A program made the translations under genes and the position numbers. The notes under the pieces were generated by a model. It made no database searches, was not told the DNA's origin, and was given only the letters and a program-made list of their open reading frames with translations. Below, in pieces: positions 1 to 64,000 of a DNA stretch of 64,000 bases (position 1 is the first letter of the stretch; each line of letters starts with the position of its first letter). Source of the DNA: Kitasatospora phosalacinea (lineage in GTDB: Bacteria; Actinomycetota; Actinomycetes; Streptomycetales; Streptomycetaceae); assembly GCF_000716545.1 (NCBI RefSeq), contig NZ_JNWZ01000002.1:62001-126000 (forward strand). Reading direction: 5' to 3'.

Positions 1-33
1 CTGCGGGCCGCCCGCTGGGACGGCGCGTCCTGA
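1..33 (+). CDS. 3' end of an upstream gene (partial)
   Basis: Ten codons (LRAARWDGAS) run in frame to a TGA at 31-33, and the gene continues off the left edge. The fragment is too short for a family call. In actinomycetes an MGMT/alkyltransferase-like gene often precedes the adnAB-type pair, so this could be its C-terminus; that is inference from gene order only. Confidence 0.35.
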   Translation: MRAARWDGAS

Positions 34-146
34 CCGGTCGCCGACCGGGGGGTGCGCCGGAGGGGTCTGTGGGTGCACCATCGTAGGCTCGTCGCGGCGA
101 GCCACCCGCGGCCCGCCACCGAACCGCCGTACGACCCTGGACCGCA

Positions 147-3100
147 GTGACCTCACCGTTCCGCCTGGTGCGCAGCCCCCTCGCCCAGCCCGACCCGCCC
201 CAGCTGGACGAGTTCCAGCAGGCGGTCGTCGAGCACGCCGCGGGGCCGCTGCTGGTGCTCGCGGGCCCCGGGACGGGCAAGACCACCACCCTGGTCGAGG
301 CGGTCGCCCGGCGGGTCGCCGACGGCACCGCGCCCGAACGCGTCCTGGTGCTGACCTTCAGCCGCAAGGCCGCGATGGAGCTGCGCGACCGGATGACCGC
401 CCGGATCGGCGCCACCGCCCCGCAGGCCACCACCTTCCACTCGTTCTGCTACGCCCTGCTGCGCGCCCACCAGCCGGCCGAGGAGTACGCCGAGCCGCTG
501 CGCCTGCTGTCCGGACCGGAGCAGGACGTGATGGTCCGCGAACTGCTCGCGGGCGGCGCCGAGGACGCCAAGGCGGGCACCGCCACCATCCGCTGGCCGC
601 TGGACCTGCGGGCCTGCCTGACCACCCGCGGCTTCGCCGACGAGGTGCGCGCCGTGCTCGCCCGCAGCCGCGAGCTCGGCCTGGGCGAGGAGGAGCTGGA
701 GCGCTTCGCGCAGGGCGTCGAGCGCCCCGACTGGGCCGCCGCCGCGCACTTCCTGGCCGAGTACCTGGACGTGCTGGACCTGCGCGGCGTCCTCGACTAC
801 GCCGAGCTCGTCCACCGCGCCGTGCTGCTCGCCGGGCGGACGGACGTCCGGGCCGAACTGCGCGGGCGCTACGACGCGGTCTTCGTCGACGAGTACCAGG
901 ACACCGACCCGGCGCAGGTCCGGCTGCTGCGGCACCTGGCCGGCGACGGGCGGGACCTGGTCGCCGTCGGCGACCCCGACCAGTCGATCTACGCCTTCCG
1001 CGGCGCCGACGTGAACGGCATCCTGGAGTTCCCCGACGCCTTCCGGCGCGCCGACGGCCGGCCCGCCGAGGTCAGGGTGCTGCGCCGGTCCCGGCGCTCC
1101 GGCGCGGTGCTGCTGGCCGCCTCCCGCGAGCTGGCCCGCCGGATGCCGATGGGCCGGCTGCCCGCCGACAAGCTCGCCGCGCACCGCGCCCTGCTGCCCA
1201 CCCGCGAGGGCGGCGCCGTCGAGGTGTACACCTACCCGACGCCCGGCGCCGAACTCGACTCGGTCGCCGACCTGCTGCGCCGCGCCCACCTGGAGGACGG
1301 CGTCCCCTGGGGCGAGATGGCGGTGCTGGTCCGGGCCGGCTCCCGGACCATACCGGCGGTGCGCCGCGCGCTGGCCGCCGCCGGCGTCCCGCTGGAGATC
1401 GACGGCGACGACCTGCCGCTGCGCGAGGAGAGCGCCGTCGTCCCGCTGCTGCTCGCCCTGCGGGTGTGCGCCGAGGGGGAGGGCGCGCTCACCGCCGACC
1501 TCGCGCACACCCTGCTCACCGGCCCGCTCGCCGCCCTCGACGGCTCCGACCTGCGCCGCCTGGGCCGCGCCCTGCGCGAGGAGGAGCGCCGGGCGCTGGC
1601 CGCCGACGGCGCGCCCGGCGTGGTCCGCCCCGCCGAGGAGCTGATCCGGGAGGCCCTGGAGCAGCCCGAACTGCTCGCCCTGCTGGACGCCCCGCACGCC
1701 CGCCGGGCCTACGAGCTCGGCGTGCTGCTGCGCAAGGTCCGCGAACTGCTGGCCGGCGGCGCCGGCGGCGAGGACGCGCTGTGGGAGCTGTGGGACGGCT
1801 CCCGGCGCTGGCGCGAGCGCCTGGAGCGGGCCGCCCTGCGCGGCGGCCCCGCCGGGCGCAACGCCGACCGGGACCTGGACGCGCTGTGCGCCCTGTTCGA
1901 GACCGCCGCCCGCGCCGAGGAGCGGGTCAGCGGCCACCGCGGCGCGCTCGACCTGCTCGCCGAGATCGAGGCCCAGGACATCGCCGCCGACACCCTGCAC
2001 GTGCGCGCCGTGCGCCCGGACGCCGTCCGGCTGATGACCGCGCACCGCTCCAAGGGCCTGGAGTGGCGCCTGGTCGTCGTGGCCGGCGTCCAGGAGGGCC
2101 TCTGGCCCGACCTGCGCCGCCGCGGCTCGCTGCTGGAGGCCGACCGGATCGGCCGCGACGGCCTCGCCGAACCGCTCTCGCCGGCCGCGCTGCTCGCCGA
2201 GGAGCGCCGGCTGTTCTACGTCGCCGCGACGCGTGCCAAGGACCGGCTGGTGGTCACCGCCGTCAAGGCCCCCGCCGAGGACGGCGACGAGCCCTCCCGC
2301 TTCCTGCGCGAGCTCTACCGCGAGACGCTCGACCCGCGCACCGGCAAGGTGCTGGAGCGCACCCCGCCGGTCAAGGTCGCCGAGGTCGCCTCCCGGCCGC
2401 GCCGCCCGCTGTCGGTGCCCGCGCTGGTCGCCGAGCTGCGCGCCGTCACCGTCGACCCGGCCCGCTCCCCGCAGCTGCGCCGGGCCGCCGCCGAACGCCT
2501 CGCCACCCTCGCCGCCGCCCTCGACGAGGACGGCCGCCCGCTCGTCCCCGCCGCCCACCCCGACCAGTGGTGGGGCCTGGACGACCCCACCGCCGCCCCG
2601 CAGCCGCTGCGCGAGCCCGAGCAGCCCGTCCGGCTCTCCGGCAGCGGCCTGGAGCAGCTGGAGTCCTGCACGCTGCAGTGGTTCCTGGAGAAGGACGTCA
2701 AGGCCGGCACCACCGCCTCCGCCGCCCAGGGCTTCGGCAACGTGGTGCACGCCCTCGCCGACGAGGTCGGCTCCGGCCGCACCCCCGCCGACCTGGCCGT
2801 CCTGATGGAGCGGCTGGACACCGTCTGGGACGCCCTCGCCTTCGACGCGCCGTGGAAGTCCGCCCAGGAGAAGACCGAGGCCCGCGCCGCCCTGGAGCGC
2901 TTCCTGCGCTGGCACGTGCTGGAGCGCGAGCGCACCACCGTCGCCACCGAGCACGGCTTCGACCTGACGCTGGACGTCGGCGGCGTCGCGGTGCGCATCC
3001 GCGGCTCGATGGACCGGGTGGAGACCGACGCCGCCGGGCGGGCGTACGTCGTCGACTTCAAGACCGGCAAGCAGGTCCCGAGCGACAAGTCGCTGCCCGA

Positions 3101-3419
3101 GCACCGCCAGCTCGCCGTCTACCAGCTGGCGGTCGGCCGCGGCGCGCTCGACCCGCTGCCCGGCTTCGAGGGCGGTGCCACCCCCGGCGGGGCCGAGCTG
3201 GTGCACCTGCGCGAGCCGGACAAGAAGGACCCGGAAGCGCCCAAGGTGCAGCGGCAGCTGCCCGAGGAGAGCACCCCCTGGATCGAGGACCTGCTGGTGG
3301 AGACCGCCGGGAAGGTGCTCGCCGAGAAGTTCACCCCCACCCCGGGCGAGCGCTGCGGCCGCTGCGCCTTCCGCGGCAGCTGCTCCGCGCAGCGGGACGG
3401 GCGGCATGTCGTCGACTGA
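147..3419 (+). CDS. adnA: AdnA-like UvrD-type helicase with C-terminal Fe-S nuclease domain
   Basis: A 1090-residue helicase-nuclease for double-strand break end resection. The N-terminal SF1 motor has Walker A GPGTGKTTT (about residues 41-49), Walker B DEYQDT (about 249), the GDPDQSIYAFRG motif, and LMTAHRSKGLEW near residue 630. The C-terminal RecB-type nuclease module has VVDFKTGKQ (about 973) followed by QLAVYQLAV. A lone Cys (ESCTLQWF, about 843) plus a terminal CGRC-x5-C group matches the four-cysteine Fe-S nuclease arrangement. The start is GTG at 147. It overlaps the next gene by 14 nt, so the two are translationally coupled. The two-gene architecture and order match mycobacterial adnA-adnB; which subunit this is rests on gene order and is tentative. 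Confidence 0.85.
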   Translation: MTSPFRLVRSPLAQPDPPQLDEFQQAVVEHAAGPLLVLAGPGTGKTTTLVEAVARRVADGTAPERVLVLTFSRKAAMELRDRMTARIGATAPQATTFHSFCYALLRAHQPAEEYAEPLRLLSGPEQDVMVRELLAGGAEDAKAGTATIRWPLDLRACLTTRGFADEVRAVLARSRELGLGEEELERFAQGVERPDWAAAAHFLAEYLDVLDLRGVLDYAELVHRAVLLAGRTDVRAELRGRYDAVFVDEYQDTDPAQVRLLRHLAGDGRDLVAVGDPDQSIYAFRGADVNGILEFPDAFRRADGRPAEVRVLRRSRRSGAVLLAASRELARRMPMGRLPADKLAAHRALLPTREGGAVEVYTYPTPGAELDSVADLLRRAHLEDGVPWGEMAVLVRAGSRTIPAVRRALAAAGVPLEIDGDDLPLREESAVVPLLLALRVCAEGEGALTADLAHTLLTGPLAALDGSDLRRLGRALREEERRALAADGAPGVVRPAEELIREALEQPELLALLDAPHARRAYELGVLLRKVRELLAGGAGGEDALWELWDGSRRWRERLERAALRGGPAGRNADRDLDALCALFETAARAEERVSGHRGALDLLAEIEAQDIAADTLHVRAVRPDAVRLMTAHRSKGLEWRLVVVAGVQEGLWPDLRRRGSLLEADRIGRDGLAEPLSPAALLAEERRLFYVAATRAKDRLVVTAVKAPAEDGDEPSRFLRELYRETLDPRTGKVLERTPPVKVAEVASRPRRPLSVPALVAELRAVTVDPARSPQLRRAAAERLATLAAALDEDGRPLVPAAHPDQWWGLDDPTAAPQPLREPEQPVRLSGSGLEQLESCTLQWFLEKDVKAGTTASAAQGFGNVVHALADEVGSGRTPADLAVLMERLDTVWDALAFDAPWKSAQEKTEARAALERFLRWHVLERERTTVATEHGFDLTLDVGGVAVRIRGSMDRVETDAAGRAYVVDFKTGKQVPSDKSLPEHRQLAVYQLAVGRGALDPLPGFEGGATPGGAELVHLREPDKKDPEAPKVQRQLPEESTPWIEDLLVETAGKVLAEKFTPTPGERCGRCAFRGSCSAQRDGRHVVD

Positions 3420-6400
3420 GCCGCTCAGGCACCCGGCCCAGCTCCGCGAACTGCTCGGGATCCCGTTCAACGACGAGCAGTTGGCGGCCATCGGCGCGCC
3501 CATGGAACCCGGCGTGATCGTGGCCGGCGCGGGCTCCGGCAAGACCACCGTGATGGCCGCCCGGGTGGTCTGGCTGGTCGGCTCCGGCGCGGTGCGCCCC
3601 GAGCAGGTGCTCGGCCTGACCTTCACCAACAAGGCGGCCGGCGAGCTCTCCGAGCGCGTCCGCGCCGCCCTGCTGCGGGCCGGCGTCCGCGAGGAGGACG
3701 ACGAGGACGCCCTCGGCGAACCGCAGATCTCCACCTACCACGCCTTCGCCGGGACGCTGCTCAAGGAGCACGGCCTGCGCCTGGGCATCGAACCCGACGT
3801 CCGGCTGCTCGCCGACGCCACCCGCTTCCAGCTCGCCGCCCGGGTGCTGCGCCAGGCCCGCGGCCCCTTCCCGGCGCTCACCGGCACCTTCTCCGCGCTG
3901 GTCGCCGAGATCATCGCGCTGGACTCCGAACTGGCCGAGCACCTGGTGGAGCCCGAGCGGCTGCGCGCGTACGACGAGGCACTGCTCGACCGGCTGGCCG
4001 GCGTCAAACTCACCAACGAGGACCTGCGGGCCGTCCCGAAGGCCGCCCGCGGCCGGCAGGAGCTGCTGCGCCTGGTCGAGGACTACCGGGCCCGCAAGCA
4101 GCAGCTCGGCCTGCTCGACTTCGGCGACCAGATCGCCGCCTCCGCCCGGCTCGCCCAACAGCGCCCCGAGGTCGGCCGGCTGCTGCGCGAGCAGTACCGG
4201 GTGGTGCTGCTGGACGAGTACCAGGACACCTCCGTCGCCCAGCGCCTCATGCTGGCGGGCCTGTTCGGCGGCGAGGCCGGCGCCGGGCACCCCGTCACCG
4301 CGGTCGGCGACCCCTGCCAGGCGATCTACGGCTGGCGCGGCGCCTCGGTCGCCAACCTGGACGACTTCCCCCGCCACTTCCCGCGCGCCGACGGCAGCGC
4401 GGCGCACCGCTTCGCGCTCAGCGAGAACCGCCGCAGCGGCGGTCGGCTGCTCGACTTCGCCAACCGGCTCGCCGCCCCGCTGCGCGCCATGCACGAGGGC
4501 GTGGAGGCGCTGCGGGCCGCCCCCGGCGCCGAACTCGACGGCTACGCCCGGGTCGCGCTGCTGCCCACCCACGCCGAGGAGGTCGACTGGCTGGCCGACT
4601 CGATCGCCCACCTGGTGCGCACCGGCACCGCGCCCGGCCGGATCGCCGTGCTCTGCCGGGCCGGCAGCTCCTTCCCCGACATCCACGCCGCGCTGGTCGC
4701 CCGGAAGGTCCCGGTCGAGGTGGTCGGCCTCGGCGGGCTGCTCCAACTCCCCGAGGTGGCCGACCTGGTGGCGGTCTGCGAGGTGCTCCAGGACCCGACC
4801 GCGAACGCCGCCCTGGTCCGGCTGCTGATCGGCCCGCGCTGGCGCACCGGCCCGCGCGACCTGGCGCTGCTCGGCCGCCGCGCCGCCGAACTCGTCCGCA
4901 CCGCCCGCCCCGGCGAGCAGGACGCGCTGGCCGCCGCCGTCGCCGAGACCGACCCGACCGAGGTGGTCTCGCTGGCCGACGCGCTGGAGACCTTCGTGGA
5001 CGCCGAGCAGCCCGACGACCTGCCGTTCTCGCCCGAGGCCCGGGTCCGCTTCGCCCGCTTCGCCCGGGAGATCCGCGAGCTGCGCCGGGCGCTGGCCGAA
5101 CCGCTGATGGACGTCCTGCACCGGGTGCTGACCGTCACCGGCCTGGAGGTCGAGCTCTCCGCCTCCCCGCTGGCGCTGGCCGCCCGCCGCCGCGAGACGC
5201 TGCACTCCTTCCTGGACATCGCCGCCTCCTTCGCCGACCTGGACGGCGACCCCGGGCTGGCCGCCTTCCTGGCCTTCCTGCGGGCCGCCCAGGAGTACGA
5301 ACGCGGCCTGGACGCCGGGCTGCCCGGCGGCGAGGACACCGTCAAGGTGCTCACCGCGCACAAGTCCAAGGGCCTGGAGTGGGACGTGGTCGCCGTCCCC
5401 GGCCTGGTCAAGGGCGGCTTCCCGTCCGGCCAGGGGCGCGAGCGCTGGACCTCCACCCGCAAGGTGCTGCCGCACGCCCTGCGCGGTGACGCCGCCACGC
5501 TGCCCGCCGACCCGGACTGGACCGCCAAGGGCATGGGCCTGTTCAAGAAGGAGACGGCGCACCACGGCGAGGTCGAGGAACTCCGGCTCGGCTACGTCGC
5601 GTTCACCCGGCCGCGCTCGCTGCTGCTGGCCTCCGGGCACTGGTGGGGGCCGACCCAGAAGCGCCGGCGCGGGCCGTCGGAGTTCCTGCTGCAACTGCGC
5701 GGGCACTGCGAGCGGCCCGGCACCGGCGAGGTCGAGCACTGGGCCGAGGAGCCCGCGGCGGACGCGGAGAACCCGGCGTTCGACGTCTCGGTGGAGACCC
5801 CCTGGCCGCTGCCGCTCGACCCGGCCGCGCAGCATGCCCGCCGCCGGGTCGCCCGGGTGGTGCGGCACCGGCTGGCCGGCGCCCCCGCCGCCGGGCCCGA
5901 GCCGATGGGCGTCGAGGACCAGCGGCTGCTGGCCTCCTGGGACCGCGACCTGACCGCGCTGCTCGGCGAGTTGGAACGCTCCCGGCGCACCACCCGGGAC
6001 GTCGCGCTGCCCGCCTCGCTGTCCGCCTCCCAGCTGATGCGGCTGGCCGCCGACCCGGACGGCTTCGCCCGCGACCTGGCCCGCCCGATGCCCCGCCCGC
6101 CCGCGCCCGCCGCCCGCCGCGGCACCCGCTTCCACGCCTGGGTGCAGTCCCGCTACGACCAGCCGCTGCTGCTCGGCCCCGACGCGCTGCCCGGCCTGGA
6201 GGCCGAGGAGATCGAGGACGAGCGCGACCTGGAACGGCTCAAGGAGGCCTTCCTGCGCGGTCCCTACGCCCGCCGCACCCCGCACCGGGTCGAGGCGCCC
6301 TTCCAGCTGGTGCTCGCGGGGCGGGTGGTGCGCGGCCGGATCGACGCGGTCTACCGGGACGCCGACGGTGGCGCAGGGTCACCGCGCTACGAGGTGGTCG

Positions 6401-6597
6401 ACTGGAAGACCGGCCGGGAGGAGAGCGGCGACCCGCTGCAACTCGCCATCTACCGGCTGGCCTGGGCCGAGCAGGCCGGCGTCCCGCCGGAGCGGGTCGC
6501 CGCCTCGTTCTGCTACGTGCGCTCCGGCCGGGTCGAGACTCCGTCAGGACTCCCCGGCCGAAAAGAGTTGAGCGATCTTCTGATCGGGAATAGGTAG
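3406..6597 (+). CDS. adnB: AdnB-like UvrD-type helicase-nuclease subunit
   Basis: The second subunit of the pair, 1063 residues from ATG 3406, which lies inside the 3' end of the preceding gene. The motor has Walker A GAGSGKTTVM (about residues 40-49), DEYQDTSVAQ (about 268), GDPCQAIYGWRGAS (about 302), and LTAHKSKGLEWDVVAVPG (about 650). The C-terminal nuclease motif VVDWKTGREE followed by QLAIYRLAW is present. Unlike its partner it lacks the terminal Cys cluster, so only one subunit carries the Fe-S site. A longer reading from 3175 is open but has out-of-frame composition and would overlap the first gene by 245 nt. It is inferred to form a heterodimer with the upstream product. Confidence 0.88.
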   Translation: MSSTEPLRHPAQLRELLGIPFNDEQLAAIGAPMEPGVIVAGAGSGKTTVMAARVVWLVGSGAVRPEQVLGLTFTNKAAGELSERVRAALLRAGVREEDDEDALGEPQISTYHAFAGTLLKEHGLRLGIEPDVRLLADATRFQLAARVLRQARGPFPALTGTFSALVAEIIALDSELAEHLVEPERLRAYDEALLDRLAGVKLTNEDLRAVPKAARGRQELLRLVEDYRARKQQLGLLDFGDQIAASARLAQQRPEVGRLLREQYRVVLLDEYQDTSVAQRLMLAGLFGGEAGAGHPVTAVGDPCQAIYGWRGASVANLDDFPRHFPRADGSAAHRFALSENRRSGGRLLDFANRLAAPLRAMHEGVEALRAAPGAELDGYARVALLPTHAEEVDWLADSIAHLVRTGTAPGRIAVLCRAGSSFPDIHAALVARKVPVEVVGLGGLLQLPEVADLVAVCEVLQDPTANAALVRLLIGPRWRTGPRDLALLGRRAAELVRTARPGEQDALAAAVAETDPTEVVSLADALETFVDAEQPDDLPFSPEARVRFARFAREIRELRRALAEPLMDVLHRVLTVTGLEVELSASPLALAARRRETLHSFLDIAASFADLDGDPGLAAFLAFLRAAQEYERGLDAGLPGGEDTVKVLTAHKSKGLEWDVVAVPGLVKGGFPSGQGRERWTSTRKVLPHALRGDAATLPADPDWTAKGMGLFKKETAHHGEVEELRLGYVAFTRPRSLLLASGHWWGPTQKRRRGPSEFLLQLRGHCERPGTGEVEHWAEEPAADAENPAFDVSVETPWPLPLDPAAQHARRRVARVVRHRLAGAPAAGPEPMGVEDQRLLASWDRDLTALLGELERSRRTTRDVALPASLSASQLMRLAADPDGFARDLARPMPRPPAPAARRGTRFHAWVQSRYDQPLLLGPDALPGLEAEEIEDERDLERLKEAFLRGPYARRTPHRVEAPFQLVLAGRVVRGRIDAVYRDADGGAGSPRYEVVDWKTGREESGDPLQLAIYRLAWAEQAGVPPERVAASFCYVRSGRVETPSGLPGRKELSDLLIGNR

Positions 6598-6795
6598 AAA
6601 AGAGTCACTCAGAGCATCCAACCCGTCACGAGATCACGCGAAACCTGTGCGCCCTGCACGTTTCGCGCCTATTGTGGGGTCGGTAACCGGTCATCCCTCG
6701 TACTCCGGCCGCCGTCAGGGCTCCCGACCCCCTGACCTCCCGTCAGACCCGCAGGTGCCGAGCAGCACCCGCACCTTCCGCTGGAGAGACCGACG

Positions 6796-7983
6796 TTGAG
6801 CGCGACCGGATGGATCAGGGACGTCCTCCACGGCCCCACCCCAGGCCCGGTACCGGGCACCGTCACCGGCACCTGGCCCAAGACCTCGCACGCCCTGCCG
6901 CTGATCGGCATGGCGCTGATCCTCTCCCTCGACCTGCTGACCGACAGCCAGGTCACCGTCGAACCCGCCCTGACCGCCGTCCCCGCCCTCGCCGCCGTGG
7001 TCTCCCGCCGGACCTGGTACCCGCTGCTGACCGGGGCCCTCGCCGAGGTCAGCGCCTTCGGCATGGCCTGGTACCACGACATCCTCGGCCAGTCCGTGCA
7101 CACCGCCACGGTCGCCGCCATCGTCATCATCGCCGCCATCGGCCACCTCAGCGCCAACCTCCGTCTGCGCCAGGAACTCGCCCTGGCCGAGGCCCAGTTG
7201 GTCGCCGAGATCGCCCGCCGGGTGCTGCTGCGCTCCGTCCCCGAACGGGTCGGGCCGGTCCGCGCCGCCGTCCGCTACGCCGCCGCCGCGGCCCACGCCT
7301 CCATCGGCGGCGACCTCTACGAGGTCGTCAACACCCGGCACGGCGTGCGCGCCGTGATGGGCGACGTCCGCGGCAAGGGCCTCGCCGCGGTCGAGACCGC
7401 CGCCGCCGTGCTCGGCGCGTTCCGCGAGGCCGCGCACCAGGAGGCCGCCCTCGACCGGGTCGCCGGCTGGCTCGCCGTCAGCCTCGACCGGGCCCTGCAC
7501 GAGAACGACCATCCCGGCGTCGAGGAGGAGTTCGTCACCCTGGTGCTGATCGGCGTCCGCCCCGACGGCGTCCTGGAGATCGCCAACTGCGGCCACCCCT
7601 CGCCCGTCCTGCTCCGCGGCGAGGACGCGCCGCGGCTGCTCGCCGCCGAGGAGACCGTCCCCCCGCTGGGCGTCCTCGACCCCGCCGACGTGTGCCCCCC
7701 GCTCCGGCTCCTGGAGGCCGAGCCCGGCGACCGCATCCTGCTCTACACCGACGGCGTCATCGAGGCCCGCGACCACCGCGGCGCGTTCTACCCCCTCACC
7801 GACCGCCTCCCGCTGCTCGCCGACGGCGGCCCGGTCGAAGTCCTGCAGCGCCTCCACGACGACGTCGTCCGCCACGTCGGCCACAAGCTCGGCGACGACG
7901 CGGCGATGCTCCTGCTCCAGTTCGACCCGGTCGTGCTGCCGGCGCAGGGCGAGTGCCCGGAGGGCCGGGAGGCGCGGATCTAG
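6796..7983 (+). CDS. Membrane-anchored PP2C/SpoIIE-type serine phosphatase
   Basis: 395 residues. Three to four hydrophobic segments span residues 30-120, and a SpoIIE/RsbU-type PP2C phosphatase domain fills the rest. Metal-binding acidic motifs are visible: IGGDLYEV (about 172), MGDVRGKGLAA (about 188), YTDGVIEARD (about 316) and the terminal GDDAAML. Such phosphatases usually act on anti-anti-sigma factors; no anti-sigma partner is adjacent. The start is TTG at 6796, chosen because GGAGAG lies 7 nt upstream. A TATTGT hexamer at 6670-6675 may be a -10. It is convergent with the next gene, 6 nt away. Confidence 0.85.
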   Translation: MSATGWIRDVLHGPTPGPVPGTVTGTWPKTSHALPLIGMALILSLDLLTDSQVTVEPALTAVPALAAVVSRRTWYPLLTGALAEVSAFGMAWYHDILGQSVHTATVAAIVIIAAIGHLSANLRLRQELALAEAQLVAEIARRVLLRSVPERVGPVRAAVRYAAAAAHASIGGDLYEVVNTRHGVRAVMGDVRGKGLAAVETAAAVLGAFREAAHQEAALDRVAGWLAVSLDRALHENDHPGVEEEFVTLVLIGVRPDGVLEIANCGHPSPVLLRGEDAPRLLAAEETVPPLGVLDPADVCPPLRLLEAEPGDRILLYTDGVIEARDHRGAFYPLTDRLPLLADGGPVEVLQRLHDDVVRHVGHKLGDDAAMLLLQFDPVVLPAQGECPEGREARI

Positions 7984-7989
7984 GGGGCG

Positions 7990-8898
7990 TCACACCTCGA
8001 TGTCCACGACCAGCGGCCGGTGGTCCGACACCCCCGTGCGCGGGGCCGAGACCGAGCCGACGCTGCTGCGGGGGACGCCGATGCCCAGGATGTGGTCGAA
8101 CTGGACGGTCGGGCGGTGCGCGGGGTAGGTCGGCGTGCGGGCGAGGTCGTACCAGCCCTGGAGCCGGGTGCGCCGGGCGGTGCGGACGCGTTCGCGCCGC
8201 GCGGTGCGCTGGATCGCGTGCGCCGAGCCGAGCACGGTGCGCGGCACCGCGCCGATCAGGTTGAAGTCGCCCAGCACCAGGTAGGGCTGCGGCAGGTCGG
8301 CGATCCAGCGCCGGATCGCGGCGAGCTGCCCGACGTTCCACCCCGGCACGAAGGACAGGTGCGCGGCCACCACCGTGAACTCCCCGCCCGGCCCGGCCAG
8401 CACCGCGGCGAGCGCCGCCCGCGGCTCGTCCGGGACGGGCGTCAGCCCGCGCCGCCCGGCCACCCGCAGCGGGAGGCCGAAGGGCGCGGGCGCGAACCGG
8501 CGGGCCCGCCAGTGCAGCACGGGCAGCCGGGTGAGCAGCGCGGTGCCGTACGAGGGCCGGGACTCGTCGTCCGGGTCGCCGGGTCCGTAGACGGCCAGGC
8601 CGGGCCGGTCCGGGTCGGTGATCCAGCCCGCGCCGGGCGCCGGGACGCCGTGCACCGCGGCGGCGAAGCGCCAGTCGGCGGCGCCCATGGCCTTCGCGGC
8701 GACGGCCGCCTGGTCGGTGCGGCCGGAGCGCCCCTGGTGGCGGTCGACCTCCTGGAGGGCGAGCACGTCGGCGTCGAGGGAGGCGACGGCGTCGGCCAGC
8801 GGGGCGCCGGGCTCGCCGGGGTAGGGCGTGGGGCTCCCGTCGGGGGCGAGCGGTTGGCCGTGCAGCAGGTTGTACGTGGCGATCCGCAGTGTGGTCAC
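7990..8898 (-). CDS. Endonuclease/exonuclease/phosphatase family hydrolase
   Basis: 302 residues of the metal-dependent EEP superfamily (DNase I / APE1 fold). Family motifs: ATYNLLHG near the start, DVLALQEVDRH, VVAAHLSF, LVLGDFNL, FDHILG and the terminal GVSDHRPLVVD. No signal peptide is seen, so it is probably cytoplasmic; the substrate (nucleic acid, phospholipid or sugar phosphate) cannot be told. I chose GTG at 8898 over the longer ATG 8955. The conserved fold starts at TLRIATYN, a TACGGT -10 hexamer lies 7 nt upstream (leaderless pattern), and the longer start would run into the padR operator. It is divergent from padR. Confidence 0.82.
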   Translation of the reverse strand: MTTLRIATYNLLHGQPLAPDGSPTPYPGEPGAPLADAVASLDADVLALQEVDRHQGRSGRTDQAAVAAKAMGAADWRFAAAVHGVPAPGAGWITDPDRPGLAVYGPGDPDDESRPSYGTALLTRLPVLHWRARRFAPAPFGLPLRVAGRRGLTPVPDEPRAALAAVLAGPGGEFTVVAAHLSFVPGWNVGQLAAIRRWIADLPQPYLVLGDFNLIGAVPRTVLGSAHAIQRTARRERVRTARRTRLQGWYDLARTPTYPAHRPTVQFDHILGIGVPRSSVGSVSAPRTGVSDHRPLVVDIEV

Positions 8899-8952
8899 GC
8901 CGTCGACCGTACCGGGCCGGGGTGAACGCGGCGGCGGCTTGAGCGGAGGGGC

Positions 8953-8978
8953 CATACCGGGTATACATACTCGGTATG
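8953..8978. promoter_or_regulatory. Palindromic operator overlapping the padR start codon
   Basis: A 26-bp inverted repeat centred between 8965 and 8966 pairs 11 of 13 positions. Its ends are CATACC and GGTATG, and the last three bases are the padR ATG. It also contains two ATAC-N3-GTAT half-palindromes. It is AT-rich for this genome and probably holds the padR -10 region, so the repressor would cover promoter and start codon together. Autoregulation is inferred from PadR-family behaviour. Confidence 0.7.
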
Positions 8979-9590
8979 TCGATCCGTCACGGCCTGCTCG
9001 CCCTGCTCGACCAGGGTCCGCGCTACGGCTACCAGCTGAGATCCGAGTTCGAGGCCAGGACGGGGGCGACCTGGCCGCTGAACGTCGGCCAGGTCTACAC
9101 CACGCTGGGCCGCCTGGAGCGCGACGGGCTGGTGGAGGCCGCCGGCGAGGACGACGAGGGCCACCAGTTCTACGCGGTCACCGACGAGGGACGCGCCGAA
9201 CTGCGCCGCTGGTTCGACACCCCGGTGCCGCGCACCAACCCGCCGCGCGACGAGCTGGCGATCAAGCTGGCGATGGCGGTGACCATCCCGGGCGTGGACG
9301 TGGCCGCGGTGGTGCACGGCCAGCGCCGGCACAGCATGCAGGCGCTCCAGGACTACACCCGGCTCAAGGGCCGGGCCCTGGCCGCCGACAGCGGCTCCGG
9401 CGGCGACCTGGCCTGGCTGCTGGTGCTGGAACAGCTGATCTTCCAGACCGAGGCGGAGATCCGCTGGCTGGACCACTGCGAGTCCCGGCTCGCCCAGCAC
9501 GCCGAACGCACCGCCGCGGAGCCGCCCGCACCCGCCGCCGCGCCGCCCGCCCGGCGCGCCGCCAAGAGCCGCGACCGCGGCCGCACCTGA
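8976..9590 (+). CDS. PadR-family transcriptional regulator
   Basis: 204 residues. An N-terminal winged-helix PadR domain (IRHGLLALLDQGPRYGYQL, then GQVYTTLGRLERDGLV) is followed by a PadR C-terminal helical dimerisation region and an Ala/Pro/Arg-rich tail. PadR proteins repress neighbouring transporters and release DNA on ligand binding. The ATG at 8976 is the last codon of the 26-bp palindrome, and no upstream Shine-Dalgarno is visible, suggesting a leaderless message. It lies 16 nt before the ABC ATPase gene, so regulator and exporter form one transcription unit. It is divergent from the EEP hydrolase gene. Confidence 0.9.
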   Translation: MSIRHGLLALLDQGPRYGYQLRSEFEARTGATWPLNVGQVYTTLGRLERDGLVEAAGEDDEGHQFYAVTDEGRAELRRWFDTPVPRTNPPRDELAIKLAMAVTIPGVDVAAVVHGQRRHSMQALQDYTRLKGRALAADSGSGGDLAWLLVLEQLIFQTEAEIRWLDHCESRLAQHAERTAAEPPAPAAAPPARRAAKSRDRGRT

Positions 9591-9606
9591 ACCTCCTGGG
9601 GGAGCG

Positions 9607-10371
9607 ATGACCGAACAACTCAAGCCGGCCGAGCCCGTCCTGCACCTCGACCGGGTGAGCCGCACGCACGGCCACGGCGCCGCCGAGGTGCACGCGCTGC
9701 GCGCCGTCGACCTGCGGGTCTACCCCGGCGAACTGGTCGCCGTGATGGGGCCCTCCGGCTCCGGCAAGTCCACCCTGCTGACCCTGGCGGGCGGCCTGGA
9801 CAGCCCCACTGACGGCCGGGTGGTCGTCGAGGGCACCGTCCTGGGCGAGCTGGACCGCAAGAAGCTGGCCGCTGTCCGCCGCCGCTCGGTGGGCTACGTC
9901 TTCCAGGACTACAACCTGATACCCGCGCTCACCGCCGCCGAGAACATCGCGCTGCCCCGCGAACTGGACGGCGTCTCCGCCCGCGCCGCCCGCCGCGAGG
10001 CGCTCGCCGCGCTGGAGGAACTGAACATCGCCGAGCTCGCCGACCGCTTCCCCGACGACATGTCCGGCGGCCAGCAGCAGCGCGTCGCCATCGCCCGCGC
10101 CCTGATCGGCGACCGCCGCCTGGTGCTCGCCGACGAGCCCACCGGCGCCCTGGACTCCACCACCGGCGAGTCCGTGCTCGCCGTGCTGCGCGCCCGCTGC
10201 GACGCCGGCGCCGCCGCCATGATGGTCACCCACGAGGCCCGGCACGCCGCCTGGGCGGACCGGGTGGTGTTCCTGCGCGACGGCCTGCTGGTCGACGAGA
10301 CCGCCCGGCAGGACGCCGGCAGCCTGCTCGTCACCGCCGCCGCCAACGCGCGGAAGGACGGGCAGCCGTGA
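9607..10371 (+). CDS. ABC transporter ATP-binding protein (MacB/LolD type)
   Basis: 254 residues with a complete ABC ATPase: Walker A GPSGSGKSTLL (about residues 43-53), Q-loop YVFQDYNLIP, signature MSGGQQQRVAIARAL (about 151), Walker B LVLADEPTGALD, and H-loop MVTHE. The sequence type is that of ATPases paired with FtsX-like permeases, which move substrates by mechanotransmission. The ribosome binding site is GGGGGAG just before ATG 9607. It overlaps the permease gene by 4 nt (GTGA). The substrate is unknown; PadR control suggests a toxic compound or cell-envelope stress. Confidence 0.93.
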   Translation: MTEQLKPAEPVLHLDRVSRTHGHGAAEVHALRAVDLRVYPGELVAVMGPSGSGKSTLLTLAGGLDSPTDGRVVVEGTVLGELDRKKLAAVRRRSVGYVFQDYNLIPALTAAENIALPRELDGVSARAARREALAALEELNIAELADRFPDDMSGGQQQRVAIARALIGDRRLVLADEPTGALDSTTGESVLAVLRARCDAGAAAMMVTHEARHAAWADRVVFLRDGLLVDETARQDAGSLLVTAAANARKDGQP

Positions 10372-13196
10372 AGCCGAGCGCCTGGCGCGCCGCCCTGCGG
10401 ATCGCCCGCCGCGACGCCGTCCGCGCCAAGGGCCGCAGCGCCCTCGTCCTGGCGATGATCGCCCTGCCGGTGCTCGGCGTGGCCGGCGTGGACGTGATCG
10501 CCCGCAGCACCCAGCTGGACCCGGCCGAGCAGGCCGCCCGGGCGATGGGCACCGCCCAGGCGTCCGTCACCGTGTCGACGCCCGGCGGCACCGTCCTGCA
10601 GAGCCCGGACGGCGAGAAGACCACCAGCAAGGTGCCGGAGAAGGACCAGCCGAGGACGCCCGCGCAGCAGCGCAGCGCCTCGACCGACCCCGCGCAGCTG
10701 CTCACCGAACTGCTGCCCGGCGCCGTGCTGGTCCCGACCGGGCAGGAGAAGAGCGCCTCGGCCACCACCGCGGAGGGCCGGATGACGGTCAGCGTCGAGG
10801 AGGCCGACCTGACCGACCCGGTGTGGCGCGGCAGGCTCGACGTGGTCGACGGCACCGCCCCCACCCAGCCCGACCAGGTCGCCGCCACCCGGAGCTTCCT
10901 GGACCGCTCCGGCCTGCGGATCGGCGACCGCACCGCCCTCCGCGGCCTGCCCGCCCGGCCCTACACCATCACCGCCGTCGCCGAGGACCCCGGACGCCTC
11001 GACGCGAACGCGCTGTACGGCCGCCCCGGAGCGGTGGTCGAACCGCTGACCCGGACCGACCCGGAGTCCGCCGACAGCGGACCGCAGAACTCCACGACCT
11101 GGCTGGTCAAGTTGCCCGCCGCGGGGCAGGTCGACTGGCCGAAGGTGAAGGAGCTCAACGAGTACGGCTTCACGGTGACCTCCCGGGCCGTCCTGCTGCA
11201 CCCGCCCGCCCGCGGCGAGGTGCCCTTCTACGCGGAGGAGGCCAAGTACTCCACCGGGTACGTGAACAAGAGCGTGCTGGCCCTCGCCGCGCTGGTGCCC
11301 GGCATGGCCCTGCTGGAGATCGTGCTGCTCGCCGGACCGGCCTTCGCGGTCGGCGCCCGCCGCTCGCGCCGCCAGCTCGGCCTGCTCGCGGCCGGCGGCG
11401 GCGACCGCTCGCACGTCCGGGCCGTGGTGCTGGCCGGCGGCGCGGTGCTCGGCACCGGCGGCGCCGTGCTCGGCCTGCTCGGCGGCGTCGGCCTGGTCAC
11501 CCTGCTGCGCGGCCCCCTGGAGGAGTACGGCGGGCAGCGCTTCGGCCACCTCGACGTGCAGCCCCTCGACCTGCTCGCCGTCGCCCTGATCGGCCTGGTC
11601 ACCGGCCTGCTCGCGGCCGTCGTCCCCGCCGTCCAGGCCTCCCGGCAGGACGTGGTCGAGGCGCTCACCGGCCGCGGCGGCAGCAAGCCCGCCAACCGGC
11701 TCGTCGCCGTCCTCGGCGCCGTGATGGTGGCCGGCGGCACCGGGCTGGCCCTGCTCTGCGCGGTCACCAACACCGCCCCCGTGCCCGGGCTGCTCGGCGG
11801 CTCGGTGATCGCCGAACTCGGCATGCTGCTGTGCACGCCGCTGCTGATCGGCCTGTTCGGACGGCTCGGCCGCCACCTGCCGCTCAGCCCGCGCCTGGCG
11901 CTGCGCGACTCGATGCGCAACCGCGGCCGCACCGCCCCCGCCGTGGCCGCCGTGATGGCCGCCGTGGCCGGAGCCGTCGCGGTCGGCATCTACGACGCCA
12001 GCAACGTCGAGAAGCAGCGCCAGGACTACCGGCCCGGCCTGCCGGCCGGAGCGGTCGCGCTGTTCCAGGGCGGCCGCTCGGACGCCGACCCGGCCGGCTT
12101 CGCCTCCCTGCGCGAGGCCGTCGAGAAGGACTTCGGCACCCTCGGCGAGCGCGCCGACGTGCTGAGCCCGACCGCCCTCCCCGGAGACTGCGGGACCAGC
12201 TACCGGTGCGGGTACGTCCAGGCGCTGAAGACACCGGACAAGCGCTGCCCGGCCGTCGACGCGACCACCGACGAGGAGCGCGAGCGGGCGTCGAGCGACC
12301 CCCGGTGCGCCTCCATGCGGAGCATGCCCACCGAGCTGAGCAGCATGTTCGGCGATGTCCTGGTCGGCGACCCGGCGCTGCTGCACAACCTGCTCGACGT
12401 GCGCGACCCGGCCGCCGACCAGGCGCTGGCCGCGGGCAAGGCCCTGGTGTTCCGCCCCGACCGGGTGACCGGCGGCAAGGTCACCCTACGGGCCGAGGAA
12501 CAGCCCACCCGGGCCCAGACCGACGCGGGCGTCTACCGGGGCAGGACCCGGGACGTCGAACTGGACGCCGTGGAGGTGCGCTCGCCGCTCCCGTTCGCCA
12601 CGGTCGTGATGAGCAGGGAGGCCGCGCAGCGGGCCGGGCTGGGCACCCGCGCCGAGGGATCGCTGTGGAAGTCCGCCGCGCAGCCCTCCGACGGCCGGGT
12701 CCAGAAGGCCAGCGCCCACCTGGGCAAGCTCGACGACACCGTCTACCTGGACGTCGAGCGGGGCTTCAAGGCCGAGCGGAGCGCCATGACGGTCGGCCTG
12801 ACCGCCTTCGCCGCCCTGGTCGCCCTCGGCGCGGCCGGCATCGCCACCGGCCTGGCCGCCGCCGACTCCCAGCAGGACCTGGCCACGCTGGCCGCGGTCG
12901 GCGCCTCCGGCGGCATCCGGCGACGGCTGTCCGGCTTCCAGTGCGGGGTGATCGCCGCGATGGGATCGGTGCTCGGCCTGCTCTGCGGCGCCGTCCCGGC
13001 GGTCGCGCTGCGACTGCTGGAGGCCCGCAACGCGCAGGTCTGGATCGACGGCACGCCGATCGGCCACGAGGACGCCGTCATCGCCGTCCCGTGGGCCGAC
13101 CTGGCCGCCCTGCTGATCGGCCTGCCGGTGGTGGCGGTCCTGCTGGCCGCGCTGCTCACCCGCTCCAGGGTCGGGCTGACCCGCCGGGCCGGCTGA
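10368..13196 (+). CDS. FtsX-like ABC transporter permease (double-length)
   Basis: 942 residues with two FtsX-type halves. The N-terminal helix (about residues 22-42) is followed by an extracytoplasmic domain. A three-helix FtsX core spans about residues 305-430, and a further helical region follows to about 555. A second extracytoplasmic segment covers about 570-800, with a Cys-rich stretch (DCGTSYRCGYVQ, CPAVD, RCASM). Three more helices finish the protein (about 805-935). It starts with GTG overlapping the ATPase stop. The paired cysteines in the second exterior domain could form disulfides outside the membrane. Confidence 0.9.
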   Translation: MKPSAWRAALRIARRDAVRAKGRSALVLAMIALPVLGVAGVDVIARSTQLDPAEQAARAMGTAQASVTVSTPGGTVLQSPDGEKTTSKVPEKDQPRTPAQQRSASTDPAQLLTELLPGAVLVPTGQEKSASATTAEGRMTVSVEEADLTDPVWRGRLDVVDGTAPTQPDQVAATRSFLDRSGLRIGDRTALRGLPARPYTITAVAEDPGRLDANALYGRPGAVVEPLTRTDPESADSGPQNSTTWLVKLPAAGQVDWPKVKELNEYGFTVTSRAVLLHPPARGEVPFYAEEAKYSTGYVNKSVLALAALVPGMALLEIVLLAGPAFAVGARRSRRQLGLLAAGGGDRSHVRAVVLAGGAVLGTGGAVLGLLGGVGLVTLLRGPLEEYGGQRFGHLDVQPLDLLAVALIGLVTGLLAAVVPAVQASRQDVVEALTGRGGSKPANRLVAVLGAVMVAGGTGLALLCAVTNTAPVPGLLGGSVIAELGMLLCTPLLIGLFGRLGRHLPLSPRLALRDSMRNRGRTAPAVAAVMAAVAGAVAVGIYDASNVEKQRQDYRPGLPAGAVALFQGGRSDADPAGFASLREAVEKDFGTLGERADVLSPTALPGDCGTSYRCGYVQALKTPDKRCPAVDATTDEERERASSDPRCASMRSMPTELSSMFGDVLVGDPALLHNLLDVRDPAADQALAAGKALVFRPDRVTGGKVTLRAEEQPTRAQTDAGVYRGRTRDVELDAVEVRSPLPFATVVMSREAAQRAGLGTRAEGSLWKSAAQPSDGRVQKASAHLGKLDDTVYLDVERGFKAERSAMTVGLTAFAALVALGAAGIATGLAAADSQQDLATLAAVGASGGIRRRLSGFQCGVIAAMGSVLGLLCGAVPAVALRLLEARNAQVWIDGTPIGHEDAVIAVPWADLAALLIGLPVVAVLLAALLTRSRVGLTRRAG

Positions 13197-13273
13197 CCCG
13201 CGGCGGGTGACCGTGCTCACGGCCGGGGGAGGCCGTGGGCACGCACCCGTCCGGGCGAACTAAAGTCGTCCGT

Positions 13274-14671
13274 ATGACGAAAACGCCGGACAGCGCCGTC
13301 CGCTCCTTCATCGACCGGCACGAGGACGCCTTCCTGGCCGACCTCTCCGACTGGCTGCGCATCCCCTCGGTCTCCGCCGACCCGGACCGGGCCGGCGAGG
13401 TCCGCCGCTCCGCCGAGTGGCTGGCCGACAGGCTGCGCGCGACCGGCTTCCCGGTCGCCGAGGTGTGGGAGACGGACGGGCTGCCCGCCGTGTTCGCCGA
13501 GTGGCCCTCCGGCGACGAGGGCGCGCCGACCGTGCTGGTCTACGGCCACCACGACGTGCAGCCCGCCGCCCGCGAGGACGGCTGGGACACCGACCCGTTC
13601 GAGCCCGCCGTGGTCGGCCGCCGGCTGTACGCGCGCGGCGCCGCCGACGACAAGGGCCAGGTCTTCTTCCACACCCTGGGCGTGCGCGCCCACCTCGCCG
13701 CCACCGGCCGCACCGCGCCCGCCGTCAACCTCAAGCTGCTGGTCGAGGGCGAGGAGGAGTCCGGCTCGCCGAACTTCGCCGCCCTGGTGCGCCGCGAGGC
13801 CGAGCGGCTGGCCGCCGACGTGGTGATCATCTCCGACACCGGCATGTGGTCCGAGACCACCCCGACCGTGTGCACCGGCATGCGCGGCCTGGCCGACTGC
13901 CAGATCGACCTGTACGGCCCGGACAGCGACATCCACTCCGGCTCCTTCGGCGGCGCCGTCCCCAACCCGGCCGCGGTGGCCGCCGAGCTCGCGGCCGGCC
14001 TGCACGACGCCGACCGGAAGGTCGCGGTGCCCGGCTTCTACGACGGCGTGGTCGAACTCACCGACGAGGAGCGGGCGCTCTTCGCCCGACTGCCCTTCGA
14101 CGAGGAGCAGTGGCTGCGGGTCGCCAAGTCGCACGGCACCCGGGGCGAGGCCGGCTACACCACCCTGGAGCGGGTCTGGGCCCGGCCGACCGCCGAGGTC
14201 AACGGCGTCTGGGGCGGCTACACCGGCCCCGGCGGCAAGACCATCGTCCCCGCCGAGGCGCACCTGAAGCTGTCCTTCCGGCTGGTCGCGGGCCAGGAGG
14301 TGGAGAAGGTCCGGGAGTCGGTGGCCGCCTGGGTTTCCGAGCGGGTCCCGGAGGGCATCCGGTACGAGATCGCCTTCCCCGGCGCGACCCGCCCCTGCCT
14401 GACGCCGCTGGACCACCCCGCCCTCCGGTCCACCGTCCGGGCGATGGAGCGGGCCTTCGAACAGGAGGTCCTGTTCACCCGCGAGGGGGGCTCCGGCCCG
14501 GCCGCCGACCTGCAGGACGTCCTGGGGGCGCCCGTGCTGTTCCTCGGCATCTCGGTGCCCTCGGACGGCTGGCACTCGATCAACGAGAAGGTGGAGCTCG
14601 ACCTGCTGCGCAAGGGCGTCGAGACCTCCGCCCACCTGTGGGAGGACCTCGGGGAGAACTTCCGGCGATGA
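13274..14671 (+). CDS. M20-family dipeptidase/metallopeptidase
   Basis: 465 residues of the M20 zinc peptidase family. It has the metal-binding YGHHDVQP (about residues 95-102), GAADDKGQ (the bridging Asp region), and the catalytic EGEEESGS (about 161). The dimerisation (lid) domain lies between about residues 200 and 380, with final His in SDGWHSINE. It is predicted to cleave dipeptides or short peptides in the cytosol. The ATG at 13274 was chosen because TAAAGT at 13261-13266 sits 7 nt upstream as a -10 for a leaderless message. The upstream GTG 13235 has no such support. Confidence 0.9.
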   Translation: MTKTPDSAVRSFIDRHEDAFLADLSDWLRIPSVSADPDRAGEVRRSAEWLADRLRATGFPVAEVWETDGLPAVFAEWPSGDEGAPTVLVYGHHDVQPAAREDGWDTDPFEPAVVGRRLYARGAADDKGQVFFHTLGVRAHLAATGRTAPAVNLKLLVEGEEESGSPNFAALVRREAERLAADVVIISDTGMWSETTPTVCTGMRGLADCQIDLYGPDSDIHSGSFGGAVPNPAAVAAELAAGLHDADRKVAVPGFYDGVVELTDEERALFARLPFDEEQWLRVAKSHGTRGEAGYTTLERVWARPTAEVNGVWGGYTGPGGKTIVPAEAHLKLSFRLVAGQEVEKVRESVAAWVSERVPEGIRYEIAFPGATRPCLTPLDHPALRSTVRAMERAFEQEVLFTREGGSGPAADLQDVLGAPVLFLGISVPSDGWHSINEKVELDLLRKGVETSAHLWEDLGENFRR

Positions 14672-14705
14672 ACCCCCACGACTGCCGTACCGAACGCGAA
14701 CGGGG

Positions 14706-15647
14706 ATGGACGAGTTGAGCAGCGCACCCGACACCAAGCACCTGGCGCTGGCCCGCGCCGGAGTGGACCGGGCGGCGCACCGCCGACTGGACGAACCCTG
14801 GCTGGCCGCCGCCTGGAGCCACCCCACCACCCGGGTGCTGCCGATCGCCGGCGGCGAGGCCTTCGTGGTGGACACCGCCGACCGCAGCGAACTGGTGCTG
14901 CTGCCCTCCTTCGAGGCCCCGCAGACCGGCGACCGGTACTTCCTGGGCACCGACGAGGACGGCACCCACTACTTCGCGCTGGACTGCGAGTCGCTGCCCG
15001 GCCGGCTCGACGGCGACGCCCGCCCGGCCGGCCTGCGCGAGGTCGGCGGCACGCTCAGCGACCGGGACTCCGGGCTGCTGGTGCACGCCGTCGCCCTGGA
15101 GCACTGGCACCGGCTGCACTCCTTCTGCTCCCGCTGCGGCCACCCCACCGAGAAGGCCGGGGCCGGCCACCTGCGCCGCTGCACCTCCTGCGCGGCCGAG
15201 CACTACCCGCGCACCGACCCGGCGGTGATCATGCTGATCACCGACGCCGAGGACCGCTGCCTGCTGGGCCGCCAGGCGCTCTGGCCGGAGGGCCGCTGGT
15301 CCACGCTGGCCGGGTTCGTCGAGCCCGGCGAGTCCATCGAGCAGACGGTCGTCCGCGAGGTGCTGGAGGAGGCCGGCGTCCGGGTCGGCGAGGTCGAGTA
15401 CGTGGCCAGCCAGCCCTGGCCGTTCCCGTCCAGCCTGATGCTCGGCTTCCTCGGCCGGGCCCTCCCCGACGGCACCGGGATCACCGTGGACGGCGAGGAG
15501 CTGTCCGAGGCCCGCTGGTTCACCCGGGAGGAGCTGCGGGCCGGAATGGCCGCCGGGGAGATCCTGCCGCCGTCCGGCATCTCGATCGCCAGGTACCTGG
15601 TCGAGCTCTGGTACGGCGAACCGCTGCCGGCGGCCGCCCGCTGGTGA
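14706..15647 (+). CDS. nudC: NAD(+) diphosphatase / NADH pyrophosphatase (NUDIX)
   Basis: 313 residues. It hydrolyses NAD(H) to NMN(H) and AMP, and NudC enzymes also remove NAD caps from RNA. A four-Cys zinc ribbon (CSRCG...CTSC, about residues 138-160) precedes the NUDIX domain. The NUDIX box runs GFVEPGESIEQTVVREVLEE (about 203-222), followed by the NudC-specific SQPWPFPSSLMLGF. The start is ATG 14706; TTG 14715 is an alternative behind GGGGATGGA. It lies 34 nt downstream of the peptidase gene and may be cotranscribed. Confidence 0.92.
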   Translation: MDELSSAPDTKHLALARAGVDRAAHRRLDEPWLAAAWSHPTTRVLPIAGGEAFVVDTADRSELVLLPSFEAPQTGDRYFLGTDEDGTHYFALDCESLPGRLDGDARPAGLREVGGTLSDRDSGLLVHAVALEHWHRLHSFCSRCGHPTEKAGAGHLRRCTSCAAEHYPRTDPAVIMLITDAEDRCLLGRQALWPEGRWSTLAGFVEPGESIEQTVVREVLEEAGVRVGEVEYVASQPWPFPSSLMLGFLGRALPDGTGITVDGEELSEARWFTREELRAGMAAGEILPPSGISIARYLVELWYGEPLPAAARW

Positions 15648-15680
15648 CGCGCACCGCCCGCCGGTGACGCGCACCGCCCG
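15641..15680. repeat. 20-bp tandem duplication across the nudC stop
   Basis: Two adjacent 20-bp units (15641-15660 and 15661-15680) differ at one base and share the core GGTGACGCGCACCGCCCG. The nudC TGA lies in the first copy, and a degenerate third GGTGACG follows at 15686. It looks like recent local slippage just outside coding sequence. Confidence 0.8.
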
Positions 15681-15689
15681 CGACCGGTG

Positions 15690-15723
15690 ACGGGGGCGTG
15701 CGAATTCCTTCGCGCGCCCCCGT
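15690..15723 (+). terminator. Stem-loop terminator downstream of nudC
   Basis: A 13-bp stem (ACGGGGGCGTGCG with CGCGCGCCCCCGT, one G-U pair) encloses an 8-nt AATTCCTT loop. There is no long T tract, as is common for actinobacterial terminators. Confidence 0.6.
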
Positions 15724-15871
15724 GGTGCGTCCACCGGACGGTGCGGGCGGGTCGGTCGGAAACGTTCCGGCGCCTCCGGGGCGTTCCGCCGGGGTTCCCC
15801 GGGTTCCGATCCGGGACGCGGTTGGCGGATTCCGCTGAAACCGCGCGAGCCCACTGGCTACATTCACTCGC

Positions 15872-16663
15872 GTGACGATCCACCACGGCTCCGCGCACCC
15901 GCCCAAGTACCAGCGACTCGCCGCCGACCTGCGCCGACGCATCGCGTCCGGCGAGTGGGCGGGCGGCGGTCGGCTCCCGGTCGAGACCGAGCTGGAGGAG
16001 CAGTACGGGGTGGCCCGCAACACCGTCCGGCTGGCGGTGGACGTCCTGGTCAACGAGGGCCGGGTGGTGCGCATCCAGGGCAAGGGCACCTTCCTGCGCG
16101 AGCCCTGCCGGCACGACCACCGGGTGCACGCCCGCCCGCCCGTCCGCCCCGCCCGCCGCGGGCCGCTCACCCCCAGCGGCGAGGTGTACGCCGCCGAGGC
16201 CGAGGCCGCCGGGCGGCAGCTCACCGTCGACTTCGAGGTGGCCGCCGTCCGGGCCCGCCGCGACATCGCCGCCTGGCTCGGGCTGCGCCCCGAGGACACC
16301 GTGATGATGCGCCGTCAGCTCTGCCGGGTCGACCAGGAGCCGTACGCCATCGAGGAGAGCCACTACCGGGCCGGGCTGGCGGCCGGTACCCCGCTGATGC
16401 AGGACCGGCCGGTGCCGGGCGGGGACGAGCGGATACTGGCGCAGCTCGGCCGGACCGAGACCACCGCCACCGACCACCTCACCGCCCGGATGCCCGACCC
16501 GTCCGAGGCCGCCTGGTTCGGGCTCGGCCCCGGGGTGCCGCTGCTGGTCAACACCCGGATCAGCAGCGACCGGCGCGGGCCGATCCGGGTGGTGGAGACC
16601 CGCTACGCCGCCGACCGGGCCCGGCTGCTCTACGAACTCGGCGACGGCGCGGCCGTCGGCTGA
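15872..16663 (+). CDS. GntR/HutC-family transcriptional regulator
   Basis: 263 residues. An N-terminal GntR winged helix has LPVETELEEQYGVARNTVRL and the wing [12 protein letters not shown] (about residues 10-75). A UTRA effector-binding domain follows (about 105-255), with the characteristic DTVMMRRQLCRVDQEPYAIE strand. The GTG start at 15872 has no Shine-Dalgarno, but TACATT at 15859-15864 lies 7 nt upstream, and a weak CTGAAA -35 lies 18 nt before that, so the message is probably leaderless. No metabolic operon is adjacent to suggest its ligand. Confidence 0.88.
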   Translation: MTIHHGSAHPPKYQRLAADLRRRIASGEWAGGGRLPVETELEEQYGVARNTVRLAVDVLVNEGRVVRIQGKGTFLREPCRHDHRVHARPPVRPARRGPLTPSGEVYAAEAEAAGRQLTVDFEVAAVRARRDIAAWLGLRPEDTVMMRRQLCRVDQEPYAIEESHYRAGLAAGTPLMQDRPVPGGDERILAQLGRTETTATDHLTARMPDPSEAAWFGLGPGVPLLVNTRISSDRRGPIRVVETRYAADRARLLYELGDGAAVG

Positions 16664-16698
16664 CCGGCCCGAGTGGTGCATTCCGACCGGAACGCGGA

Positions 16699-16746
16699 CG
16701 GGCCCGATCGGAAGCGGTCGATTCCGGCCGGTTCCGATCGGGCCCG
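16699..16746. terminator. Bidirectional terminator between gntR and mycoredoxin genes
   Basis: A perfect 15-bp inverted repeat (16699-16713 with 16732-16746; arms start CGGGCCCGATCGG) encloses an 18-nt loop. It sits between convergent genes. Downstream, GGGACGGGTCCGCTCGG-like units are repeated between 16755 and 16793. Confidence 0.7.
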
Positions 16747-16792
16747 GTCCGTTCGGGACGGGTCCGCTCGGGGCGGGTCCGCTCGGGACGGG

Positions 16793-17044
16793 TCAGGCCA
16801 GCGCGGCCTGGACCTGGCGCAGGCTCGGGTTGGTCATCACGCTCTGCTCGCCGGAGGCGGAGACCACCACGACCGTCGGCACCGTCTGGTTGCCGCCGTT
16901 CACCGACTCCACGTAGGACGCCGAGGCCGGGTCCTGCTCGATGTTGATCTCGCTGTAGGCGATGCCCTCGCGGTCCAACTGGCTCTTGAGGCGGTTGCAG
17001 TAGCCGCACCAGGTCGTGCTGTACATCGTGACGGTGCCGGACAT
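16793..17044 (-). CDS. mrx1: Mycoredoxin (glutaredoxin-like, CxxC)
   Basis: 83 residues, a single thioredoxin-fold domain. Redox motif WCGYC is at residues 12-16, cis-Pro in TVPTVVV is at about 54-60, and a GG lies just before it. It matches actinobacterial Mrx1, which uses mycothiol to reduce S-mycothiolated proteins in the cytosol. The ATG at 17044 is preceded by GAAGGAG at good spacing. Upstream lies an exact-geometry SigR promoter (17096-17122), so induction by thiol-oxidative stress is expected. Confidence 0.92.
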   Translation of the reverse strand: MSGTVTMYSTTWCGYCNRLKSQLDREGIAYSEINIEQDPASASYVESVNGGNQTVPTVVVVSASGEQSVMTNPSLRQVQAALA

Positions 17045-17095
17045 GGCGAGGGACTCCTTCGGTCGACGGACGGTGGCCGGGCGGCCGCCCGGTGC

Positions 17096-17122
17096 AACGT
17101 CCGGCGGCCCGGGCCCATTCCG
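17096..17122 (-). promoter_or_regulatory. SigR-type promoter of mycoredoxin gene
   Basis: Read on the minus strand: CGGAAT (17122-17117), an 18-nt spacer, then GTT (17098-17096). This matches the SigR consensus GGGAAT-N18-GTT except for the first base, and has the same spacing as the sigR autoregulatory promoter in this window. The expected transcript start is about 45 nt before the ATG. Confidence 0.8.
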
Positions 17123-17163
17123 GAGCGGGTGGTGGTGCGACGATCCGATCATCACGGGCGGTC

Positions 17164-17172
17164 TGTGGACAA
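17164..17172 (-). promoter_or_regulatory. DnaA box upstream of uvrD2
   Basis: An exact copy of the Streptomyces high-affinity DnaA box (TTGTCCACA on the minus strand), about 41 bp before the uvrD2 start. It is one of three exact copies in the window, all in gaps between genes. DnaA binding is inferred. Confidence 0.55.
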
Positions 17173-17212
17173 GCCCGTCCGAACTGTCCGGCCCGCCTGC
17201 GAGGATGGAGGC

Positions 17213-19501
17213 ATGCAGGAAGACCTCCTCGGGTTCGACGACCCCCACGCGCAGTACGGCCACGCCCCCGTCGGAGCGGACGCGGTGCTGGCCGGGCTCG
17301 ATCCCGAGCAGCGCGCCGTCGCCACCGCCCTGCACGGCCCGGTCTGCGTGCTGGCCGGTGCCGGCACCGGCAAGACCCGGGCCATCACCCACCGGATCGC
17401 CTACGGCGTGCGCAGCGGCGTCTACCACCCCGCGCAGGTGCTCGCCGTCACCTTCACCGCCCGCGCGGCCGGCGAGATGCGCGGCCGGCTGCGCCAGCTC
17501 GGGGCGGACGGCGTGCAGGCCCGCACCTTCCACTCCGCCGCGCTGCGCCAGCTCCAGTACTTCTGGCCGCGCGCCGTCGGCGGCGACTTCCCCCGGCTGC
17601 TGGAGCGCAAGGTGCAACTGGTCGCCGAGGCGGCCGGCCGCAGCGGCCTGCGCGTCCAGCGCACCGAACTGCGAGACCTGACGGCCGAGATCGAGTGGGC
17701 CAAGGTCACCCAGGTCGTCCCCGACGACTACCCGGCCGCCCTCGCCAAGTCCGGCCGCGAGGCCCCGCGCGACCCGGCGGAGACCGCCCGGGTCTACGCC
17801 GCCTACGACGACCTCAAGCGCCAGCGCGGCCTGATCGACTTCGAGGACGTGCTGCTGCTCACCGCCGCCATCCTGGAGGAGCGGCCGGAGGTCGCCGCCC
17901 AGGTCCGCGCCCAGTACCGGCACTTCACCGTCGACGAGTACCAGGACGTCTCCCCGCTCCAGCAGCGCCTGCTGGAGCAGTGGACGGGCGAGGACGGCGG
18001 CGCCAGCCTCTGCGTCGTGGGCGACGCCAGCCAGACCATCTACTCCTTCACCGGCGCCACCCCCGACCACCTGCTGAACTTCCGGCACCGGCACCCCGAG
18101 GCCACCGTGGTCAAGCTGGTCCGGGACTACCGCTCCACCCCGCAGGTGGTGCACCTGGCCAACGGGCTGCTCGCGCAGGCCCGGGGCCAGGCCGCCCAGC
18201 ACCGGCTGGAGCTCGTCTCGCAGCGCGAGGCCGGCCCCGAGCCGGTCTACCGCGAGTACCAGGACGAGCCCACCGAGGCCGAGTCCACCGCCCGCCTGAT
18301 CCGCGACCTGCTCGGCACCGGCGTCCGGGCCAGCGAGGTCGCCGTGCTGTTCCGCACCAACAGCCAGTCCGAGGTGTACGAGCAGGCCCTCGCCGACCTC
18401 GGCATCGCGTACCAGCTCAAGGGCGCCGAGCGGTTCTTCGAGCGCCCCGAGGTCCGCGAGGCCGGCGTCCTGCTCAAGGGCGCCGCCCGGGCCGCCGACG
18501 ACCCGCTGACCTCCGGCGCGCCCGACCTCGCCGCCCAGGTCCGCGCCGTGCTCGCCACCCGCGGGTTCGCGGCCACCCCGCCGGCCGGCTCCGGCGCCGT
18601 CCGCGAGCGCTGGGAGTCGCTGAACGCGCTGGTGCGCCTCGCCGAGGAGTTCGAGGCCGCCCGCACCGCGGCCGGCGAGAGCGCCGACCTCGCCGCCTAC
18701 GTCGCCGAGCTGGACGCGCGGGCCGCCGCCCAGCACGCCCCCGCCGTCGAGGGCGTCACGCTGGCCTCGCTGCACGCCGCCAAGGGCCTGGAGTGGGACG
18801 CGGTGTTCCTGGTCGGCCTGAGCGAGGGCACGCTGCCGATCATCTACGCCAAGACCGACGAGCAGATCGAGGAGGAGCGCCGGCTGCTGTACGTCGGCGT
18901 CACCCGGGCCCGCCGCTTCCTGACCCTCTCCTGGTCGCTCTCCCGCTCCCCGGGCGGCCGCGCCTCCCGCAAGCCCACCCGCTTCCTGGACGGGCTGCGG
19001 CCCGGCTCCTCCGCCCCCGGCGCGCGCACCCGGGGCGGGCGCGGGGGCGTCGAGCCGGGCGCGGAGCGCTCCGCCGCGCGCCGGGCGCGCGGCCCGGTCA
19101 AGTGCCGGGTGTGCGACCGCACCCTGACCGACGCCGTCGAACGCAAGCTCCGCCGCTGCGAGGGCTGCCCCTCCACGATGGACGAGGCGCTGTACGAGCG
19201 GCTGCGCGAGTGGCGCTCGGTCAAGGCCAAGGAGCAGGGCGCCCCGGCCTACGTGGTGTTCACCGACGCCACGCTGACCGCCATCGCGGAGGACGTGCCG
19301 GGCAGCCTCGCGGAGCTGTCCAGGATCTCCGGGGTCGGCGCCATGAAGCTGGACAAGTACGGCTCCGACGTGCTGTTGTTGTGTGCGGGGGAGAGTCCGG
19401 AGCCGGTGGGGGAGACCGAGCGGGAGCCGGAGGCCGCCCCGTCCGAGGGCGAGGCCGAGAACGGGGCCGAGAACTCACCTGAGAACTCGCCGGAAAAATA
19501 G
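17213..19501 (+). CDS. uvrD2: DNA helicase UvrD2 with HRDC domain
   Basis: 762 residues of SF1A helicase. Walker A is GAGTGKTRAI (about residues 48-57), Walker B DEYQDVSPLQ (about 242), then GDASQTIYSFTGA. The C-terminal motor motif SLHAAKGLEWDAV is near residue 520. After an Arg-rich linker comes a four-cysteine motif (CRVC...CEGC, about 631-652) and an HRDC domain ending LSRISGVGAMKLDKYG. The tetracysteine-linked HRDC is the hallmark of actinobacterial UvrD2. The acidic tail is low-complexity. The ATG at 17213 follows GGATGGAGG; the open frame back to 16673 is only read-through. Confidence 0.93.
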   Translation: MQEDLLGFDDPHAQYGHAPVGADAVLAGLDPEQRAVATALHGPVCVLAGAGTGKTRAITHRIAYGVRSGVYHPAQVLAVTFTARAAGEMRGRLRQLGADGVQARTFHSAALRQLQYFWPRAVGGDFPRLLERKVQLVAEAAGRSGLRVQRTELRDLTAEIEWAKVTQVVPDDYPAALAKSGREAPRDPAETARVYAAYDDLKRQRGLIDFEDVLLLTAAILEERPEVAAQVRAQYRHFTVDEYQDVSPLQQRLLEQWTGEDGGASLCVVGDASQTIYSFTGATPDHLLNFRHRHPEATVVKLVRDYRSTPQVVHLANGLLAQARGQAAQHRLELVSQREAGPEPVYREYQDEPTEAESTARLIRDLLGTGVRASEVAVLFRTNSQSEVYEQALADLGIAYQLKGAERFFERPEVREAGVLLKGAARAADDPLTSGAPDLAAQVRAVLATRGFAATPPAGSGAVRERWESLNALVRLAEEFEAARTAAGESADLAAYVAELDARAAAQHAPAVEGVTLASLHAAKGLEWDAVFLVGLSEGTLPIIYAKTDEQIEEERRLLYVGVTRARRFLTLSWSLSRSPGGRASRKPTRFLDGLRPGSSAPGARTRGGRGGVEPGAERSAARRARGPVKCRVCDRTLTDAVERKLRRCEGCPSTMDEALYERLREWRSVKAKEQGAPAYVVFTDATLTAIAEDVPGSLAELSRISGVGAMKLDKYGSDVLLLCAGESPEPVGETEREPEAAPSEGEAENGAENSPENSPEK

Positions 19502-19532
19502 TTTGCGCGCCGCGTGTACGGCGCAATAGCCT
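19492..19532 (+). promoter_or_regulatory. wblC promoter with AT-rich element next to the -35
   Basis: The A-rich GAAAAATAG at 19492-19500 touches the -35 candidate TTGCGC (19503-19508). An 18-nt spacer leads to TAGCCT (19527-19532) as -10. WhiB7/WblC activates promoters with a short A/T-rich stretch just upstream of a -35, and wblC is known to activate itself, so this is the expected autoregulated promoter. The element overlaps the uvrD2 stop codon. Confidence 0.6.
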
Positions 19533-19660
19533 GCCGGAGCGGTCAAGGGGACGAGACCGCGAAGCTCGCAGAGGGCCTGTTTCTGCGTGCGCTGACCATC
19601 AACCAGATATCGGAGCCCGGGCGACCGGGAGCCGCGAGACGCCGAGAGGAGGCGAGTTCA

Positions 19661-20077
19661 GTGGAGACCAAGATGATCACCAAAGTGACCGAAATGACGA
19701 CCACCCTCGCCATGCCCTCGCGCGTCAGCGCTTCGGGTCTGGGTCTCGGTACGGCCGGCGGCAACGCCGGAGCCCCGCTGTCCGCGCACTGCCTTGTCAG
19801 TGATCTCGGCAATGCTGTGGGCACCCGTGTCGAGGCAGGTCTCTCCCGTGACTGGGCGACGTTTGTCGACGGCATTTCGCTGTCCGACGAGCGACCGACC
19901 AAGGCATCGAAGGCAGTAGCGGCAGAAGCCCGCCATGGGCGCTATGCGGCCGTCATCGGTGCCGGAACCGACAAGCAGGACCAGCAGATCTCCCTGGCCG
20001 AGGTCGCCGTTCGCGGCGCCGAGGCCGGCCGGCAGCAGGCTTTCCGCGGGCCTGGACCCTGGAGCGAACGACCCTGA
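19661..20077 (+). CDS. Leader ORF (uORF) of wblC, 138 codons
   Basis: An open frame from GTG 19661, behind a strong AGAGGAGGCGA, to TGA 20075-20077. The 138-residue product has no recognisable domain. By hand count 34 codons end in A or T, far more than in flanking genes, so it is not under normal coding pressure. Its 3' end (20041-20064) encodes the 5' half of an RNA structure that competes with the terminator at 20105-20140. This suggests its translation controls wblC transcription; the peptide itself may be incidental. A longer in-frame reading from 19514 lacks a ribosome binding site and would start before the predicted transcript start. Confidence 0.55.
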   Translation: METKMITKVTEMTTTLAMPSRVSASGLGLGTAGGNAGAPLSAHCLVSDLGNAVGTRVEAGLSRDWATFVDGISLSDERPTKASKAVAAEARHGRYAAVIGAGTDKQDQQISLAEVAVRGAEAGRQQAFRGPGPWSERP

Positions 20078-20116
20078 CTGAGCCAGTCACGGGCGGTGCC
20101 TCCAGGGCCGCGGAAA
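20041..20116 (+). promoter_or_regulatory. Predicted antiterminator in the wblC leader
   Basis: TTTCCGCGG (20041-20049) pairs fully with CCGCGGAAA (20108-20116). CCCTGGAG (20057-20064) pairs fully with CTCCAGGG (20100-20107). The 17 bp consume the whole 5' arm of the terminator, so the two folds are mutually exclusive. Inside lies a hairpin (20072-20080 with 20084-20093, one bulged C) that contains the leader-ORF stop codon. A ribosome at that stop would break the antiterminator; one stalled earlier would let it form. Confidence 0.65.
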
Positions 20117-20150
20117 CCCAGTAACCGGGTTCCGCGGCCCTTCTGTTTTG
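20105..20150 (+). terminator. Intrinsic terminator (attenuator) in the wblC leader
   Basis: GGGCCGCGGAA (20105-20115) pairs with TTCCGCGGCCC (20130-20140) and is extended by three G-C pairs past one bulged A. The loop is 7 nt and TTCTGTTTT follows directly. A U-rich tract after the stem is unusual in this window and marks a true intrinsic terminator, 28 nt after the leader-ORF stop and about 190 nt before wblC. Confidence 0.85.
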
Positions 20151-20341
20151 TCCGGTACGCAAGACCTACCCAGGCCCCACGGGGCCTCCGGCCCGATCCG
20201 CACCGCGGAACGGCCGGATCCACATCGAAGACGAGGAAGACGCCCACAGTGTCCACGGTCATCACACCGCCGCCCCTCCCGTCCGTACCGACCGACAAGA
20301 CCGTCAAGGCCAAGCAGGCCGACCCCCCGGAGGTAACACTC

Positions 20342-20617
20342 ATGCAGCTCACCGCCATCGACGAGGCTGACTCGCTCGGGCTCCCCATCCCGTGCCGGGC
20401 CTTCGACCCGGAGGTCTTCTTCGCGGAGACCCCGGCCGATGTCGAGTACGCCAAGTCCCTGTGTGGCACCTGCCCCGTGAAGGCCGCCTGTCTCACCGGC
20501 GCCATCGAGCGCCGCGAGCCGTGGGGCGTCTGGGGCGGCGAGCTCTTCGTCCAGGGCGTCGTCGTCGCCCGGAAGCGTCCGCGTGGCCGTCCGCGCAAGA
20601 CCGAGGTCATGGCGTGA
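20342..20617 (+). CDS. wblC: WhiB-family regulator WblC (WhiB7)
   Basis: 91 residues. Four cysteines (C18, C41, C44, C50) bind the [4Fe-4S] cluster. The family GVWGG turn follows, and an RGRPRK AT-hook near the C-terminus is specific to WblC/WhiB7. It works with the primary sigma factor to activate intrinsic resistance to ribosome-targeting antibiotics. The ATG at 20342 was chosen because GGAGGTAA lies 8 nt upstream and the length matches WhiB7 (92 residues). GTG 20249 behind GAGGAAG would add 31 residues and is possible. Location downstream of uvrD2 agrees with other streptomycetes. Confidence 0.93.
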   Translation: MQLTAIDEADSLGLPIPCRAFDPEVFFAETPADVEYAKSLCGTCPVKAACLTGAIERREPWGVWGGELFVQGVVVARKRPRGRPRKTEVMA

Positions 20618-21027
20618 ACCCCGCGGCCATGACCAACCGCAGCGGCACCGGAGCCGTCCGCAGGGGAGAGCAGCCCCCGCTGGACACCGCTCTGCGCCAC
20701 TCGGTACGCATCGCGGCCGCCAAGGCCGACGCAGAACTGACCCGTCCCTTCCCGACCACGCACCACGAGCAGGACCACCACATGAACCCCGCCGGCATCG
20801 ACCCGACCGTCCGCTCCGAGCAGACCACCGAACTCCAGATCCAGAACAGGACCCTCGAGATGAATCTCCTCCAAGAATCCCTGGCGCGCGCGCATATGCA
20901 GCAACGCCTCCACGAGGCCGAGGAGCAACGCCTCGGCCTGCGGGTCATGCGCGCGGCGCGGCTGCGCCGCAAGGCCGAACGTGCCTCCCTGCGCGCCCGC
21001 AAGGCCCTCGCCGTCGCCCTGATGTGA
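20614..21027 (+). CDS. Hypothetical protein translationally coupled to wblC
   Basis: 137 residues from a GTG that overlaps the wblC stop (GTGA). No family is recognised. The C-terminal half is a highly charged predicted helix (about residues 70-130), rich in Arg, Glu, Leu and Ala and possibly coiled-coil. There is no signal peptide or membrane segment. Coupling to wblC and the shared terminator imply coexpression under antibiotic stress. Alternative starts are ATG 20629 and ATG 20781. Confidence 0.7.
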   Translation: MNPAAMTNRSGTGAVRRGEQPPLDTALRHSVRIAAAKADAELTRPFPTTHHEQDHHMNPAGIDPTVRSEQTTELQIQNRTLEMNLLQESLARAHMQQRLHEAEEQRLGLRVMRAARLRRKAERASLRARKALAVALM

Positions 21028-21083
21028 CGGAAGCTCCACCCCAGCCGGTCGGCCGCGCGGCCCCGCCGGTGAGTCACCCTTGA

Positions 21084-21134
21084 ACGCCGACGGCCGACTT
21101 CCCGCCCCCGGGCAGTCGGCCGTCGGCGTGTTTC
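21084..21134 (+). terminator. Terminator downstream of the wblC operon
   Basis: A perfect 16-bp stem (21084-21099, starting ACGCCGACGG, with 21114-21129) encloses a 14-nt C-rich loop and is followed by GTTTCC. It closes the wblC transcription unit. Confidence 0.75.
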
Positions 21135-21255
21135 CGGGGCTCCCGGCGTTGCCCCGGTACCCTCTGCCCCGTTCTGCCGGATTCATTCCACGAGCCCAAT
21201 TCCGCGTGCCCGCACCACTGTTCGCCCCTCGAACAGGTCGTGCAAGGATGGCCCC

Positions 21256-22326
21256 ATGTGGCCCCCCCTCCCGCTCGGCGAGAAGCTGCGCACCGTCCTC
21301 GGCCCGCCGCGCAAGGTCCGCCGCCTGGTCAGCAGCCCGCGCTCCCGGGTCTGGCGGGCCGAACTCTCCGGCCGACCGGTGGTGGTCAAGCAACTGGTCG
21401 ACTCGCCCGGCGCCGACGAACGGTACGCCCGCGAGGCCGCCGCGCTGGCCCTCGCCGCCCGGCCCGGCCGCCCCGGCCGGACGGTGGTGCCCGCCCTGCT
21501 CGGCACCGACCCGGGCCGCCGCCTGCTGGTGATGGAACGCCTGGAGGACCGCACCCCGGGCCCCGGATGGCAGACCGACTACGCCACCGCACTGGCCGGG
21601 CTGCACGCCAGCGCCCCCGCCGACCTCGACGACCTGGCCGGGACGGCCCCCGGCACCGACCTGCCCGCCTGGACCGGCCCGACCGGGCGCGACCTCGGCT
21701 GTTTCATCGCACTGGCCCGGATCCTCGACGTGCCCGCCCCGCCCGGTGCCCGGGCCGAGGCCGAGGCGCTGATCGACCGGCTCTCCGCCACCCCCGTCCG
21801 GCACTCGCTGCTGCACGGCGACCCCTGCCCCGGCAACGACCTGCACACCGCCGACGGCGTCCGGTTCGTCGACTTCGAGCAGTCCGCCCTCGGCCCCGGC
21901 GCGGTCGAGTTCGCCTACCTGCGGGTCGGCTTCCCCACCTGCTGGTGCTCCACCGCCCAGCCCGCCGCCGCCCTGGCCGAGGCCGAGGCCGCCTACCGCA
22001 CCGCCTGGCACGCGGCCACCGGCACCGCGGCCCCCACCACCGCCGAGCTCGCCGACGCCTGCGCGGGCTGGCTGATCCGCGGCGACGCCCTCGTCCCCAA
22101 GGCCGAACGCGGCACCGCCGACCACCTGGCCCGCCTCCACCACGGCGACTGGACCTGGGGCAACGCCACCGCCCGCCGCCGCCTCCTGCACCGCCTGCGC
22201 GTCGTCGCCGAACTCGCCGGCCCCGACACCGCGCTCCCGGTCTTCGGCCGCTTCTGCGCGACCCTCGCCACCCGCGCCCGCGCCACCTGGCCCGCCGCCG
22301 GCCCGCTCCCCGCCGAACGGACCTGA
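21256..22326 (+). CDS. Aminoglycoside phosphotransferase/choline kinase-fold protein
   Basis: 356 residues of the protein-kinase-like APH fold. The N-lobe has the ATP-contacting Lys in PVVVKQLV (about residue 43), and a hinge lies near LLVMERLED. The catalytic loop is HSLLHGDPCPGNDL (about 179-192), and the metal-binding Asp is in FVDFEQSALG. The substrate is unknown; a small-molecule kinase is more likely than true aminoglycoside resistance. It lies downstream of the wblC terminator with about 120 bp of own upstream region, so coregulation with WblC is not shown. Confidence 0.75.
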   Translation: MWPPLPLGEKLRTVLGPPRKVRRLVSSPRSRVWRAELSGRPVVVKQLVDSPGADERYAREAAALALAARPGRPGRTVVPALLGTDPGRRLLVMERLEDRTPGPGWQTDYATALAGLHASAPADLDDLAGTAPGTDLPAWTGPTGRDLGCFIALARILDVPAPPGARAEAEALIDRLSATPVRHSLLHGDPCPGNDLHTADGVRFVDFEQSALGPGAVEFAYLRVGFPTCWCSTAQPAAALAEAEAAYRTAWHAATGTAAPTTAELADACAGWLIRGDALVPKAERGTADHLARLHHGDWTWGNATARRRLLHRLRVVAELAGPDTALPVFGRFCATLATRARATWPAAGPLPAERT

Positions 22327-22343
22327 CGGCCCCGGGCCGGCCA

Positions 22344-22376
22344 GGCCCGCTCGCCCGTCGGGCCCGCTCGCCCGTC
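22344..22376. repeat. 16-bp direct repeat between convergent genes
   Basis: GGCCCGCTCGCCCGTC occurs at 22344-22359 and again at 22361-22376. The second copy reaches the stop codon of the barstar-domain gene. Slippage-type duplication. Confidence 0.7.
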
Positions 22377-23553
22377 AGGCCCGGATGACCGTCACGCCGC
22401 GCTGCTCCAGCATCCGGGCCACGTCCTCCGGGAGACGGAGGCCGGTGGCCGGGTCGGTCTCCTCGGCCAACTCCCGTTCGGTGGCGGCGAAGTCATGCCA
22501 GACCAGGGTGAACGGCGGGACGACCCCGAAGCCGCCGCCCAGGCAGTCGCGCAGGCCGTTCCACTCCTGCCCGTAGTAGCCGCCCGGGCCGTTCACCGCC
22601 TCACCGATCGCACAGTGCAGGCCCGTCGCGTCCTCCACGCCCCTGCCGTCCAGGTGGTACTCGCCACCGGAGCGGTCCGGCCCGGGCCCGCGGAGGTGCA
22701 GCGCCAGCGACTGCCAGGCCCCCTTGGCGGCGGTGCTCAACCCGCGCCAACTGCCCGGCCGCCGCGGCGGACCGGCCTGCCAGCTCCACCAGACCCCGCG
22801 GGCCGCCGAGCCCGGCAACTGCTCGGGGGAGACCGACAGCAGCACGTCCAACAGCCCGCCGCCGAGCACCGACGGCCCGACGCGCTCGGCGAACAGCCCG
22901 GTGGGGACGCGGTCCAGCACCCGCCCGTGGTCGTCCAGCGCCCACAGCCGGGTGTACGTCGGCCAATTCCGGTGACCGGCGGCCAGTCGGGCCCGCAGCG
23001 GCCCGGTGGGCTCGCAGCCGATCAGCCGCACCGGCAACTGCTGCGGCTGATCGCGCTCCACCGGCAGCCCCGTGACCTCCGCGCACACCGCCAGCGGTTC
23101 GCCGATGGGTCGTCCCGTCGTCAACTCGAAGCGCTCGCAGGGGTGCTGCGCCGGCCGGAAGACCTCCACCTCGCCGAACGCCGCCCCGAGCACCACGTCG
23201 ACCAGCGCCGGATCGGCGGCGTGCGGCCCGACCGCGAGCACCTCGGCGTCCAGCAACTCCCACCAGTGGTTCCGCCCGGAGCCGGTCCGCCCCTCGACGC
23301 GGGCCGGTCCGATCCACCCGGCCACCACCCCCGGCGCACACCCGCGCATGACCAGCACCTCACGGGGAGGCGGGGGCGGGTCGGTGAACAGCCCCTCGGC
23401 GGCCGCGCACCGGCCGAGCAGGAGTTCGCGGCCGTCGTCCTGGTCCTCCCCGACGATCAAGTACCGCACCGGGAACGGTCGTTCCCACCGGGCGTGGCGC
23501 TCCGCCCGCACGTCGTCCATCCGCACGTCGTCCATCCGCACCCCATCCGACAA
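22375..23553 (-). CDS. Barstar-domain protein with long N-terminal region
   Basis: 392 residues. The C-terminal part (about 305-375) is barstar-like: LDGRGVEDATGLHCAIGEA, then GPGGYYGQEWNGLRDCL and FTLVWHD. Barstar folds inhibit barnase-type ribonucleases. Residues 30-300 have no recognised family. TTG 23553 is taken because GGAGGGGG precedes it; the N-terminus repeats VRMDD twice through a 15-bp DNA repeat, and a later ATG is possible. No barnase-like gene is adjacent, so the partner is unknown or the domain has another role. Confidence 0.7.
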   Translation of the reverse strand: MSDGVRMDDVRMDDVRAERHARWERPFPVRYLIVGEDQDDGRELLLGRCAAAEGLFTDPPPPPREVLVMRGCAPGVVAGWIGPARVEGRTGSGRNHWWELLDAEVLAVGPHAADPALVDVVLGAAFGEVEVFRPAQHPCERFELTTGRPIGEPLAVCAEVTGLPVERDQPQQLPVRLIGCEPTGPLRARLAAGHRNWPTYTRLWALDDHGRVLDRVPTGLFAERVGPSVLGGGLLDVLLSVSPEQLPGSAARGVWWSWQAGPPRRPGSWRGLSTAAKGAWQSLALHLRGPGPDRSGGEYHLDGRGVEDATGLHCAIGEAVNGPGGYYGQEWNGLRDCLGGGFGVVPPFTLVWHDFAATERELAEETDPATGLRLPEDVARMLEQRGVTVIRA

Positions 23554-23617
23554 CCGCCGCCCCCTCCGGGGCGCCCAGCGTGCCGTGGGCGCCCCGGCTC
23601 GGGCAAAGCGTTTTGCG

Positions 23618-23677
23618 GGCCCAGGCCCAGGCCCAGGCCCATGCCCGGGCCCGGGCTCTGGGGCGCTGTGGCGCTGT
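23618..23677. repeat. Short tandem repeats in an intergenic region
   Basis: Four consecutive GGCCCA hexamers (23618-23641), then two tandem GGCGCTGT octamers (23662-23677). They lie between two minus-strand genes and have no evident function. Confidence 0.6.
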
Positions 23678-23688
23678 GGCCCGCCGGG

Positions 23689-25029
23689 TCAGTCGGCCTC
23701 CGGCCCGGCGAAGCCGGGCAGCCAGCGGAGCAGTTCCTCGTGCAGGCGGACGGTGGCGCCGAGCTGGCACAGGACGCCGATGGTGGAGAGGGTGACCCGG
23801 TGGATCAGCAGGTAGGAGGGCGGCAGGTTGAGCCGCTTGCCGAGGTTGTACGCGGGGGAGCGCGGGTCGGCGATCCGGGCGGCCTGGGTGCGCATCCACT
23901 CCCGGCTGAAGGTGAACTGCTCGGCGCGGGTGGGCTCGATGATCGGCAGCAGGTAGTCGAGCACCGCGTCCGGGTCGAGGGTGATGCCCGAGCGGACGAA
24001 GTTCTCCTGCCGGAGCAGGTCGTACACCGCCGCCGCGTCCCCGGCCAGGGCCAGGCGCAGCGAGGTGCCGATCGGCCGGGGCAGACCGCCGGGGAGGCGG
24101 TCGACGGTGCCGAAGTCGAGCACGCCCAGCTTCCAGCTCGCCGCGGCGCGGCCGGTCTTGACCAGCCGGAAGTTGCCGGGGTGCGGGTCGGCGTGCAGCA
24201 GGCCGGTGCGGGCGGGGCCGGCGAACAGGAAGCGGGCCAGCAGCTGCCCGGCCCGGTCGCGCTCGGCGCGGGTGCCGTCCGAGATGACCTGGGAGAGCGG
24301 CTTGCCCCCCAGCCACTCGGTGACCAGCACCCGCCCGGACTGGGCGACCACCCGGGGCACCAGGATGTCGGCGTCCCCCGTGAACTCCTCGGCGTGCAGC
24401 TGCTGGGACTCCGCCTCCAGCCGGTAGTCCAGCTCTTCGGTGACCCGCTCGCGCAGCTCGGCGATCAGCGGCTTGATGTCCACCCCCGGGATCAGCGGGC
24501 CCAGCACCCGGGCCAGCCGGGAGAGCTGCCCGAGGTCGCTGAGCAGGGCGTCGCCCGCGCCCGGGTACTGGATCTTGACCGCGACGTCCCGCCCGTCCTG
24601 CCAGACGGCGCGGTGCACCTGGCCGATCGAGGCGGCGGCGGACGGCTGGTCGGAGAAGGAGCGGAAGCGGTCGGCCCAGTCCGGGCCGAGGTCGCTGGCG
24701 AGCACCGAGTGCACGGTGCGGGTCGGCATCGCCGGGGCGGACTCCTGGAGCTTGGTGAGCGCGGCCCGGTAGGGGCCCGCGACGTCCTCCGGGAGGGCGG
24801 ACTCGAAGACCGACATGGCCTGCCCGAACTTCATCGCACCCCCCTTCAGCTTGCCGAGCGTCGCGAAGAGCTGCTCCGCGGTCTGGGCCTGCAGTTCGGC
24901 CGCGACCTCCTCGGCCGGCCGCCCGCCCAGGCGCTTGCCCAGGCCGAGGGTGGCCCGCCCGGCGAAGCTCAGCGGCAGGGCCGCCAGCCGGGCCGTCCGG
25001 GAGACCGCCTTGCGTGGCATCTCAGACAT
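23689..25029 (-). CDS. ABC1/UbiB/AarF-family atypical kinase
   Basis: 446 residues. Family markers: KGGAMKFGQ (KxGQ motif, about residues 62-70), the Ala-rich loop SAAASIGQVHRA replacing a Gly-rich loop (about 129-140), VAVKIQYPG (about 149-157), EELDYRLEAESQ (about 200-211), LLHADPHPGNF catalytic loop (about 277-287) and LDFGTVD (about 304). These atypical ATPases/kinases support isoprenoid-lipid (quinone) metabolism. The start ATG 25029 is followed by a basic N-terminus; no clear transmembrane segment is seen. Confidence 0.85.
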   Translation of the reverse strand: MSEMPRKAVSRTARLAALPLSFAGRATLGLGKRLGGRPAEEVAAELQAQTAEQLFATLGKLKGGAMKFGQAMSVFESALPEDVAGPYRAALTKLQESAPAMPTRTVHSVLASDLGPDWADRFRSFSDQPSAAASIGQVHRAVWQDGRDVAVKIQYPGAGDALLSDLGQLSRLARVLGPLIPGVDIKPLIAELRERVTEELDYRLEAESQQLHAEEFTGDADILVPRVVAQSGRVLVTEWLGGKPLSQVISDGTRAERDRAGQLLARFLFAGPARTGLLHADPHPGNFRLVKTGRAAASWKLGVLDFGTVDRLPGGLPRPIGTSLRLALAGDAAAVYDLLRQENFVRSGITLDPDAVLDYLLPIIEPTRAEQFTFSREWMRTQAARIADPRSPAYNLGKRLNLPPSYLLIHRVTLSTIGVLCQLGATVRLHEELLRWLPGFAGPEAD

Positions 25030-25380
25030 CGGCCGCCCCCGTCCGGACGGCGCGGCCGGTGCCGGCCGGGGCCGCCCCGGCTCGCGGGTGGGCGACCGGC
25101 CGAGCCGTGCCGGTTCCTGCCTTGCGCGGTAGATCGCTCACCGGACCTCCTGATCCTCCGGACCGACCGGCGCCCCGCCGGCGGTCGGTGCAGCGGTGCC
25201 CCCGGCACCAGCCCGGCCCGCCCCGTCGGCGCCCGCCGGCCGCCGACCCGGAGGCGGTGCACCGGGCGGGTGGCTGGGCGGGGGCGGGCGGGGGCTGCCG
25301 GACGGGCCCCGGGCGCGTCCTGGGGTTCGTCTGACGATCCGCGTCGCATCAGCGGCGCGGCGGGAACCGTCAGACCCGCC
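25030..25380. other. Intergenic stretch without a supported gene
   Basis: 351 bp between two minus-strand genes. Open frames here lack coding signatures. It holds an ACCGACCG/CGGTCGGT inverted repeat (25162-25169 with 25182-25189) that could terminate the upstream minus-strand gene, and otherwise only GC-rich sequence. Confidence 0.5.
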
Positions 25381-26490
25381 CTAGGCCATTGTGCCCGCTC
25401 GTCCCGGTGCGGAGGACTGCCACAGGCAACCGCAGTCCGGGTGGCTGCGCAGCCGCAGCCGCCGCACCATGCCGTCGGCGGCGGACAGCTCGCACCAGCC
25501 GTCCACGCTCGGCGGCGGTGACCCGTCCAGGTACAGCTGGACGTGCAGCGCGGCGAGCCCCGCGACGGCGGCGGCCACCGCGCCGTCGCAGGCCGGCTGG
25601 CGGGCCCGGCCCGGGCCCCCGTCGATCAGCTGGGCCAGCAGCCGCGGCCAGGCCTCGTCCTCGTCCCGCCGGGCCAGCGTCGCGCAGCTGCCGCAGGCGG
25701 ACGCGCCGGGGACGACCAACGGGCCGACCACGCCGAGGTGTTCGAGCACCCCGGTGTACAGGTGCGGGATGCCGGCCCGCATCAGCTCCTGGGCGTCGAC
25801 GGCGGCCCCGGTGTACGCGGCGGAGCCGTCCCTCGGGGCGAGCACCACCAGGGTGGGCGGTGGGGGAGCGGCGGGCGGGCGCCGGTAGCGCTCGCCGACC
25901 GGGGCGCCGGCGGCGCGGTGGACCAGCTCGCGGGCGGCGGTGGTGCGCAGCCGCCCGATGTCGCCCGGTGGCAGGCCGCCGGGCGCGCAGTCCCGGGCGG
26001 TGACCCGGCCGCGGTCCAGCACCGCGACCTCGCCGATCCCGCCGGCCGCCAGCGCGGCCCCGACGGCGGCCCCGATCCGCCCGGCCCCGCGCACCTCGAC
26101 CCGGGCCCCAGCCCGCCCCCGCAGCACGGCCGCCGCCTCGCCCGGCGCCGGGTGCACCAGGGAGAGCGAGGCCAGGTCGGGGCCCAGCAACTCGCGCCGG
26201 GCGGGCGGGTACAGCTCCAGTACGTCCCGCAGGGCCTGGGCGTCGTCCAGCAGTTCGCTGCTGCCGAGCGAGTCGAGCACCGCCCGGCAGTACTCGGCGC
26301 TCAGCCCGAGCTTCTGCCCGGCGGCGATCACCGCGGGGCCGTCCCGACTGCCGTCGACCAGCTCCAGGAAGCCGGCCAGCCTGCGGTCGACGCCCTCGAT
26401 CACCCGGGCGTGCCGTCGCACGGTGCCGAACTGCAGGGTCTGCTTCTCCCGCCAGAGCCGGGACAGGGCGGGCTTGATCACTGGGCGCAT
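25381..26490 (-). CDS. ThiF/E1-like adenylyltransferase-fold protein
   Basis: 369 residues. A Rossmann nucleotide-binding motif GAGRIGAAVGAALAAGGIGE (about residues 139-158) is followed by VAVLDRGRVTARD, as in ThiF/MoeB/E1 enzymes. A CGSC pair near residue 266 and a terminal CGC could bind zinc. The N-terminal 130 residues resemble a winged-helix or docking domain of unknown role. GGGAGGT lies before ATG 26490. No ubiquitin-like (ThiS/MoaD) partner is adjacent, so the activated substrate is unknown. It is divergent from the M48-like peptidase. Confidence 0.75.
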   Translation of the reverse strand: MRPVIKPALSRLWREKQTLQFGTVRRHARVIEGVDRRLAGFLELVDGSRDGPAVIAAGQKLGLSAEYCRAVLDSLGSSELLDDAQALRDVLELYPPARRELLGPDLASLSLVHPAPGEAAAVLRGRAGARVEVRGAGRIGAAVGAALAAGGIGEVAVLDRGRVTARDCAPGGLPPGDIGRLRTTAARELVHRAAGAPVGERYRRPPAAPPPPTLVVLAPRDGSAAYTGAAVDAQELMRAGIPHLYTGVLEHLGVVGPLVVPGASACGSCATLARRDEDEAWPRLLAQLIDGGPGRARQPACDGAVAAAVAGLAALHVQLYLDGSPPPSVDGWCELSAADGMVRRLRLRSHPDCGCLWQSSAPGRAGTMA

Positions 26491-26575
26491 GCGGGTACCT
26501 CCCACGGTCGGGATCCCGGCGTCGGGATCGCTGGTGACCGCAGCTTGCCCGCCCCTCCCGGCGGGCGGAAATCCG

Positions 26576-26631
26576 TTGTCCACAGCCCCGGTAGGACGAT
26601 CTGCTCATCACTGTGCACAGCCTGTGGACAA
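26576..26631. promoter_or_regulatory. Pair of inverted DnaA boxes in a divergent promoter region
   Basis: TTGTCCACA at 26576-26584 and its exact inverse TGTGGACAA at 26623-26631 lie 38 nt apart. The match extends to 11 bp (GTTGTCCACAG with CTGTGGACAAC), and a TGTGCACAG lies between. Both are exact Streptomyces DnaA-box consensus sequences. Confidence 0.6.
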
Positions 26632-26708
26632 CGCGCCCGGGTGGTCCCCGGTGCCGCGCGGCCACGGTGCCGGACTTCTGTCACGGGGACGGGGTAACGT
26701 CCTGTGCC

Positions 26709-27440
26709 ATGGCAGCCGAACGGGACTCCCTCCGGTCGGCGTCGCGTCGGCGTGCCCGGGCAGCCTCCGGACCGGCGGTCGCGGCGCCGGGTGCGCACGC
26801 CAGCGCCGGAGCCGGCCGTGAGTACACATCCGACCGCGAGCACGCGCCCGACCCGCGCCGCACCCCCGACCCGAACCGCGCGTCCGACCGCGTCGGCGCC
26901 GACCGGGCGGGCATCGACCGCAGCAAGGTCGAGGTGCGCCGCAGCGCCCGCCGCAGCCGCACCGTCTCCGCCTACCGCGAGGGCGACCGCACCGTGGTGC
27001 TGATCCCGGCCCGGATGTCGCACGCCGAGGAGCAGCGCTGGGTGGCGCAGATGCTCGACAAGCTGGCCGCGCAGGAGAGCCGCCGGATGCTCGGCGACGA
27101 GGCGCTGCAGTCCCGCGCCCGCGAGCTCTCGCTGCTCTACCTGGACGGCCGCGCCGTCCCCGAGCAGGTCCGCTGGGTGACCAACCAGAACTCCCGCTGG
27201 GGCTCCTGCACCCCCAGCGAGCGCACCATCCGGCTCTCCCACCGCCTGCAGGGCATGCCCGAGTACGTGGTCGACTACGTCCTGCTGCACGAGCTCGCGC
27301 ACCTGCTCGTCCCCGACCACGGCCCCCGGTTCTGGGCCCTGCTGGAGGCCTACCCGCGCACCGAGCGGGCCCGCGGCTACCTGGAGGGCGTCGCCTCCGC
27401 CGCCCGGCTCCCGCACATCCCGCCCGCCCGCCTCACCTGA
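26709..27440 (+). CDS. YgjP/SprT-like zinc metallopeptidase (M48-type)
   Basis: 243 residues. The catalytic zinc site is LLHELAHLL with a third His in VPDHGPRFW (about residues 194-215). Upstream WVTNQNSRWGSCTP is the family signature (YgjP/DUF45). The first 70 residues are low-complexity, Arg/Ala/Pro-rich and probably disordered. ATG 26709 has no Shine-Dalgarno; TAACGT (26695-26700) lies 8 nt upstream, suggesting a leaderless mRNA. The substrate is unknown. Two inverted DnaA boxes lie in its upstream region. Confidence 0.85.
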   Translation: MAAERDSLRSASRRRARAASGPAVAAPGAHASAGAGREYTSDREHAPDPRRTPDPNRASDRVGADRAGIDRSKVEVRRSARRSRTVSAYREGDRTVVLIPARMSHAEEQRWVAQMLDKLAAQESRRMLGDEALQSRARELSLLYLDGRAVPEQVRWVTNQNSRWGSCTPSERTIRLSHRLQGMPEYVVDYVLLHELAHLLVPDHGPRFWALLEAYPRTERARGYLEGVASAARLPHIPPARLT

Positions 27441-27483
27441 CGCGACCCGGCCGGAACGCCCGGGAACGCCCGGGGAACGCACC

Positions 27484-27521
27484 GGACCCCGGCCGCTCCC
27501 CGCAGGGGGACGACCGGGGCC
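27484..27521. terminator. Imperfect stem-loop between convergent genes
   Basis: An 18-nt arm starting GGACCCCGG pairs imperfectly (three mismatches) with a GGGGGACG...GGGGCCC arm across a short loop. It is preceded by two GGAACGCCCG units (27453-27472). It is placed to stop transcription from both sides. Confidence 0.45.
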
Positions 27522-27535
27522 CGGCGGCGGAACGG

Positions 27536-28099
27536 TCAGACCAGCGTGCGGGCCCGCGCCACCAGGTCGCGCACCGAGCGGTCGGTGTCGGCCGGCAACC
27601 CGTCCCAGTCGAACCAGCGCAGGTCCAGCGACTCCTCGCTGATCAGCTCGCGCGCGCCGGCCGGGGCCAGCGCCACGTACTGCACGTCCAGGTGGGTGTT
27701 CTCCGGCCGGTCCTTGCCGGCGCAGCGCACCTGGTGCCGGTCCAGCTTCACGGGCGCGGTGCGGCCGTCGACGGCGAGCAGCGCCAGGTCCGCGATGCCG
27801 GATTCCTCGACCGCCTCGCGCAGCGCCGCCGAGGCGAGCGTCTCGTCGCCGGGCTCGCAGTGGCCGCCCATCTGCAGCCACCGCCCGACCTTCGGGTGCA
27901 GGGTGAGCAGCACCCGCCCGCCCGCCGGGTCGACCACCAGCGCGCTGGCGGTGATGTGCCCGGGCAGGCAGGCCCGCCACATGCCGTCGGGACGTTCGGC
28001 GAGGTGGGCCAGGTAGTCGCGGCGCAGCTCGTGCTGGCCGTCCCCGTCGGGCGCCCAGTCGGTCAGGGCGCGGACGGCGTCCGCGTGCAGCGAGGTCAC
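27536..28099 (-). CDS. NUDIX hydrolase
   Basis: 187 residues. NUDIX box: GGHCEPGDETLASAALREAV, then EESG (about residues 84-107). Upstream LLTLHPKVGRWLQMGGH is the usual lead-in. It hydrolyses a nucleoside-diphosphate-linked substrate that is not identifiable here. GTG 28099 overlaps the stop of the upstream gene (GTGA), so the two are translationally coupled. Confidence 0.88.
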   Translation of the reverse strand: MTSLHADAVRALTDWAPDGDGQHELRRDYLAHLAERPDGMWRACLPGHITASALVVDPAGGRVLLTLHPKVGRWLQMGGHCEPGDETLASAALREAVEESGIADLALLAVDGRTAPVKLDRHQVRCAGKDRPENTHLDVQYVALAPAGARELISEESLDLRWFDWDGLPADTDRSVRDLVARARTLV

Positions 28100-29763
28100 T
28101 TGGCGGTGCCCTCCGGCCCCTGCTCGGGCCCCTGCTCGCCGCCCTTGCCGTCGCCGCCCTTGCCGTCCTCCTCGGACCCGGACTCGGACTCGGCGCCGGA
28201 CCCGTCGGGCGAACCAGACGCGTCGGGCGCGTCGGACGACTCGGGCGCGTCGGACGACTCGGCGGCCTCCGGAGAAGCGCCGCCGTCCTTGCTCAGGTCC
28301 GCCTTCGCGCCGCCGGCGCCCCCGGCCGTCCCGCCCCCGCCGCCGCCGGCCGCCTCGCCCAGCAGCTTGTCGAGCGCGTCGAAGTCGAAGCCGCCCTCGG
28401 CCACCGCCGCGGTGTCCCGGTGCACGAAGCCGTCCGGGTCGTCCAGGTCGGCGGCGGTGGGCAGCATGTCGGGGTGGCTCCACAGCGCGTCCCGGCCCTC
28501 GACGCCGCGGGCGTCGGCGAGCGAGGCCCACAGCCGGGAGGCGTCGCGCAGGCGGCGCGGGCGCAGTTCGAGGCCGACCAGGGTGGCGAAGGTCTGCTCG
28601 GCGGGGCCGCCGGAGGCGCGGCGGCGGCGGAGCGTCTCGCGCAGCGCGGCGGCGTGCGGCAGGTGCGGCGCGGCGGCGGTGTGCACCACGGCGTCGACCC
28701 AGCCCTCGACCAGGGCGAGCGCGGTCTCCAGCCGGGCCAGCGCGGCCTTCTGCTCGGGGGTGTCCTCGGGCTGCAGCAGGCCGCCGGCCAGCGCCTCCTG
28801 CAGGGCCTCGGGGTTGGCCGGGTCGAGCTGGCCGACCAGTTCCTCCATCCGCGAGGTGTCGACCTTGATGCCGCGCGCGTACGCCTCGACCGCGCCGAAC
28901 AGGTGCGCCCGCAGCCACGGCACGTGCGCGAACAGGCGCTGGTGGGCGGCCTCGCGCAGGGCCAGGTAGAGCCGGACCTCCTCGGCGGGCACGTTCAGGC
29001 CCTCGCCGAACTCGGCGATGTTCTGCGGCAGCAGCGCGGCCTTCCCGGCGGGGGCGAGCGGCAGGCCGACGTCGGTGGAGCCGAGCACCTCGGCGGCCAG
29101 CGCGCCGAGCGCCTGCCCGATCTGGGTGCCGAACATGGCGCCGCCCATCGAGCGCATCATGCCCATCAGCGGCCCGGCCATCGCCTGCATCTCCTCGGGC
29201 AGCACGCCGCCCATGGCGTTGCCGACCCGCTCGGCGAGCGGGTCGACCAGGTCCTTCCAGACCGGCAGGGTGGCCTCGATCCACTCGGCGCGGCTCCAGG
29301 CCACCGCCGCGGAGGAGGTGGACGGGAACTCGGTGGCGGAGTCCAGCCACAGGTCGGCCAGCCGGACGGCCTCGGTGACGGCGGTGCGCTCGGCCGCGCC
29401 GACCGAGCGGTCCTTGGTCTTCCCCTCGGGCTGCTCGGCGACCACGGTCTGCCGGGCGATGTTCTTGGCCAGGTCCCAGTTCACCGGGCCGCCCTCGAAC
29501 GAGAGCATCTGTCCGAGCTGCTGGAACGCCGCGCCGAGGTCGTTGGGGTTGAAGCCGCCCATCATCGCGGCGAACGGGTTGTCCCCGCCCTGCCCGCCGC
29601 CGGGGCCGCCCATGCCGAAGAGCGCCCCGAAGGGGTTTCCGGTGCCGAAGCCGAACGGCGACTGCGGGGTCGAGTCGCCCTGCTCGCCGTCCTTCTTGCC
29701 CTTGTTCTCGCCGTCCTCGGGCTCCTCGGGGGGAACGCCGAATCCGAAGGGGAGGTCGCTCAC
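28096..29763 (-). CDS. Zinc-dependent metalloprotease-like protein (DUF2342)
   Basis: 555 residues. The N-terminus is Gly/Phe-rich (PFGFG, GGPGGGQGG, GGFNP), followed by a helical DUF2342 domain, a family also annotated as an F420-associated hydrolase or zinc metallopeptidase. LREAAHQRLFAHVPWL (about residues 280-295) is the family zinc-site region. The C-terminal 100 residues are a low-complexity Gly/Ser/Asp/Glu tail and probably unstructured. Peptidase activity is inferred from the family. Start ATG 29763; coupled to the NUDIX gene. Confidence 0.82.
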   Translation of the reverse strand: MSDLPFGFGVPPEEPEDGENKGKKDGEQGDSTPQSPFGFGTGNPFGALFGMGGPGGGQGGDNPFAAMMGGFNPNDLGAAFQQLGQMLSFEGGPVNWDLAKNIARQTVVAEQPEGKTKDRSVGAAERTAVTEAVRLADLWLDSATEFPSTSSAAVAWSRAEWIEATLPVWKDLVDPLAERVGNAMGGVLPEEMQAMAGPLMGMMRSMGGAMFGTQIGQALGALAAEVLGSTDVGLPLAPAGKAALLPQNIAEFGEGLNVPAEEVRLYLALREAAHQRLFAHVPWLRAHLFGAVEAYARGIKVDTSRMEELVGQLDPANPEALQEALAGGLLQPEDTPEQKAALARLETALALVEGWVDAVVHTAAAPHLPHAAALRETLRRRRASGGPAEQTFATLVGLELRPRRLRDASRLWASLADARGVEGRDALWSHPDMLPTAADLDDPDGFVHRDTAAVAEGGFDFDALDKLLGEAAGGGGGGTAGGAGGAKADLSKDGGASPEAAESSDAPESSDAPDASGSPDGSGAESESGSEEDGKGGDGKGGEQGPEQGPEGTAK

Positions 29764-29908
29764 GGGGGTCCTCGATCTGATCGGCCGTCACGCGGGTGGT
29801 GTGGCGGGAAAGTCTGCCGCCCGGGGGCTCCGAGCGGTTTCAATGGTCTCGCGGCGACCGCGCCGGGTGCACCGCCGGGGCCGAGCCTCGGGCAGGATGG
29901 TCAAGTGC

Positions 29909-29936
29909 GTGACACTCGTACGTCCGCACTTAAGCT
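29909..29936 (+). promoter_or_regulatory. Promoter of the SDR gene
   Basis: GTGACA (-35, 29909-29914), a 16-nt spacer, then TAAGCT (-10, 29931-29936). The predicted start is about 12 nt before GTG 29955, leaving room for GGAGGATGG. It lies in a 191-bp divergent region. Confidence 0.5.
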
Positions 29937-29954
29937 AACCGTGGAGGATGGCCG

Positions 29955-31103
29955 GTGAGTTCCCCGCCTTCGGACGTTCGCTCTGGGCTGACCGAGGGCG
30001 AGGGCGTGCCGACCGACGCCGTTTCGCCGGTTCCAGCCTACGGCGGCAAGCCGCTGACCGTGGCGGTCACCGGCGCGGCGGGCGTGCTCGGTGAGCGTGT
30101 CGCGCGTCGGCTGGTCGACTCCCCGCACGTGCGCCGGGTGCTGGCGGTGGACGAGCGGCGCGGCGACGTCCCGGGCGTGCAGTGGCGGGTGCTGGACGTG
30201 CGCGACCCGGCGGTGGCCGAGCGGCTGGTCGGCGTCGACGTGGTGGTCCACCTGGCGATGGACCTCGGCATGGAGTCCGACCCGCGCACCCGCAGCGCGT
30301 ACAACGTGCGCGGCGCGCAGACGGTGGTGACCGCCGCCGCGGCCGCCGGGGTGCACCGGGTGGTGCTGTGCTCCTCCGCGATGGTCTACGGCGCGCTGCC
30401 CGACAATGACGTCCCGCTGGCCGAGGACTCCGAGCTGCGGGCCACCGAGGAGGCCTCGCTGGTCGGCGACCTGCTGGAGATCGAGCGCCTCGCCCGGCGC
30501 GCCCCGCGCGCCCACCCCGGGCTGCAGATCACCGTGCTGCGACCGGCCGTGGTGGTGGGGCCCGGCATCGACACCGTGCTGACCAGGCACTTCGAGGCGC
30601 CGCGGCTGCTGGTGGTGGCGGGCTCCCGCCCGTGCTGGCAGTTCTGCCACCTGGACGACCTGGCCTCGGCGCTGGAGTACGCGGCGCTGGGCCTGGTGGA
30701 GGGCGAGGTGACGGTCGGCTGCGACGGCTGGCTGGAGCAGGAGGACGTGGAGGAGCTGTCCGGGATCCGCCGGATGGAACTGCCCGCCTCGCTGGCCCTG
30801 GGCACCGCGGCCCGGCTGCACCGGCTCGGCCTGACCCCGGCCCCGGCCGGGGACCTGGCCTACACGATGTACCCGTGGGTGGTGTCCGGCAGCCGGCTGC
30901 ACGAGGCGGGCTGGCGGCCGCGGCACACCAACGAGGAGGTGCTGGCCGAGCTGCTCGCCCAGGTGTCGGGCAAGCACGCGGTGGCCGGCCGCCGGCTCGG
31001 CGGCAAGGAGGCCGCCACCAGCCTGGGCGCGGCCGGGGCGACGGTCGCGCTGATCGGCACCGCCGCGCTGGTGCGCCGGGCCCGCAAGCACCGCCGGATC
31101 TGA
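29955..31103 (+). CDS. SDR-family NAD(P)-dependent epimerase/oxidoreductase
   Basis: 382 residues of an extended SDR. The Rossmann motif VTGAAGVLGERVARRL is at about 36-51, VVVHLAMDLG at about 94-103, and YNVRGAQTVVTAA at about 115. The active-site region is CSSAMVYG, with the YxxxK lysine not obvious, so catalysis may be atypical. A C-terminal hydrophobic segment (about residues 350-372) with a basic end suggests membrane association. GTG 29955 lies behind GGAGGATGG. Confidence 0.85.
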   Translation: MSSPPSDVRSGLTEGEGVPTDAVSPVPAYGGKPLTVAVTGAAGVLGERVARRLVDSPHVRRVLAVDERRGDVPGVQWRVLDVRDPAVAERLVGVDVVVHLAMDLGMESDPRTRSAYNVRGAQTVVTAAAAAGVHRVVLCSSAMVYGALPDNDVPLAEDSELRATEEASLVGDLLEIERLARRAPRAHPGLQITVLRPAVVVGPGIDTVLTRHFEAPRLLVVAGSRPCWQFCHLDDLASALEYAALGLVEGEVTVGCDGWLEQEDVEELSGIRRMELPASLALGTAARLHRLGLTPAPAGDLAYTMYPWVVSGSRLHEAGWRPRHTNEEVLAELLAQVSGKHAVAGRRLGGKEAATSLGAAGATVALIGTAALVRRARKHRRI

Positions 31104-31109
31104 CCGCCC

Positions 31110-31151
31110 GACTTTCGCATCGCGGAATTACCTCATCGTGATACGAAAGTC
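31110..31151. repeat. Long imperfect inverted repeat before moaE
   Basis: 15-nt arms (31110-31124, starting GACTTTCGCATC, and 31137-31151, ending ACGAAAGTC) pair at 14 of 15 positions including one G-U, around a 12-nt AT-rich loop. It directly follows the SDR gene. It may be a terminator or an operator for moaE; nothing in the sequence decides. Confidence 0.6.
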
Positions 31152-31190
31152 CTTGCGGTCCGTCCGCGGGGATGCGGAATGATGGTGGCC

Positions 31191-31631
31191 ATGTCCGAGA
31201 ACCACGACCCGATCCGCCTGCTCGCCGTCCGCGAGACCCCGCTCTCGCTGGACGAGGTCCACGCCGCGGTCGGCGACGACGCGGCCGGCGGCACCACCCT
31301 GTTCGTCGGCACGGTGCGCGACCACGACGGCGGCAAGCCGGTCGCCGCGCTGGAGTACAGCGCGCACCCGACCGCGCCGCGCGAGCTGCGCCGGATCGCC
31401 GAGAAGGTCTGCGCGGACTTCCCGGTCCGGGCGCTGGCCGCGGTGCACCGCACCGGCCGGCTGGAGATCGGCGACGTCGCGGTGATCGTCGCGGTGTCCT
31501 GCCCGCACCGCGGCGAGGCGTTCGCGGCCTCCCGGCGGCTGATCGACGACCTCAAGCACGAGGTGCCGATCTGGAAGCACCAGGTCTTCGCCGACGGCGA
31601 GGAGGAGTGGGTCGGCGCGGGGTCCTGCTGA
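31191..31631 (+). CDS. moaE: Molybdopterin synthase catalytic subunit MoaE
   Basis: 146 residues. MoaE converts precursor Z to molybdopterin using thiocarboxylated MoaD. Visible motifs: LFVGTVRDHDGG (about residues 37-48), YSAHPTA, HRTGRLEIGD, CPHRGEAF, and the catalytic Lys region LKHEVPIWKHQVF (about 119-131). No MoaD gene is adjacent. ATG 31191 is favoured, with AATGAT 7 nt upstream as a possible -10 and TTGCGG as -35; in-frame ATGs at 31179 and 31182 are alternatives. Confidence 0.9.
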   Translation: MSENHDPIRLLAVRETPLSLDEVHAAVGDDAAGGTTLFVGTVRDHDGGKPVAALEYSAHPTAPRELRRIAEKVCADFPVRALAAVHRTGRLEIGDVAVIVAVSCPHRGEAFAASRRLIDDLKHEVPIWKHQVFADGEEEWVGAGSC

Positions 31632-31802
31632 GCCCCCGGTACCGGCTGCGGAACCGCCCCCGGACGGGGTCCGTTCCCGTTCGGCGGTACCCCCGGCGGT
31701 GGAGACCGGGCCCCGGCCCGTAACCCGGATGCCGCCCGCGCCGTTCCCCTGGCAGGCGGCTAATCTGCTGATACGCACGACGAGCCTGTGGGGAGTTCGA
31801 AA

Positions 31803-31970
31803 ATGGCTGTGCTCGCCTGGTTGAGTATTCCCGTGGTGGCCGGTGTGCTGGCCACGGTGTGGGCCACCTGGGCGGCCCGTCCGCCCCGTGCGATGACCGA
31901 TCCGAGCTCGCTCGCCGAGCACGAACGGTTCCGCGCCGCGATGGAGCGCAGTACCGGCGCCCGGGACTGA
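31803..31970 (+). CDS. Small single-pass membrane protein
   Basis: 55 residues: one N-terminal hydrophobic helix (residues 2-27) and a short charged tail (about residues 36-55). GGGGAG lies 7 nt before ATG 31803, and TAATCT (31761-31766) is a plausible -10. No named family. It lies just before the PDZ-protease gene, and composition and signals look genuine. Confidence 0.65.
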   Translation: MAVLAWLSIPVVAGVLATVWATWAARPPRAMTDPSSLAEHERFRAAMERSTGARD

Positions 31971-32047
31971 CGGCCCCCGCCCCGATCGGCGGTGCGGGGC
32001 CCGGACCGGAGCTACATCGGGCCCCGCACTTCCCGTACTGTCGTGCC

Positions 32048-33130
32048 ATGCCACGCCGATCGGCGACGATGCTCGCCGCCACCCTGCTGCTGATAGGCCT
32101 GCTCTGCGCTTCGGTCCTGTTCAAGGTGCCGTTCACCGAGATGAGCCCGGGGCCGACGTACAACACCCTCGGCGTGCAGGAGAAGACGGGCACCCCGGTG
32201 ATCACCATCACCGGCCACGAGACCTACCCGACCAGCGGCCACCTCAACATGACCACGGTCCAGGTCACCGGGGCGAACTACCAGCCCAGCCTGGTCTCGG
32301 CGATCGTCGGCTGGGTCCGGGACGACGTGCTGGTCGTCCCGCACGACAACGTCTACCCGCAGGGCCAGACCGACCAGGAGGCCCAGCAGGAGAACGCCGA
32401 GCAGTTCGCCTCCTCCGAGGACAGCGCCAAGACCGCGGCCCTCAAGCAGCTGGACATCCCGGTCGGCACCGAGGTCGTCGTCGCCGCGGTGGCCGCCGGC
32501 GGGCCCTCCGAGGGCAGGCTGCACGCCGGCGACCAGATCGTCGCGGTGGACGGCGTCGCCATCGGCGACCGGCTCCAGGTCGCCGAGCAGGTGACCAAGC
32601 ACAAGCCGGGCGAGAGCGTGGTGTTCACCGTCGTCCCGCAGGCCAAGTCCAGTGCGACGCCGGACCCGGCGAACGAGGTCCAGGTGTCCGTGGTCACCGC
32701 CAAGTCCGACGACGACGGCCCCGAGCGGGCCGTGGTGGGCATCACGCCCAGCGTCGACCACGTCTACCCGTTCAAGATCGACATCGGCCTGCAGGACGTC
32801 GGCGGCCCCAGCGCCGGCCTGATGTTCGCCCTCGGCATCGTCGACAAGCTCACCCCCACCGACCTCACCGGCGGCAAGTTCGTGGCCGGCACCGGCACCA
32901 TCGACGACGACGGCGCGGTCGGCCCGATCGGCGGCATCCAGATGAAGCTGATCGCCGCCCGCGACAAGGGCGCCGAGTACTTCTTCACTCCCGCGGACAA
33001 CTGCGCCGAGGCAGTCAAGGGCACCCCGTCCGGCCTCACCCTGGTCAAGGTCGAGAACCTGGACGGGGCGATGAAGGCGCTGGACGGCATCCGCAGCGGC
33101 GACAAGGCGGCCCTGCCGAGCTGCAAGTAG
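32048..33130 (+). CDS. YlbL-type PDZ-Lon membrane protease
   Basis: 360 residues. An N-terminal signal-anchor (residues 7-26) is followed by a PDZ domain (about 125-215; GRLHAGDQIVAVDGV) and a Lon-type S16 protease domain. The catalytic Ser is in VGGPSAGLMFAL (about 253-264), and the Lys in IGGIQMKLIAARDKGAEYF (about 298-316). This Ser-Lys dyad protease acts at the outer membrane face. ATG 32048 has no Shine-Dalgarno, but TACTGT (32036-32041) lies 6 nt upstream (leaderless pattern). The frame back to 31859 is read-through. Confidence 0.9.
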   Translation: MPRRSATMLAATLLLIGLLCASVLFKVPFTEMSPGPTYNTLGVQEKTGTPVITITGHETYPTSGHLNMTTVQVTGANYQPSLVSAIVGWVRDDVLVVPHDNVYPQGQTDQEAQQENAEQFASSEDSAKTAALKQLDIPVGTEVVVAAVAAGGPSEGRLHAGDQIVAVDGVAIGDRLQVAEQVTKHKPGESVVFTVVPQAKSSATPDPANEVQVSVVTAKSDDDGPERAVVGITPSVDHVYPFKIDIGLQDVGGPSAGLMFALGIVDKLTPTDLTGGKFVAGTGTIDDDGAVGPIGGIQMKLIAARDKGAEYFFTPADNCAEAVKGTPSGLTLVKVENLDGAMKALDGIRSGDKAALPSCK

Positions 33131-33172
33131 CCGGGCCGGGCGGTTCCCCGGCCCCGGCCGGCCCCCGGGAGT

Positions 33173-33733
33173 TCAGGAGAAGGTCGCGAGCAGGGCGTCC
33201 GTCAGGTTGGGGACGAGCTCGGGGCCGGTGAGGACCTCGCGGGCGACGTCCTTCTCGCGCAGGCGCAGCGCGACCTCCTTGGAGCCGTCGCGCAGCACGG
33301 CCGCGGTGATCCGGACCTCCTGGCGCTGCGGGTGGGTCGCCACCCAGTCGTTGATCTCCTTCTCGGTGGCGTTCTTCGGCCGGGAGGCCTCCGCGACGGG
33401 CGGGAGCATCAGCCGCTCGACCACCAGGGCGCAGCCGACCACGCCGTCCGGCCAGGCGATGGTGCCGAGGAAGCGGTCGAGCTCGGTGCCCGGGGGGATC
33501 TCCTCCTGCTCGACCGGGGTGAGACCGGTCGGGTTGTCGTCCAGGCCGAGCTGCGAGGCGAGCCGCGGGTTGGCCTTGCGCATCTGTGCGTTGTCGACCA
33601 GGGCGAACAGTCGGGCCGGGAGGTCCCAGCCGAGGGTCGCGGCGTGCTCGTCGATCTCCAGGGCGGCCCGGGTGAGGGGGGTGGCCGCGGGGAGGCCGGC
33701 GGCGCCGGCGGTCAGGTCAGGGGAGTCGGACAT
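33173..33733 (-). CDS. PPA1309-family conserved protein
   Basis: 186 residues, no signal or membrane segment. It matches an actinobacterial conserved family of unknown function (PPA1309 type), with LFALVDNAQ, EEIPPGTELDRFLGTIAWP and a charged C-terminal RLREKDVAREVL. It is often found beside the UPF0182 and YlbL genes, as here. ATG 33733 is preceded by GAGGA; the open frame to 33862 is read-through. Confidence 0.75.
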   Translation of the reverse strand: MSDSPDLTAGAAGLPAATPLTRAALEIDEHAATLGWDLPARLFALVDNAQMRKANPRLASQLGLDDNPTGLTPVEQEEIPPGTELDRFLGTIAWPDGVVGCALVVERLMLPPVAEASRPKNATEKEINDWVATHPQRQEVRITAAVLRDGSKEVALRLREKDVAREVLTGPELVPNLTDALLATFS

Positions 33734-33884
33734 GGGGTCATCCTCACACGTCCCGGGGGGCCGTCTCCAACTCCGACGCAGTCTCCGGGAACTCAGGTAA
33801 AGACTGATTAAGTTGCATGGGAGATTGCTGTCCGCCGTCGGCGCGGCAGCACCTACTCGCAACGACGACAGCTGAGGTGGCGCC

Positions 33885-36833
33885 TTGACCTTCCAGATGC
33901 CGGACCGCTCAGGTCCGGGTTCCCGAGCGAGAGTCGGCCCGCCGTCGCGCCGGGCGAAGGTGCTGCTGCTGACGGCGGGCGTGCTGGCCGCACTGTTCGT
34001 GCTGTTCGCGCTGTTCGCGGGGCTGTGGACCGACTGGCTGTGGTTCGACTCGATGCACTACGGCTCGGTGTTCACCACCCAACTGGGCGCCAAGATCGGC
34101 CTGTTCGCGGTGTTCGGGCTGCTGATGGCGCTGGTGGTCGGGGCCAACCTGTGGCTGGCGTACCGGCTGCGGCCGCCGCTGGCCGCGATGTCGGTGGAGC
34201 AGCAGAGCCTGGACCGCTACCGGATGGGCGTCGCGCCGTACCGCAGGTGGCTGCTGGTCGGCCTGTCGCTGCTGGTCGGCCTGGCGGCCGGCGCGGCCGC
34301 GGGCGCGCAGTGGCGGACGTGGATGCTCTGGCTCAACGGCACCCCGTTCGGGGTGAAGGACAGCCAGTTCCACAAGGACGTCTCCTACTACGCGTTCGAC
34401 CTGCCCTGGTACCAGTTCGTGCTGGGCTTCGCGTTCAGCGCGGTGCTCGTCTCGCTGCTGGCCTCGGCTGCCGTGCACTACCTGTACGGGGGCCTGCGGC
34501 TGCAGGGGCCCGGGCGGCGGGCGAGCGCCGGGGCGCAGGGCCACCTGGCCGTGCTGCTGGGCGTGTTCGTGCTGCTGAAGGCGGTGGCGTACTGGCTGGA
34601 CCGGTACGCGCTGGCGGTGAAGAGCGGGTCGTACAAGAAGGTCGACGGCTGGACCGGCCTGCGCTACGTGGACGCGAACGCGTTCCTGCCGGCCAAGACG
34701 ATCCTGTTCTTCGTGGCGATCATCTGCGCGCTGCTGTTCTTCCTGACCCCGATCCGGCGGACCTGGGCGCCGGCGCTGATCGGCTTCGGCCTGATGGCGC
34801 TGTCGGCGCTGCTGGTCGGCGGCCTCTACCCGGCGCTGGTGCAGCAGTTCCAGGTCAAGCCGAACGAGCAGGCCAAGGAGACCGCGTACATCCAGAAGAA
34901 CATCGACGCGACCCGGCAGGCGTACGGCATCGCGGACACGGCCGTGCAGCAGTACGAGCCGGACGACTCCACCGACGCCGACCGGCTCAAGCCGGACGCG
35001 CAGACTGTCACCGACATCCGGCTGCTGGACCCGAACGTGGTCTCGCCGACGTTCCAGCAGAACCAGGCGCTGCGCAACTACTACGCCTTTCCGAAGACCC
35101 TGGACGTGGACCGCTACGGCGACCAGGACACCGTGCTGGGCGTGCGCGAGCTGGACATGTCGGGCGTGCAGCAGCGCAACTTCATCAACGACCACTTCAA
35201 GTACACCCACGGGTACGGCGTGGTGTCCGCCAAGGGCAACCAGGTCGACGCCAACGGCAACCCGGTCTACACCGAGCACTCGCTGCCGACCACCGGTGAC
35301 CTGGGCGAGTACCAGCAGCGGGTGTACTACGGCGAGAAGTCCACGATGTACTCGATCGTCGGCCCCGGCATGGACGAGATCGACTACACCCGGGACGGCC
35401 AGCCCGACCAGACCTGGAAGTACGACGGCGGCAGCGGCGTCTCGCTGGACAACCCGCTGACCAGGGCCGCGTACGCGGTGAAGTTCGCCGAGCCGCAGAT
35501 CTTCTACTCGGGGGCGATCAAGGACGGCGCGAGGATCCTGTACGACCGCACCCCCAAGGAGCGGGTCGAGAAGGTCGCGCCGTGGCTGTCGATCGACGCC
35601 GACCCGTACCCGGTGGTGCAGGGCGGGCGGCTGGTGTGGGTGCTGGACGGCTACACCACCTCGGACGGCTACCCGTTCTCCTCGAAGACCACCTTCGGTG
35701 ACGCCACCAAGGACTCGATGACCGACCAGCGCGGGCGCACCCTGACCGCCGCCAACCAGGTCAACTACATCCGCAACTCGGTGAAGGCCACCGTGGACGC
35801 GTACACCGGCGAGGTGACGCTCTACCAGTGGGACGAGGCCGACCCGGTGCTGAAGACCTGGATGAAGGCGTTCCCCGGCACGGTGAAGGCGAAGGCGGAC
35901 ATCCCGTCGACCCTGCTGCCGCACCTGCGCTACCCGCAGGACCTCTTCAAGGTCCAGCGCGACCTGCTCGGGCAGTACCACATCACCGACGCCACCGCGT
36001 TCTTCAGCGGCACCGACATCTGGGACGTGCCGCTCGACCCGACGGTCAACACCCAGGAGGTCCAGCCGCCGTACTACCTGACGGTGCGGACGCCGGACGC
36101 GAAGGCGGCCAGCTTCTCGCTGACCACCTCCTTCGTGCCCTCGGGGCGCAAGAACCTGGCCGCGTTCATGACGGTGGACGCCGACCCGGGCGAGGACTAC
36201 GGCAAGCTGCGGATCCTGCGGCTGCCGTCCGGTTCGGGCGCGCTCGGCCCGGAGCTGACCCAGGCGAAGTTCAACTCCGACTCCGAGGTCGCCCACCAGC
36301 TGACCCTGCTGAGCAACAACAACGAGTCCGGCCTGGTGTACGGCAACCTGCTGACCCTGCCGGTCGGCGGCGGCATCCTCAACGTGGAGCCGGTGTACCT
36401 GGTGGCCCGCGGCGCCAAGGTGCCGGCGCTGAAGAAGGTGCTGGCCGTGTACGGCACCGGCAACGTGGCGATCGGGGACAGCCTGAGCGAGGTGCTGACC
36501 AAGGTGCTCGGCGGCGCGGCGGCCGGCGCCACCACGCCCACCGCCCCGGCCCAGCCGGACAACCCGGGCACCCCGACGGGTCCGACGACGCCCGGCACGG
36601 AGAACCCGGACGTGCAGAAGGCGCTCGCGGACGCCCAGAAGGCGTTCGACGAGGGCCAGACGGCGATGAAGAACGGCGACTGGGCGGCGTACGGCAAGGC
36701 CCAGGAGGCGCTGAAGAAGGCGATCGCCGACGCGGTGGCCGCCGAGCAGAAGGGCGGCGGGGCGTCCCCCGCGCCCAGCAGCCAGCCGAGCGGCCAGCCG
36801 AGCGGATCGCCCTCGCCCTCGCCCACCGGCTGA
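33885..36833 (+). CDS. UPF0182 family large membrane protein
   Basis: 982 residues. About seven transmembrane helices lie in the first 330 residues (at about 25-45, 65-90, 120-140, 175-200, 225-240, 270-290, 300-320). A large extracytoplasmic domain rich in Tyr and Asp covers about 330-860, and the C-terminal tail is low-complexity Ala/Lys then Ser/Pro. Function unknown but conserved in actinobacteria. The start is TTG 33885 behind GAGGTGG; ATG 33897 is the alternative. GGGAAC-N19-GTT at 33787-33814 resembles a weak SigR promoter, with spacing one base longer than consensus. Confidence 0.88.
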
Positions 36834-36851
36834 GCTGCGGGAACCGGTTTG

Positions 36852-36879
36852 TTGGTCCACCCCGTGATCGTGATACAGT
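36852..36879 (+). promoter_or_regulatory. Promoter of the initiator tRNA gene
   Basis: TTGGTC (36852-36857), a 16-nt spacer and TACAGT (36874-36879), about 11 nt before the mature tRNA 5' end. Confidence 0.55.
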
Positions 36880-36890
36880 GGTTTCACCGA

Positions 36891-36964
36891 CGCGGGGTGG
36901 AGCAGCTCGGTAGCTCGCTGGGCTCATAACCCAGAGGTCGCAGGTTCAAATCCTGTCCCCGCTA
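36891..36964 (+). tRNA. Initiator tRNA-fMet (CAT)
   Basis: 74 nt with complete cloverleaf. The acceptor stem pairs positions 2-7, while the first pair is C1 with U72, an initiator-type mismatch. The anticodon stem has three consecutive G-C pairs (GGG/CCC) around CTCATAA, the other initiator hallmark. The T-arm is AGGTTCAAATCCT. The 3' CCA is not encoded (CTC follows A73). A terminator follows at once. Confidence 0.95.
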
Positions 36965-36975
36965 CTCAGTGGCAA

Positions 36976-37009
36976 CGAAGGCCCGGAGGCATCAGCCTCC
37001 GGGCCTTCG
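36976..37009 (+). terminator. Terminator of the tRNA-fMet gene
   Basis: A perfect 15-bp stem (36976-36990 with 36995-37009; arm CGAAGGCCCGGAGGC) closes on a 4-nt ATCA loop. A near-identical stem ends the chitinase gene at 39270-39304. Confidence 0.8.
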
Positions 37010-37044
37010 CCGTTCCCTTTGCCATTCCTTGGGCGTCCGGTCGA

Positions 37045-37073
37045 TTGACACGTCATGTGGTCTAGTCCAACCT
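37045..37073 (+). promoter_or_regulatory. Chitinase promoter with DasR-type operator
   Basis: TTGACA (37045-37050) is an exact -35; after 17 nt CAACCT (37068-37073) is a weak -10. TGGTCTAGTCCA (37058-37069) fills the spacer and differs at one base from the palindromic core TGGTCTAGACCA of DasR-responsive elements. DasR would occlude RNA polymerase until glucosamine-6-phosphate releases it. The dasR gene is at 62444-63229. Confidence 0.75.
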
Positions 37074-37237
37074 GAGTCATGCCCATGGCGGGCGGCCCCA
37101 CCGCCCGTCCTGATGCGCTGCAAGTCCTTTGCCAGTAACGGGAGTTGATCACGTTCTGGCTCCGTCTGCCGCTCTCCCCGACCGGGTGTCGGACGGCGTT
37201 CCTGCATCCCCACGTGACAGGAGAGAGGCACATCCGC

Positions 37238-39247
37238 ATGCATCGGAACAACCGCAGGGCCTGGGCCGTCACGGCCGCGGCCGCCACGCTGCTCGCCGGG
37301 GCGGTGTCGCTGCTGGGAGCCCCCAGCGCGAGCGCCGGACCGGGCAACACCACCGGGGCCCCCGCCACCAGCGGCGGCATCAAGGTCGCGTACTTCGACC
37401 AGTGGTCGATCTACCAGAACGCCTTCTACCTGAAGAACGTCGACACCAACGGCATGGCCGGGAAGCTCGACTACCTGCTGTACGACTTCGCCAACATCGA
37501 CCCGAACAACCTGACCTGCTTCGAGCCGAACTCGGCGGCCTCCCAGGACGAGAACAACCCGAACGCCGGCGACGGCGCGGGCGACTACTACGCCGACTAC
37601 GCCAAGACCTTCGCCAACGGCAACAGCGTCGACAACTCCACCGACACCTGGAACCAGCCGCTGGCCGGCAACTTCCACCAGCTCCAGGAGCTGAAGGCGA
37701 AGTACCCGAAGCTCAAGGTCCTGATGTCGATCGGCGGCTGGACGTACTCCAAGTACTTCTCCGACGTGGCGGCCGGCGACGCCGCGCGCAAGAAGTTCGT
37801 CTCCTCCTGCGTCGACATGTTCATCAAGGGCAACCTGCCCGCCCAGGGCGGCTACGGCGGCCCCGGCACCGGCAAGGGCATCTTCGACGGCTTCGACATC
37901 GACTGGGAGTACCCGGGCGGCGGCGGCCACCTCGGCAACCACGCCTCGCCGAACGACAAGCAGAACTTCACCGCCCTGCTCGCCGAGTTCCGCAACCAGC
38001 TCAACACCCAGGGCGGCGCGGACGGCAGGACCTACGCGCTGAGCGCGGCGCTGCCGGCCGGCCAGGACAAGATCCAGTACATCGAGACCGACAAGATCGG
38101 GCAGTACCTGACCTTCGCGGACCCGATGACGTACGACATGCACGGCGGCTGGGAGGCCCAGGGCCCGACCAACCACCAGACGCCGGTCTACCAGAACCCG
38201 AACGACCCGATGAACAACGTGCCACCGGGCAACGCCAAGTACTCGATCGACGAGGCGATCAAGGCGTACACGGTCGGCGACTCCTCGTACGGCATCCCCG
38301 GCGGGTTCCCGGCGAACAAGCTGAACATGGGCGTCCCGCTGTACTACCGCGGCTGGACGGGCGTGGCGGCCGGCGCCAACCACGGGCTGTTCCAGCCCGC
38401 CGGCGGACCGGCCCAGGGCGCGCCGAACTCCGGCAACGTCAACGGCGTGCGGATGTACAAGGAACTGCTCGGGACGGTGGACAACCCCGGCTACACGTAC
38501 TGGGACGCCGCCTCGCAGGCCGCGTACTTCTACGACGGCAACAACTTCTGGTCCGGTGAGAACGCCAAGTCCATCCAGGCCAAGATGGACTACGCGCACT
38601 GCAACGGACTCGGCGGATCGTTCGTGTTCTCGCTGTACGACGACCCGAACGCGGCGCTGCTCAACCCGCTGATGACGGCCACCGGCGGCTCGGCCGCCTC
38701 CTGCCCGGCCCCGCCGACCGGCTCGCCGAGCGCCAGCGCCTCGCCGACGAAGTCCTCCTCCCCGTCGCCGTCGACCTCGCCGTCGACCTCGCCGTCCACC
38801 AGCCCGTCCACCAGCCCGTCGACCAGCCCCTCCTCCTCGCCCACCTCGCCCGGCGGCGGCACCGTCGCCAACCCGGGCCTGGAGTCCGGCGCGCTCAGCC
38901 CGTGGACCTGCGCGGGCAGCGGCGGCGCGGCGGTCAGCGGCGGCCACACCGGCTCGTACGCCCTGCAGGGCAACGTCAGCGCCGGGGACACCGCGCAGTG
39001 CCAGCAGGTGATCACGGTCAAGCCGAACACCACCTACACGCTGTCCGCCTGGGTCAAGGGCAACTACACCTACCTGGGCGTCACCGGCTCCGGTGCGGAC
39101 AGTTCGACCTGGACCCCCGGCGGGAGCGCGTGGACGCAGTTGTCCACCAAGTTCACCACCGGCGCCTCGGTCACCTCGGTGACCGTCTGGGTGCACGGTT
39201 GGTACGGCCAGGGCGCTTACCAGGCCGACGACTTCAGCGTCAGCTGA
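37238..39247 (+). CDS. Secreted GH18 chitinase with C-terminal carbohydrate-binding domain
   Basis: 669 residues. A Sec signal peptide (residues 1-28, basic start, hydrophobic core, ending SASA) is followed by the GH18 barrel (about 40-485). The SIGGW substrate strand is at about 165, and the catalytic FDGFDIDWEY (about 216-225) supplies the DxxDxDxE acid. MTYDMHGGW is near 298. A Ser-Pro-Thr linker with repeated SPST units (about 490-542) leads to a C-terminal beta-sandwich CBM. It hydrolyses chitin outside the cell. ATG 37238 follows GGAGAGAGG. DasR control is expected from the upstream operator. Confidence 0.95.
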   Translation: MHRNNRRAWAVTAAAATLLAGAVSLLGAPSASAGPGNTTGAPATSGGIKVAYFDQWSIYQNAFYLKNVDTNGMAGKLDYLLYDFANIDPNNLTCFEPNSAASQDENNPNAGDGAGDYYADYAKTFANGNSVDNSTDTWNQPLAGNFHQLQELKAKYPKLKVLMSIGGWTYSKYFSDVAAGDAARKKFVSSCVDMFIKGNLPAQGGYGGPGTGKGIFDGFDIDWEYPGGGGHLGNHASPNDKQNFTALLAEFRNQLNTQGGADGRTYALSAALPAGQDKIQYIETDKIGQYLTFADPMTYDMHGGWEAQGPTNHQTPVYQNPNDPMNNVPPGNAKYSIDEAIKAYTVGDSSYGIPGGFPANKLNMGVPLYYRGWTGVAAGANHGLFQPAGGPAQGAPNSGNVNGVRMYKELLGTVDNPGYTYWDAASQAAYFYDGNNFWSGENAKSIQAKMDYAHCNGLGGSFVFSLYDDPNAALLNPLMTATGGSAASCPAPPTGSPSASASPTKSSSPSPSTSPSTSPSTSPSTSPSTSPSSSPTSPGGGTVANPGLESGALSPWTCAGSGGAAVSGGHTGSYALQGNVSAGDTAQCQQVITVKPNTTYTLSAWVKGNYTYLGVTGSGADSSTWTPGGSAWTQLSTKFTTGASVTSVTVWVHGWYGQGAYQADDFSVS

Positions 39248-39269
39248 TCCTGAGTCAACATCCTTTCCA

Positions 39270-39304
39270 GGAAGGCCCGGAGGGTTGACCCCTCCGGGCC
39301 TTCC
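39270..39304 (+). terminator. Terminator of the chitinase gene
   Basis: A perfect 15-bp stem (39270-39284 with 39290-39304; arm GGAAGGCCCGGAGGG) with a 5-nt loop, followed by CCCTTG. Confidence 0.75.
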
Positions 39305-39600
39305 CCCTTGCGGGCGCGCGGAGTTGATCGACTCCGGTACGATGCGTGGCCGGGGTTTGTGGGGCTCAAGTGTCGGGAAATCGACAAAGAGCCGAAGCGA
39401 TCTCGCCGCGCTTCGGCCCCGCTCCGCCAAAACGGACGGAGCAGGTGTACGCGGTGTGCGGGTGATGCGACGATGGACCACGAGGGGGACGCGGCGGTGC
39501 CGCTGACGGGCCGTCCGGTCCGACGTGCCCCCTGGGGGACTGGCCCCCGGCCGACGGCCCGGGGCGAATGCCGCGTCACTCGGGGGGAGCGGGAGTCGGC
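39305..39600. other. Upstream region of the Sel1-repeat gene
   Basis: Nearly 300 bp without a supported gene. TACGAT (39338-39343) could be a -10 but no -35 fits. GGGAG at 39591-39595 is the ribosome binding site of the next gene. I see nothing else in it. Confidence 0.4.
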
Positions 39601-41523
39601 ATGAAGCTCATCGGCAACAACGGGACGGGAGAACGACTGGCCACCGGCCCCAGCACGGACACCGAAACCGGCGCCCGGCCCACCGAACCCGCCACCGGCG
39701 GGGGCCTGCCCGCCCAGCGCACCACCGCGGGCGGCGCCGTCGACGTGACCGGCTACGGCCCGGAGCGGCTCGTCCACCTGTCGGCCGACCAGGTCGCCGC
39801 CGCCTCCGCCCGCGACCTCGAACCGGACACCGGTGACGGCGACGACAGCTTCGAGACCGCCCTCGCCGCCCGCGAACAGGCCGCCCTCGAAGCCCGCCAC
39901 CGCGGCTCGGCCGACGCCGGCGACCCGGGCGCCGCCAGCCAGCTCGGCGCCCTGCTGCTGCGCCGCGGCGACCTGCGCGACGCCGAACCGTACCTGCGCT
40001 CCGCCGCCGCCGCCGGGCTGCGCGCCGCCGCCAACAACCTCGGCGTCCTGCTCCACCAGCAGGGCCACCGCACCGAGGCCGCCCAGTGGTGGCGGCAGGC
40101 CGCCGTGGCCGGCTCCGCCCCCGCCGCCCACGCCCTCGGCCTGCAACTGCGCGACCAGGGCGAGGAGGAGGCCGCCGAGTACTGGCTGCACTTCGCCGCC
40201 GAACAGGGCCACCCGCTCGGCGCCTACGCCCTCGGCGACCTGATGGAGCACCGCCGCGACGTCCGCGCCGAACGCTGGTTCAAGGCCGCCGCCGACTCCG
40301 GCCACCGCGAGGCCGCCTACCGGCTCGCCCGGATGCGCGAGGCCGCCGGCGACAAGGACACCGCCGAGACCTGGTACCGCACCGCCGCCGCCCGCAGCCA
40401 CGCCCGCGCCGCCCTGCGCCTGGGCGTCCTGCTCGAAGCCCGCGGCGACCTCGACGAGGCCGCCCGCTGGTACCGGCAGTCCGCCCAGAACGGCGAGGCC
40501 CGCGCCGCCTGCGCCCTCGGCTTCCTGCTCCGCGACACCGGAGACCTCTCCGCCGCCGCCGAGTGGTGGCAGGAGGCCGCCGAAGCCGGCGACGGCACCG
40601 CCGCCAACGCCCTCGGCGCCCTGCACGCGGGCCGCGGCGAGAGCGCCGTCGCCGAACGCTGGTACCGCGCCGCGCTCGACGCCGGCGACCACAACGGCGC
40701 CTTCAACCTCGGCCTGCTGTGCGCCGGTGCCGGCCGCGAGGCCCAGGCCGAGCAGTGGTACCGCCGCGCCGCGTACGCCGGCCACCGCGAAGCCTGCAAC
40801 GCGCTCGCCATCGTGCTGCTCCAGCGCGGCGACGAGTCCGGGGCCGAGCCCTGGTTCTCCAAGGCCGCCGAGGCCGGCTCGGTCGACGGCGCCTTCAACC
40901 TCGGCGTGCTGCACGCCGGGCGCGGCGAGACCGGGCAGGCCCAGGAGTGGTACGCCCGCGCCGCCGCCGAGGGCCACGGCGAGGCCGCCCTGCAGCTCGC
41001 CGTCGCCCAGGAACAGCGCGGCAACCTGGCGGGCGCCCTGGAACGCTACCGGCAGGCCGCCGACGGCGGCTCCGCGGAGGGCGCCTTCCGGCTCGCTTCG
41101 CTGCTCGACCGCCGCGGCGACGCCGACACCGAGGCCGAGCACTGGTACGCCACCGCCGCGGACGCCGGCCACCGCCGCGCCCAGGTCCGGATGGGCGTGC
41201 GCGCCGCCGAGCGCGGCGCCCCGCAGATCGCCGAGAGCTGGTACCGCCGCGCCGCGGAGGGCGGCAGCCGCAGCGCCGCGTTCAACCTCGGCCTGCTGCT
41301 GGCCCGCCAGGACCGCGAGGCCGAGGCCATGCTCTGGTACACCCGCGCCGCGGACGCCGGCCACGGCCGCGCCGCCCTGCGCCTGGCCCTGCTGGCCCTG
41401 CGGCGCGGCGAGGCCGTCCAGGCCGAGAACTGGTGCAGGCGCGCCGCCGAGTACGGCCCGGCCGAGGTCGCCGAACGCGCGGGGCGGCTGCTGGGGGCGC
41501 TGAACGCGGAGCTCTCGGCGTAG
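39601..41523 (+). CDS. Sel1/TPR-repeat protein
   Basis: 640 residues. After about 90 disordered residues rich in Gly/Thr/Pro, roughly fifteen 35-36-residue helical repeats fill the protein. The pattern is W-Y-x2-A-A-x2-G near the start of each repeat and A-x2-L-G-x-L-L near the end, typical of Sel1-like TPR superhelices. Such scaffolds bind protein partners. No signal or membrane segment. GGGAG lies 5 nt before ATG 39601. Repeat regularity at DNA level is high, so copy number may vary among strains. Confidence 0.88.
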   Translation: MKLIGNNGTGERLATGPSTDTETGARPTEPATGGGLPAQRTTAGGAVDVTGYGPERLVHLSADQVAAASARDLEPDTGDGDDSFETALAAREQAALEARHRGSADAGDPGAASQLGALLLRRGDLRDAEPYLRSAAAAGLRAAANNLGVLLHQQGHRTEAAQWWRQAAVAGSAPAAHALGLQLRDQGEEEAAEYWLHFAAEQGHPLGAYALGDLMEHRRDVRAERWFKAAADSGHREAAYRLARMREAAGDKDTAETWYRTAAARSHARAALRLGVLLEARGDLDEAARWYRQSAQNGEARAACALGFLLRDTGDLSAAAEWWQEAAEAGDGTAANALGALHAGRGESAVAERWYRAALDAGDHNGAFNLGLLCAGAGREAQAEQWYRRAAYAGHREACNALAIVLLQRGDESGAEPWFSKAAEAGSVDGAFNLGVLHAGRGETGQAQEWYARAAAEGHGEAALQLAVAQEQRGNLAGALERYRQAADGGSAEGAFRLASLLDRRGDADTEAEHWYATAADAGHRRAQVRMGVRAAERGAPQIAESWYRRAAEGGSRSAAFNLGLLLARQDREAEAMLWYTRAADAGHGRAALRLALLALRRGEAVQAENWCRRAAEYGPAEVAERAGRLLGALNAELSA

Positions 41524-41528
41524 GGGTC

Positions 41529-42326
41529 CTACACGCTGAGCGAGCGCAGCACCGCCTCGTGCAGGACGCCGTTGGTGGCGACCGCGTCCGCGCCGGTGGG
41601 GCCGTCGATGCCGTCGAGGCCGGTGAAGCGGCCGCCGGCCTCCTGGACGATGACGCAGGGCGCGGCCATGTCCCAGAGGGAGAGCTCGGGTTCGGCGGCG
41701 ATGTCGACGGCGCCCTCGGCGACCATCATGTAGGACCAGAAGTCGCCGAAGGCCCGGGTGCGCCAGCAGATCCGGGTGAGGTCGAGGAAGGCGTCGAGGC
41801 GGGCGCGCTCCTCCCAGCCGCTGAGCGAGGAGAAGGAGAGCGAGGCGTCGGCGAGGCGGGAGACCTTGGAGACGTGGATCCGCTGGGCCTTGGCGAGGCT
41901 GCGCCCGGCGAACGCGCCCAGGCCCTTCGCGGCCCACCAGCGGCGGCCCAGCGCCGGGGCGGAGACGATGCCCACCACCGGGACGTGCTCGCCGTCGGGC
42001 TGCTCCTCCAGCAGGGCGACCAGGGTGGCCCAGACCGGGACGCCCCGGACGTAGTTCTTGGTGCCGTCGATCGGGTCGATCACCCAGCGGCGCGGCCCGG
42101 AGCCGTGCAGGCCGTACTCCTCGCCCAGCACGGCGTCCCGCGGGCGCGCCCGCTGCAGGACGGAGCGGACGAGCTCCTCGGCGGCCTTGTCGGCGTCACT
42201 GACCGGGGTCAGGTCCGGCTTGGTCTCGATCTTCAGGTCGAGCGCGCGGAAGCGCTCCATGGTGATCGAGTCGGCCGAGTCGGCGAGGACGTGGGCGAGT
42301 CGGAGGTCGTCGTGGTAATCGGCCAT
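41529..42326 (-). CDS. hisN: Histidinol-phosphatase, inositol-monophosphatase family
   Basis: 265 residues. Mg-binding motifs GEEYG (about 68), [12 protein letters not shown] (about 84-95) and [15 protein letters not shown] (about 219-233) define the IMPase fold; sequence type and gene length match actinobacterial HisN, which dephosphorylates histidinol phosphate in histidine synthesis. ATG 42326 has TAGGGT 7 nt upstream on the minus strand (42339-42334), so the transcript is probably leaderless. It is convergent with the Sel1 gene, 5 nt apart. Confidence 0.88.
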
Positions 42327-42345
42327 GCGCGAAACCCTAGCGGAC

Positions 42346-42669
42346 TCAGTGTCCCGAGCCGCTGAGCTGCAGACCGATCACGCCGGCGATGACCAGGGAG
42401 ATGGACACCAGCTTCAGGGTGGAGGAGGACTCGCCGAGGAAGACCATCCCGTACACGGCGGTGCCGGCCGCGCCGATGCCGGTCCACACCGCGTAGGCGC
42501 TGCCGACCGGGAGCGTCCTCAGGGAGAGGGTGAGCAGCCCGAAGGAGCCCAGTGCGAAGAGCGCGAAGCTGATGGTGGGCCAGATCCTGGTGAAGCCGTG
42601 GCTGAGTTTGAGGTTGACCGCGAATCCCGTTTCCAGCAGACCGGCGAGGATCACCATGGCCCATGCCAT
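42346..42669 (-). CDS. SMR-family exporter (SugE/Gdx type)
   Basis: 107 residues with four predicted helices, the full SMR length. The essential Glu is in [13 protein letters not shown] (helix 1). [17 protein letters not shown] (helix 3) is the Gdx/SugE signature region. It probably exports guanidinium or small cations by proton exchange as a dual-topology dimer. No guanidine riboswitch motif is recognisable upstream. It lies downstream of aroA-rsgA on the same strand with an 88-bp gap. Confidence 0.87.
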
Positions 42670-42757
42670 CGGGTTGACTCCCTGTCAGGTAAGACGGCGT
42701 GACCTTCCTATCGTTACCCAGTGGATCGGCCCCAGCGACTCGTGATCGCGCTGATTC

Positions 42758-43813
42758 TCACTCCACCTCGGGCGCCTCGCGGGTGGCCAGCAGCCGGCGC
42801 AGCGAGTACAGCCGGGCCGGGTCCGCGTGTCCGTCGGCGACCCAGGCGTCCAGCGCGCAGTCCGGCTCGTCGTGCGAGCAGGCGCGCGGGCAGTCCGCGG
42901 TGCCCGGCTCCAGGTCGGGGAAGGCGTTGATGACCCGGGACGGGTCGATGTGGGACAGGCCGAAGGAGCGGAAGCCCGGGGTGTCGATCACCCAGCCCGG
43001 GTCCAGCGCCTTCTTCGAGCCCGGCCTGGCACCGGGCGGCGGGGGCAGCCGCAGGGCCAGCGCGGAGACCGTGGTGTGCCGGCCCCGGCCGGTGACCGCG
43101 TTGACCCGGCCGGTGGACCGCTGGTGCTCCGGGACGAGCGCGTTGACCAGGGTGGTCTTGCCGACGCCGGAGTGCCCGATGAACACCGTGGTGCGCCCGC
43201 GCAGGTGCTCCCGGACGGCCTCCGCGCCGGCCGTCTCCAACTCGTCGGCCCGGGTCACCACGTAGCGGATGCCCAGCGGCGCGTACGACTCCAGCAGCTC
43301 GTCGGCGGAGGCCAGGTCGGACTTGGTGAGCACCAGCAGCGGCTCCAGCCCGGCGTCGTACGCGGCCACCAGGCAGCGGTCGATCAGCCGGGGGCGGGGC
43401 TCCGGGTTGGCCAGCGCGGTGACGATGGCCATCTGTTGGGCGTTGGCGACCACGATCCGCTCGTACGGGTCGTCGTCGTCCGCGGTGCGGCGCAGCACCG
43501 AGCTGCGCTCCTCGACCCGGACGATCCGGGCCAGCGTGTCCGGCTCGCCGGACAGGTCGCCGACCACGCTGACGGTGTCGCCCACGACCACGCCCTTGCG
43601 GCCCAGTTCGCGGGACTTCATGGCGACGACCTGGCGCTCGTCCTTCGTGCCGCCGTCGACCAGGCAGGTCATCCGGCCCCGGTCCACGGTGAGGATCATC
43701 GCCTCGGCGGCGTCCTCGTGCTTGGGCCGGATCCGGGTGCGGGGGCGGGAGCCCCGGCGGCCCGGGCGGCTGCGGATGTCGTCCTCGTCGGCGTTCTTGT
43801 CGTAGCGGCGCAT
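42758..43813 (-). CDS. rsgA: Ribosome small-subunit-dependent GTPase A
   Basis: 351 residues, a circularly permuted GTPase for 30S maturation. An N-terminal basic stretch and OB fold (about 38-100) are followed by permuted motifs: G4 LTKSD (about 158), G1 GHSGVGKTTLVNAL (about 217-230), G3 DTPGFRSFG. The C-terminal zinc cluster has CPRACSHDEPDC. ATG 43813 lies behind GGGGGAA, 14 nt after the aroA stop, so the two are one operon. The aroA-rsgA pairing is usual in actinomycetes. Confidence 0.92.
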   Translation of the reverse strand: MRRYDKNADEDDIRSRPGRRGSRPRTRIRPKHEDAAEAMILTVDRGRMTCLVDGGTKDERQVVAMKSRELGRKGVVVGDTVSVVGDLSGEPDTLARIVRVEERSSVLRRTADDDDPYERIVVANAQQMAIVTALANPEPRPRLIDRCLVAAYDAGLEPLLVLTKSDLASADELLESYAPLGIRYVVTRADELETAGAEAVREHLRGRTTVFIGHSGVGKTTLVNALVPEHQRSTGRVNAVTGRGRHTTVSALALRLPPPPGARPGSKKALDPGWVIDTPGFRSFGLSHIDPSRVINAFPDLEPGTADCPRACSHDEPDCALDAWVADGHADPARLYSLRRLLATREAPEVE

Positions 43814-43827
43814 GCTGTGTTCCCCCG

Positions 43828-45162
43828 TCAGCCCTGGCCGAGGAGGTCGGCCCACATCCGCGGGAAGTCCGGCAGCGTCTTGGCGGTGGTCGCCACGTCC
43901 TCCACCAGCACGCCGTCGACCACCAGGCCCAGGACGGCGGCGGCGGTGGCCAGCCGGTGGTCCTCGTAGGTGTGGAAGACGCCGCCGTGCAGCGGGCGGG
44001 GCCGGATCCGCAGGCCGTCCTCGGTCTCCGAGACGTCACCGCCCAGGGCGTTGATCTCCTTGGCCAGCGCGGCCAGCCGGTCGGTCTCGTGCAGGCGCAG
44101 GTGCGAGATGCCGTACAGGTGGGACTCGGAGTCGGCCAGCGCCGCCACCGCGGCGATCACCGGGGTCAGCTCGCCGACGTCGTGCAGGTCCGCCTCGATG
44201 CCGCGGACCTTGCCGGTGCCGGTGAACCGCAGCCCCTCGTCGGTGCTGTGCTTGTTGACGAACTCGCAGGACCCGCCCATCGCGGTGAAGATCTCGCGCA
44301 GCTGGTCGCCCGGCTGGTAGGTGTGCTCCGGCCAGTCCCGGACGGTCACCCGGCCGCCGGTGAGCAGCGCCGCCGCGAAGAACGGGGCCGCGTTCGACAG
44401 GTCCGGCTCGACCACCAGGTCGCGGCCGATCAGCGCGCCCGGGGTGACCCGCCAGACGTCCTTCTCGCCGCCGTCCTCCGGCGCGTCGACCTGGCCGCCC
44501 GCCTTGCGGACCATGTCCACCGTCATCCGGATGTGCGGCAGCGAGGGCACCGGACCGCCGGTGTTGCGGACCTCCACGCCGTGGTTGAACCGGGCACCGG
44601 AGAGCAGCAGCGCCGAGACGAACTGCGAGGAGGACGAGGCGTCCACCTCCACCGCCCCGCCGTCCAGCCCGCCCGCGCCGTGCACGGTCAGCGGGAAGCC
44701 GCCGCGGCCGCCGTCCTCGATCACCGCGCCCAGCGCGCGCAGCGCGTCGATCACGCCGTGCTGCGGGCGCTCGTGGCTGCGCGGGTCCCCGTCGAAGTGC
44801 ACCGGGCCGTCCGCCAGGGTGGCCAGCGGCGGCAGGAAGCGCATCACCGTCCCGGCGTTGCCCACGTCCACCCGTGCCGGGCCGAGCAGCCGCTCGGCCG
44901 GGATGACCCGCCACGCCTCGCCGCCGCCGGTGCCCCCGGACGCCGCGTTCACCGTCTCCTCGACCGTCACGCCCAGCGCCCGCAGGCCGTCCGCCATCAG
45001 CTGCGAGTCACGGCTGCGCAGCGGGCGGCGCACCCAGCCCGGGCCGTCCGCGAGGGCGGCCAGCACCAGCGCGCGGTTGGTCGCGGACTTCGAGCCGGGG
45101 ATGGTCACGGTCGCGTCCACGGCGGCGGTGGCGACGGGAGCGGGCCACAGGGAGTCGGTCAT
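43828..45162 (-). CDS. aroA: 3-Phosphoshikimate 1-carboxyvinyltransferase (EPSP synthase)
   Basis: 444 residues, shikimate pathway: joins PEP to shikimate-3-phosphate. Substrate motifs: [19 protein letters not shown] (about 23-41), [13 protein letters not shown] (about 97-109), [12 protein letters not shown] (about 169-180), HETDRLAAL (about 375-383). Sequence around the PEP loop is the common NAGT form. ATG 45162 is supported by TAGACT (45175-45170) 7 nt upstream, a leaderless arrangement; the longer reading from 45183 would include the promoter. Confidence 0.95.
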
Positions 45163-45190
45163 GGCGCCAAGTCTATGAGGCACCGCCCCG

Positions 45191-45895
45191 CTACCGGGGC
45201 AGCAGCCAGGCCGCCCCGAGCCCCAGGCAGGCCAGCGCCACCACCAGGAACACCGCCAGCCACAGCGCCCCCGGAACGCCCGTCAGCCGCGCCAGCTGGT
45301 CCGCGTCCGATCCGGGCGCGCCGCCGCGCCGCCGGGCCACCCACAGCTCCAGCATCGGGCGCACCCCCGCCAGCAGCAGGAACCAGACCCCCAGGTAGGC
45401 GAACGCCCCCTGCCATTCGGCCGTCCCGTACCAGGACACCGCGACGAACGTCCCGCCGGTCACCAGCACCGCGGCCACGCCGAACAGGTTGCGCAGCGTC
45501 AGCAGCATCGCGGCCAGCAGCGCGATCCCGATCCACAGCAGCGCGGTGATCCGCCCCGCCGCCAGCAGCGCCGCCCCGCCCAGGCCCAGCAGTGAGGGCG
45601 CCGGGTACCCGGCCGCCGCGGTCAGCACCATGCCCGGGCCGGTCGGCCTCCCGGAGGAGACGGTCAGCCCGGAGGTGTCCGAGTGCAGCCGGATGCCGGA
45701 CAGCCGGCGGCGGGTCAGCAGCGCGGTCAGCCCGTGGCCGCCCTCGTGCGCGATCGTCACCACCGTGCGGGTCCACGCCCACACCGGGCGCACCGCCACC
45801 GCCGGCAGCGCCGCCGCCGCGGCGCCCCACACCAGCCAGTGCGGCGGGTCCGGCTGCACGGCCGTCACCCGGTCCCACAGTTGCGCGAAGTCCAT
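45191..45895 (-). CDS. M50-type membrane metallopeptidase
   Basis: 234 residues with about six hydrophobic segments. The zinc motif HEGGHGL (about residues 50-56) lies at the end of the first long helix, as in site-2-protease relatives of the M50B-like family. Substrate unknown. ATG 45895 follows GGAGGT. Its end lies 28 nt before the aroA start on the same strand, and it is divergent from the SRAP gene. Confidence 0.85.
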
Positions 45896-46027
45896 CGCCG
45901 CCGACCTCCGATCACCGTCGTCCCCCCTGCCCGGGCGGGCAGCCTCCCACGGGAGGACGGGCCGCCGGAAGCCGTCGGTTCTGCGGACCGCCCGCCCGGC
46001 CCGCACCGCTCTGGCAAGCTGGGAGCC

Positions 46028-46765
46028 ATGTGCGGACGCTTCGCCTCCTCCACCGACCCCGCCGAGCTGGTCCGCCTGTTCGGCGTCCGGCAGTGGGACC
46101 CGACCGAGACGATCGCCCCCAGCTGGAACGTCGCCCCCACCGCCAGGACCTACGCGGTCCTCGACCGGGTCCCGCGCGGACAGCGCCGCCCCGTGCGCCA
46201 ACTGCACGTCCTGCGCTGGGGCCTGGTGCCCGGCTGGGCGAGCAGCCCCGACACCGCGGTCAAGATGATCAACGCCCGGGCGGAGACCGTCCACGAGAAG
46301 CCCGCCTACCGGCAGGCGTACGCCTCCCGGCGCTGCCTGATACCCGTCGACGGCTACTACGAGTGGCAGACCGCCCCCACCGACGACCTCTCCCGCCCGC
46401 CCCGCCGCCCCTACTTCGTGCACCGCGCCGACGGCGCCCCGCTCGCCCTGGCCGGGCTGTACGAGTTCTGGCGCGACCGCGAGCACCCCGGCGGCCACCC
46501 CGACGCCTGGCTGGTCACCTGCACCATCGTCACCACCGCCGCCGAACCGCTGCTCGCCCCCGTCCACGAGCGGATGCCGCTCTACCTCGGCCCCGACCGC
46601 TGGGACGCCTGGCTCGACCCGCACGCCGGGACCGCCGACCTCACCCCGCCCCCGCCCGGCGACCTGCGCGTCCACGCCGTCCCCGACGAGGTCGGGAAGA
46701 TCCGCAACAACCACCCCGGCCTGACCAGGCCGCTCACCGAGGACGACCGCACCACGCTGTTCTGA
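46028..46765 (+). CDS. SRAP-domain protein (YedK/HMCES type)
   Basis: 245 residues. Cys2 after the start Met (MCGRF) is the catalytic/crosslinking residue. PSWNVAPTA (about 31-39), [10 protein letters not shown] (about 63-72), NARAETV, GYYEWQ and the HERMP motif complete the SRAP active site. These proteins crosslink to abasic sites in single-stranded DNA and protect forks. CAAGCT at 46015-46020 lies 7 nt upstream as a possible -10. Confidence 0.93.
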
Positions 46766-46801
46766 GCCGCCCGGGCGCCGGGCCTCTATACGCTCGGCAG
46801 C

Positions 46802-47437
46802 ATGCAGCAGACCGTCGACACCCCCGCCGGGGACGCCCGGCTCCACTGGTTCCGGGCCGCGGAGCCGCGTGCCGTCCTGCTCCTGGGCCACGGCGCGGGC
46901 GGCGGCGTCGAGGCGCGGGACCTGCGGGCGCTCGCGGCCGCGCTGCCGGCCGGCGGCGTCACCGTGGTGCTCGCCGAGCAGCCCTGGCGGGTGGCCGGCC
47001 GCCGGCTCGCCCCCGCCCCCGCCGCGCTCGACGCGTCCTGGCCCGCGCAGTTCGCCGCCGCGGCCGAGGAGGGCCTGCCGGTGTACGCGGGCGGCCGCAG
47101 CGCCGGAGCCCGGGTCGCCTGCCGCACCTCCGCCGCCCTCGGCGCGGCGGGCGTCCTCGCGCTGGCCTTCCCGCTGCACCCGCCGGGCAAGCCGGAAAGG
47201 GCCCGGACCGGCGAACTGCTGGAGACCGGCCTGCCCACGCTGGTGCTCCAGGGCGGCGCGGACACCTTCGGCACCCCGCCGGAGTTCCCCGCCCTGCCGG
47301 CCACCCACCGCCTGGTGGAGGTCCCGCACGCCTCGCACGGCTTCGCGGTCCCGAAGAGGGCCCCGCTGACCCAGGAAGCCGCCCTGGACCTGATCGCCGG
47401 AACGGTCGCCGACTGGATCCCGCGACCCGGAGGGTGA
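46802..47437 (+). CDS. Alpha/beta-hydrolase family protein
   Basis: 211 residues, compact alpha/beta hydrolase. The oxyanion region is LLGHGAGG (about 27-34), the nucleophile elbow GGRSAGARV (about 98-106) with Ser101, Asp in QGGADTFG (about 151-158), and His in HASHGF (about 180-185). Substrate unknown. ATG 46802 has TACGCT (46789-46794) 7 nt upstream (leaderless pattern). Confidence 0.85.
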
Positions 47438-47460
47438 GCTGCGCCTCAGGGCGCGGCGCG

Positions 47461-47487
47461 GGGAATGCCGGGGCGGCGGACGGGGTT
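47461..47487 (+). promoter_or_regulatory. SigR-dependent autoregulatory promoter (sigRp2-like)
   Basis: GGGAAT at 47461-47466, an 18-nt spacer, then GTT at 47485-47487: a full match to the SigR consensus. The transcript would begin about 36 nt before ATG 47530, giving the long, N-terminally extended SigR'. Confidence 0.88.
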
Positions 47488-47529
47488 GCACGAGGCGTCA
47501 GGACATGCCCCGGTGGAAAGGCAGCGCCC

Positions 47530-48438
47530 ATGGGTTCGATCGCGTGCCGCGAGCGGCCGGAAGAGCGGGCAGCGCAGTCCGCGCTCCTGCCGGACTGGTC
47601 GGAGTGGGTTGTCGCGGGCGAGAAGCCGGTCAGCCCGATATCCTCGCTTGCGGGTCGGCCCGAGGTGGGCCGTGTGCGGGTTTCCGAGGAGGTGGGTCCG
47701 GTCGTCGGGACCGATGACGCGGCCGTGTCGGGCGCTGCTGGCGCCGACCAGGGCCGTCCGGAGGGTGAACAGCTCACCGGCGACGAACTGGCCGAGGCGA
47801 TCGGCGAGGACACCTTCCGGGTGTCCGAGAACGAGAGCGAAGGAGCCAGGCGCGAGCGCTTCGAGCGCGACGCGCTCGGCTACCTGGACCCGATGTACTC
47901 GGCGGCGTTGCGGATGACCCGCAACCCGGCCGACGCGGAGGACCTGCTCCAGGAGGCGTTCGCCAAGGCGTACGCGTCGTTCCACCAGTTCCGCGAGGGC
48001 ACCAACCTCAAGGCCTGGCTGTACCGCATCCTCACCAACACGTTCATCAACTCGTACCGCAAGAAGCAGCGCGAACCCCAGCGCACCGCGGCCGAGGAGA
48101 TCGAGGACTGGCAGCTGGCGCGCGCCGAGTCGCACATGTCGACCGGCCTGCGGTCGGCCGAGGCGCAGGCGCTCGACCACCTGCCGGACAGCGACGTGAA
48201 GGACGCGCTGCAGGCGATCCCGGAGGAATTCCGGATCGCGGTGTACCTCGCGGACGTCGAGGGCTTTGCGTACAAGGAGATCGCGGACATCATGGGTACA
48301 CCCATCGGTACGGTGATGTCCCGACTGCACCGTGGTCGCCGTCAGTTGCGCGGCATGCTGGAGGACTACGCCCGCGAGCGGGGGCTGGTCCCGGCCGGTA
48401 CCGGTGCAGGGCAGGAAGCGAAGGGCGCGGGCTCATGA
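47530..48438 (+). CDS. sigR: ECF sigma factor SigR (long form SigR'; short form from about 47692)
   Basis: 302 residues from ATG 47530. The short form from GTG 47692 has 248, so the extension is 54 residues, close to the 55 known for S. coelicolor SigR', an unstable isoform made on induction. Sigma region 2 covers [20 protein letters not shown] to [12 protein letters not shown] (about 120-190), and region 4 [20 protein letters not shown] to [12 protein letters not shown] (about 235-283). It directs the thiol-oxidative stress regulon. GGAAAGG precedes 47530; GAGGAG abuts 47692, so the exact short start is uncertain. It overlaps rsrA by 4 nt (ATGA). Confidence 0.95.
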
Positions 48439-48800
48439 GCTGCGGCGATCCGCACGAGACCGAGTGCGGAGAGGTGCTCGACCACCTCTACGAATTCCTC
48501 GACAACGAGATGCCCGAAGGCGACTGCGCCAAGCTGCGGGTGCACTTCGACGAGTGCTCGCCGTGCTTGGAGAAGTACGGCCTGGAGCAGGCGATCAAGG
48601 CGCTGATCAAGCGTTCCTGCGGGTGCGACGACACCCCGACCGACCTGCGGGCCAAGGTGCTGGCCCGGATCGACTCGATCCGCACCCAGCGCTCCGGCGA
48701 GGAGGTGGACACCTCGGTGATCGAGGTGTCCTCGGTGAGCGTGGAAGTGTCGGTCGAGGGAACGGCCGGGCACGGCTCGGCGGTCGCGACCGCCGAGTAG
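48435..48800 (+). CDS. rsrA: Zinc-binding anti-sigma factor RsrA
   Basis: 121 residues. H37-x3-C41-x2-C44 is the ZAS motif, with C11, C3 and C31 at the same positions as in S. coelicolor RsrA. Oxidation forms a disulfide, zinc is lost and SigR is freed; reduction by thioredoxin or mycothiol resets it. It also has C62 and C64 (SCGC). The C-terminal tail (about residues 90-121, Val/Ser-rich) is longer than in S. coelicolor (105 residues). Translationally coupled to sigR. Confidence 0.95.
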
Positions 48801-49025
48801 CGCTCACTCGATCGGGTGAGCTGTCGCTGCTCCGGCTGCGGCAACGCGCGATCGTGCGCCGTGTCCGTCCGGGCGGGCCCTATCCTCTGACGAGTCCTCA
48901 CGTCGGAGGGCCCGGTACGGGCGGGGGAGGCCGAGATCGCCAGTTCCAGCGGACGCGAGCACCGCGCCGCCCTGCCGGGGCGGGCCGCGGGCTACCTGGC
49001 CGCCGTCCTGGCGGCCGCGTCCGCG

Positions 49026-50384
49026 GTGCTGCTGCCGCTGGCCGTCGCCGGGCCGGAGCTGGACTGGCCCAGGATCGGGCTGCTGGCCCTGCTGCACATG
49101 TGCCTGGAGTCGCTGGCCCGGGGCGCCCGCACCCCGTGCGCGCGGGTCTGGCGCCGGCTGCGCGGCCGCCCCGCCGAGGAGGCCCCCGCCGACCCGCGCG
49201 GCAGCGGGTTCTTCCCGGTGCTGTTCGCGGGCGTGCTGATGCTGCCGCCCGCCGCCGCCGCCCTGGTCGCCCTGCCGGGCGCGCTGCTCGGGCCCGCCGT
49301 GCCCCCGCGCGGGCTGCGCCGGGCGTGGAACGGCGCCCAGTTGGCGCTGGCCGCGGCGGCCGCCGCCGAGGTGTTCCGGCTGCTCGGCGGGGTGCGACTG
49401 CTGCTCGGCACCCGCTTCCCCGGGGCCGCGCTCGGCGCGCTGGCCGCGATCCTGACGTTCTGCCTGGTCAACGGCGTGCTGGTGGCCGGCATGGTCCGGC
49501 TGACCTGCGCCCGCTCCGGCCCCGGCGCGCTGCGCGCCCTGCGCCGGGCCGCGCCCGCGGCGCTGCTGCACGGCGCCGGGGGCCTGATGATCGCGGTGCT
49601 GTGGCAGGGCCCGTACGGGGCGTTCGCCGCGGTGCTCGGGCTGCTGCCGCTGACCATCACCGCCTGGCTGTCCGCGCAGGGCCACCGCGAGCGGGTCGCG
49701 CACCGGGCCACCGTGCAGGCGCTGGTGCAGGCCGTGGAGATCAAGGACGCGTACACCCGCGGCCACAGCGAACGCGTCGGCCGGGCCTCGGTGCTGATCG
49801 CCCGCCAGCTCGGGCTGGCCGAGGACCGGGTGCGCACCCTGCACTTCGCCGGGACGCTGCACGACGTCGGCAAGCTCGCCGTGGCCACCGAACTGCTCCG
49901 CCGCAACGGGCCGCTGACCGACGCCGAGCGGCGCGCGGTGGAAGTGCACCCGGTGTTCGGGCACGAGCTGGTGCGGCAGCTGGACTTCCTCGGCGAGGGC
50001 CGCGAGGGCATCCTGCACCACCACGAGCGGATGGACGGCCGCGGCTACCCGTACGGGCTGGCGGGGGAGCGGATCCCCGAGTTCGCCCGGATCATCTCGG
50101 TCGCCGACGCCTTCGACTCGATGACCTCCACCCGCTCCTACCGGCGCGGCCGACCCGTCCCCGAGGCGGTCGCCGAACTGGAGCGCTGCGCGGGCAGCCA
50201 GTTCGACCCGGTGATGGTCACGGCGCTGGTCGCGGCCGTCGCCGAGCACGGCTGGCAGCCCGAACCGCCGCCGCCCGGCGGCTGGGACGGCGAGGTGCCG
50301 GACATCCCGCTGGGCGTGCCCGAGCCGGCCCGGCTGCCGCAGCAGTCCGGCAGCACCGGCCTGCCGACCGGGGGAGCGGCGTGA
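49026..50384 (+). CDS. HD-GYP-type phosphohydrolase with N-terminal membrane domain
   Basis: 452 residues from GTG 49026, but that start cuts into the first hydrophobic helix. The frame is open back to 48891, and GGGGGAGG (48923-48930) precedes an in-frame ATC at 48936, so translation probably begins there. About five helices are followed by an HD-GYP-type domain (about residues 230-400): HSERVG, LHDVGKLAV, HPVFGHEL, HHHERMDGRGYPYGL. Such proteins hydrolyse cyclic di-GMP or related signals; the DGRGYP motif replaces the strict HD-GYP triplet as usual. It overlaps the next HD gene by 4 nt. Confidence 0.85.
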   Translation: MLLPLAVAGPELDWPRIGLLALLHMCLESLARGARTPCARVWRRLRGRPAEEAPADPRGSGFFPVLFAGVLMLPPAAAALVALPGALLGPAVPPRGLRRAWNGAQLALAAAAAAEVFRLLGGVRLLLGTRFPGAALGALAAILTFCLVNGVLVAGMVRLTCARSGPGALRALRRAAPAALLHGAGGLMIAVLWQGPYGAFAAVLGLLPLTITAWLSAQGHRERVAHRATVQALVQAVEIKDAYTRGHSERVGRASVLIARQLGLAEDRVRTLHFAGTLHDVGKLAVATELLRRNGPLTDAERRAVEVHPVFGHELVRQLDFLGEGREGILHHHERMDGRGYPYGLAGERIPEFARIISVADAFDSMTSTRSYRRGRPVPEAVAELERCAGSQFDPVMVTALVAAVAEHGWQPEPPPPGGWDGEVPDIPLGVPEPARLPQQSGSTGLPTGGAA

Positions 50385-51718
50385 ACACCCGCCGCCGCCC
50401 CGTCCCGGCCGACCTGCTGCTGGTCGCGGCCGTCGCGCTCGGCGCCGCCGCCGTCCTGCACGCCCTGACCGACGGCGTCACCCAGGGCAACGTGGCGCTG
50501 GCCTTCGCCGGGCTGGTCGCGCTCGGCCAGTGCGCCGGGCCCGCGCTGCCCGGCGACCGCGAGCCCGCCCCCGTCGCCACCGCCGTCGCGCTCGCGTACG
50601 CCCTGCTCGGGCCGCTGCACGGGCTGCCCACCGCGCACGGGGTGCTGCAGGTCGCCGTCGTCACCACGGCCGGCACCTTGACGGGCCTGGGCGTCCGGTT
50701 CGCCGGGCAGCGCCTGCTGGCCGCCGCCCGGCACCGGCCGCCCGCCCCGCTCTCCGGCCTGGACGCCGCCGCCCGCCGGCTGGTCACCGTCTCGTTCGCC
50801 GCGCTGCTGTTCCAGCCGCTGTACGGCTCCGGCACCACCGACCGGATGTCCGGGCCCGCGTACGGGGCGCTGCTGGCGGGCGTGGCCGCGCTGGCCGCGC
50901 TGGGCGACGCGGTGCTGGCCGCCGCCCAGCAGGGCGCCCGCACCGGCCTGCGGTACGCCGCCGCGCTGGACGACCAGCTGCACGCGCTGCTCGGCATCGG
51001 CTCCGCGCAGGTCGCCACCGGGCTGCTGCTCAGCCTGCTCGCCGGGGAGGCCGGGCTGTGGGCGCTGCCGGTGTTCTGCCTGCCGCTGCTGCTCGCCCAG
51101 GCCTCGTTCCGGCGGGCCGCCGCGGTCCGGGCCACCACCGGGCAGACCATCGAGACGCTGGCCCGGGCCACCGAGATCGCCGGGTACACCACCCCGGGGC
51201 ACGCCCGCCGGGTCGCCGACACGGCGTGCGCGCTGGGGCGTGAACTCGGGCTCGGCAGCCGGGAGCTGGCGCTGCTGGAGTACGCCGCGCTGATGCACGA
51301 CATCGGGCAGCTGTCGCTGGTCGAGCCCGTCCCGGGCGGGGCCACGGCGCTGCTGCCGGACGGCGAGCAGCAGCGGATCGCCCGGCTCGGCAGCGAGGTG
51401 ATCCAGCGCACCGGGGTGCCCCGGCAGGTGTGGCAGCAGGTCGCCCGGCTGGCCGACCCGTGCCGCCTCGCCGACGGCCGGCACGACCCCACCCTGCCGC
51501 TGGCCTCCCGGATCATCCGGGTCGCCAACGCCCACGACGACCTGCGCACCGCCGCCGCCGACCGGCCGCGCGCGGGCCTGCTCGACCCGCTGGAGCACCT
51601 GCGCCTCGACGCCGGGCGCGGTTACGACCCGGTGGTGCTGGACGCGCTGGCCCGGCTGGGCCGCCGCGGCCACCGCGCCGCCCGGGGCCCGGACGGGCGC
51701 TGCCGCCCGGCGGCCTGA
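50381..51718 (+). CDS. HD-domain membrane protein
   Basis: 445 residues. The N-terminal half has six to eight hydrophobic segments (to about residue 250). The C-terminal HD domain has HARRVADTACALGRELGLG and LMHDIGQLSLVEP (about 268-315), but the downstream GYP segment is absent, so it may be a degenerate or regulatory partner of the preceding gene. GTG 50381 overlaps the upstream stop (GTGA), implying coupled translation and perhaps a heteromer. Confidence 0.8.
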   Translation: MNTRRRPVPADLLLVAAVALGAAAVLHALTDGVTQGNVALAFAGLVALGQCAGPALPGDREPAPVATAVALAYALLGPLHGLPTAHGVLQVAVVTTAGTLTGLGVRFAGQRLLAAARHRPPAPLSGLDAAARRLVTVSFAALLFQPLYGSGTTDRMSGPAYGALLAGVAALAALGDAVLAAAQQGARTGLRYAAALDDQLHALLGIGSAQVATGLLLSLLAGEAGLWALPVFCLPLLLAQASFRRAAAVRATTGQTIETLARATEIAGYTTPGHARRVADTACALGRELGLGSRELALLEYAALMHDIGQLSLVEPVPGGATALLPDGEQQRIARLGSEVIQRTGVPRQVWQQVARLADPCRLADGRHDPTLPLASRIIRVANAHDDLRTAAADRPRAGLLDPLEHLRLDAGRGYDPVVLDALARLGRRGHRAARGPDGRCRPAA

Positions 51719-51825
51719 ATGGCCGCGCGGGGCGCGCGGCCGGGGGCGGGCGTGGTTGGATGCGGTCGTGGCGGGAAGACCCGGAGGCGGGGCGACCCGG
51801 TGACGACCGACGGCAAGGGACCAAC

Positions 51826-52809
51826 GTGAGGATCTTCCACCGCGCACGGCACCGTCCGTCGGCGACCTGGCGGCAGACCACCGACCGTGCGTTCACCCTG
51901 ATCGGCGACGGCCGCTACGAGGACGCCGGGGCCCTGCTGGTGATGGCCGCGGACCTGGAGCCGTGGCTGTCCGACTCCTGGTTCAACCTGGCCCTGCTGC
52001 ACAAGTTCCGCCGGGACTGGGAGCAGGCCCGCTCGGCCGGCCTGCGCGCCGTCGCCCTGCTCGACCGCCAGCACGGCGCCCCGGACTGGTGGAACCTCGG
52101 CATCACCGCCACCGCCCTGCAGGACTGGCCGCTGGCCCGCCGCGCCTGGCAGGCGTACGGGCTGCGGCTGCCCGGCGGGCCCGGCCTGGACGGGCCGATC
52201 GAACTGGACCTGGGCACCACCCCGGTGCGGCTGTCCCCGGACGGCGAGTCCGAGGTGGTGTGGGGCCGCCGGCTCGACCCGGCCCGGATCGAGGTGCTGT
52301 CCATCCCGCTGCCGTCCTCCGGCCGCCGCTGGGGCGAGGTGGTGCTGCACGACGGCGCCCCGCACGGCGAGCGGGTCGCCGACGGCGTCGCCTACCCGGT
52401 CTTCGACGAGATCGAGCTGTGGGCGCCGTCCCCCGTGCCGACCTGGGTGGTGCTGCTGCAGGCCGCCACCGCCGCCGACCGGGACGCGCTGGAACGCACC
52501 GTCGCCGACGCCGGGTACGCCGCCGAGGACTGGACGTCCTCGGTGCGGCTGCTGTGCCGCACCTGCTCGGAGTCCCGGATGGCCATCGACGACGGCCGCA
52601 CCGCCCACCACGACCCGCACGACGACGGCGACCCGCTGCACCCCGGCCACCTCAGCCACCTCAGCCAGGGCTCGGCCGGCGGCCCCTGGCAGGTCGAGCG
52701 CGAGTGCGGGATCGCCGCGCCCGCCGGCCTGGTCCGCGCCCTGCTGGAGCGCTGGGCCGCGGCCTCCCCGGCCACCCGCGCCTACCGGGACCTCGAAGAG
52801 GTCTGCTGA
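51826..52809 (+). CDS. TPR-containing conserved protein
   Basis: 327 residues. Two to three TPR helices in the first 120 residues ([16 protein letters not shown], then [19 protein letters not shown]). The middle is a beta-rich region of unknown family, followed by a CRTC motif (about 245) and a His/Asp-rich stretch (about 255-280) that could bind metal. No signal peptide. GTG 51826 follows AAGGGA. Function unknown. The frame back to 51430 is read-through. Confidence 0.72.
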
Positions 52810-52880
52810 CCCCGGCCGGACCGCGCCCCGTACCCTGGACCGGTACACCAGGCGGATGCGGACGAAAGCGGAACCGAGCG

Positions 52881-53531
52881 ATGGCCGAGCAGCACGACCA
52901 CGAGCACGACCACGACCACGCGCATGACCACGACCACGCGCACGAGGACAACCGGGCCCAGCGGGTGGTCGGCGAGGAGCCGGACCTGAGCCGCGGCACC
53001 GCCCGTCCGATCACCGTGGTCGGCAACCCGGTGCTGCACCGCGAGGTGAAGACCGTCACCGCCTTCGACGCCGAGCTGTCCGCGCTGATCGACGACATGT
53101 TCCAGTCGATGTACGCGGCGGAGGGCGTCGGCCTGGCCGCCAACCAGATCGGCGTCGACCTGAAGGTGTTCGTCTACGACTGCCCCGACGACGAGGGCGT
53201 CCGGCACGTCGGCCACGTGGTCAACCCGGTGCTGGAGGAGCTGCCGGCCGGCCGGCGCGTCCTGGACGACAGCCAGGAGGGCTGCCTCTCCGTCCCCACC
53301 GCCTACCAGGAGCTGGCCCGGCCCGACTACGCGGCCGTCACCGGCCAGGACAAGGACGGCAACCCGATCCGGGTCGAGGGCACCGGCTTCTTCGCCCGCT
53401 GCCTCCAGCACGAGACCGACCACCTGTACGGGTACCTGTACATCGACCGGCTCTCCAAGCGGGACCGCAAGGACGCGCTGCGGCAGATGGCCGACGGCAC
53501 CCCCAAGTACGCCACCGTCCCGAACGACTGA
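52881..53531 (+). CDS. def: Peptide deformylase with His-rich N-terminal extension
   Basis: 216 residues. The three deformylase motifs are intact: [10 protein letters not shown] (about 82-91), EGCLS (about 134-138) and QHETDHLYG (about 177-185), giving the Cys-His-His metal site. It removes formyl from nascent proteins. Residues 5-22 alternate His, Asp and Glu (16 of 18 residues), a likely metal-binding tail not required for catalysis. ATG 52881 is preceded by weak GGAACCGAG. A palindromic terminator follows. Confidence 0.93.
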
Positions 53532-53539
53532 CCGGACGG

Positions 53540-53573
53540 CGGAGGGCCGCACCCCGCGGGGTGCGGCCCTCCG
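53540..53573. terminator. Bidirectional terminator between def and nrdB
   Basis: A perfect 34-bp palindrome (arm CGGAGGGCCGCACCCCG) between convergent genes. Confidence 0.8.
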
Positions 53574-53599
53574 TGCTGCGCCGCGGCGTGCGGGCCGGC

Positions 53600-54619
53600 C
53601 TAGAAGTCGTCGTCGAAGGAGACGGAGCCCTCGACGGCGACCTGGTAGGCGGAGACCCGGCGCTCGAAGAAGTTGGTCAGCTCCTGGACGTTCTGCAGCT
53701 CCATGAAGCCGAACGGGTTGGTGGAGCCGTAGCGGACCGGGAGGCCGAGGCGGGCCAGGCGCTGGTCGGCGACGGCCTGCAGGTACTCGCGCATGGACTC
53801 GGTGTTCATGCCGGGCAGGCCCTCGCCGCACAGGTCGCGGGCGAACTGGAGCTCGGCCTCGACGGCCTCCTCCAGCATCTCGGTGACCTGCCGGGCCATC
53901 TTGTCGTCGAAGAGGTCGGGCTCCTCCTCGCGGACGGTGTCGACCACCGAGAACGCGAAGTCCATGTGCATCGACTCGTCGCGGAAGACCCAGTTGGTGC
54001 CGGTCGCCAGGCCGTGCAGCAGGCCGCGGCTGCGGAACCAGTACACGTAGGCGAACGCGCCGTAGAAGAACAGGCCCTCGACGCAGGCCGCGAAGCAGAT
54101 CAGGTTGAGCAGGAAGGCCCGGCGGTCCTCCTTGCTCCGCAGCGAGTCGAGGTGGTCGACCGCGTTCATGTACGTGAAGCAGAACTGGGCCTTCTGCGCG
54201 ATGGAGGGGATGTTCTCCACCGCCGCGAAGGCGGCGTTGCGGTCCTCCGGGTCGGGCAGGTAGGTGTCCAGCAGCGTCAGGTAGAACTGGACGTGCACGG
54301 CCTCCTCGAACAGCTGCCGCGACAGGTAGAGGCGGGCCTCGGGGGAGTTGATGTGCTTGTAGAGGCTCAGCACCACGTTGTTCGCGACGATCGAGTCACC
54401 GGTGGCGAAGAACGCGACCAGCCGGCCGATCATGTGCCGCTCGCCCTCGGAGAGCTTGGCGAGGTCGGCGACGTCGGAGTGCAGGTCCACCTCCTCCACG
54501 GTCCAGGTGTTCTTGATCGCGTCCCGGTACCGGTCGTAGAACGACGGGTAGCGCATCGGGCGCAGCGTCAGCTCGAAACCCGGGTCGAGCAGCATCTTCT
54601 TCTGGTCTTCGGTGCTCAT
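53600..54619 (-). CDS. nrdB: Ribonucleotide reductase beta subunit, class I
   Basis: 339 residues of ferritin-like R2. Di-iron ligands are visible in FEEAVHVQFY (E, H, and the radical Tyr four residues after His) and in RDESMHMDF. The C-terminus ends SFDDDF, the tail that docks to NrdA. It generates the tyrosyl radical for deoxyribonucleotide synthesis. ATG 54619 overlaps the nrdA stop by one base, so translation is coupled. Confidence 0.95.
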   Translation of the reverse strand: MSTEDQKKMLLDPGFELTLRPMRYPSFYDRYRDAIKNTWTVEEVDLHSDVADLAKLSEGERHMIGRLVAFFATGDSIVANNVVLSLYKHINSPEARLYLSRQLFEEAVHVQFYLTLLDTYLPDPEDRNAAFAAVENIPSIAQKAQFCFTYMNAVDHLDSLRSKEDRRAFLLNLICFAACVEGLFFYGAFAYVYWFRSRGLLHGLATGTNWVFRDESMHMDFAFSVVDTVREEEPDLFDDKMARQVTEMLEEAVEAELQFARDLCGEGLPGMNTESMREYLQAVADQRLARLGLPVRYGSTNPFGFMELQNVQELTNFFERRVSAYQVAVEGSVSFDDDF

Positions 54620-57033
54620 TACTGGCAGGCCTCGCAGGACTCGGGGTTCTCCAGCGAGCAGGCGATGGCGTCCTGCTCGGCCTGGGAGAGGGAGGGGGTC
54701 TGCACCGGGACGGGGGCGGCGGTGCGGGCGGCGCCGGACGCGGCCTGGGCGATCCGGGTGGCCGGGCGGGAGCGCAGGTAGTAGGTGGTCTTCAGACCGA
54801 CCTTCCAGGCGTAGGAGTACATCGAGGAGAGCTTGCCGATGGTCGGCGCGGCCATGAACAGGTTCAGCGACTGGCTCTGGTCGATGTACGGCTGCCGGGC
54901 GGCGGCCAGGTCGATCAGCGCGCGCTGCGGCAGCTCCCACGCGGTGCGGTACAGCGAACGGACGTCCTGCGGCAGCCAGTTGAACTCCTGGATGGAGCCG
55001 TTGGCGTCGCGCAGCGCGTCCCGGGTCTGCTGGTCCCAGACGCCCAGCTCCTTGAGCTCGCGCACCAGGTACGGGTTGACCTGGAGGAACTCGCCGGAGA
55101 GGGTCTCGCGCTTGAACAGGTTGGAGACCTGCGGCTCGATGCACTCGTAGACGCCGGCGATGGACGCGATGGTCGCGGTCGGGGCGATCGCCAGCAGCAG
55201 CGAGTTGCGCAGGCCGACCTCGGCGATCCGGGCGCGCAGCGCGTCCCAGCGCTCGGTCCACTGCGGGTTGGCGCTGCCGAAGTGGTCGACGTGCAGCTGG
55301 CCGCGGGCGGCGCGGGTCTCGCCGTACGCCTCGTGCCGCCCGAACCGCTCGGCCAGGTCGGCGGAGCGCTCGTACGCGGTGAGCATGACGCGCTCGGCGA
55401 TCAGGGTGGAGAGGGTCTTCGCCTCGGCGGAGTCGAAGTCGATCCGCAGCTGGAAGAAGACGTCCTGCAGGCCCATCACGCCCAGGCCGACCGGGCGCCA
55501 GCGGGAGTTGGACGTCCCGGCCTCGGTGGTCGGGTAGAAGTTGATGTCGATCACGCGGTCGAGGAAGGTCACCGCGGTGCGGACGGTGGCGTCCAGGCGG
55601 TCCCAGTCCATCGCGTTCACCAGGTCGGCGGCGGTGGCGCCGGGGGCGACGTGCGCGCCCAGGTTGACCGAGCCGAGGTTGCAGACCGCGGTCTCGGAGT
55701 CGTCGGTGACCTCCAGGATCTCGGTGCACAGGTTGGAGGAGTGCACCGTGCGGCCCGGCAGCGCGGTCTGGTTGGCGGCCCGGTTGGAGGCGTCCTTGAA
55801 GGTCATCCAGCCGTTGCCGGTCTGCGCCAGGGTGCGCATCATCCGGGCGTACAGCGTCTGCGCGGGGATGGTGCGCACCGCCTTGCCCGCCAACTCGGCC
55901 TTCACGTACGCCTCGTCGAACTCGGCGCCCCACAGGTCGACCAGCTCCGGCACGTCCGCCGGGGAGAACAGCGACCAGTCGGCGTTGGCGTTCACCCGGC
56001 GCATGAACTCGTCCGGGATCCAGTGGGCCAGGTTCAGGTTGTGGGTGCGCCGGGCCTCCTCGCCGGTGTTGTCGCGGAGCTCCAGGAACTCCTCGATGTC
56101 GGCGTGCCAGGTCTCCAGGTACACGCAGGCCGCGCCCTTGCGCCGACCGCCCTGGTTGACCGCCGCCACGGAGGAGTCCAGGGTGCGCAGGAACGGCACG
56201 ATGCCGTTCGACTTGCCGTTGGTGCCGCGGATCAGCGAACCGCGCGAGCGGATCCGCGAGTAGGACAGGCCGATGCCGCCGGCGTGCTTGGACAGCCGGG
56301 CGATCTGGGCGTACCGGTTGTAGATCGAGTCCAGGTTGTCCAGCGGCGAGTCCAGCAGGTAGCAGGAGGACATCTGCGGGTGCCGGGTACCGGAGTTGAA
56401 CAGCGTCGGCGAGCTGGTCAGGTACTCCAGCCGGCTCATCAGGGTGTACAGCTCGGCGACCTCGCGCACCGACTCCTCGGTCGTGCCGACCGCCAGGCCC
56501 GCCGCCACCCGGAGCAGGAAGTGCTGCGGGGTCTCGACCACCTTGCGGGTGATCGGGTGGCGCAGCAGGTAGCGGGACTGCACGGTGCGCAGGCCGAAGT
56601 ACTCGAAGCGGTCGTCGCCCGCCTCGTCCACCAGCGAGTCGAACAGCGCGGCGTGCTCGGCCACGAACGCGGCGGTGGCGTCGCCGATCAGGCCCTCGGC
56701 GTGGCCGACGGCCACCGAGGAGGAGAACGAGGTGACCTGCTGGGTGGCGGCCTCGTCGCGGATCTCCAGCGCCAGCAGGCGGGCGGCCAGCTTCGAGTAC
56801 TGCGGGTCCTCGGCGATCATCGACGCGGCGGCCTCCACGGCCAGCCCGCGCAGTTCGGCGAAGTCCGAACCGGCGTGGCGGCCGCGCAGCGCGGCGGCGG
56901 CGACGTGGCCGGGGTCCACCTGGGGGAGGTCGGTGCTGCGGTCGGTGAGCAGCCGGAGCAGCGCCGCACCGGGATCGGTGAAGGCGTCGGCGGATCCCTG
57001 GGACGGCAGGGTGACTGAGGCGGCGACGGTCAA
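54619..57033 (-). CDS. nrdA: Ribonucleotide reductase alpha subunit, class I
   Basis: 804 residues. Active-site Cys pairs: SSCYLL (about 258) and AVCNLGSVNLG (about 449). The SNLCTEI motif (about 435) supplies the thiyl Cys with flanking Asn and Glu, and the terminal ESCEACQ relays electrons. No VxKRDG ATP-cone is recognisable at the N-terminus. The start is TTG 57033, chosen because GGAGAGAG lies 6 nt upstream; the frame to 57219 runs into the riboswitch region. It is controlled by the B12 riboswitch and NrdR boxes upstream, so repression is expected when vitamin B12 allows the class II enzyme to work. Confidence 0.95.
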   Translation of the reverse strand: MTVAASVTLPSQGSADAFTDPGAALLRLLTDRSTDLPQVDPGHVAAAALRGRHAGSDFAELRGLAVEAAASMIAEDPQYSKLAARLLALEIRDEAATQQVTSFSSSVAVGHAEGLIGDATAAFVAEHAALFDSLVDEAGDDRFEYFGLRTVQSRYLLRHPITRKVVETPQHFLLRVAAGLAVGTTEESVREVAELYTLMSRLEYLTSSPTLFNSGTRHPQMSSCYLLDSPLDNLDSIYNRYAQIARLSKHAGGIGLSYSRIRSRGSLIRGTNGKSNGIVPFLRTLDSSVAAVNQGGRRKGAACVYLETWHADIEEFLELRDNTGEEARRTHNLNLAHWIPDEFMRRVNANADWSLFSPADVPELVDLWGAEFDEAYVKAELAGKAVRTIPAQTLYARMMRTLAQTGNGWMTFKDASNRAANQTALPGRTVHSSNLCTEILEVTDDSETAVCNLGSVNLGAHVAPGATAADLVNAMDWDRLDATVRTAVTFLDRVIDINFYPTTEAGTSNSRWRPVGLGVMGLQDVFFQLRIDFDSAEAKTLSTLIAERVMLTAYERSADLAERFGRHEAYGETRAARGQLHVDHFGSANPQWTERWDALRARIAEVGLRNSLLLAIAPTATIASIAGVYECIEPQVSNLFKRETLSGEFLQVNPYLVRELKELGVWDQQTRDALRDANGSIQEFNWLPQDVRSLYRTAWELPQRALIDLAAARQPYIDQSQSLNLFMAAPTIGKLSSMYSYAWKVGLKTTYYLRSRPATRIAQAASGAARTAAPVPVQTPSLSQAEQDAIACSLENPESCEACQ

Positions 57034-57204
57034 GGCGCACTCTCTCCTGTGGCGGCGGCGGACGTGGCTCTCGGGTGTCCGGCACCGCACGCGGCCAGGG
57101 GAGGGCAGCACGAAGGAACGAGAACGCGTTCCGGCGCGCCGAAGACCACCCCCGGTCCGCCCGCGAGACCGGACGGCAAAGCTGTGCTGCACGGCGTCTG
57201 CGGG

Positions 57205-57320
57205 GATGCCGTGTCGCACACCGTCGGCAGGTCCTCGGACTGCGCGGGCGTCGCTGCAGCCCGCTCACCGTTGCGGGGCAGTCCCGGGTTCGCACCGGAT
57301 TCCCCTGCGTCGACAGCGAG
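57205..57320 (-). ncRNA. Cobalamin (B12) riboswitch in the nrdAB leader
   Basis: On the minus strand the conserved aptamer blocks appear in order: GGGAATCCGGTGCGAA, then GGGACTGCCCCGCAACGGTG, and the B12 box AGTCCGAGGACCTGCCG followed by GGTGTG. About 170 nt of leader separate it from nrdA, with a CCGGTC/GACCGG stem but no U-tract, so the switching mechanism is not evident. Class I nrd operons of streptomycetes are known to be B12-repressed. The rest of the 57034-57594 gap holds no gene. Confidence 0.93.
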
Positions 57321-57324
57321 AGTG

Positions 57325-57371
57325 AGCATACATGTTGTGGCGGCTGGAGCTGGAAGCACCAGATGTAGTAG
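57325..57371 (-). promoter_or_regulatory. nrdAB promoter with tandem NrdR boxes
   Basis: CTACTACATCTGGTGC (57371-57356) and CCACAACATGTATGCT (57340-57325) resemble NrdR boxes, and their starts are 31 bp apart, the usual three-helical-turn spacing. TATGCT inside the second box is a good -10, placing the RNA start at about 57318, right at the riboswitch 5' end. NrdR would repress when dATP is high. Confidence 0.75.
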
Positions 57372-57594
57372 CGCGTGTCGCGTCGGTGGCGCCGCGCGTA
57401 GACAACGGAAACGGGACGGACGGCCCCTGAGGGACCGTCGGCACCGCGCCCGGTGTCGGGGACGGCCCCGCCGGAGGGGAGGGGCCGAGGGGGAGAACGG
57501 GGAACGGGGCGGGGATGTTTCCGATCGGCCGGAGAAGATCCGGGGAGCGCGCGGAGGGGCCCGGACGGCCGGCGCGCTGAGCGCCCGGGCCGGT

Positions 57595-58101
57595 TCAGAA
57601 GCGCATCGTGTAGACCAGCAGGTCCGTGCCGGGCGCCGCCGACCAGTCCCGCTCGGGGCAGCGGACGAAGCCCAGCGCCTCGTAGATCCGGTGCGCGGCG
57701 GTCATCGTCGGGCGGGTGGAGAACGCCATCCCGGCCAGCCCGAGCTCCCGGCTGCGCCCGATCGCGGCCCGCACCAGCGCCCGGCCGACGCCGCGGCCGC
57801 GGGCCGCCGCGCCGACCGCGAGCATCCGGATCTCGCCCTCGTCCGGCCCGGCGACGTCCGCCCACGCGGTGCCGCCGGGGGCGAAGGTCACGCAGCCGAG
57901 CACCGCTCCGGAGTCGTCGACGGCGACCAGGAGTTCGGCCTCCCGGTCGCGGCGGGCGGCGTCGCGCAGGAGGTCGGCGTACGGGGAGCCGGGGCGGGTG
58001 TGGCCGTCGCCGACGAAGGCTTCGACGCTGACCTCGCCGGCTCCGGCGAGGTCGCGGTCGAGGGCGCGGCGGACGGTCGGGCGGACGGTCGGGGGCTGCA
58101 T
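57595..58101 (-). CDS. GNAT-family N-acetyltransferase
   Basis: 168 residues, one GNAT domain. The acetyl-CoA loop is RMLAVGAAARGRGVGRALV (about residues 91-109), followed by a GLAGMAFSTRP strand and AHRIYEALGF. The acceptor is unknown. ATG 58101. Its 5' end overlaps a possible small ORF on the same strand. Confidence 0.87.
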   Translation of the reverse strand: MQPPTVRPTVRRALDRDLAGAGEVSVEAFVGDGHTRPGSPYADLLRDAARRDREAELLVAVDDSGAVLGCVTFAPGGTAWADVAGPDEGEIRMLAVGAAARGRGVGRALVRAAIGRSRELGLAGMAFSTRPTMTAAHRIYEALGFVRCPERDWSAAPGTDLLVYTMRF

Positions 58102-58283
58102 CCGGACAGTGTGCCGGACGGCCGCCGCCCCGGGGCGGCCAGGTCGGGGTCGAAGGGGTAGCCGGTCGGGCGGTGCACGTCGGCGCGGCCGGTGCGGCCG
58201 TGGCGGTCCAGGTCGCGGCCGACCAGGACGCCGAGGAGTCCGAAACTGCCGAGGATGCCCAGCAGGGCGAGCGCGGTGGTCAT
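57888..58283 (-). CDS. Possible small membrane protein overlapping the GNAT gene
   Basis: From ATG 58283, behind GGGAGAGTGGAG, a 131-codon frame encodes an N-terminal hydrophobic helix (residues 3-22), a basic stretch, and GYPFDPDLAAPGR-like sequence to about residue 52. Beyond that it overlaps the GNAT frame by 214 nt and becomes Pro/Ser/Thr-rich shadow sequence. The first part looks coding; the true C-terminus is doubtful, and a frameshift or real overlap cannot be separated. Confidence 0.35.
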   Translation of the reverse strand: MTTALALLGILGSFGLLGVLVGRDLDRHGRTGRADVHRPTGYPFDPDLAAPGRRPSGTLSGCSPRPSARPSAAPSTATSPEPARSASKPSSATATPAPAPRTPTSCATPPAATGRPNSWSPSTTPERCSAA

Positions 58284-58317
58284 GGCTCCACTCTCCCGCC
58301 GGGGGAGCGCCGCCACG

Positions 58318-58356
58318 AGTGGCAGGAACGCACCATTGCCACGAAATCCTGCCACT
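58318..58356. promoter_or_regulatory. Inverted repeat operator upstream of the GlxA-type regulator
   Basis: AGTGGCAGGA (58318-58327) and TCCTGCCACT (58347-58356) form a perfect 10-bp inverted repeat with centres 29 bp apart, with TTGCCACGAAAT between. Each arm reads TGGCAGGAWY, nine of ten positions of the AdpA site TGGCSNGWWY. It lies 15 bp before ATG 58371, suggesting autoregulation. Confidence 0.55.
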
Positions 58357-58370
58357 GTCATGCTGGCCCG

Positions 58371-59384
58371 ATGCGGATGCTGAACAACGTCGCCGTGGTG
58401 GTGCTGGAGGAGGTCCACCCCTTCGAACTGGGCGTGGCCTGCGAGGTGTTCGGTCTGGACCGGAGCGAGTCCGGCCTGCCGGTCTACGACTTCGCGCTGG
58501 TCGGCGACCGCCCCGGGCCGATGCGCACCCACGCCGGCTTCACCATCGACGTCCCGCACGGGCCCGAGCGGATCGCCGAGGCGGACCTGGTCATCGCCAC
58601 CGCCACCGGCGTCCGCGACCACTACCCCGAGGAGCTCTGCGCGGCGCTGCGGGCCGCCCACGACCGGGGCGCCCACCTGCTGTCGATCTGCTCCGGCAGC
58701 TTCCTGCTCGGCGCGGCCGGCCTGCTCGACGGCCGCCGCTGCACCACCCACTGGCGCTACGCCGCGCTGATGGCCGAACGCTTCCCGCTGACCACCGTCG
58801 AACCCGACGTGCTGTACGTGGACGACCACCCGGTGATCACCTCGGCCGGCACCGCCGCCGGCATCGACGCCTGCCTGCACCTGGTCCGCAAGGTGCAGGG
58901 CGCCGAGGTGGCCCGGGAGATCGCCCGCCGGATGGTGGTCGCCCCGCACCGGGACGGCGGCCAGGCCCAGTTCATCAACCGCCCGCTGCCCGAGGCCGAC
59001 GGCGAGTCGCTGGCCGGGGTGCTGGAGTGGATGCGCCGCCACCTCGACCGGGAGACCGGCGTGGAGCAGTTGGCCCGGCTCGCCCACATGTCGCCGCGCA
59101 CCTTCGCCCGCCGCTTCCGGCAGGAGACCGGCACCACCCCGCACCGCTGGCTCACCGGCCAGCGGGTGCTGCTCGCGCAGCGCCTGCTGGAGTCCACCGG
59201 GCAGAGCGTGGACGCGGTCGCCGCCCGCTGCGGCTTCGGCAACGCCGCCGCGCTGCGGCACCACTTCGGCCGCCGGCTCGGCACCACCCCGCAGGCGTAC
59301 CGGCGGGCCTTCGGCGGACCGCGGCAGTCCGCCGAGCCGCAGCCCGCCGAGCCGCGGTCCGCCGAGCCGCAGCCCGCGGACTGA
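58371..59384 (+). CDS. GlxA-family regulator (GATase1-like plus AraC)
   Basis: 337 residues. The N-terminal DJ-1/PfpI-like domain (about residues 5-170) has the nucleophile-elbow-like SICSGSFLLGAAGLLDG (about 104-120). The C-terminal AraC helix-turn-helix pair (about 215-315) has LARLAHMSPRTFARRF and VAARCGFGNAAALRHHFGRR. This is the domain plan of AdpA and its paralogues. The tail repeats SAEPQPAEPR. ATG 58371; the MRM start could also be the second Met. No target gene is adjacent in operon form. Confidence 0.88.
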   Translation: MRMLNNVAVVVLEEVHPFELGVACEVFGLDRSESGLPVYDFALVGDRPGPMRTHAGFTIDVPHGPERIAEADLVIATATGVRDHYPEELCAALRAAHDRGAHLLSICSGSFLLGAAGLLDGRRCTTHWRYAALMAERFPLTTVEPDVLYVDDHPVITSAGTAAGIDACLHLVRKVQGAEVAREIARRMVVAPHRDGGQAQFINRPLPEADGESLAGVLEWMRRHLDRETGVEQLARLAHMSPRTFARRFRQETGTTPHRWLTGQRVLLAQRLLESTGQSVDAVAARCGFGNAAALRHHFGRRLGTTPQAYRRAFGGPRQSAEPQPAEPRSAEPQPAD

Positions 59385-59419
59385 GCCCGGGCGGTGGAAG
59401 CGGGACGGGCCGCGCCGGG

Positions 59420-60178
59420 TCAGCCCGACAGGTGGTCGGTCTGGTTCCAGCCGGCCGGCCGCAGCCGCCCGTCGCGGGCCCGCCACACGCTGGTCGAGCA
59501 GTTCGCCACCGGGTCCAGCGCGAGCAGCTCCTCCTCGGGCAGCCGGTCCAGCACGTGCCGCAGCATCAGCACCGTGCAGTCGTGCGCCACCACCAGCACC
59601 GGCCGGCCCGCCTCCTCCTCGCACAGGTCGCGCAGCAGGTCGCGCACCCGCAGCGCCACGTCCAGCCAGGACTCGCCGCCGGGCGGCCGGTAGTACAGCT
59701 CGCCCATCCGCCGCCGCCGGGCGGCCTCCGCCGGGTGGTCGCGCTCGATCGCCGCCTTGGTGAGCATCTCCAGCACGCCCAGCTCGCGGTCGCGCAGCCG
59801 CTCGTCGTGGCGCACCGTCAGCCCCACCGGGACGGCGCCCAGCCCGGACGCCTGGGCCAGCGCGATCCGGGCGGTCTCCGCGGTGCGCACGTACGGGGAG
59901 CACCACACCGAGCGGGGCCGGTCGGCGGGCGGCCGGGCGGCCCACCAGCGGCCCAGGTCGCGGGCCTGGTCCTGGCCGTGCAGGGAGAGCGGGATGTCGG
60001 CGTCCCGGCAGGTGATCGGGACGGTGAGCGCCCCGCTGGCGTCCGCGTGCCGGAACTCCACGTTGGCGGTCGACTCGCCGTGCCGGGTGGCGACCAGCAC
60101 CGAGGGCAGCCGCCGCTCCCCGTCCGGCTGCTCGGCCTCCGGGCGGTGCCCGTTGCGTGCCGTGGTGAGGTCGGTCAT
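59420..60178 (-). CDS. Histidine phosphatase superfamily protein
   Basis: 252 residues. The phospho-acceptor motif is ATRHGES (about 30-36), with a conserved Arg in SPYVRTAETA (about 93-102), Glu in RDRELGVLE, and the second His in VAHDCTVLMLRH (about 205-216). Phosphoglycerate-mutase-like; small-molecule phosphatase activity is more likely than mutase. ATG 60178. Confidence 0.85.
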   Translation of the reverse strand: MTDLTTARNGHRPEAEQPDGERRLPSVLVATRHGESTANVEFRHADASGALTVPITCRDADIPLSLHGQDQARDLGRWWAARPPADRPRSVWCSPYVRTAETARIALAQASGLGAVPVGLTVRHDERLRDRELGVLEMLTKAAIERDHPAEAARRRRMGELYYRPPGGESWLDVALRVRDLLRDLCEEEAGRPVLVVAHDCTVLMLRHVLDRLPEEELLALDPVANCSTSVWRARDGRLRPAGWNQTDHLSG

Positions 60179-60263
60179 GGCGGTGGCTCCCCGTGGTCGG
60201 TGGCGCGTGCGGTGGGTCGGCTCCCCCCGGTCCCTCCGGGGGCGGGCGGCCACCGCAGATGGC

Positions 60264-60301
60264 CGCGCCGTCACCCCAGTGTCGATCGGGGTGACGGCGC
60301 G
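60264..60301. terminator. Terminator downstream of the symporter gene
   Basis: A perfect 14-bp stem (60264-60277 with 60288-60301; arm CGCGCCGTCACCCC) with a 10-nt loop, placed after the minus-strand symporter stop. Confidence 0.7.
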
Positions 60302-60342
60302 ACCACAGGGCGCACGGCGCGGCCGTGCGCGCCCCCGGTGCG

Positions 60343-61962
60343 TCAGTGCGCCGCCGCGGGCTGCGGAGCCTGCTCCACGGCCTCGTCGCCGGCCTCCGCG
60401 CGGTAGTCGGCCCGCGCCGTCTCGTCGGCCCCCTCGGGGGCCTTCAGGGCCCGCAGCACCAGCGTGAGGACCACCGCCACCACCAGGTTCAGCACGAACG
60501 CGGTCAGACCGATGTAGCCGGTCCGGCCGATCCCCGGGATCTTCGTGGTGTTGCCGCCGAAGTGCGCGGTCGCCGCCGAGGAGATCCCCCACGCCATCCA
60601 CGTCCCGTACACCATGCCGACCGCCCAGCCCGCCAGCAGCGCCCAGCGGTGGAACCACCGGGTGAACAGGCCCGCCACCAGCGCCACCGCGGTCTGCAGG
60701 ATCCACAGGCCGCCCAGCAGCTGGAAGTTGATCGCCACCTGCTTGTCCATCAGCAGGACGAACACCAGCGCGCCGACCTTCACCAGCAGCGAGGCGATCT
60801 TCGCCACCCGGGTCTCCTCGGCCGGCGTCGCGTCCGGCTTCAGGAACTCCTTGTACACGTTGCGGGTGAACAGGTTCGCCGCCGCGATCGACATGATCGC
60901 GGCCGGCACCAGCGCCCCGATCCCGATCGCCGCGAACGCCACCCCGGTGAACCAGGACGGGAACATGTCCGCGAACAGCTGCGGCACCGCCAGCTGGCTG
61001 TTGTAGCCCTTCACGCCCTTGCCCACCCCGGCCGCGATCGCCAGGAACCCGAGCAGCGCCAGCAGCCCCAGCATCAGCGAGTAGGCCGGCATGATCGCCA
61101 TGTTCCGGCGCACCGTGTTGCGCGACTTCGACGCCAGCACGCCGGTCACCGAGTGCGGGTACATGAACAGCGCCAGCGCCGACCCGAAGGCCAGCGTCGC
61201 GTACGCCCACTGCCCCGACGGGCCGACCACCAGCGACCCGCTCGGCTTCCCGTTCGCCCCCGGCTGGGAGAACTTCTGCTGCGCCGCGTCGAACACGTGC
61301 CCGTAGCCGCCCAGCCGCATCGGGATGTAGATCACCGCCACGATGATCACGACGTACACCAGCGCGTCCTTCACGAACGCGATCAGCGCCGGCGCCCGCA
61401 GCCCCGAGGAGTACGTGTACGCGGCCAGCACGCCGAACGCGATGAACAGCGGCAGGTCCTTGAGGAACCAGTTCCCGCCGCCGCCCACGCCCAGCACGTC
61501 CAGCACCGCCTGGATGCCCACCAGTTGCAGCGCGATGTACGGCATGGTCGCCAGGATGCCGGTCAGCGCCACCGCCACCGACAGCGCCCGCGACCCGTAC
61601 CGGCCGCGCACGAAGTCCGCCGGCGTCACGTACCCGTGCACCCGCGACACCGACCACAGCCTGGGCAGGAACAGGAACACCAGCGGGTACGCGATGATCG
61701 TGTACGGCACCGCGAAGAAGCCCGAGGCACCCGTCGCGTACACCGCCGCCGGCACCGCGATGAACGTGTACGCCGTGTACAGGTCGCCGCCCAGCAGGAA
61801 CCAGGTCACCCAGGTGCCGAAGCTCCGGCCGCCCAGCCCCCACTCGTGCAGGTGCAGCGCGTCGTCCGCCCGCCGCCAGCGGGAGGCCAGGAAGCCCATC
61901 ACCGTCACGGCGGCGAAGAACAGCAGGAAGACCGTCATCGCGGTCCAGTCCACGTGCTTCAC
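60343..61962 (-). CDS. Sodium:solute symporter family transporter
   Basis: 539 residues with 12-13 predicted helices and the SSS signature around GGRSFGTWVTWFLLGGDLYT (about 44-63), then SAANLFTRN-like IAAANLFTRNVYKEF (about 355-370). It resembles monocarboxylate permeases (MctP type). The substrate is not proven. GTG 61962 overlaps the stop of the DUF3311 gene (GTGA); this small-protein/SSS pairing is common and may form one transporter unit. Confidence 0.9.
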   Translation of the reverse strand: MKHVDWTAMTVFLLFFAAVTVMGFLASRWRRADDALHLHEWGLGGRSFGTWVTWFLLGGDLYTAYTFIAVPAAVYATGASGFFAVPYTIIAYPLVFLFLPRLWSVSRVHGYVTPADFVRGRYGSRALSVAVALTGILATMPYIALQLVGIQAVLDVLGVGGGGNWFLKDLPLFIAFGVLAAYTYSSGLRAPALIAFVKDALVYVVIIVAVIYIPMRLGGYGHVFDAAQQKFSQPGANGKPSGSLVVGPSGQWAYATLAFGSALALFMYPHSVTGVLASKSRNTVRRNMAIMPAYSLMLGLLALLGFLAIAAGVGKGVKGYNSQLAVPQLFADMFPSWFTGVAFAAIGIGALVPAAIMSIAAANLFTRNVYKEFLKPDATPAEETRVAKIASLLVKVGALVFVLLMDKQVAINFQLLGGLWILQTAVALVAGLFTRWFHRWALLAGWAVGMVYGTWMAWGISSAATAHFGGNTTKIPGIGRTGYIGLTAFVLNLVVAVVLTLVLRALKAPEGADETARADYRAEAGDEAVEQAPQPAAAH

Positions 61963-62270
61963 GACCGGCCCCCGTCCTTCGGCCGGCCGGGCAGCACCGG
62001 GGCGGCGGCGACGGCGGAGGCGGCCCGGCGGGCCGCCTCGTCACGCCGGATCAGCAGGTACGCCGAACCGGTGAAGAGCGCCGACAGCGGCACCCACATC
62101 AACTGGTACCAGTAGAAGAACGGCAGCCCGCCGAACTCCGGCGAGGTCTTGCTGTAGGACGGCACCCACAGCATCACCACCACCGGCACCAGCAGGCACA
62201 GCCCGGCCAGCACCCGGGCGGGGGAGACCACGGGCGGTGCGCCCGGGGCGGAGACTTGGGACGACGACAC
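61959..62270 (-). CDS. DUF3311 small membrane protein paired with the symporter
   Basis: 103 residues with two hydrophobic helices (about 20-40 and 58-76) and the PFFYWYQLMWVPLSA signature of DUF3311. GTG 62270 has GGAG at good spacing; longer frames reach 62510 but are low-complexity and overlap dasR. Coupled to the symporter, for which it is probably an accessory subunit. Confidence 0.82.
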   Translation of the reverse strand: MSSSQVSAPGAPPVVSPARVLAGLCLLVPVVVMLWVPSYSKTSPEFGGLPFFYWYQLMWVPLSALFTGSAYLLIRRDEAARRAASAVAAAPVLPGRPKDGGRS

Positions 62271-62443
62271 GAGCGGCTCCGGAGGATGACGGGGAGTCAC
62301 CTCAGTGGCGCCGCAGCGCACGTGGGCGTGCGCCCGCCGAGCAGCACCCTCGGTGATCGGAAGGTCCCCGAGAGGGTAGGGCAGCGGGGTGACCGTTGTC
62401 ACTACCTCGTCAACCTGATCGCGGGGACCACCCGGACGCGCCG

Positions 62444-63229
62444 CTACGCGGGACGGTTCAGCCTGGTGATGAACTTGTACCTGTCGCCGCGGTAGATCGA
62501 GCGCACCCACTCCACCGGGGCGCCGTCCGCGTCGAAGGAGTGCCGGGACAGCTGCAGCATCGGCAGGCCCAGGTCGGAGCCGAGCAGGCCGGCCTCGCGC
62601 GGGTTGGCGAGGGTGGTCTCGATGGTCTCCTCGGCCTCCGCGACCGTCACCCCGTAGACCTCGCGCAGCGCGGTGTACAGCGAGTTGTGCTTGGCCAGGT
62701 TGCGCCGCAGCGCGGGGAAGCGCTTGGCGGACAGGTGCGCCACCTCGATCGCCATCGGGTCGCCGTTGGCCAGGCGCAGCCGCTCGATCCGCAGCACCCG
62801 GCCGCCCGGCTTGATGTCCAGCAGCGGGGCGAGCCGCTCGTCGGCGGAGATGTAGGCGACCTCGACCAGCCGGGAGGTGGGCTCCAGGCCCTGGGCGCGC
62901 ATGTCCTCGGTGTACGAGGTGAGCTGGAGGGCCTGGGCGACCTTCGGCTTGGCCACGAAGGTGCCCTTGCCCTGGATGCGCTCCAGCCGCCCCTCGACGA
63001 CCAGTTCCTGCAGGGCCTGCCGGACGGTGGTGCGCGAGGTGTCGAACTGGGCGGCCAGCGCGCGCTCCGGCGGGACCGGCGTGCCGGCCGGCTGGGTCTC
63101 GGTCAGCTGCAGCAGGTGCCGCTTGAGGCCGTAGTACTTGGGGACCCGGGCCGTGGCGGTGGCAGGGCCGGTCTGGATCGGCACGGTGGAGCCCTCGGCG
63201 AGCGCCGCCGTGTCCCTGTCGCCACTCAT
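62444..63229 (-). CDS. dasR: GntR/HutC-family global regulator DasR
   Basis: 261 residues. The GntR winged helix (about 32-98) has [20 protein letters not shown] and [17 protein letters not shown], and the UTRA domain follows with [14 protein letters not shown] and ending [17 protein letters not shown]; this is very close to S. coelicolor DasR. It binds dre sites at chitin and N-acetylglucosamine genes and is released by glucosamine-6-phosphate. ATG 63229 follows GAGGAG. A near-consensus dre lies in the chitinase promoter of this window. The usual dasABC neighbours are not adjacent. Confidence 0.95.
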
Positions 63230-63412
63230 GGCAGCTCTCACTCCTCGTTGGAGGCGGTCCCTTAACGGACCCCTAAGTCCTATGTAACAGCACATGTTTG
63301 CACGCGCGGGAGAACAAACGTGAGCCCCCGGCCGCATTCGGCGCGGGCCGCCGGGTACGCGACGGGCCCGGGACGGGCGCCAGGCGCCCGTCCCGGGCCC
63401 GTCCCGAGCGTC

Positions 63413-64000
63413 TCAGCCGGCCTGGGCGGCCGTCACCGCGAGCCCCGCGAGGGCTTCCGCCGCGGCGATCGCGCAGACCCGGGAGCCGCCGTAGGTGGCC
63501 AGCGTGGTCACCCCGCGCGGGGCGAACAGCTCGGCCACGCCGTGGGCGGTGCCGATCTCCACCACCACCGCGTCCGGCCGGTGCTCGACCAGGGCCAGCG
63601 CGGCCCGGCGCATCCAGGCGTGCCGGTGGACGTCGCGCACCACCAGCACCAGCGGGCGGCCGACGGCCGCGCCCGCCAGCGGGGCGGTGTCGATCTCGAC
63701 GTCGTCGGCGGCGACCTCGACGTGCAGCAGGCCGGAGCCCTCGGTCACGGTCGCGGGCGGGGCGACCCGGGTGGAGGTGGTGCCGGGCACCAGCTCGGCC
63801 AGCGGACCGGCCACCCCCCAGGGGGTCTCGTCGCCGACCGCGATGTTCGCGGCCGGGGAGAACTCGACCACGTGCGGGACGCCGCCCAGCGGGCGGAGCT
63901 CGCCGGTGACCCGCAGCGCCCGGCGGGCGGCGGTCAGGCCGACGCCGACCTCGGCCTGCTGGCCGACCAGCGCGGCTCGCACCCCGGCCGACCAGCGGGC
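63413..64000 (-). CDS. GH3-like glycoside hydrolase (C-terminal part)
   Basis: 195 residues; the frame is open to the window edge and the N-terminus lies beyond. The visible C-terminal region has an alternating strand/helix pattern with PLVLVVRDVHRHAWMRRA, DAVVVEIGTAHGV and ATYGGSRVCAIAAAEAL, typical of the C-terminal domain of GH3 beta-N-acetylhexosaminidases such as DasD. The catalytic N-terminal barrel cannot be seen. It lies on the same strand and 183 bp upstream of dasR, consistent with chitobiose use. Confidence 0.7.
   Translation of the reverse strand, partial: ARWSAGVRAALVGQQAEVGVGLTAARRALRVTGELRPLGGVPHVVEFSPAANIAVGDETPWGVAGPLAELVPGTTSTRVAPPATVTEGSGLLHVEVAADDVEIDTAPLAGAAVGRPLVLVVRDVHRHAWMRRAALALVEHRPDAVVVEIGTAHGVAELFAPRGVTTLATYGGSRVCAIAAAEALAGLAVTAAQAG

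Follow-up and report, generated by a model that had tools for sequence, protein, structure and literature searches.

The leader of wblC raises the question of how transcription into this regulator gene is blocked or let through, and of which cue decides between the two. The window, i.e. the whole stretch of DNA that was analysed, is 64,000 nucleotides long, all features described here lie on its forward strand, and the nearest named relatives of the source of this leader are Kitasatospora. We consider it very probable that the leader acts by ribosome-mediated transcription attenuation of wblC. Such attenuation of whiB7/wblC leaders was reportedly described by Lee, Lee and Roe in 2022 (Mol Microbiol 117:179), and the attenuator of these leaders is also said to be the subject of work by Burian and Thompson in 2018. 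The passages available from PMC11550727, PMC10727445 and PMC13393426 state that whiB7/wblC leaders work in this way, and for Streptomyces and Mycobacterium both the induction and the termination are taken from such passages of the literature. The mechanism is already published for these genera, and it is the pairing parts that are tested here, by comparison with relatives. Compared through citing passages, the attenuator of Streptomyces coelicolor and Mycobacterium belongs to another host genus than the present leader and shares with it a leader ORF (uORF), an intrinsic terminator, the orthologous gene, the WblC promoter motif, and an antiterminator made from the uORF 3' end and the 5' arm of the terminator.

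The wblC gene, encoding a WhiB7-type regulator of antibiotic resistance, occupies 20249-20617, with GTG 20249 as the likelier start and ATG 20342 as the alternative. Leaders were labelled by locus number as Kitasatospora-side (L003-L018 and L083 upwards) or Streptomyces-side (L019-L082), each side containing some differently named records. The context of GTG 20249 was found at 66 of the 70 Kitasatospora-side loci and is open and in frame at 64 of them. The C-terminal RGRPRK of WblC is presumably of the AT-hook type. A WhiB7/WblC-type gene lies directly downstream of the leader at all 150 loci identified by tblastn and leader matches. A WblC-type autoregulated promoter is predicted from the sequence at 19494-19532, where AAAAAT is followed after 3 nt by TTGCGC (19503-19508) and after a further 18 nt by TAGCCT (19527-19532), a motif described in the available part of PMC7157823; it overlaps the stop codon of the helicase-like ORF upstream. 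This pattern occurs at most 260 nt from the leader-ORF start in 67/70 Kitasatospora-side and 63/63 Streptomyces-side leaders, and in none of the shuffled leaders of either side (one mononucleotide shuffle per leader).

The uORF spans 138 codons (19661-20077), from a likely GTG start at 19661 to a TGA stop at 20075-20077, and is preceded by the Shine-Dalgarno sequence AGGAGG (19647-19652), 8 nt before the GTG. Conservation of the surrounding sequence, GACGCCGAGAGGAGGCGA, is 95% or higher in each of the two clades. Among the 150 loci examined, 146 were scored for the uORF, the four without an exact CCCTGGAG (L012, L013, L014 and L025) being omitted. All 146 have a start codon with an SD-like tetramer in front of it, at a distance of 90-175 codons from the stop, and an open frame of at least 113 codons; in every one the stop has the identical position, six codons past the CCC of antiterminator arm B.

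The antiterminator is formed by two arms within the uORF. Arm A (20041-20049, TTTCCGCGG) pairs with A' at 20108-20116 and arm B (20057-20064, CCCTGGAG) with B' at 20100-20107, so that the 3' side of the antiterminator, 20100-20116, is covered in full by exact complementarity and overlaps the 5' arm of the terminator. The complementarity of both arms in this order was reproduced by none of 20000 dinucleotide shuffles of 20000-20099, whereas A alone was reproduced by 40 and B alone by 150. The original prediction had both arms complementary to the terminator 5' arm; the complementarity is indeed exact, but 20100-20104, five of the eight positions of B', lie outside that arm. CCTGGA is present twice, at 20051-20056 and 20058-20063, and the first copy is, in this species, an alternative to B as partner for 20101-20106. 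The predicted intrinsic terminator (20105-20150) consists of a stem at 20105-20140 and a T-rich tail, TTCTGTTTTG, at 20141-20150. The segment 20100-20150 has a folding energy of −30.8 kcal/mol (z −5.44), and none of 200 shuffles was equally stable.

Between the two sides of the antiterminator, at its apex, we found a further hairpin, H2 (20069-20095, −12.4 kcal/mol by folding), which holds the uORF stop codon in its 5' arm. A leader ORF with a strong ribosome binding site had been proposed to end at 20077 within the loop of the antiterminator; the ORF, its Shine-Dalgarno sequence and its position are as proposed, but the loop is not open, and the conserved stop-codon hairpin is an addition to that proposal, which had missed it.

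The leader core is present in 70/70 genomes of the genus and 199/200 of the family. Covariance model R1 was built on alignment A1, whose 46 sequences comprise 16 hand-picked family loci and 30 distant ones, the latter taken from 34 distant loci because B and H2 each gave a duplex below −9 kcal/mol. Matches were obtained in 116 of 148 genomes of the class and none in the other 32. The full element sits just upstream of WblC in 103 of the 104 tabulated best matches; 28 of these genomes supplied sequences of the model, and among the other 76 the figure is 75. The table leaves out 12 of the 116 matched genomes, in which one of the two coordinates was missing or WblC gave no match at 1e-20 (G120, G163, G173 and G186). 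A search for a terminator plus a stop was passed by 57/60 distant loci (L187, L215 and L221 were lost), 20/20 further family loci and 145/150 others (L010, L131, L139, L146 and L149 were lost); its longest-open-frame rule may take a neighbouring stop, e.g. in the distant loci L186, L204, L209, L222, L227 and L228. We also considered whether the attenuator serves other genes and set this aside, since the six covariance-model loci concerned (second matches in G142, G210 and G170, and matches in G163, G186 and G197) looked like plain terminators by eye.

Pair-by-pair covariation scans returned no significant pair, with a best E of 12.6 for the whole leader and of 0.34 for the core region, the latter not at a proposed pair, and a tree-aware test at the level of whole helices was run after these null scans. 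In this test H2 gives the strongest covariation, its excess pairing being reached by 0/300 nulls in both the family and the class sets. Its own partners were better than those of other species in 41 of the 50 rows scored out of the distant set of 57 (p 6e-6) and in 155/165 family rows, and 8 of its 9 pairs are changed on both sides in the 46-sequence set, which was partly chosen for good pairing. Arm B shows excess pairing across the class (4/300 nulls), with compensatory changes class-wide, and its own partners win in 44 of 57 distant rows (p 1.5e-6); these partner-test p values are too small because the rows are related. Sliding B by −1 raises the excess in the class set to 0.362 from 0.232, a sign of misaligned rows. 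Within the family no covariation of B was detected (p 0.99 in the partner test, 14/300 tree-aware nulls). The terminator also pairs in excess across the class (4/300 nulls). Arm A is paired in 99% of cells among 128 family sequences and gives no covariation signal there (166/300 nulls reach the observed value), because it varies too little within the family to be informative; as TTCCGCGG it is not general in the class, with 62.8% of cells paired in the 46 sequences. In alignment A1 as a whole, 12 pairs are changed on both sides, a number reached by 45/500 shuffles, 30 of the 46 sequences having been preselected for good pairing of B and H2. The conservation or covariation of 20041-20064, on which the original prediction was staked, is present, as the arms are conserved and B covaries class-wide. 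Its choice of ribosome-mediated attenuation as the kind of mechanism is likewise supported, both folds being conserved, B and the terminator pairing in excess, and the literature agreeing.

We then compared the two folds by calculation. Without a ribosome, the fold from 20020 to a 3' end at 20132 gives 0.93 for A, 0.48 for each of two registers of B, 0.99 for H2 and 0 for the terminator, and extension to 20141 brings the terminator to 0.74. A longer ribosome-free fold, from 19880, weakens A to 0.66 (3' end 20125) and 0.13 (3' end 20132), with B at 0.63 and 0.88 for these ends. The forced antiterminator and the forced terminator are nearly equal in energy (−65.0 vs −68.2 kcal/mol), and therefore the choice between them would be kinetic. 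When 20058-20088 is made unavailable, as by a ribosome at the stop, B and H2 are lost, in line with the proposal that such a ribosome breaks the antiterminator. The break is nevertheless incomplete in the fold: until the 3' arm of the terminator is made, A still pairs (0.83-0.98 with the 3' end at 20117-20132), and so does the other copy of CCTGGA (0.98). Both pairings may be sterically excluded by the ribosome in the loop. When the mask stands for an upstream stall and covers 20026-20056, including A, the terminator is still blocked up to 20132 (at most 0.06) by just B and H2.

From these parts we infer the following order of folding and of ribosome occupancy. RNA polymerase would transcribe the uORF first, followed by arm A, arm B and hairpin H2. 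With no ribosome at the uORF 3' end, H2 would form first, B-B' would then zip up, followed by A-A', and the antiterminator would occupy 20100-20116, barring the terminator so that wblC is read. A ribosome trailing closely and standing at the stop codon would cover about 20058-20088, open H2 and hide B; nucleation of the antiterminator would be lost and the terminator stem 20105-20140 would form. Slow or arrested translation anywhere in the long uORF, by an antibiotic or amino-acid shortage, would raise wblC, and the raised WblC would activate its own promoter at 19494-19532.

Alternatively, the ribosome could be stalled by the nascent uORF peptide, e.g. by its conserved end AFRGxEPWSxxx, in response to a drug or metabolite that the peptide senses, in the manner of erm and tnaC leaders. 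The last 12 uORF codons are indeed conserved (pN/pS 0.18-0.30), and a PPx-stop ending occurs in 32 of 57 uORFs from other families, the proline at codon −3 being spelled by four different codons. However, the conserved end largely coincides with the RNA arms, which the same stretch encodes, so that the two effects are inseparable, and pN/pS is 0.74-0.89 in the uORF body and 1.16-2.80 in the linker. In the distant relative L192, moreover, the frame across arm B is different (CTT GGA vs TGG AG elsewhere) and yet pairing of some kind is kept. We regard peptide-specific arrest as improbable. As far as the sequences tell, the uORF appears to be conserved in its frame and in some rare codons but very little in its peptide, which seems weakly constrained; pN/pS and GC3 also led us to set aside a functional uORF protein.

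A still less probable reading takes the uORF for an ordinary small gene followed by a terminator of its own, with wblC transcribed from a separate promoter past 20150 and the complementarity due to chance. The uORF is long, with a strong Shine-Dalgarno sequence and its own promoter, and a terminator right behind a gene is normal. Against this stand the covariation of B and H2, the location of the full element before wblC, a GC3 of 0.76 compared to 0.94 in wblC, and rare codons at a mean of 22% in 133 uORFs compared to at most 8.4% in 27 ORFs of the window that were selected for GC3 above 0.88. A riboswitch or RNA-binding protein driving these two folds in place of the ribosome is the least credible of all, for although a terminator with an antiterminator is in itself no proof that the ribosome is the sensor, and a further hairpin may sit upstream in the uORF, the stop codon is fixed relative to arm B behind the conserved open frame, and Rfam release 15 gave nothing at gathering score at this locus, just two chance-level matches to unrelated families (E up to 1).

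Within ribosome-mediated attenuation, we tentatively suggest that H2, with its built-in stop codon, might nucleate the antiterminator, and that the long, rare-codon-rich and peptide-indifferent uORF might act as a transit timer that integrates the speed of translation along more than 100 codons. If so, a single RNA family, present class-wide and not listed in Rfam, would respond to ribosome speed and not to a particular drug or codon. The base-level, phylogeny-tested model bears on a possible way for soil actinomycetes to detect translation inhibitors before they turn on a broad resistance programme, and H2 together with such a uORF makes the sensed cue, drug identity or ribosome speed, directly testable.

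A possible second hairpin inside the uORF (19903-19963), pairing GGCATCG (19903-19909) with CGGTGCC (19957-19963) and containing fixed rare codons, could keep this timer in step with RNA polymerase. Its stability exceeds that of shuffles keeping the peptide (mean z −1.56) in 123 unique sequences from 140 of the 165 family sequences, the motif search having failed on the other 25 and the motif itself favouring pairing. Its covariation is not significant (tree-aware test; best pair-by-pair E 0.67), and the signal from sliding folds along the uORF was weak. In distant uORFs, local folding carries no information, since every stretch folds at so high a G+C content, and therefore the second hairpin is not claimed class-wide.

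Other leaders share parts of this arrangement. In the passages available on the ilvBNC/ilvB1 leaders of Actinobacteria, the antiterminator is blocked by a ribosome at the stop, which hides about 26 nt (PMC13236596), and blocking by a stop-codon ribosome is what these and other actinobacterial amino-acid leaders (PMC13236596, PMC10272879) have in common with the mechanism proposed here. The ilvB1 leader carries the regulatory codons LVVI, whereas no run of one kind of amino acid was seen by eye in the 138-codon uORF translation; with no codon run for a regulated amino acid and with wblC not being biosynthetic, the leader does not appear to belong to the amino-acid-operon type (trp, his, ilv). 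According to the available part of PMC12421871, the antibiotic-induced ABCF genes are5sc and tiaA of S. coelicolor likewise have a leader uORF with a terminator and an antiterminator, but those uORFs, MLV and MVGDDDISG, are very short compared to the 138 codons found here, and the drug stalls ribosomes at their start codon.

The wblC gene is encoded in the window and preceded by a leader that would measure roughly 700-800 nt from its promoter. This WblC-type promoter, AAAAAT-N3-TTGCGC-N18-TAGCCT (19494-19532), spans the stop of the helicase-like ORF that precedes it, and its pattern is also found in 130/133 relatives; excerpts of PMC7157823 describe the same WblC promoter motif, with the same 3-nt spacing to the -35, for S. 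coelicolor. The leader ORF (uORF), with AGGAGG in front, runs from GTG 19661 to TGA 20077, and its stop codon is held in a hairpin, H2 (20069-20095). The stretch 20100-20116 is the exact complement of antiterminator arm B (20057-20064), then of arm A (20041-20049), and part of it also serves as 5′ arm of terminator 20105-20140; complements of A and B in order were obtained in 0/20000 shuffles. wblC probably starts at GTG 20249 rather than ATG 20342; 64/70 Kitasatospora-side loci have the GTG context, in frame and open, and 55/63 Streptomyces-side loci a similar GTG. Within 19638-19655, the Shine-Dalgarno of the uORF lies between short complementary flanks, CGCC...GGCG, and may be displayed on the loop of a hairpin; conservation of this stretch is at least 95% in either clade.

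According to excerpts of PMC11550727, uORF translation favours the terminator, and drugs, as well as amino-acid starvation, favour the antiterminator. PMC10727445 presents leaders of this type as characteristic of actinobacterial WhiB7 genes, with an antiterminator built from overlapping uORF and terminator sequence, and PMC12421871 and PMC13393426 agree with the whiB7 leader mechanism; these papers cite Lee, Lee and Roe 2022, some adding Burian and Thompson 2018. The window leader belongs to this already known kind, and its stop-codon hairpin and uORF properties may already have been published.

The leader core is present in 70/70 genomes of the genus, Kitasatospora being the closest named neighbours, and in 199/200 genomes of the family (17/17 genera). 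Among 150 loci with wblC, 146 carry the exact CCCTGGAG and the remaining four near variants (CCCTGGGA, TCCTGGAG); in 146/146 the uORF stop lies 6 codons from the CCC of CCCTGGAG, and its frame stays open over 113 codons or more. In other families of the class, 57/60 loci passed a search for terminator and stop codon, the terminator core often being GGCCGCGGA...TCCGCGGCC. There, the B duplex beats shuffled partners in 49/57 loci and the stop hairpin in 48/50.

The pairing of each helix was then compared with a tree-aware null, in which the substitutions of each column were re-placed on the tree and excess pairing was scored (300 nulls). None of the 300 nulls reached the excess of H2, whether for the 128 family sequences or for the class set of 57. 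For B, 4/300 nulls reached it in the class set and 14/300 in the family; for the terminator, 4/300 in the class set; for A, 166/300 in the family. Shifting B by -1 in the class set raises its score above that in register, so some rows are misaligned. For 46 sequences aligned with MAFFT, of which 30 were selected for good B and H2 pairing, the antiterminator pairs 72.6% of cells, against 68.5% when shuffled (reached by 0/500) and 29-58% in slid versions. There are 62 double-change cells (0/500) and 12 double-changed pairs, but the latter number is reached by 45/500 shuffles. Changes on both sides occur in 8/9 H2, 3/7 B and 1/8 A pairs. At distant wblC loci, replacements of CCTGGAG/CTCCAGG of B include CCTCGAGG/CCTCGAGG (L175, L184), CCTTTGAG/CTCAAAGG (L212) and CCACGGAG/CTCCGTGG (L225). 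Of the arms in which the original prediction sought compensatory changes, B and the terminator show covariation in the class; A, nearly invariant in the family, gives no such signal there. Arm A in the form TTCCGCGG is mainly a family feature; outside the family TCCGC, CGGGTTCC or AGGAGTCC complement other parts of the terminator arm. Overall, A is only weakly better than swapped partners, beating them in 35/57 distant rows (p 0.012) and in 81/165 family rows.

In ribosome-free folds from 20020, the antiterminator persists up to a 3′ end near 20132, with A at 0.93, H2 at 0.99 and B split between two registers at 0.48 each; at 20141 the terminator prevails (0.74). From 19880, B (0.88) and H2 (0.99) hold and A drops to 0.13 at 20132, the terminator reaching 0.47 at 20141. 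The gap between 20020-20150 forced into antiterminator or terminator is just 3.2 kcal/mol. With a mask on 20058-20088, B and H2 are lost, and A and a second CCTGGA copy (20051-20056) can still pair. The proposal that a ribosome at the uORF stop breaks the antiterminator and allows termination therefore holds for B and H2, and for A requires a steric argument: a closed loop leaving 1 nt free at one edge of a ribosome and about 12 at the other would not accommodate it.

The 46 aligned sequences also served to build a covariance model. It gave one full-length match (E 2e-18) and three partial matches (E up to 1) in the window's own genome, and it matched 116/148 class genomes. Among the best matches tabulated, 103/104 precede the WblC match on its own strand, at a distance of 36-283 nt; in genomes without a sequence in the model, 75/76 are so placed. 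Six other matches, considered as further attenuators, are by eye plain terminators. No Rfam family covers the class-wide leader RNA (window 19480-20350).

In our reading, the uORF serves as a ribosome track and not as a protein gene. Its first part has a pN/pS of 0.85-0.89 and 19886-19972 one of 0.74-0.75; values for the linker are 1.16-2.80, for the arms 0.18-0.30. GC3 is 0.76 in the uORF versus 0.94 in wblC. The share of rare codons is 22.6% in the window uORF (15.3-28.8% across 133 uORFs), 7.8-9.1% in wblC itself and, in 27 window ORFs selected for GC3 >0.88, 3.4% on average (maximum 8.4%). Relaxed codon bias alone could explain this excess, but hardly the fixed rare codons CGA (133/133), TAT (128/133) and GCA (127/133). 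A candidate second hairpin (19903-19963) may account for several of these. Its stability against peptide-preserving shuffles has a mean z of -1.56, unmatched by any null in 30/123, and its own half pairs better than the halves of others in 3503/4920; no tree-aware covariation was found for it. In other families (L173-L232), 32/57 uORFs end in Pro-Pro-x-stop, often WSPPV, an ending absent from the window uORF; the proline at codon -3 is encoded by four codons, and slow PPx translation could keep the ribosome at the stop.

Directly downstream of wblC, ORF 21256-22326 presumably carries an HGD-type kinase motif and resembles an aminoglycoside-phosphotransferase-fold protein. Elsewhere in the window, a cobalamin riboswitch aptamer is found at 57209-57335 on the minus strand (46 bits).
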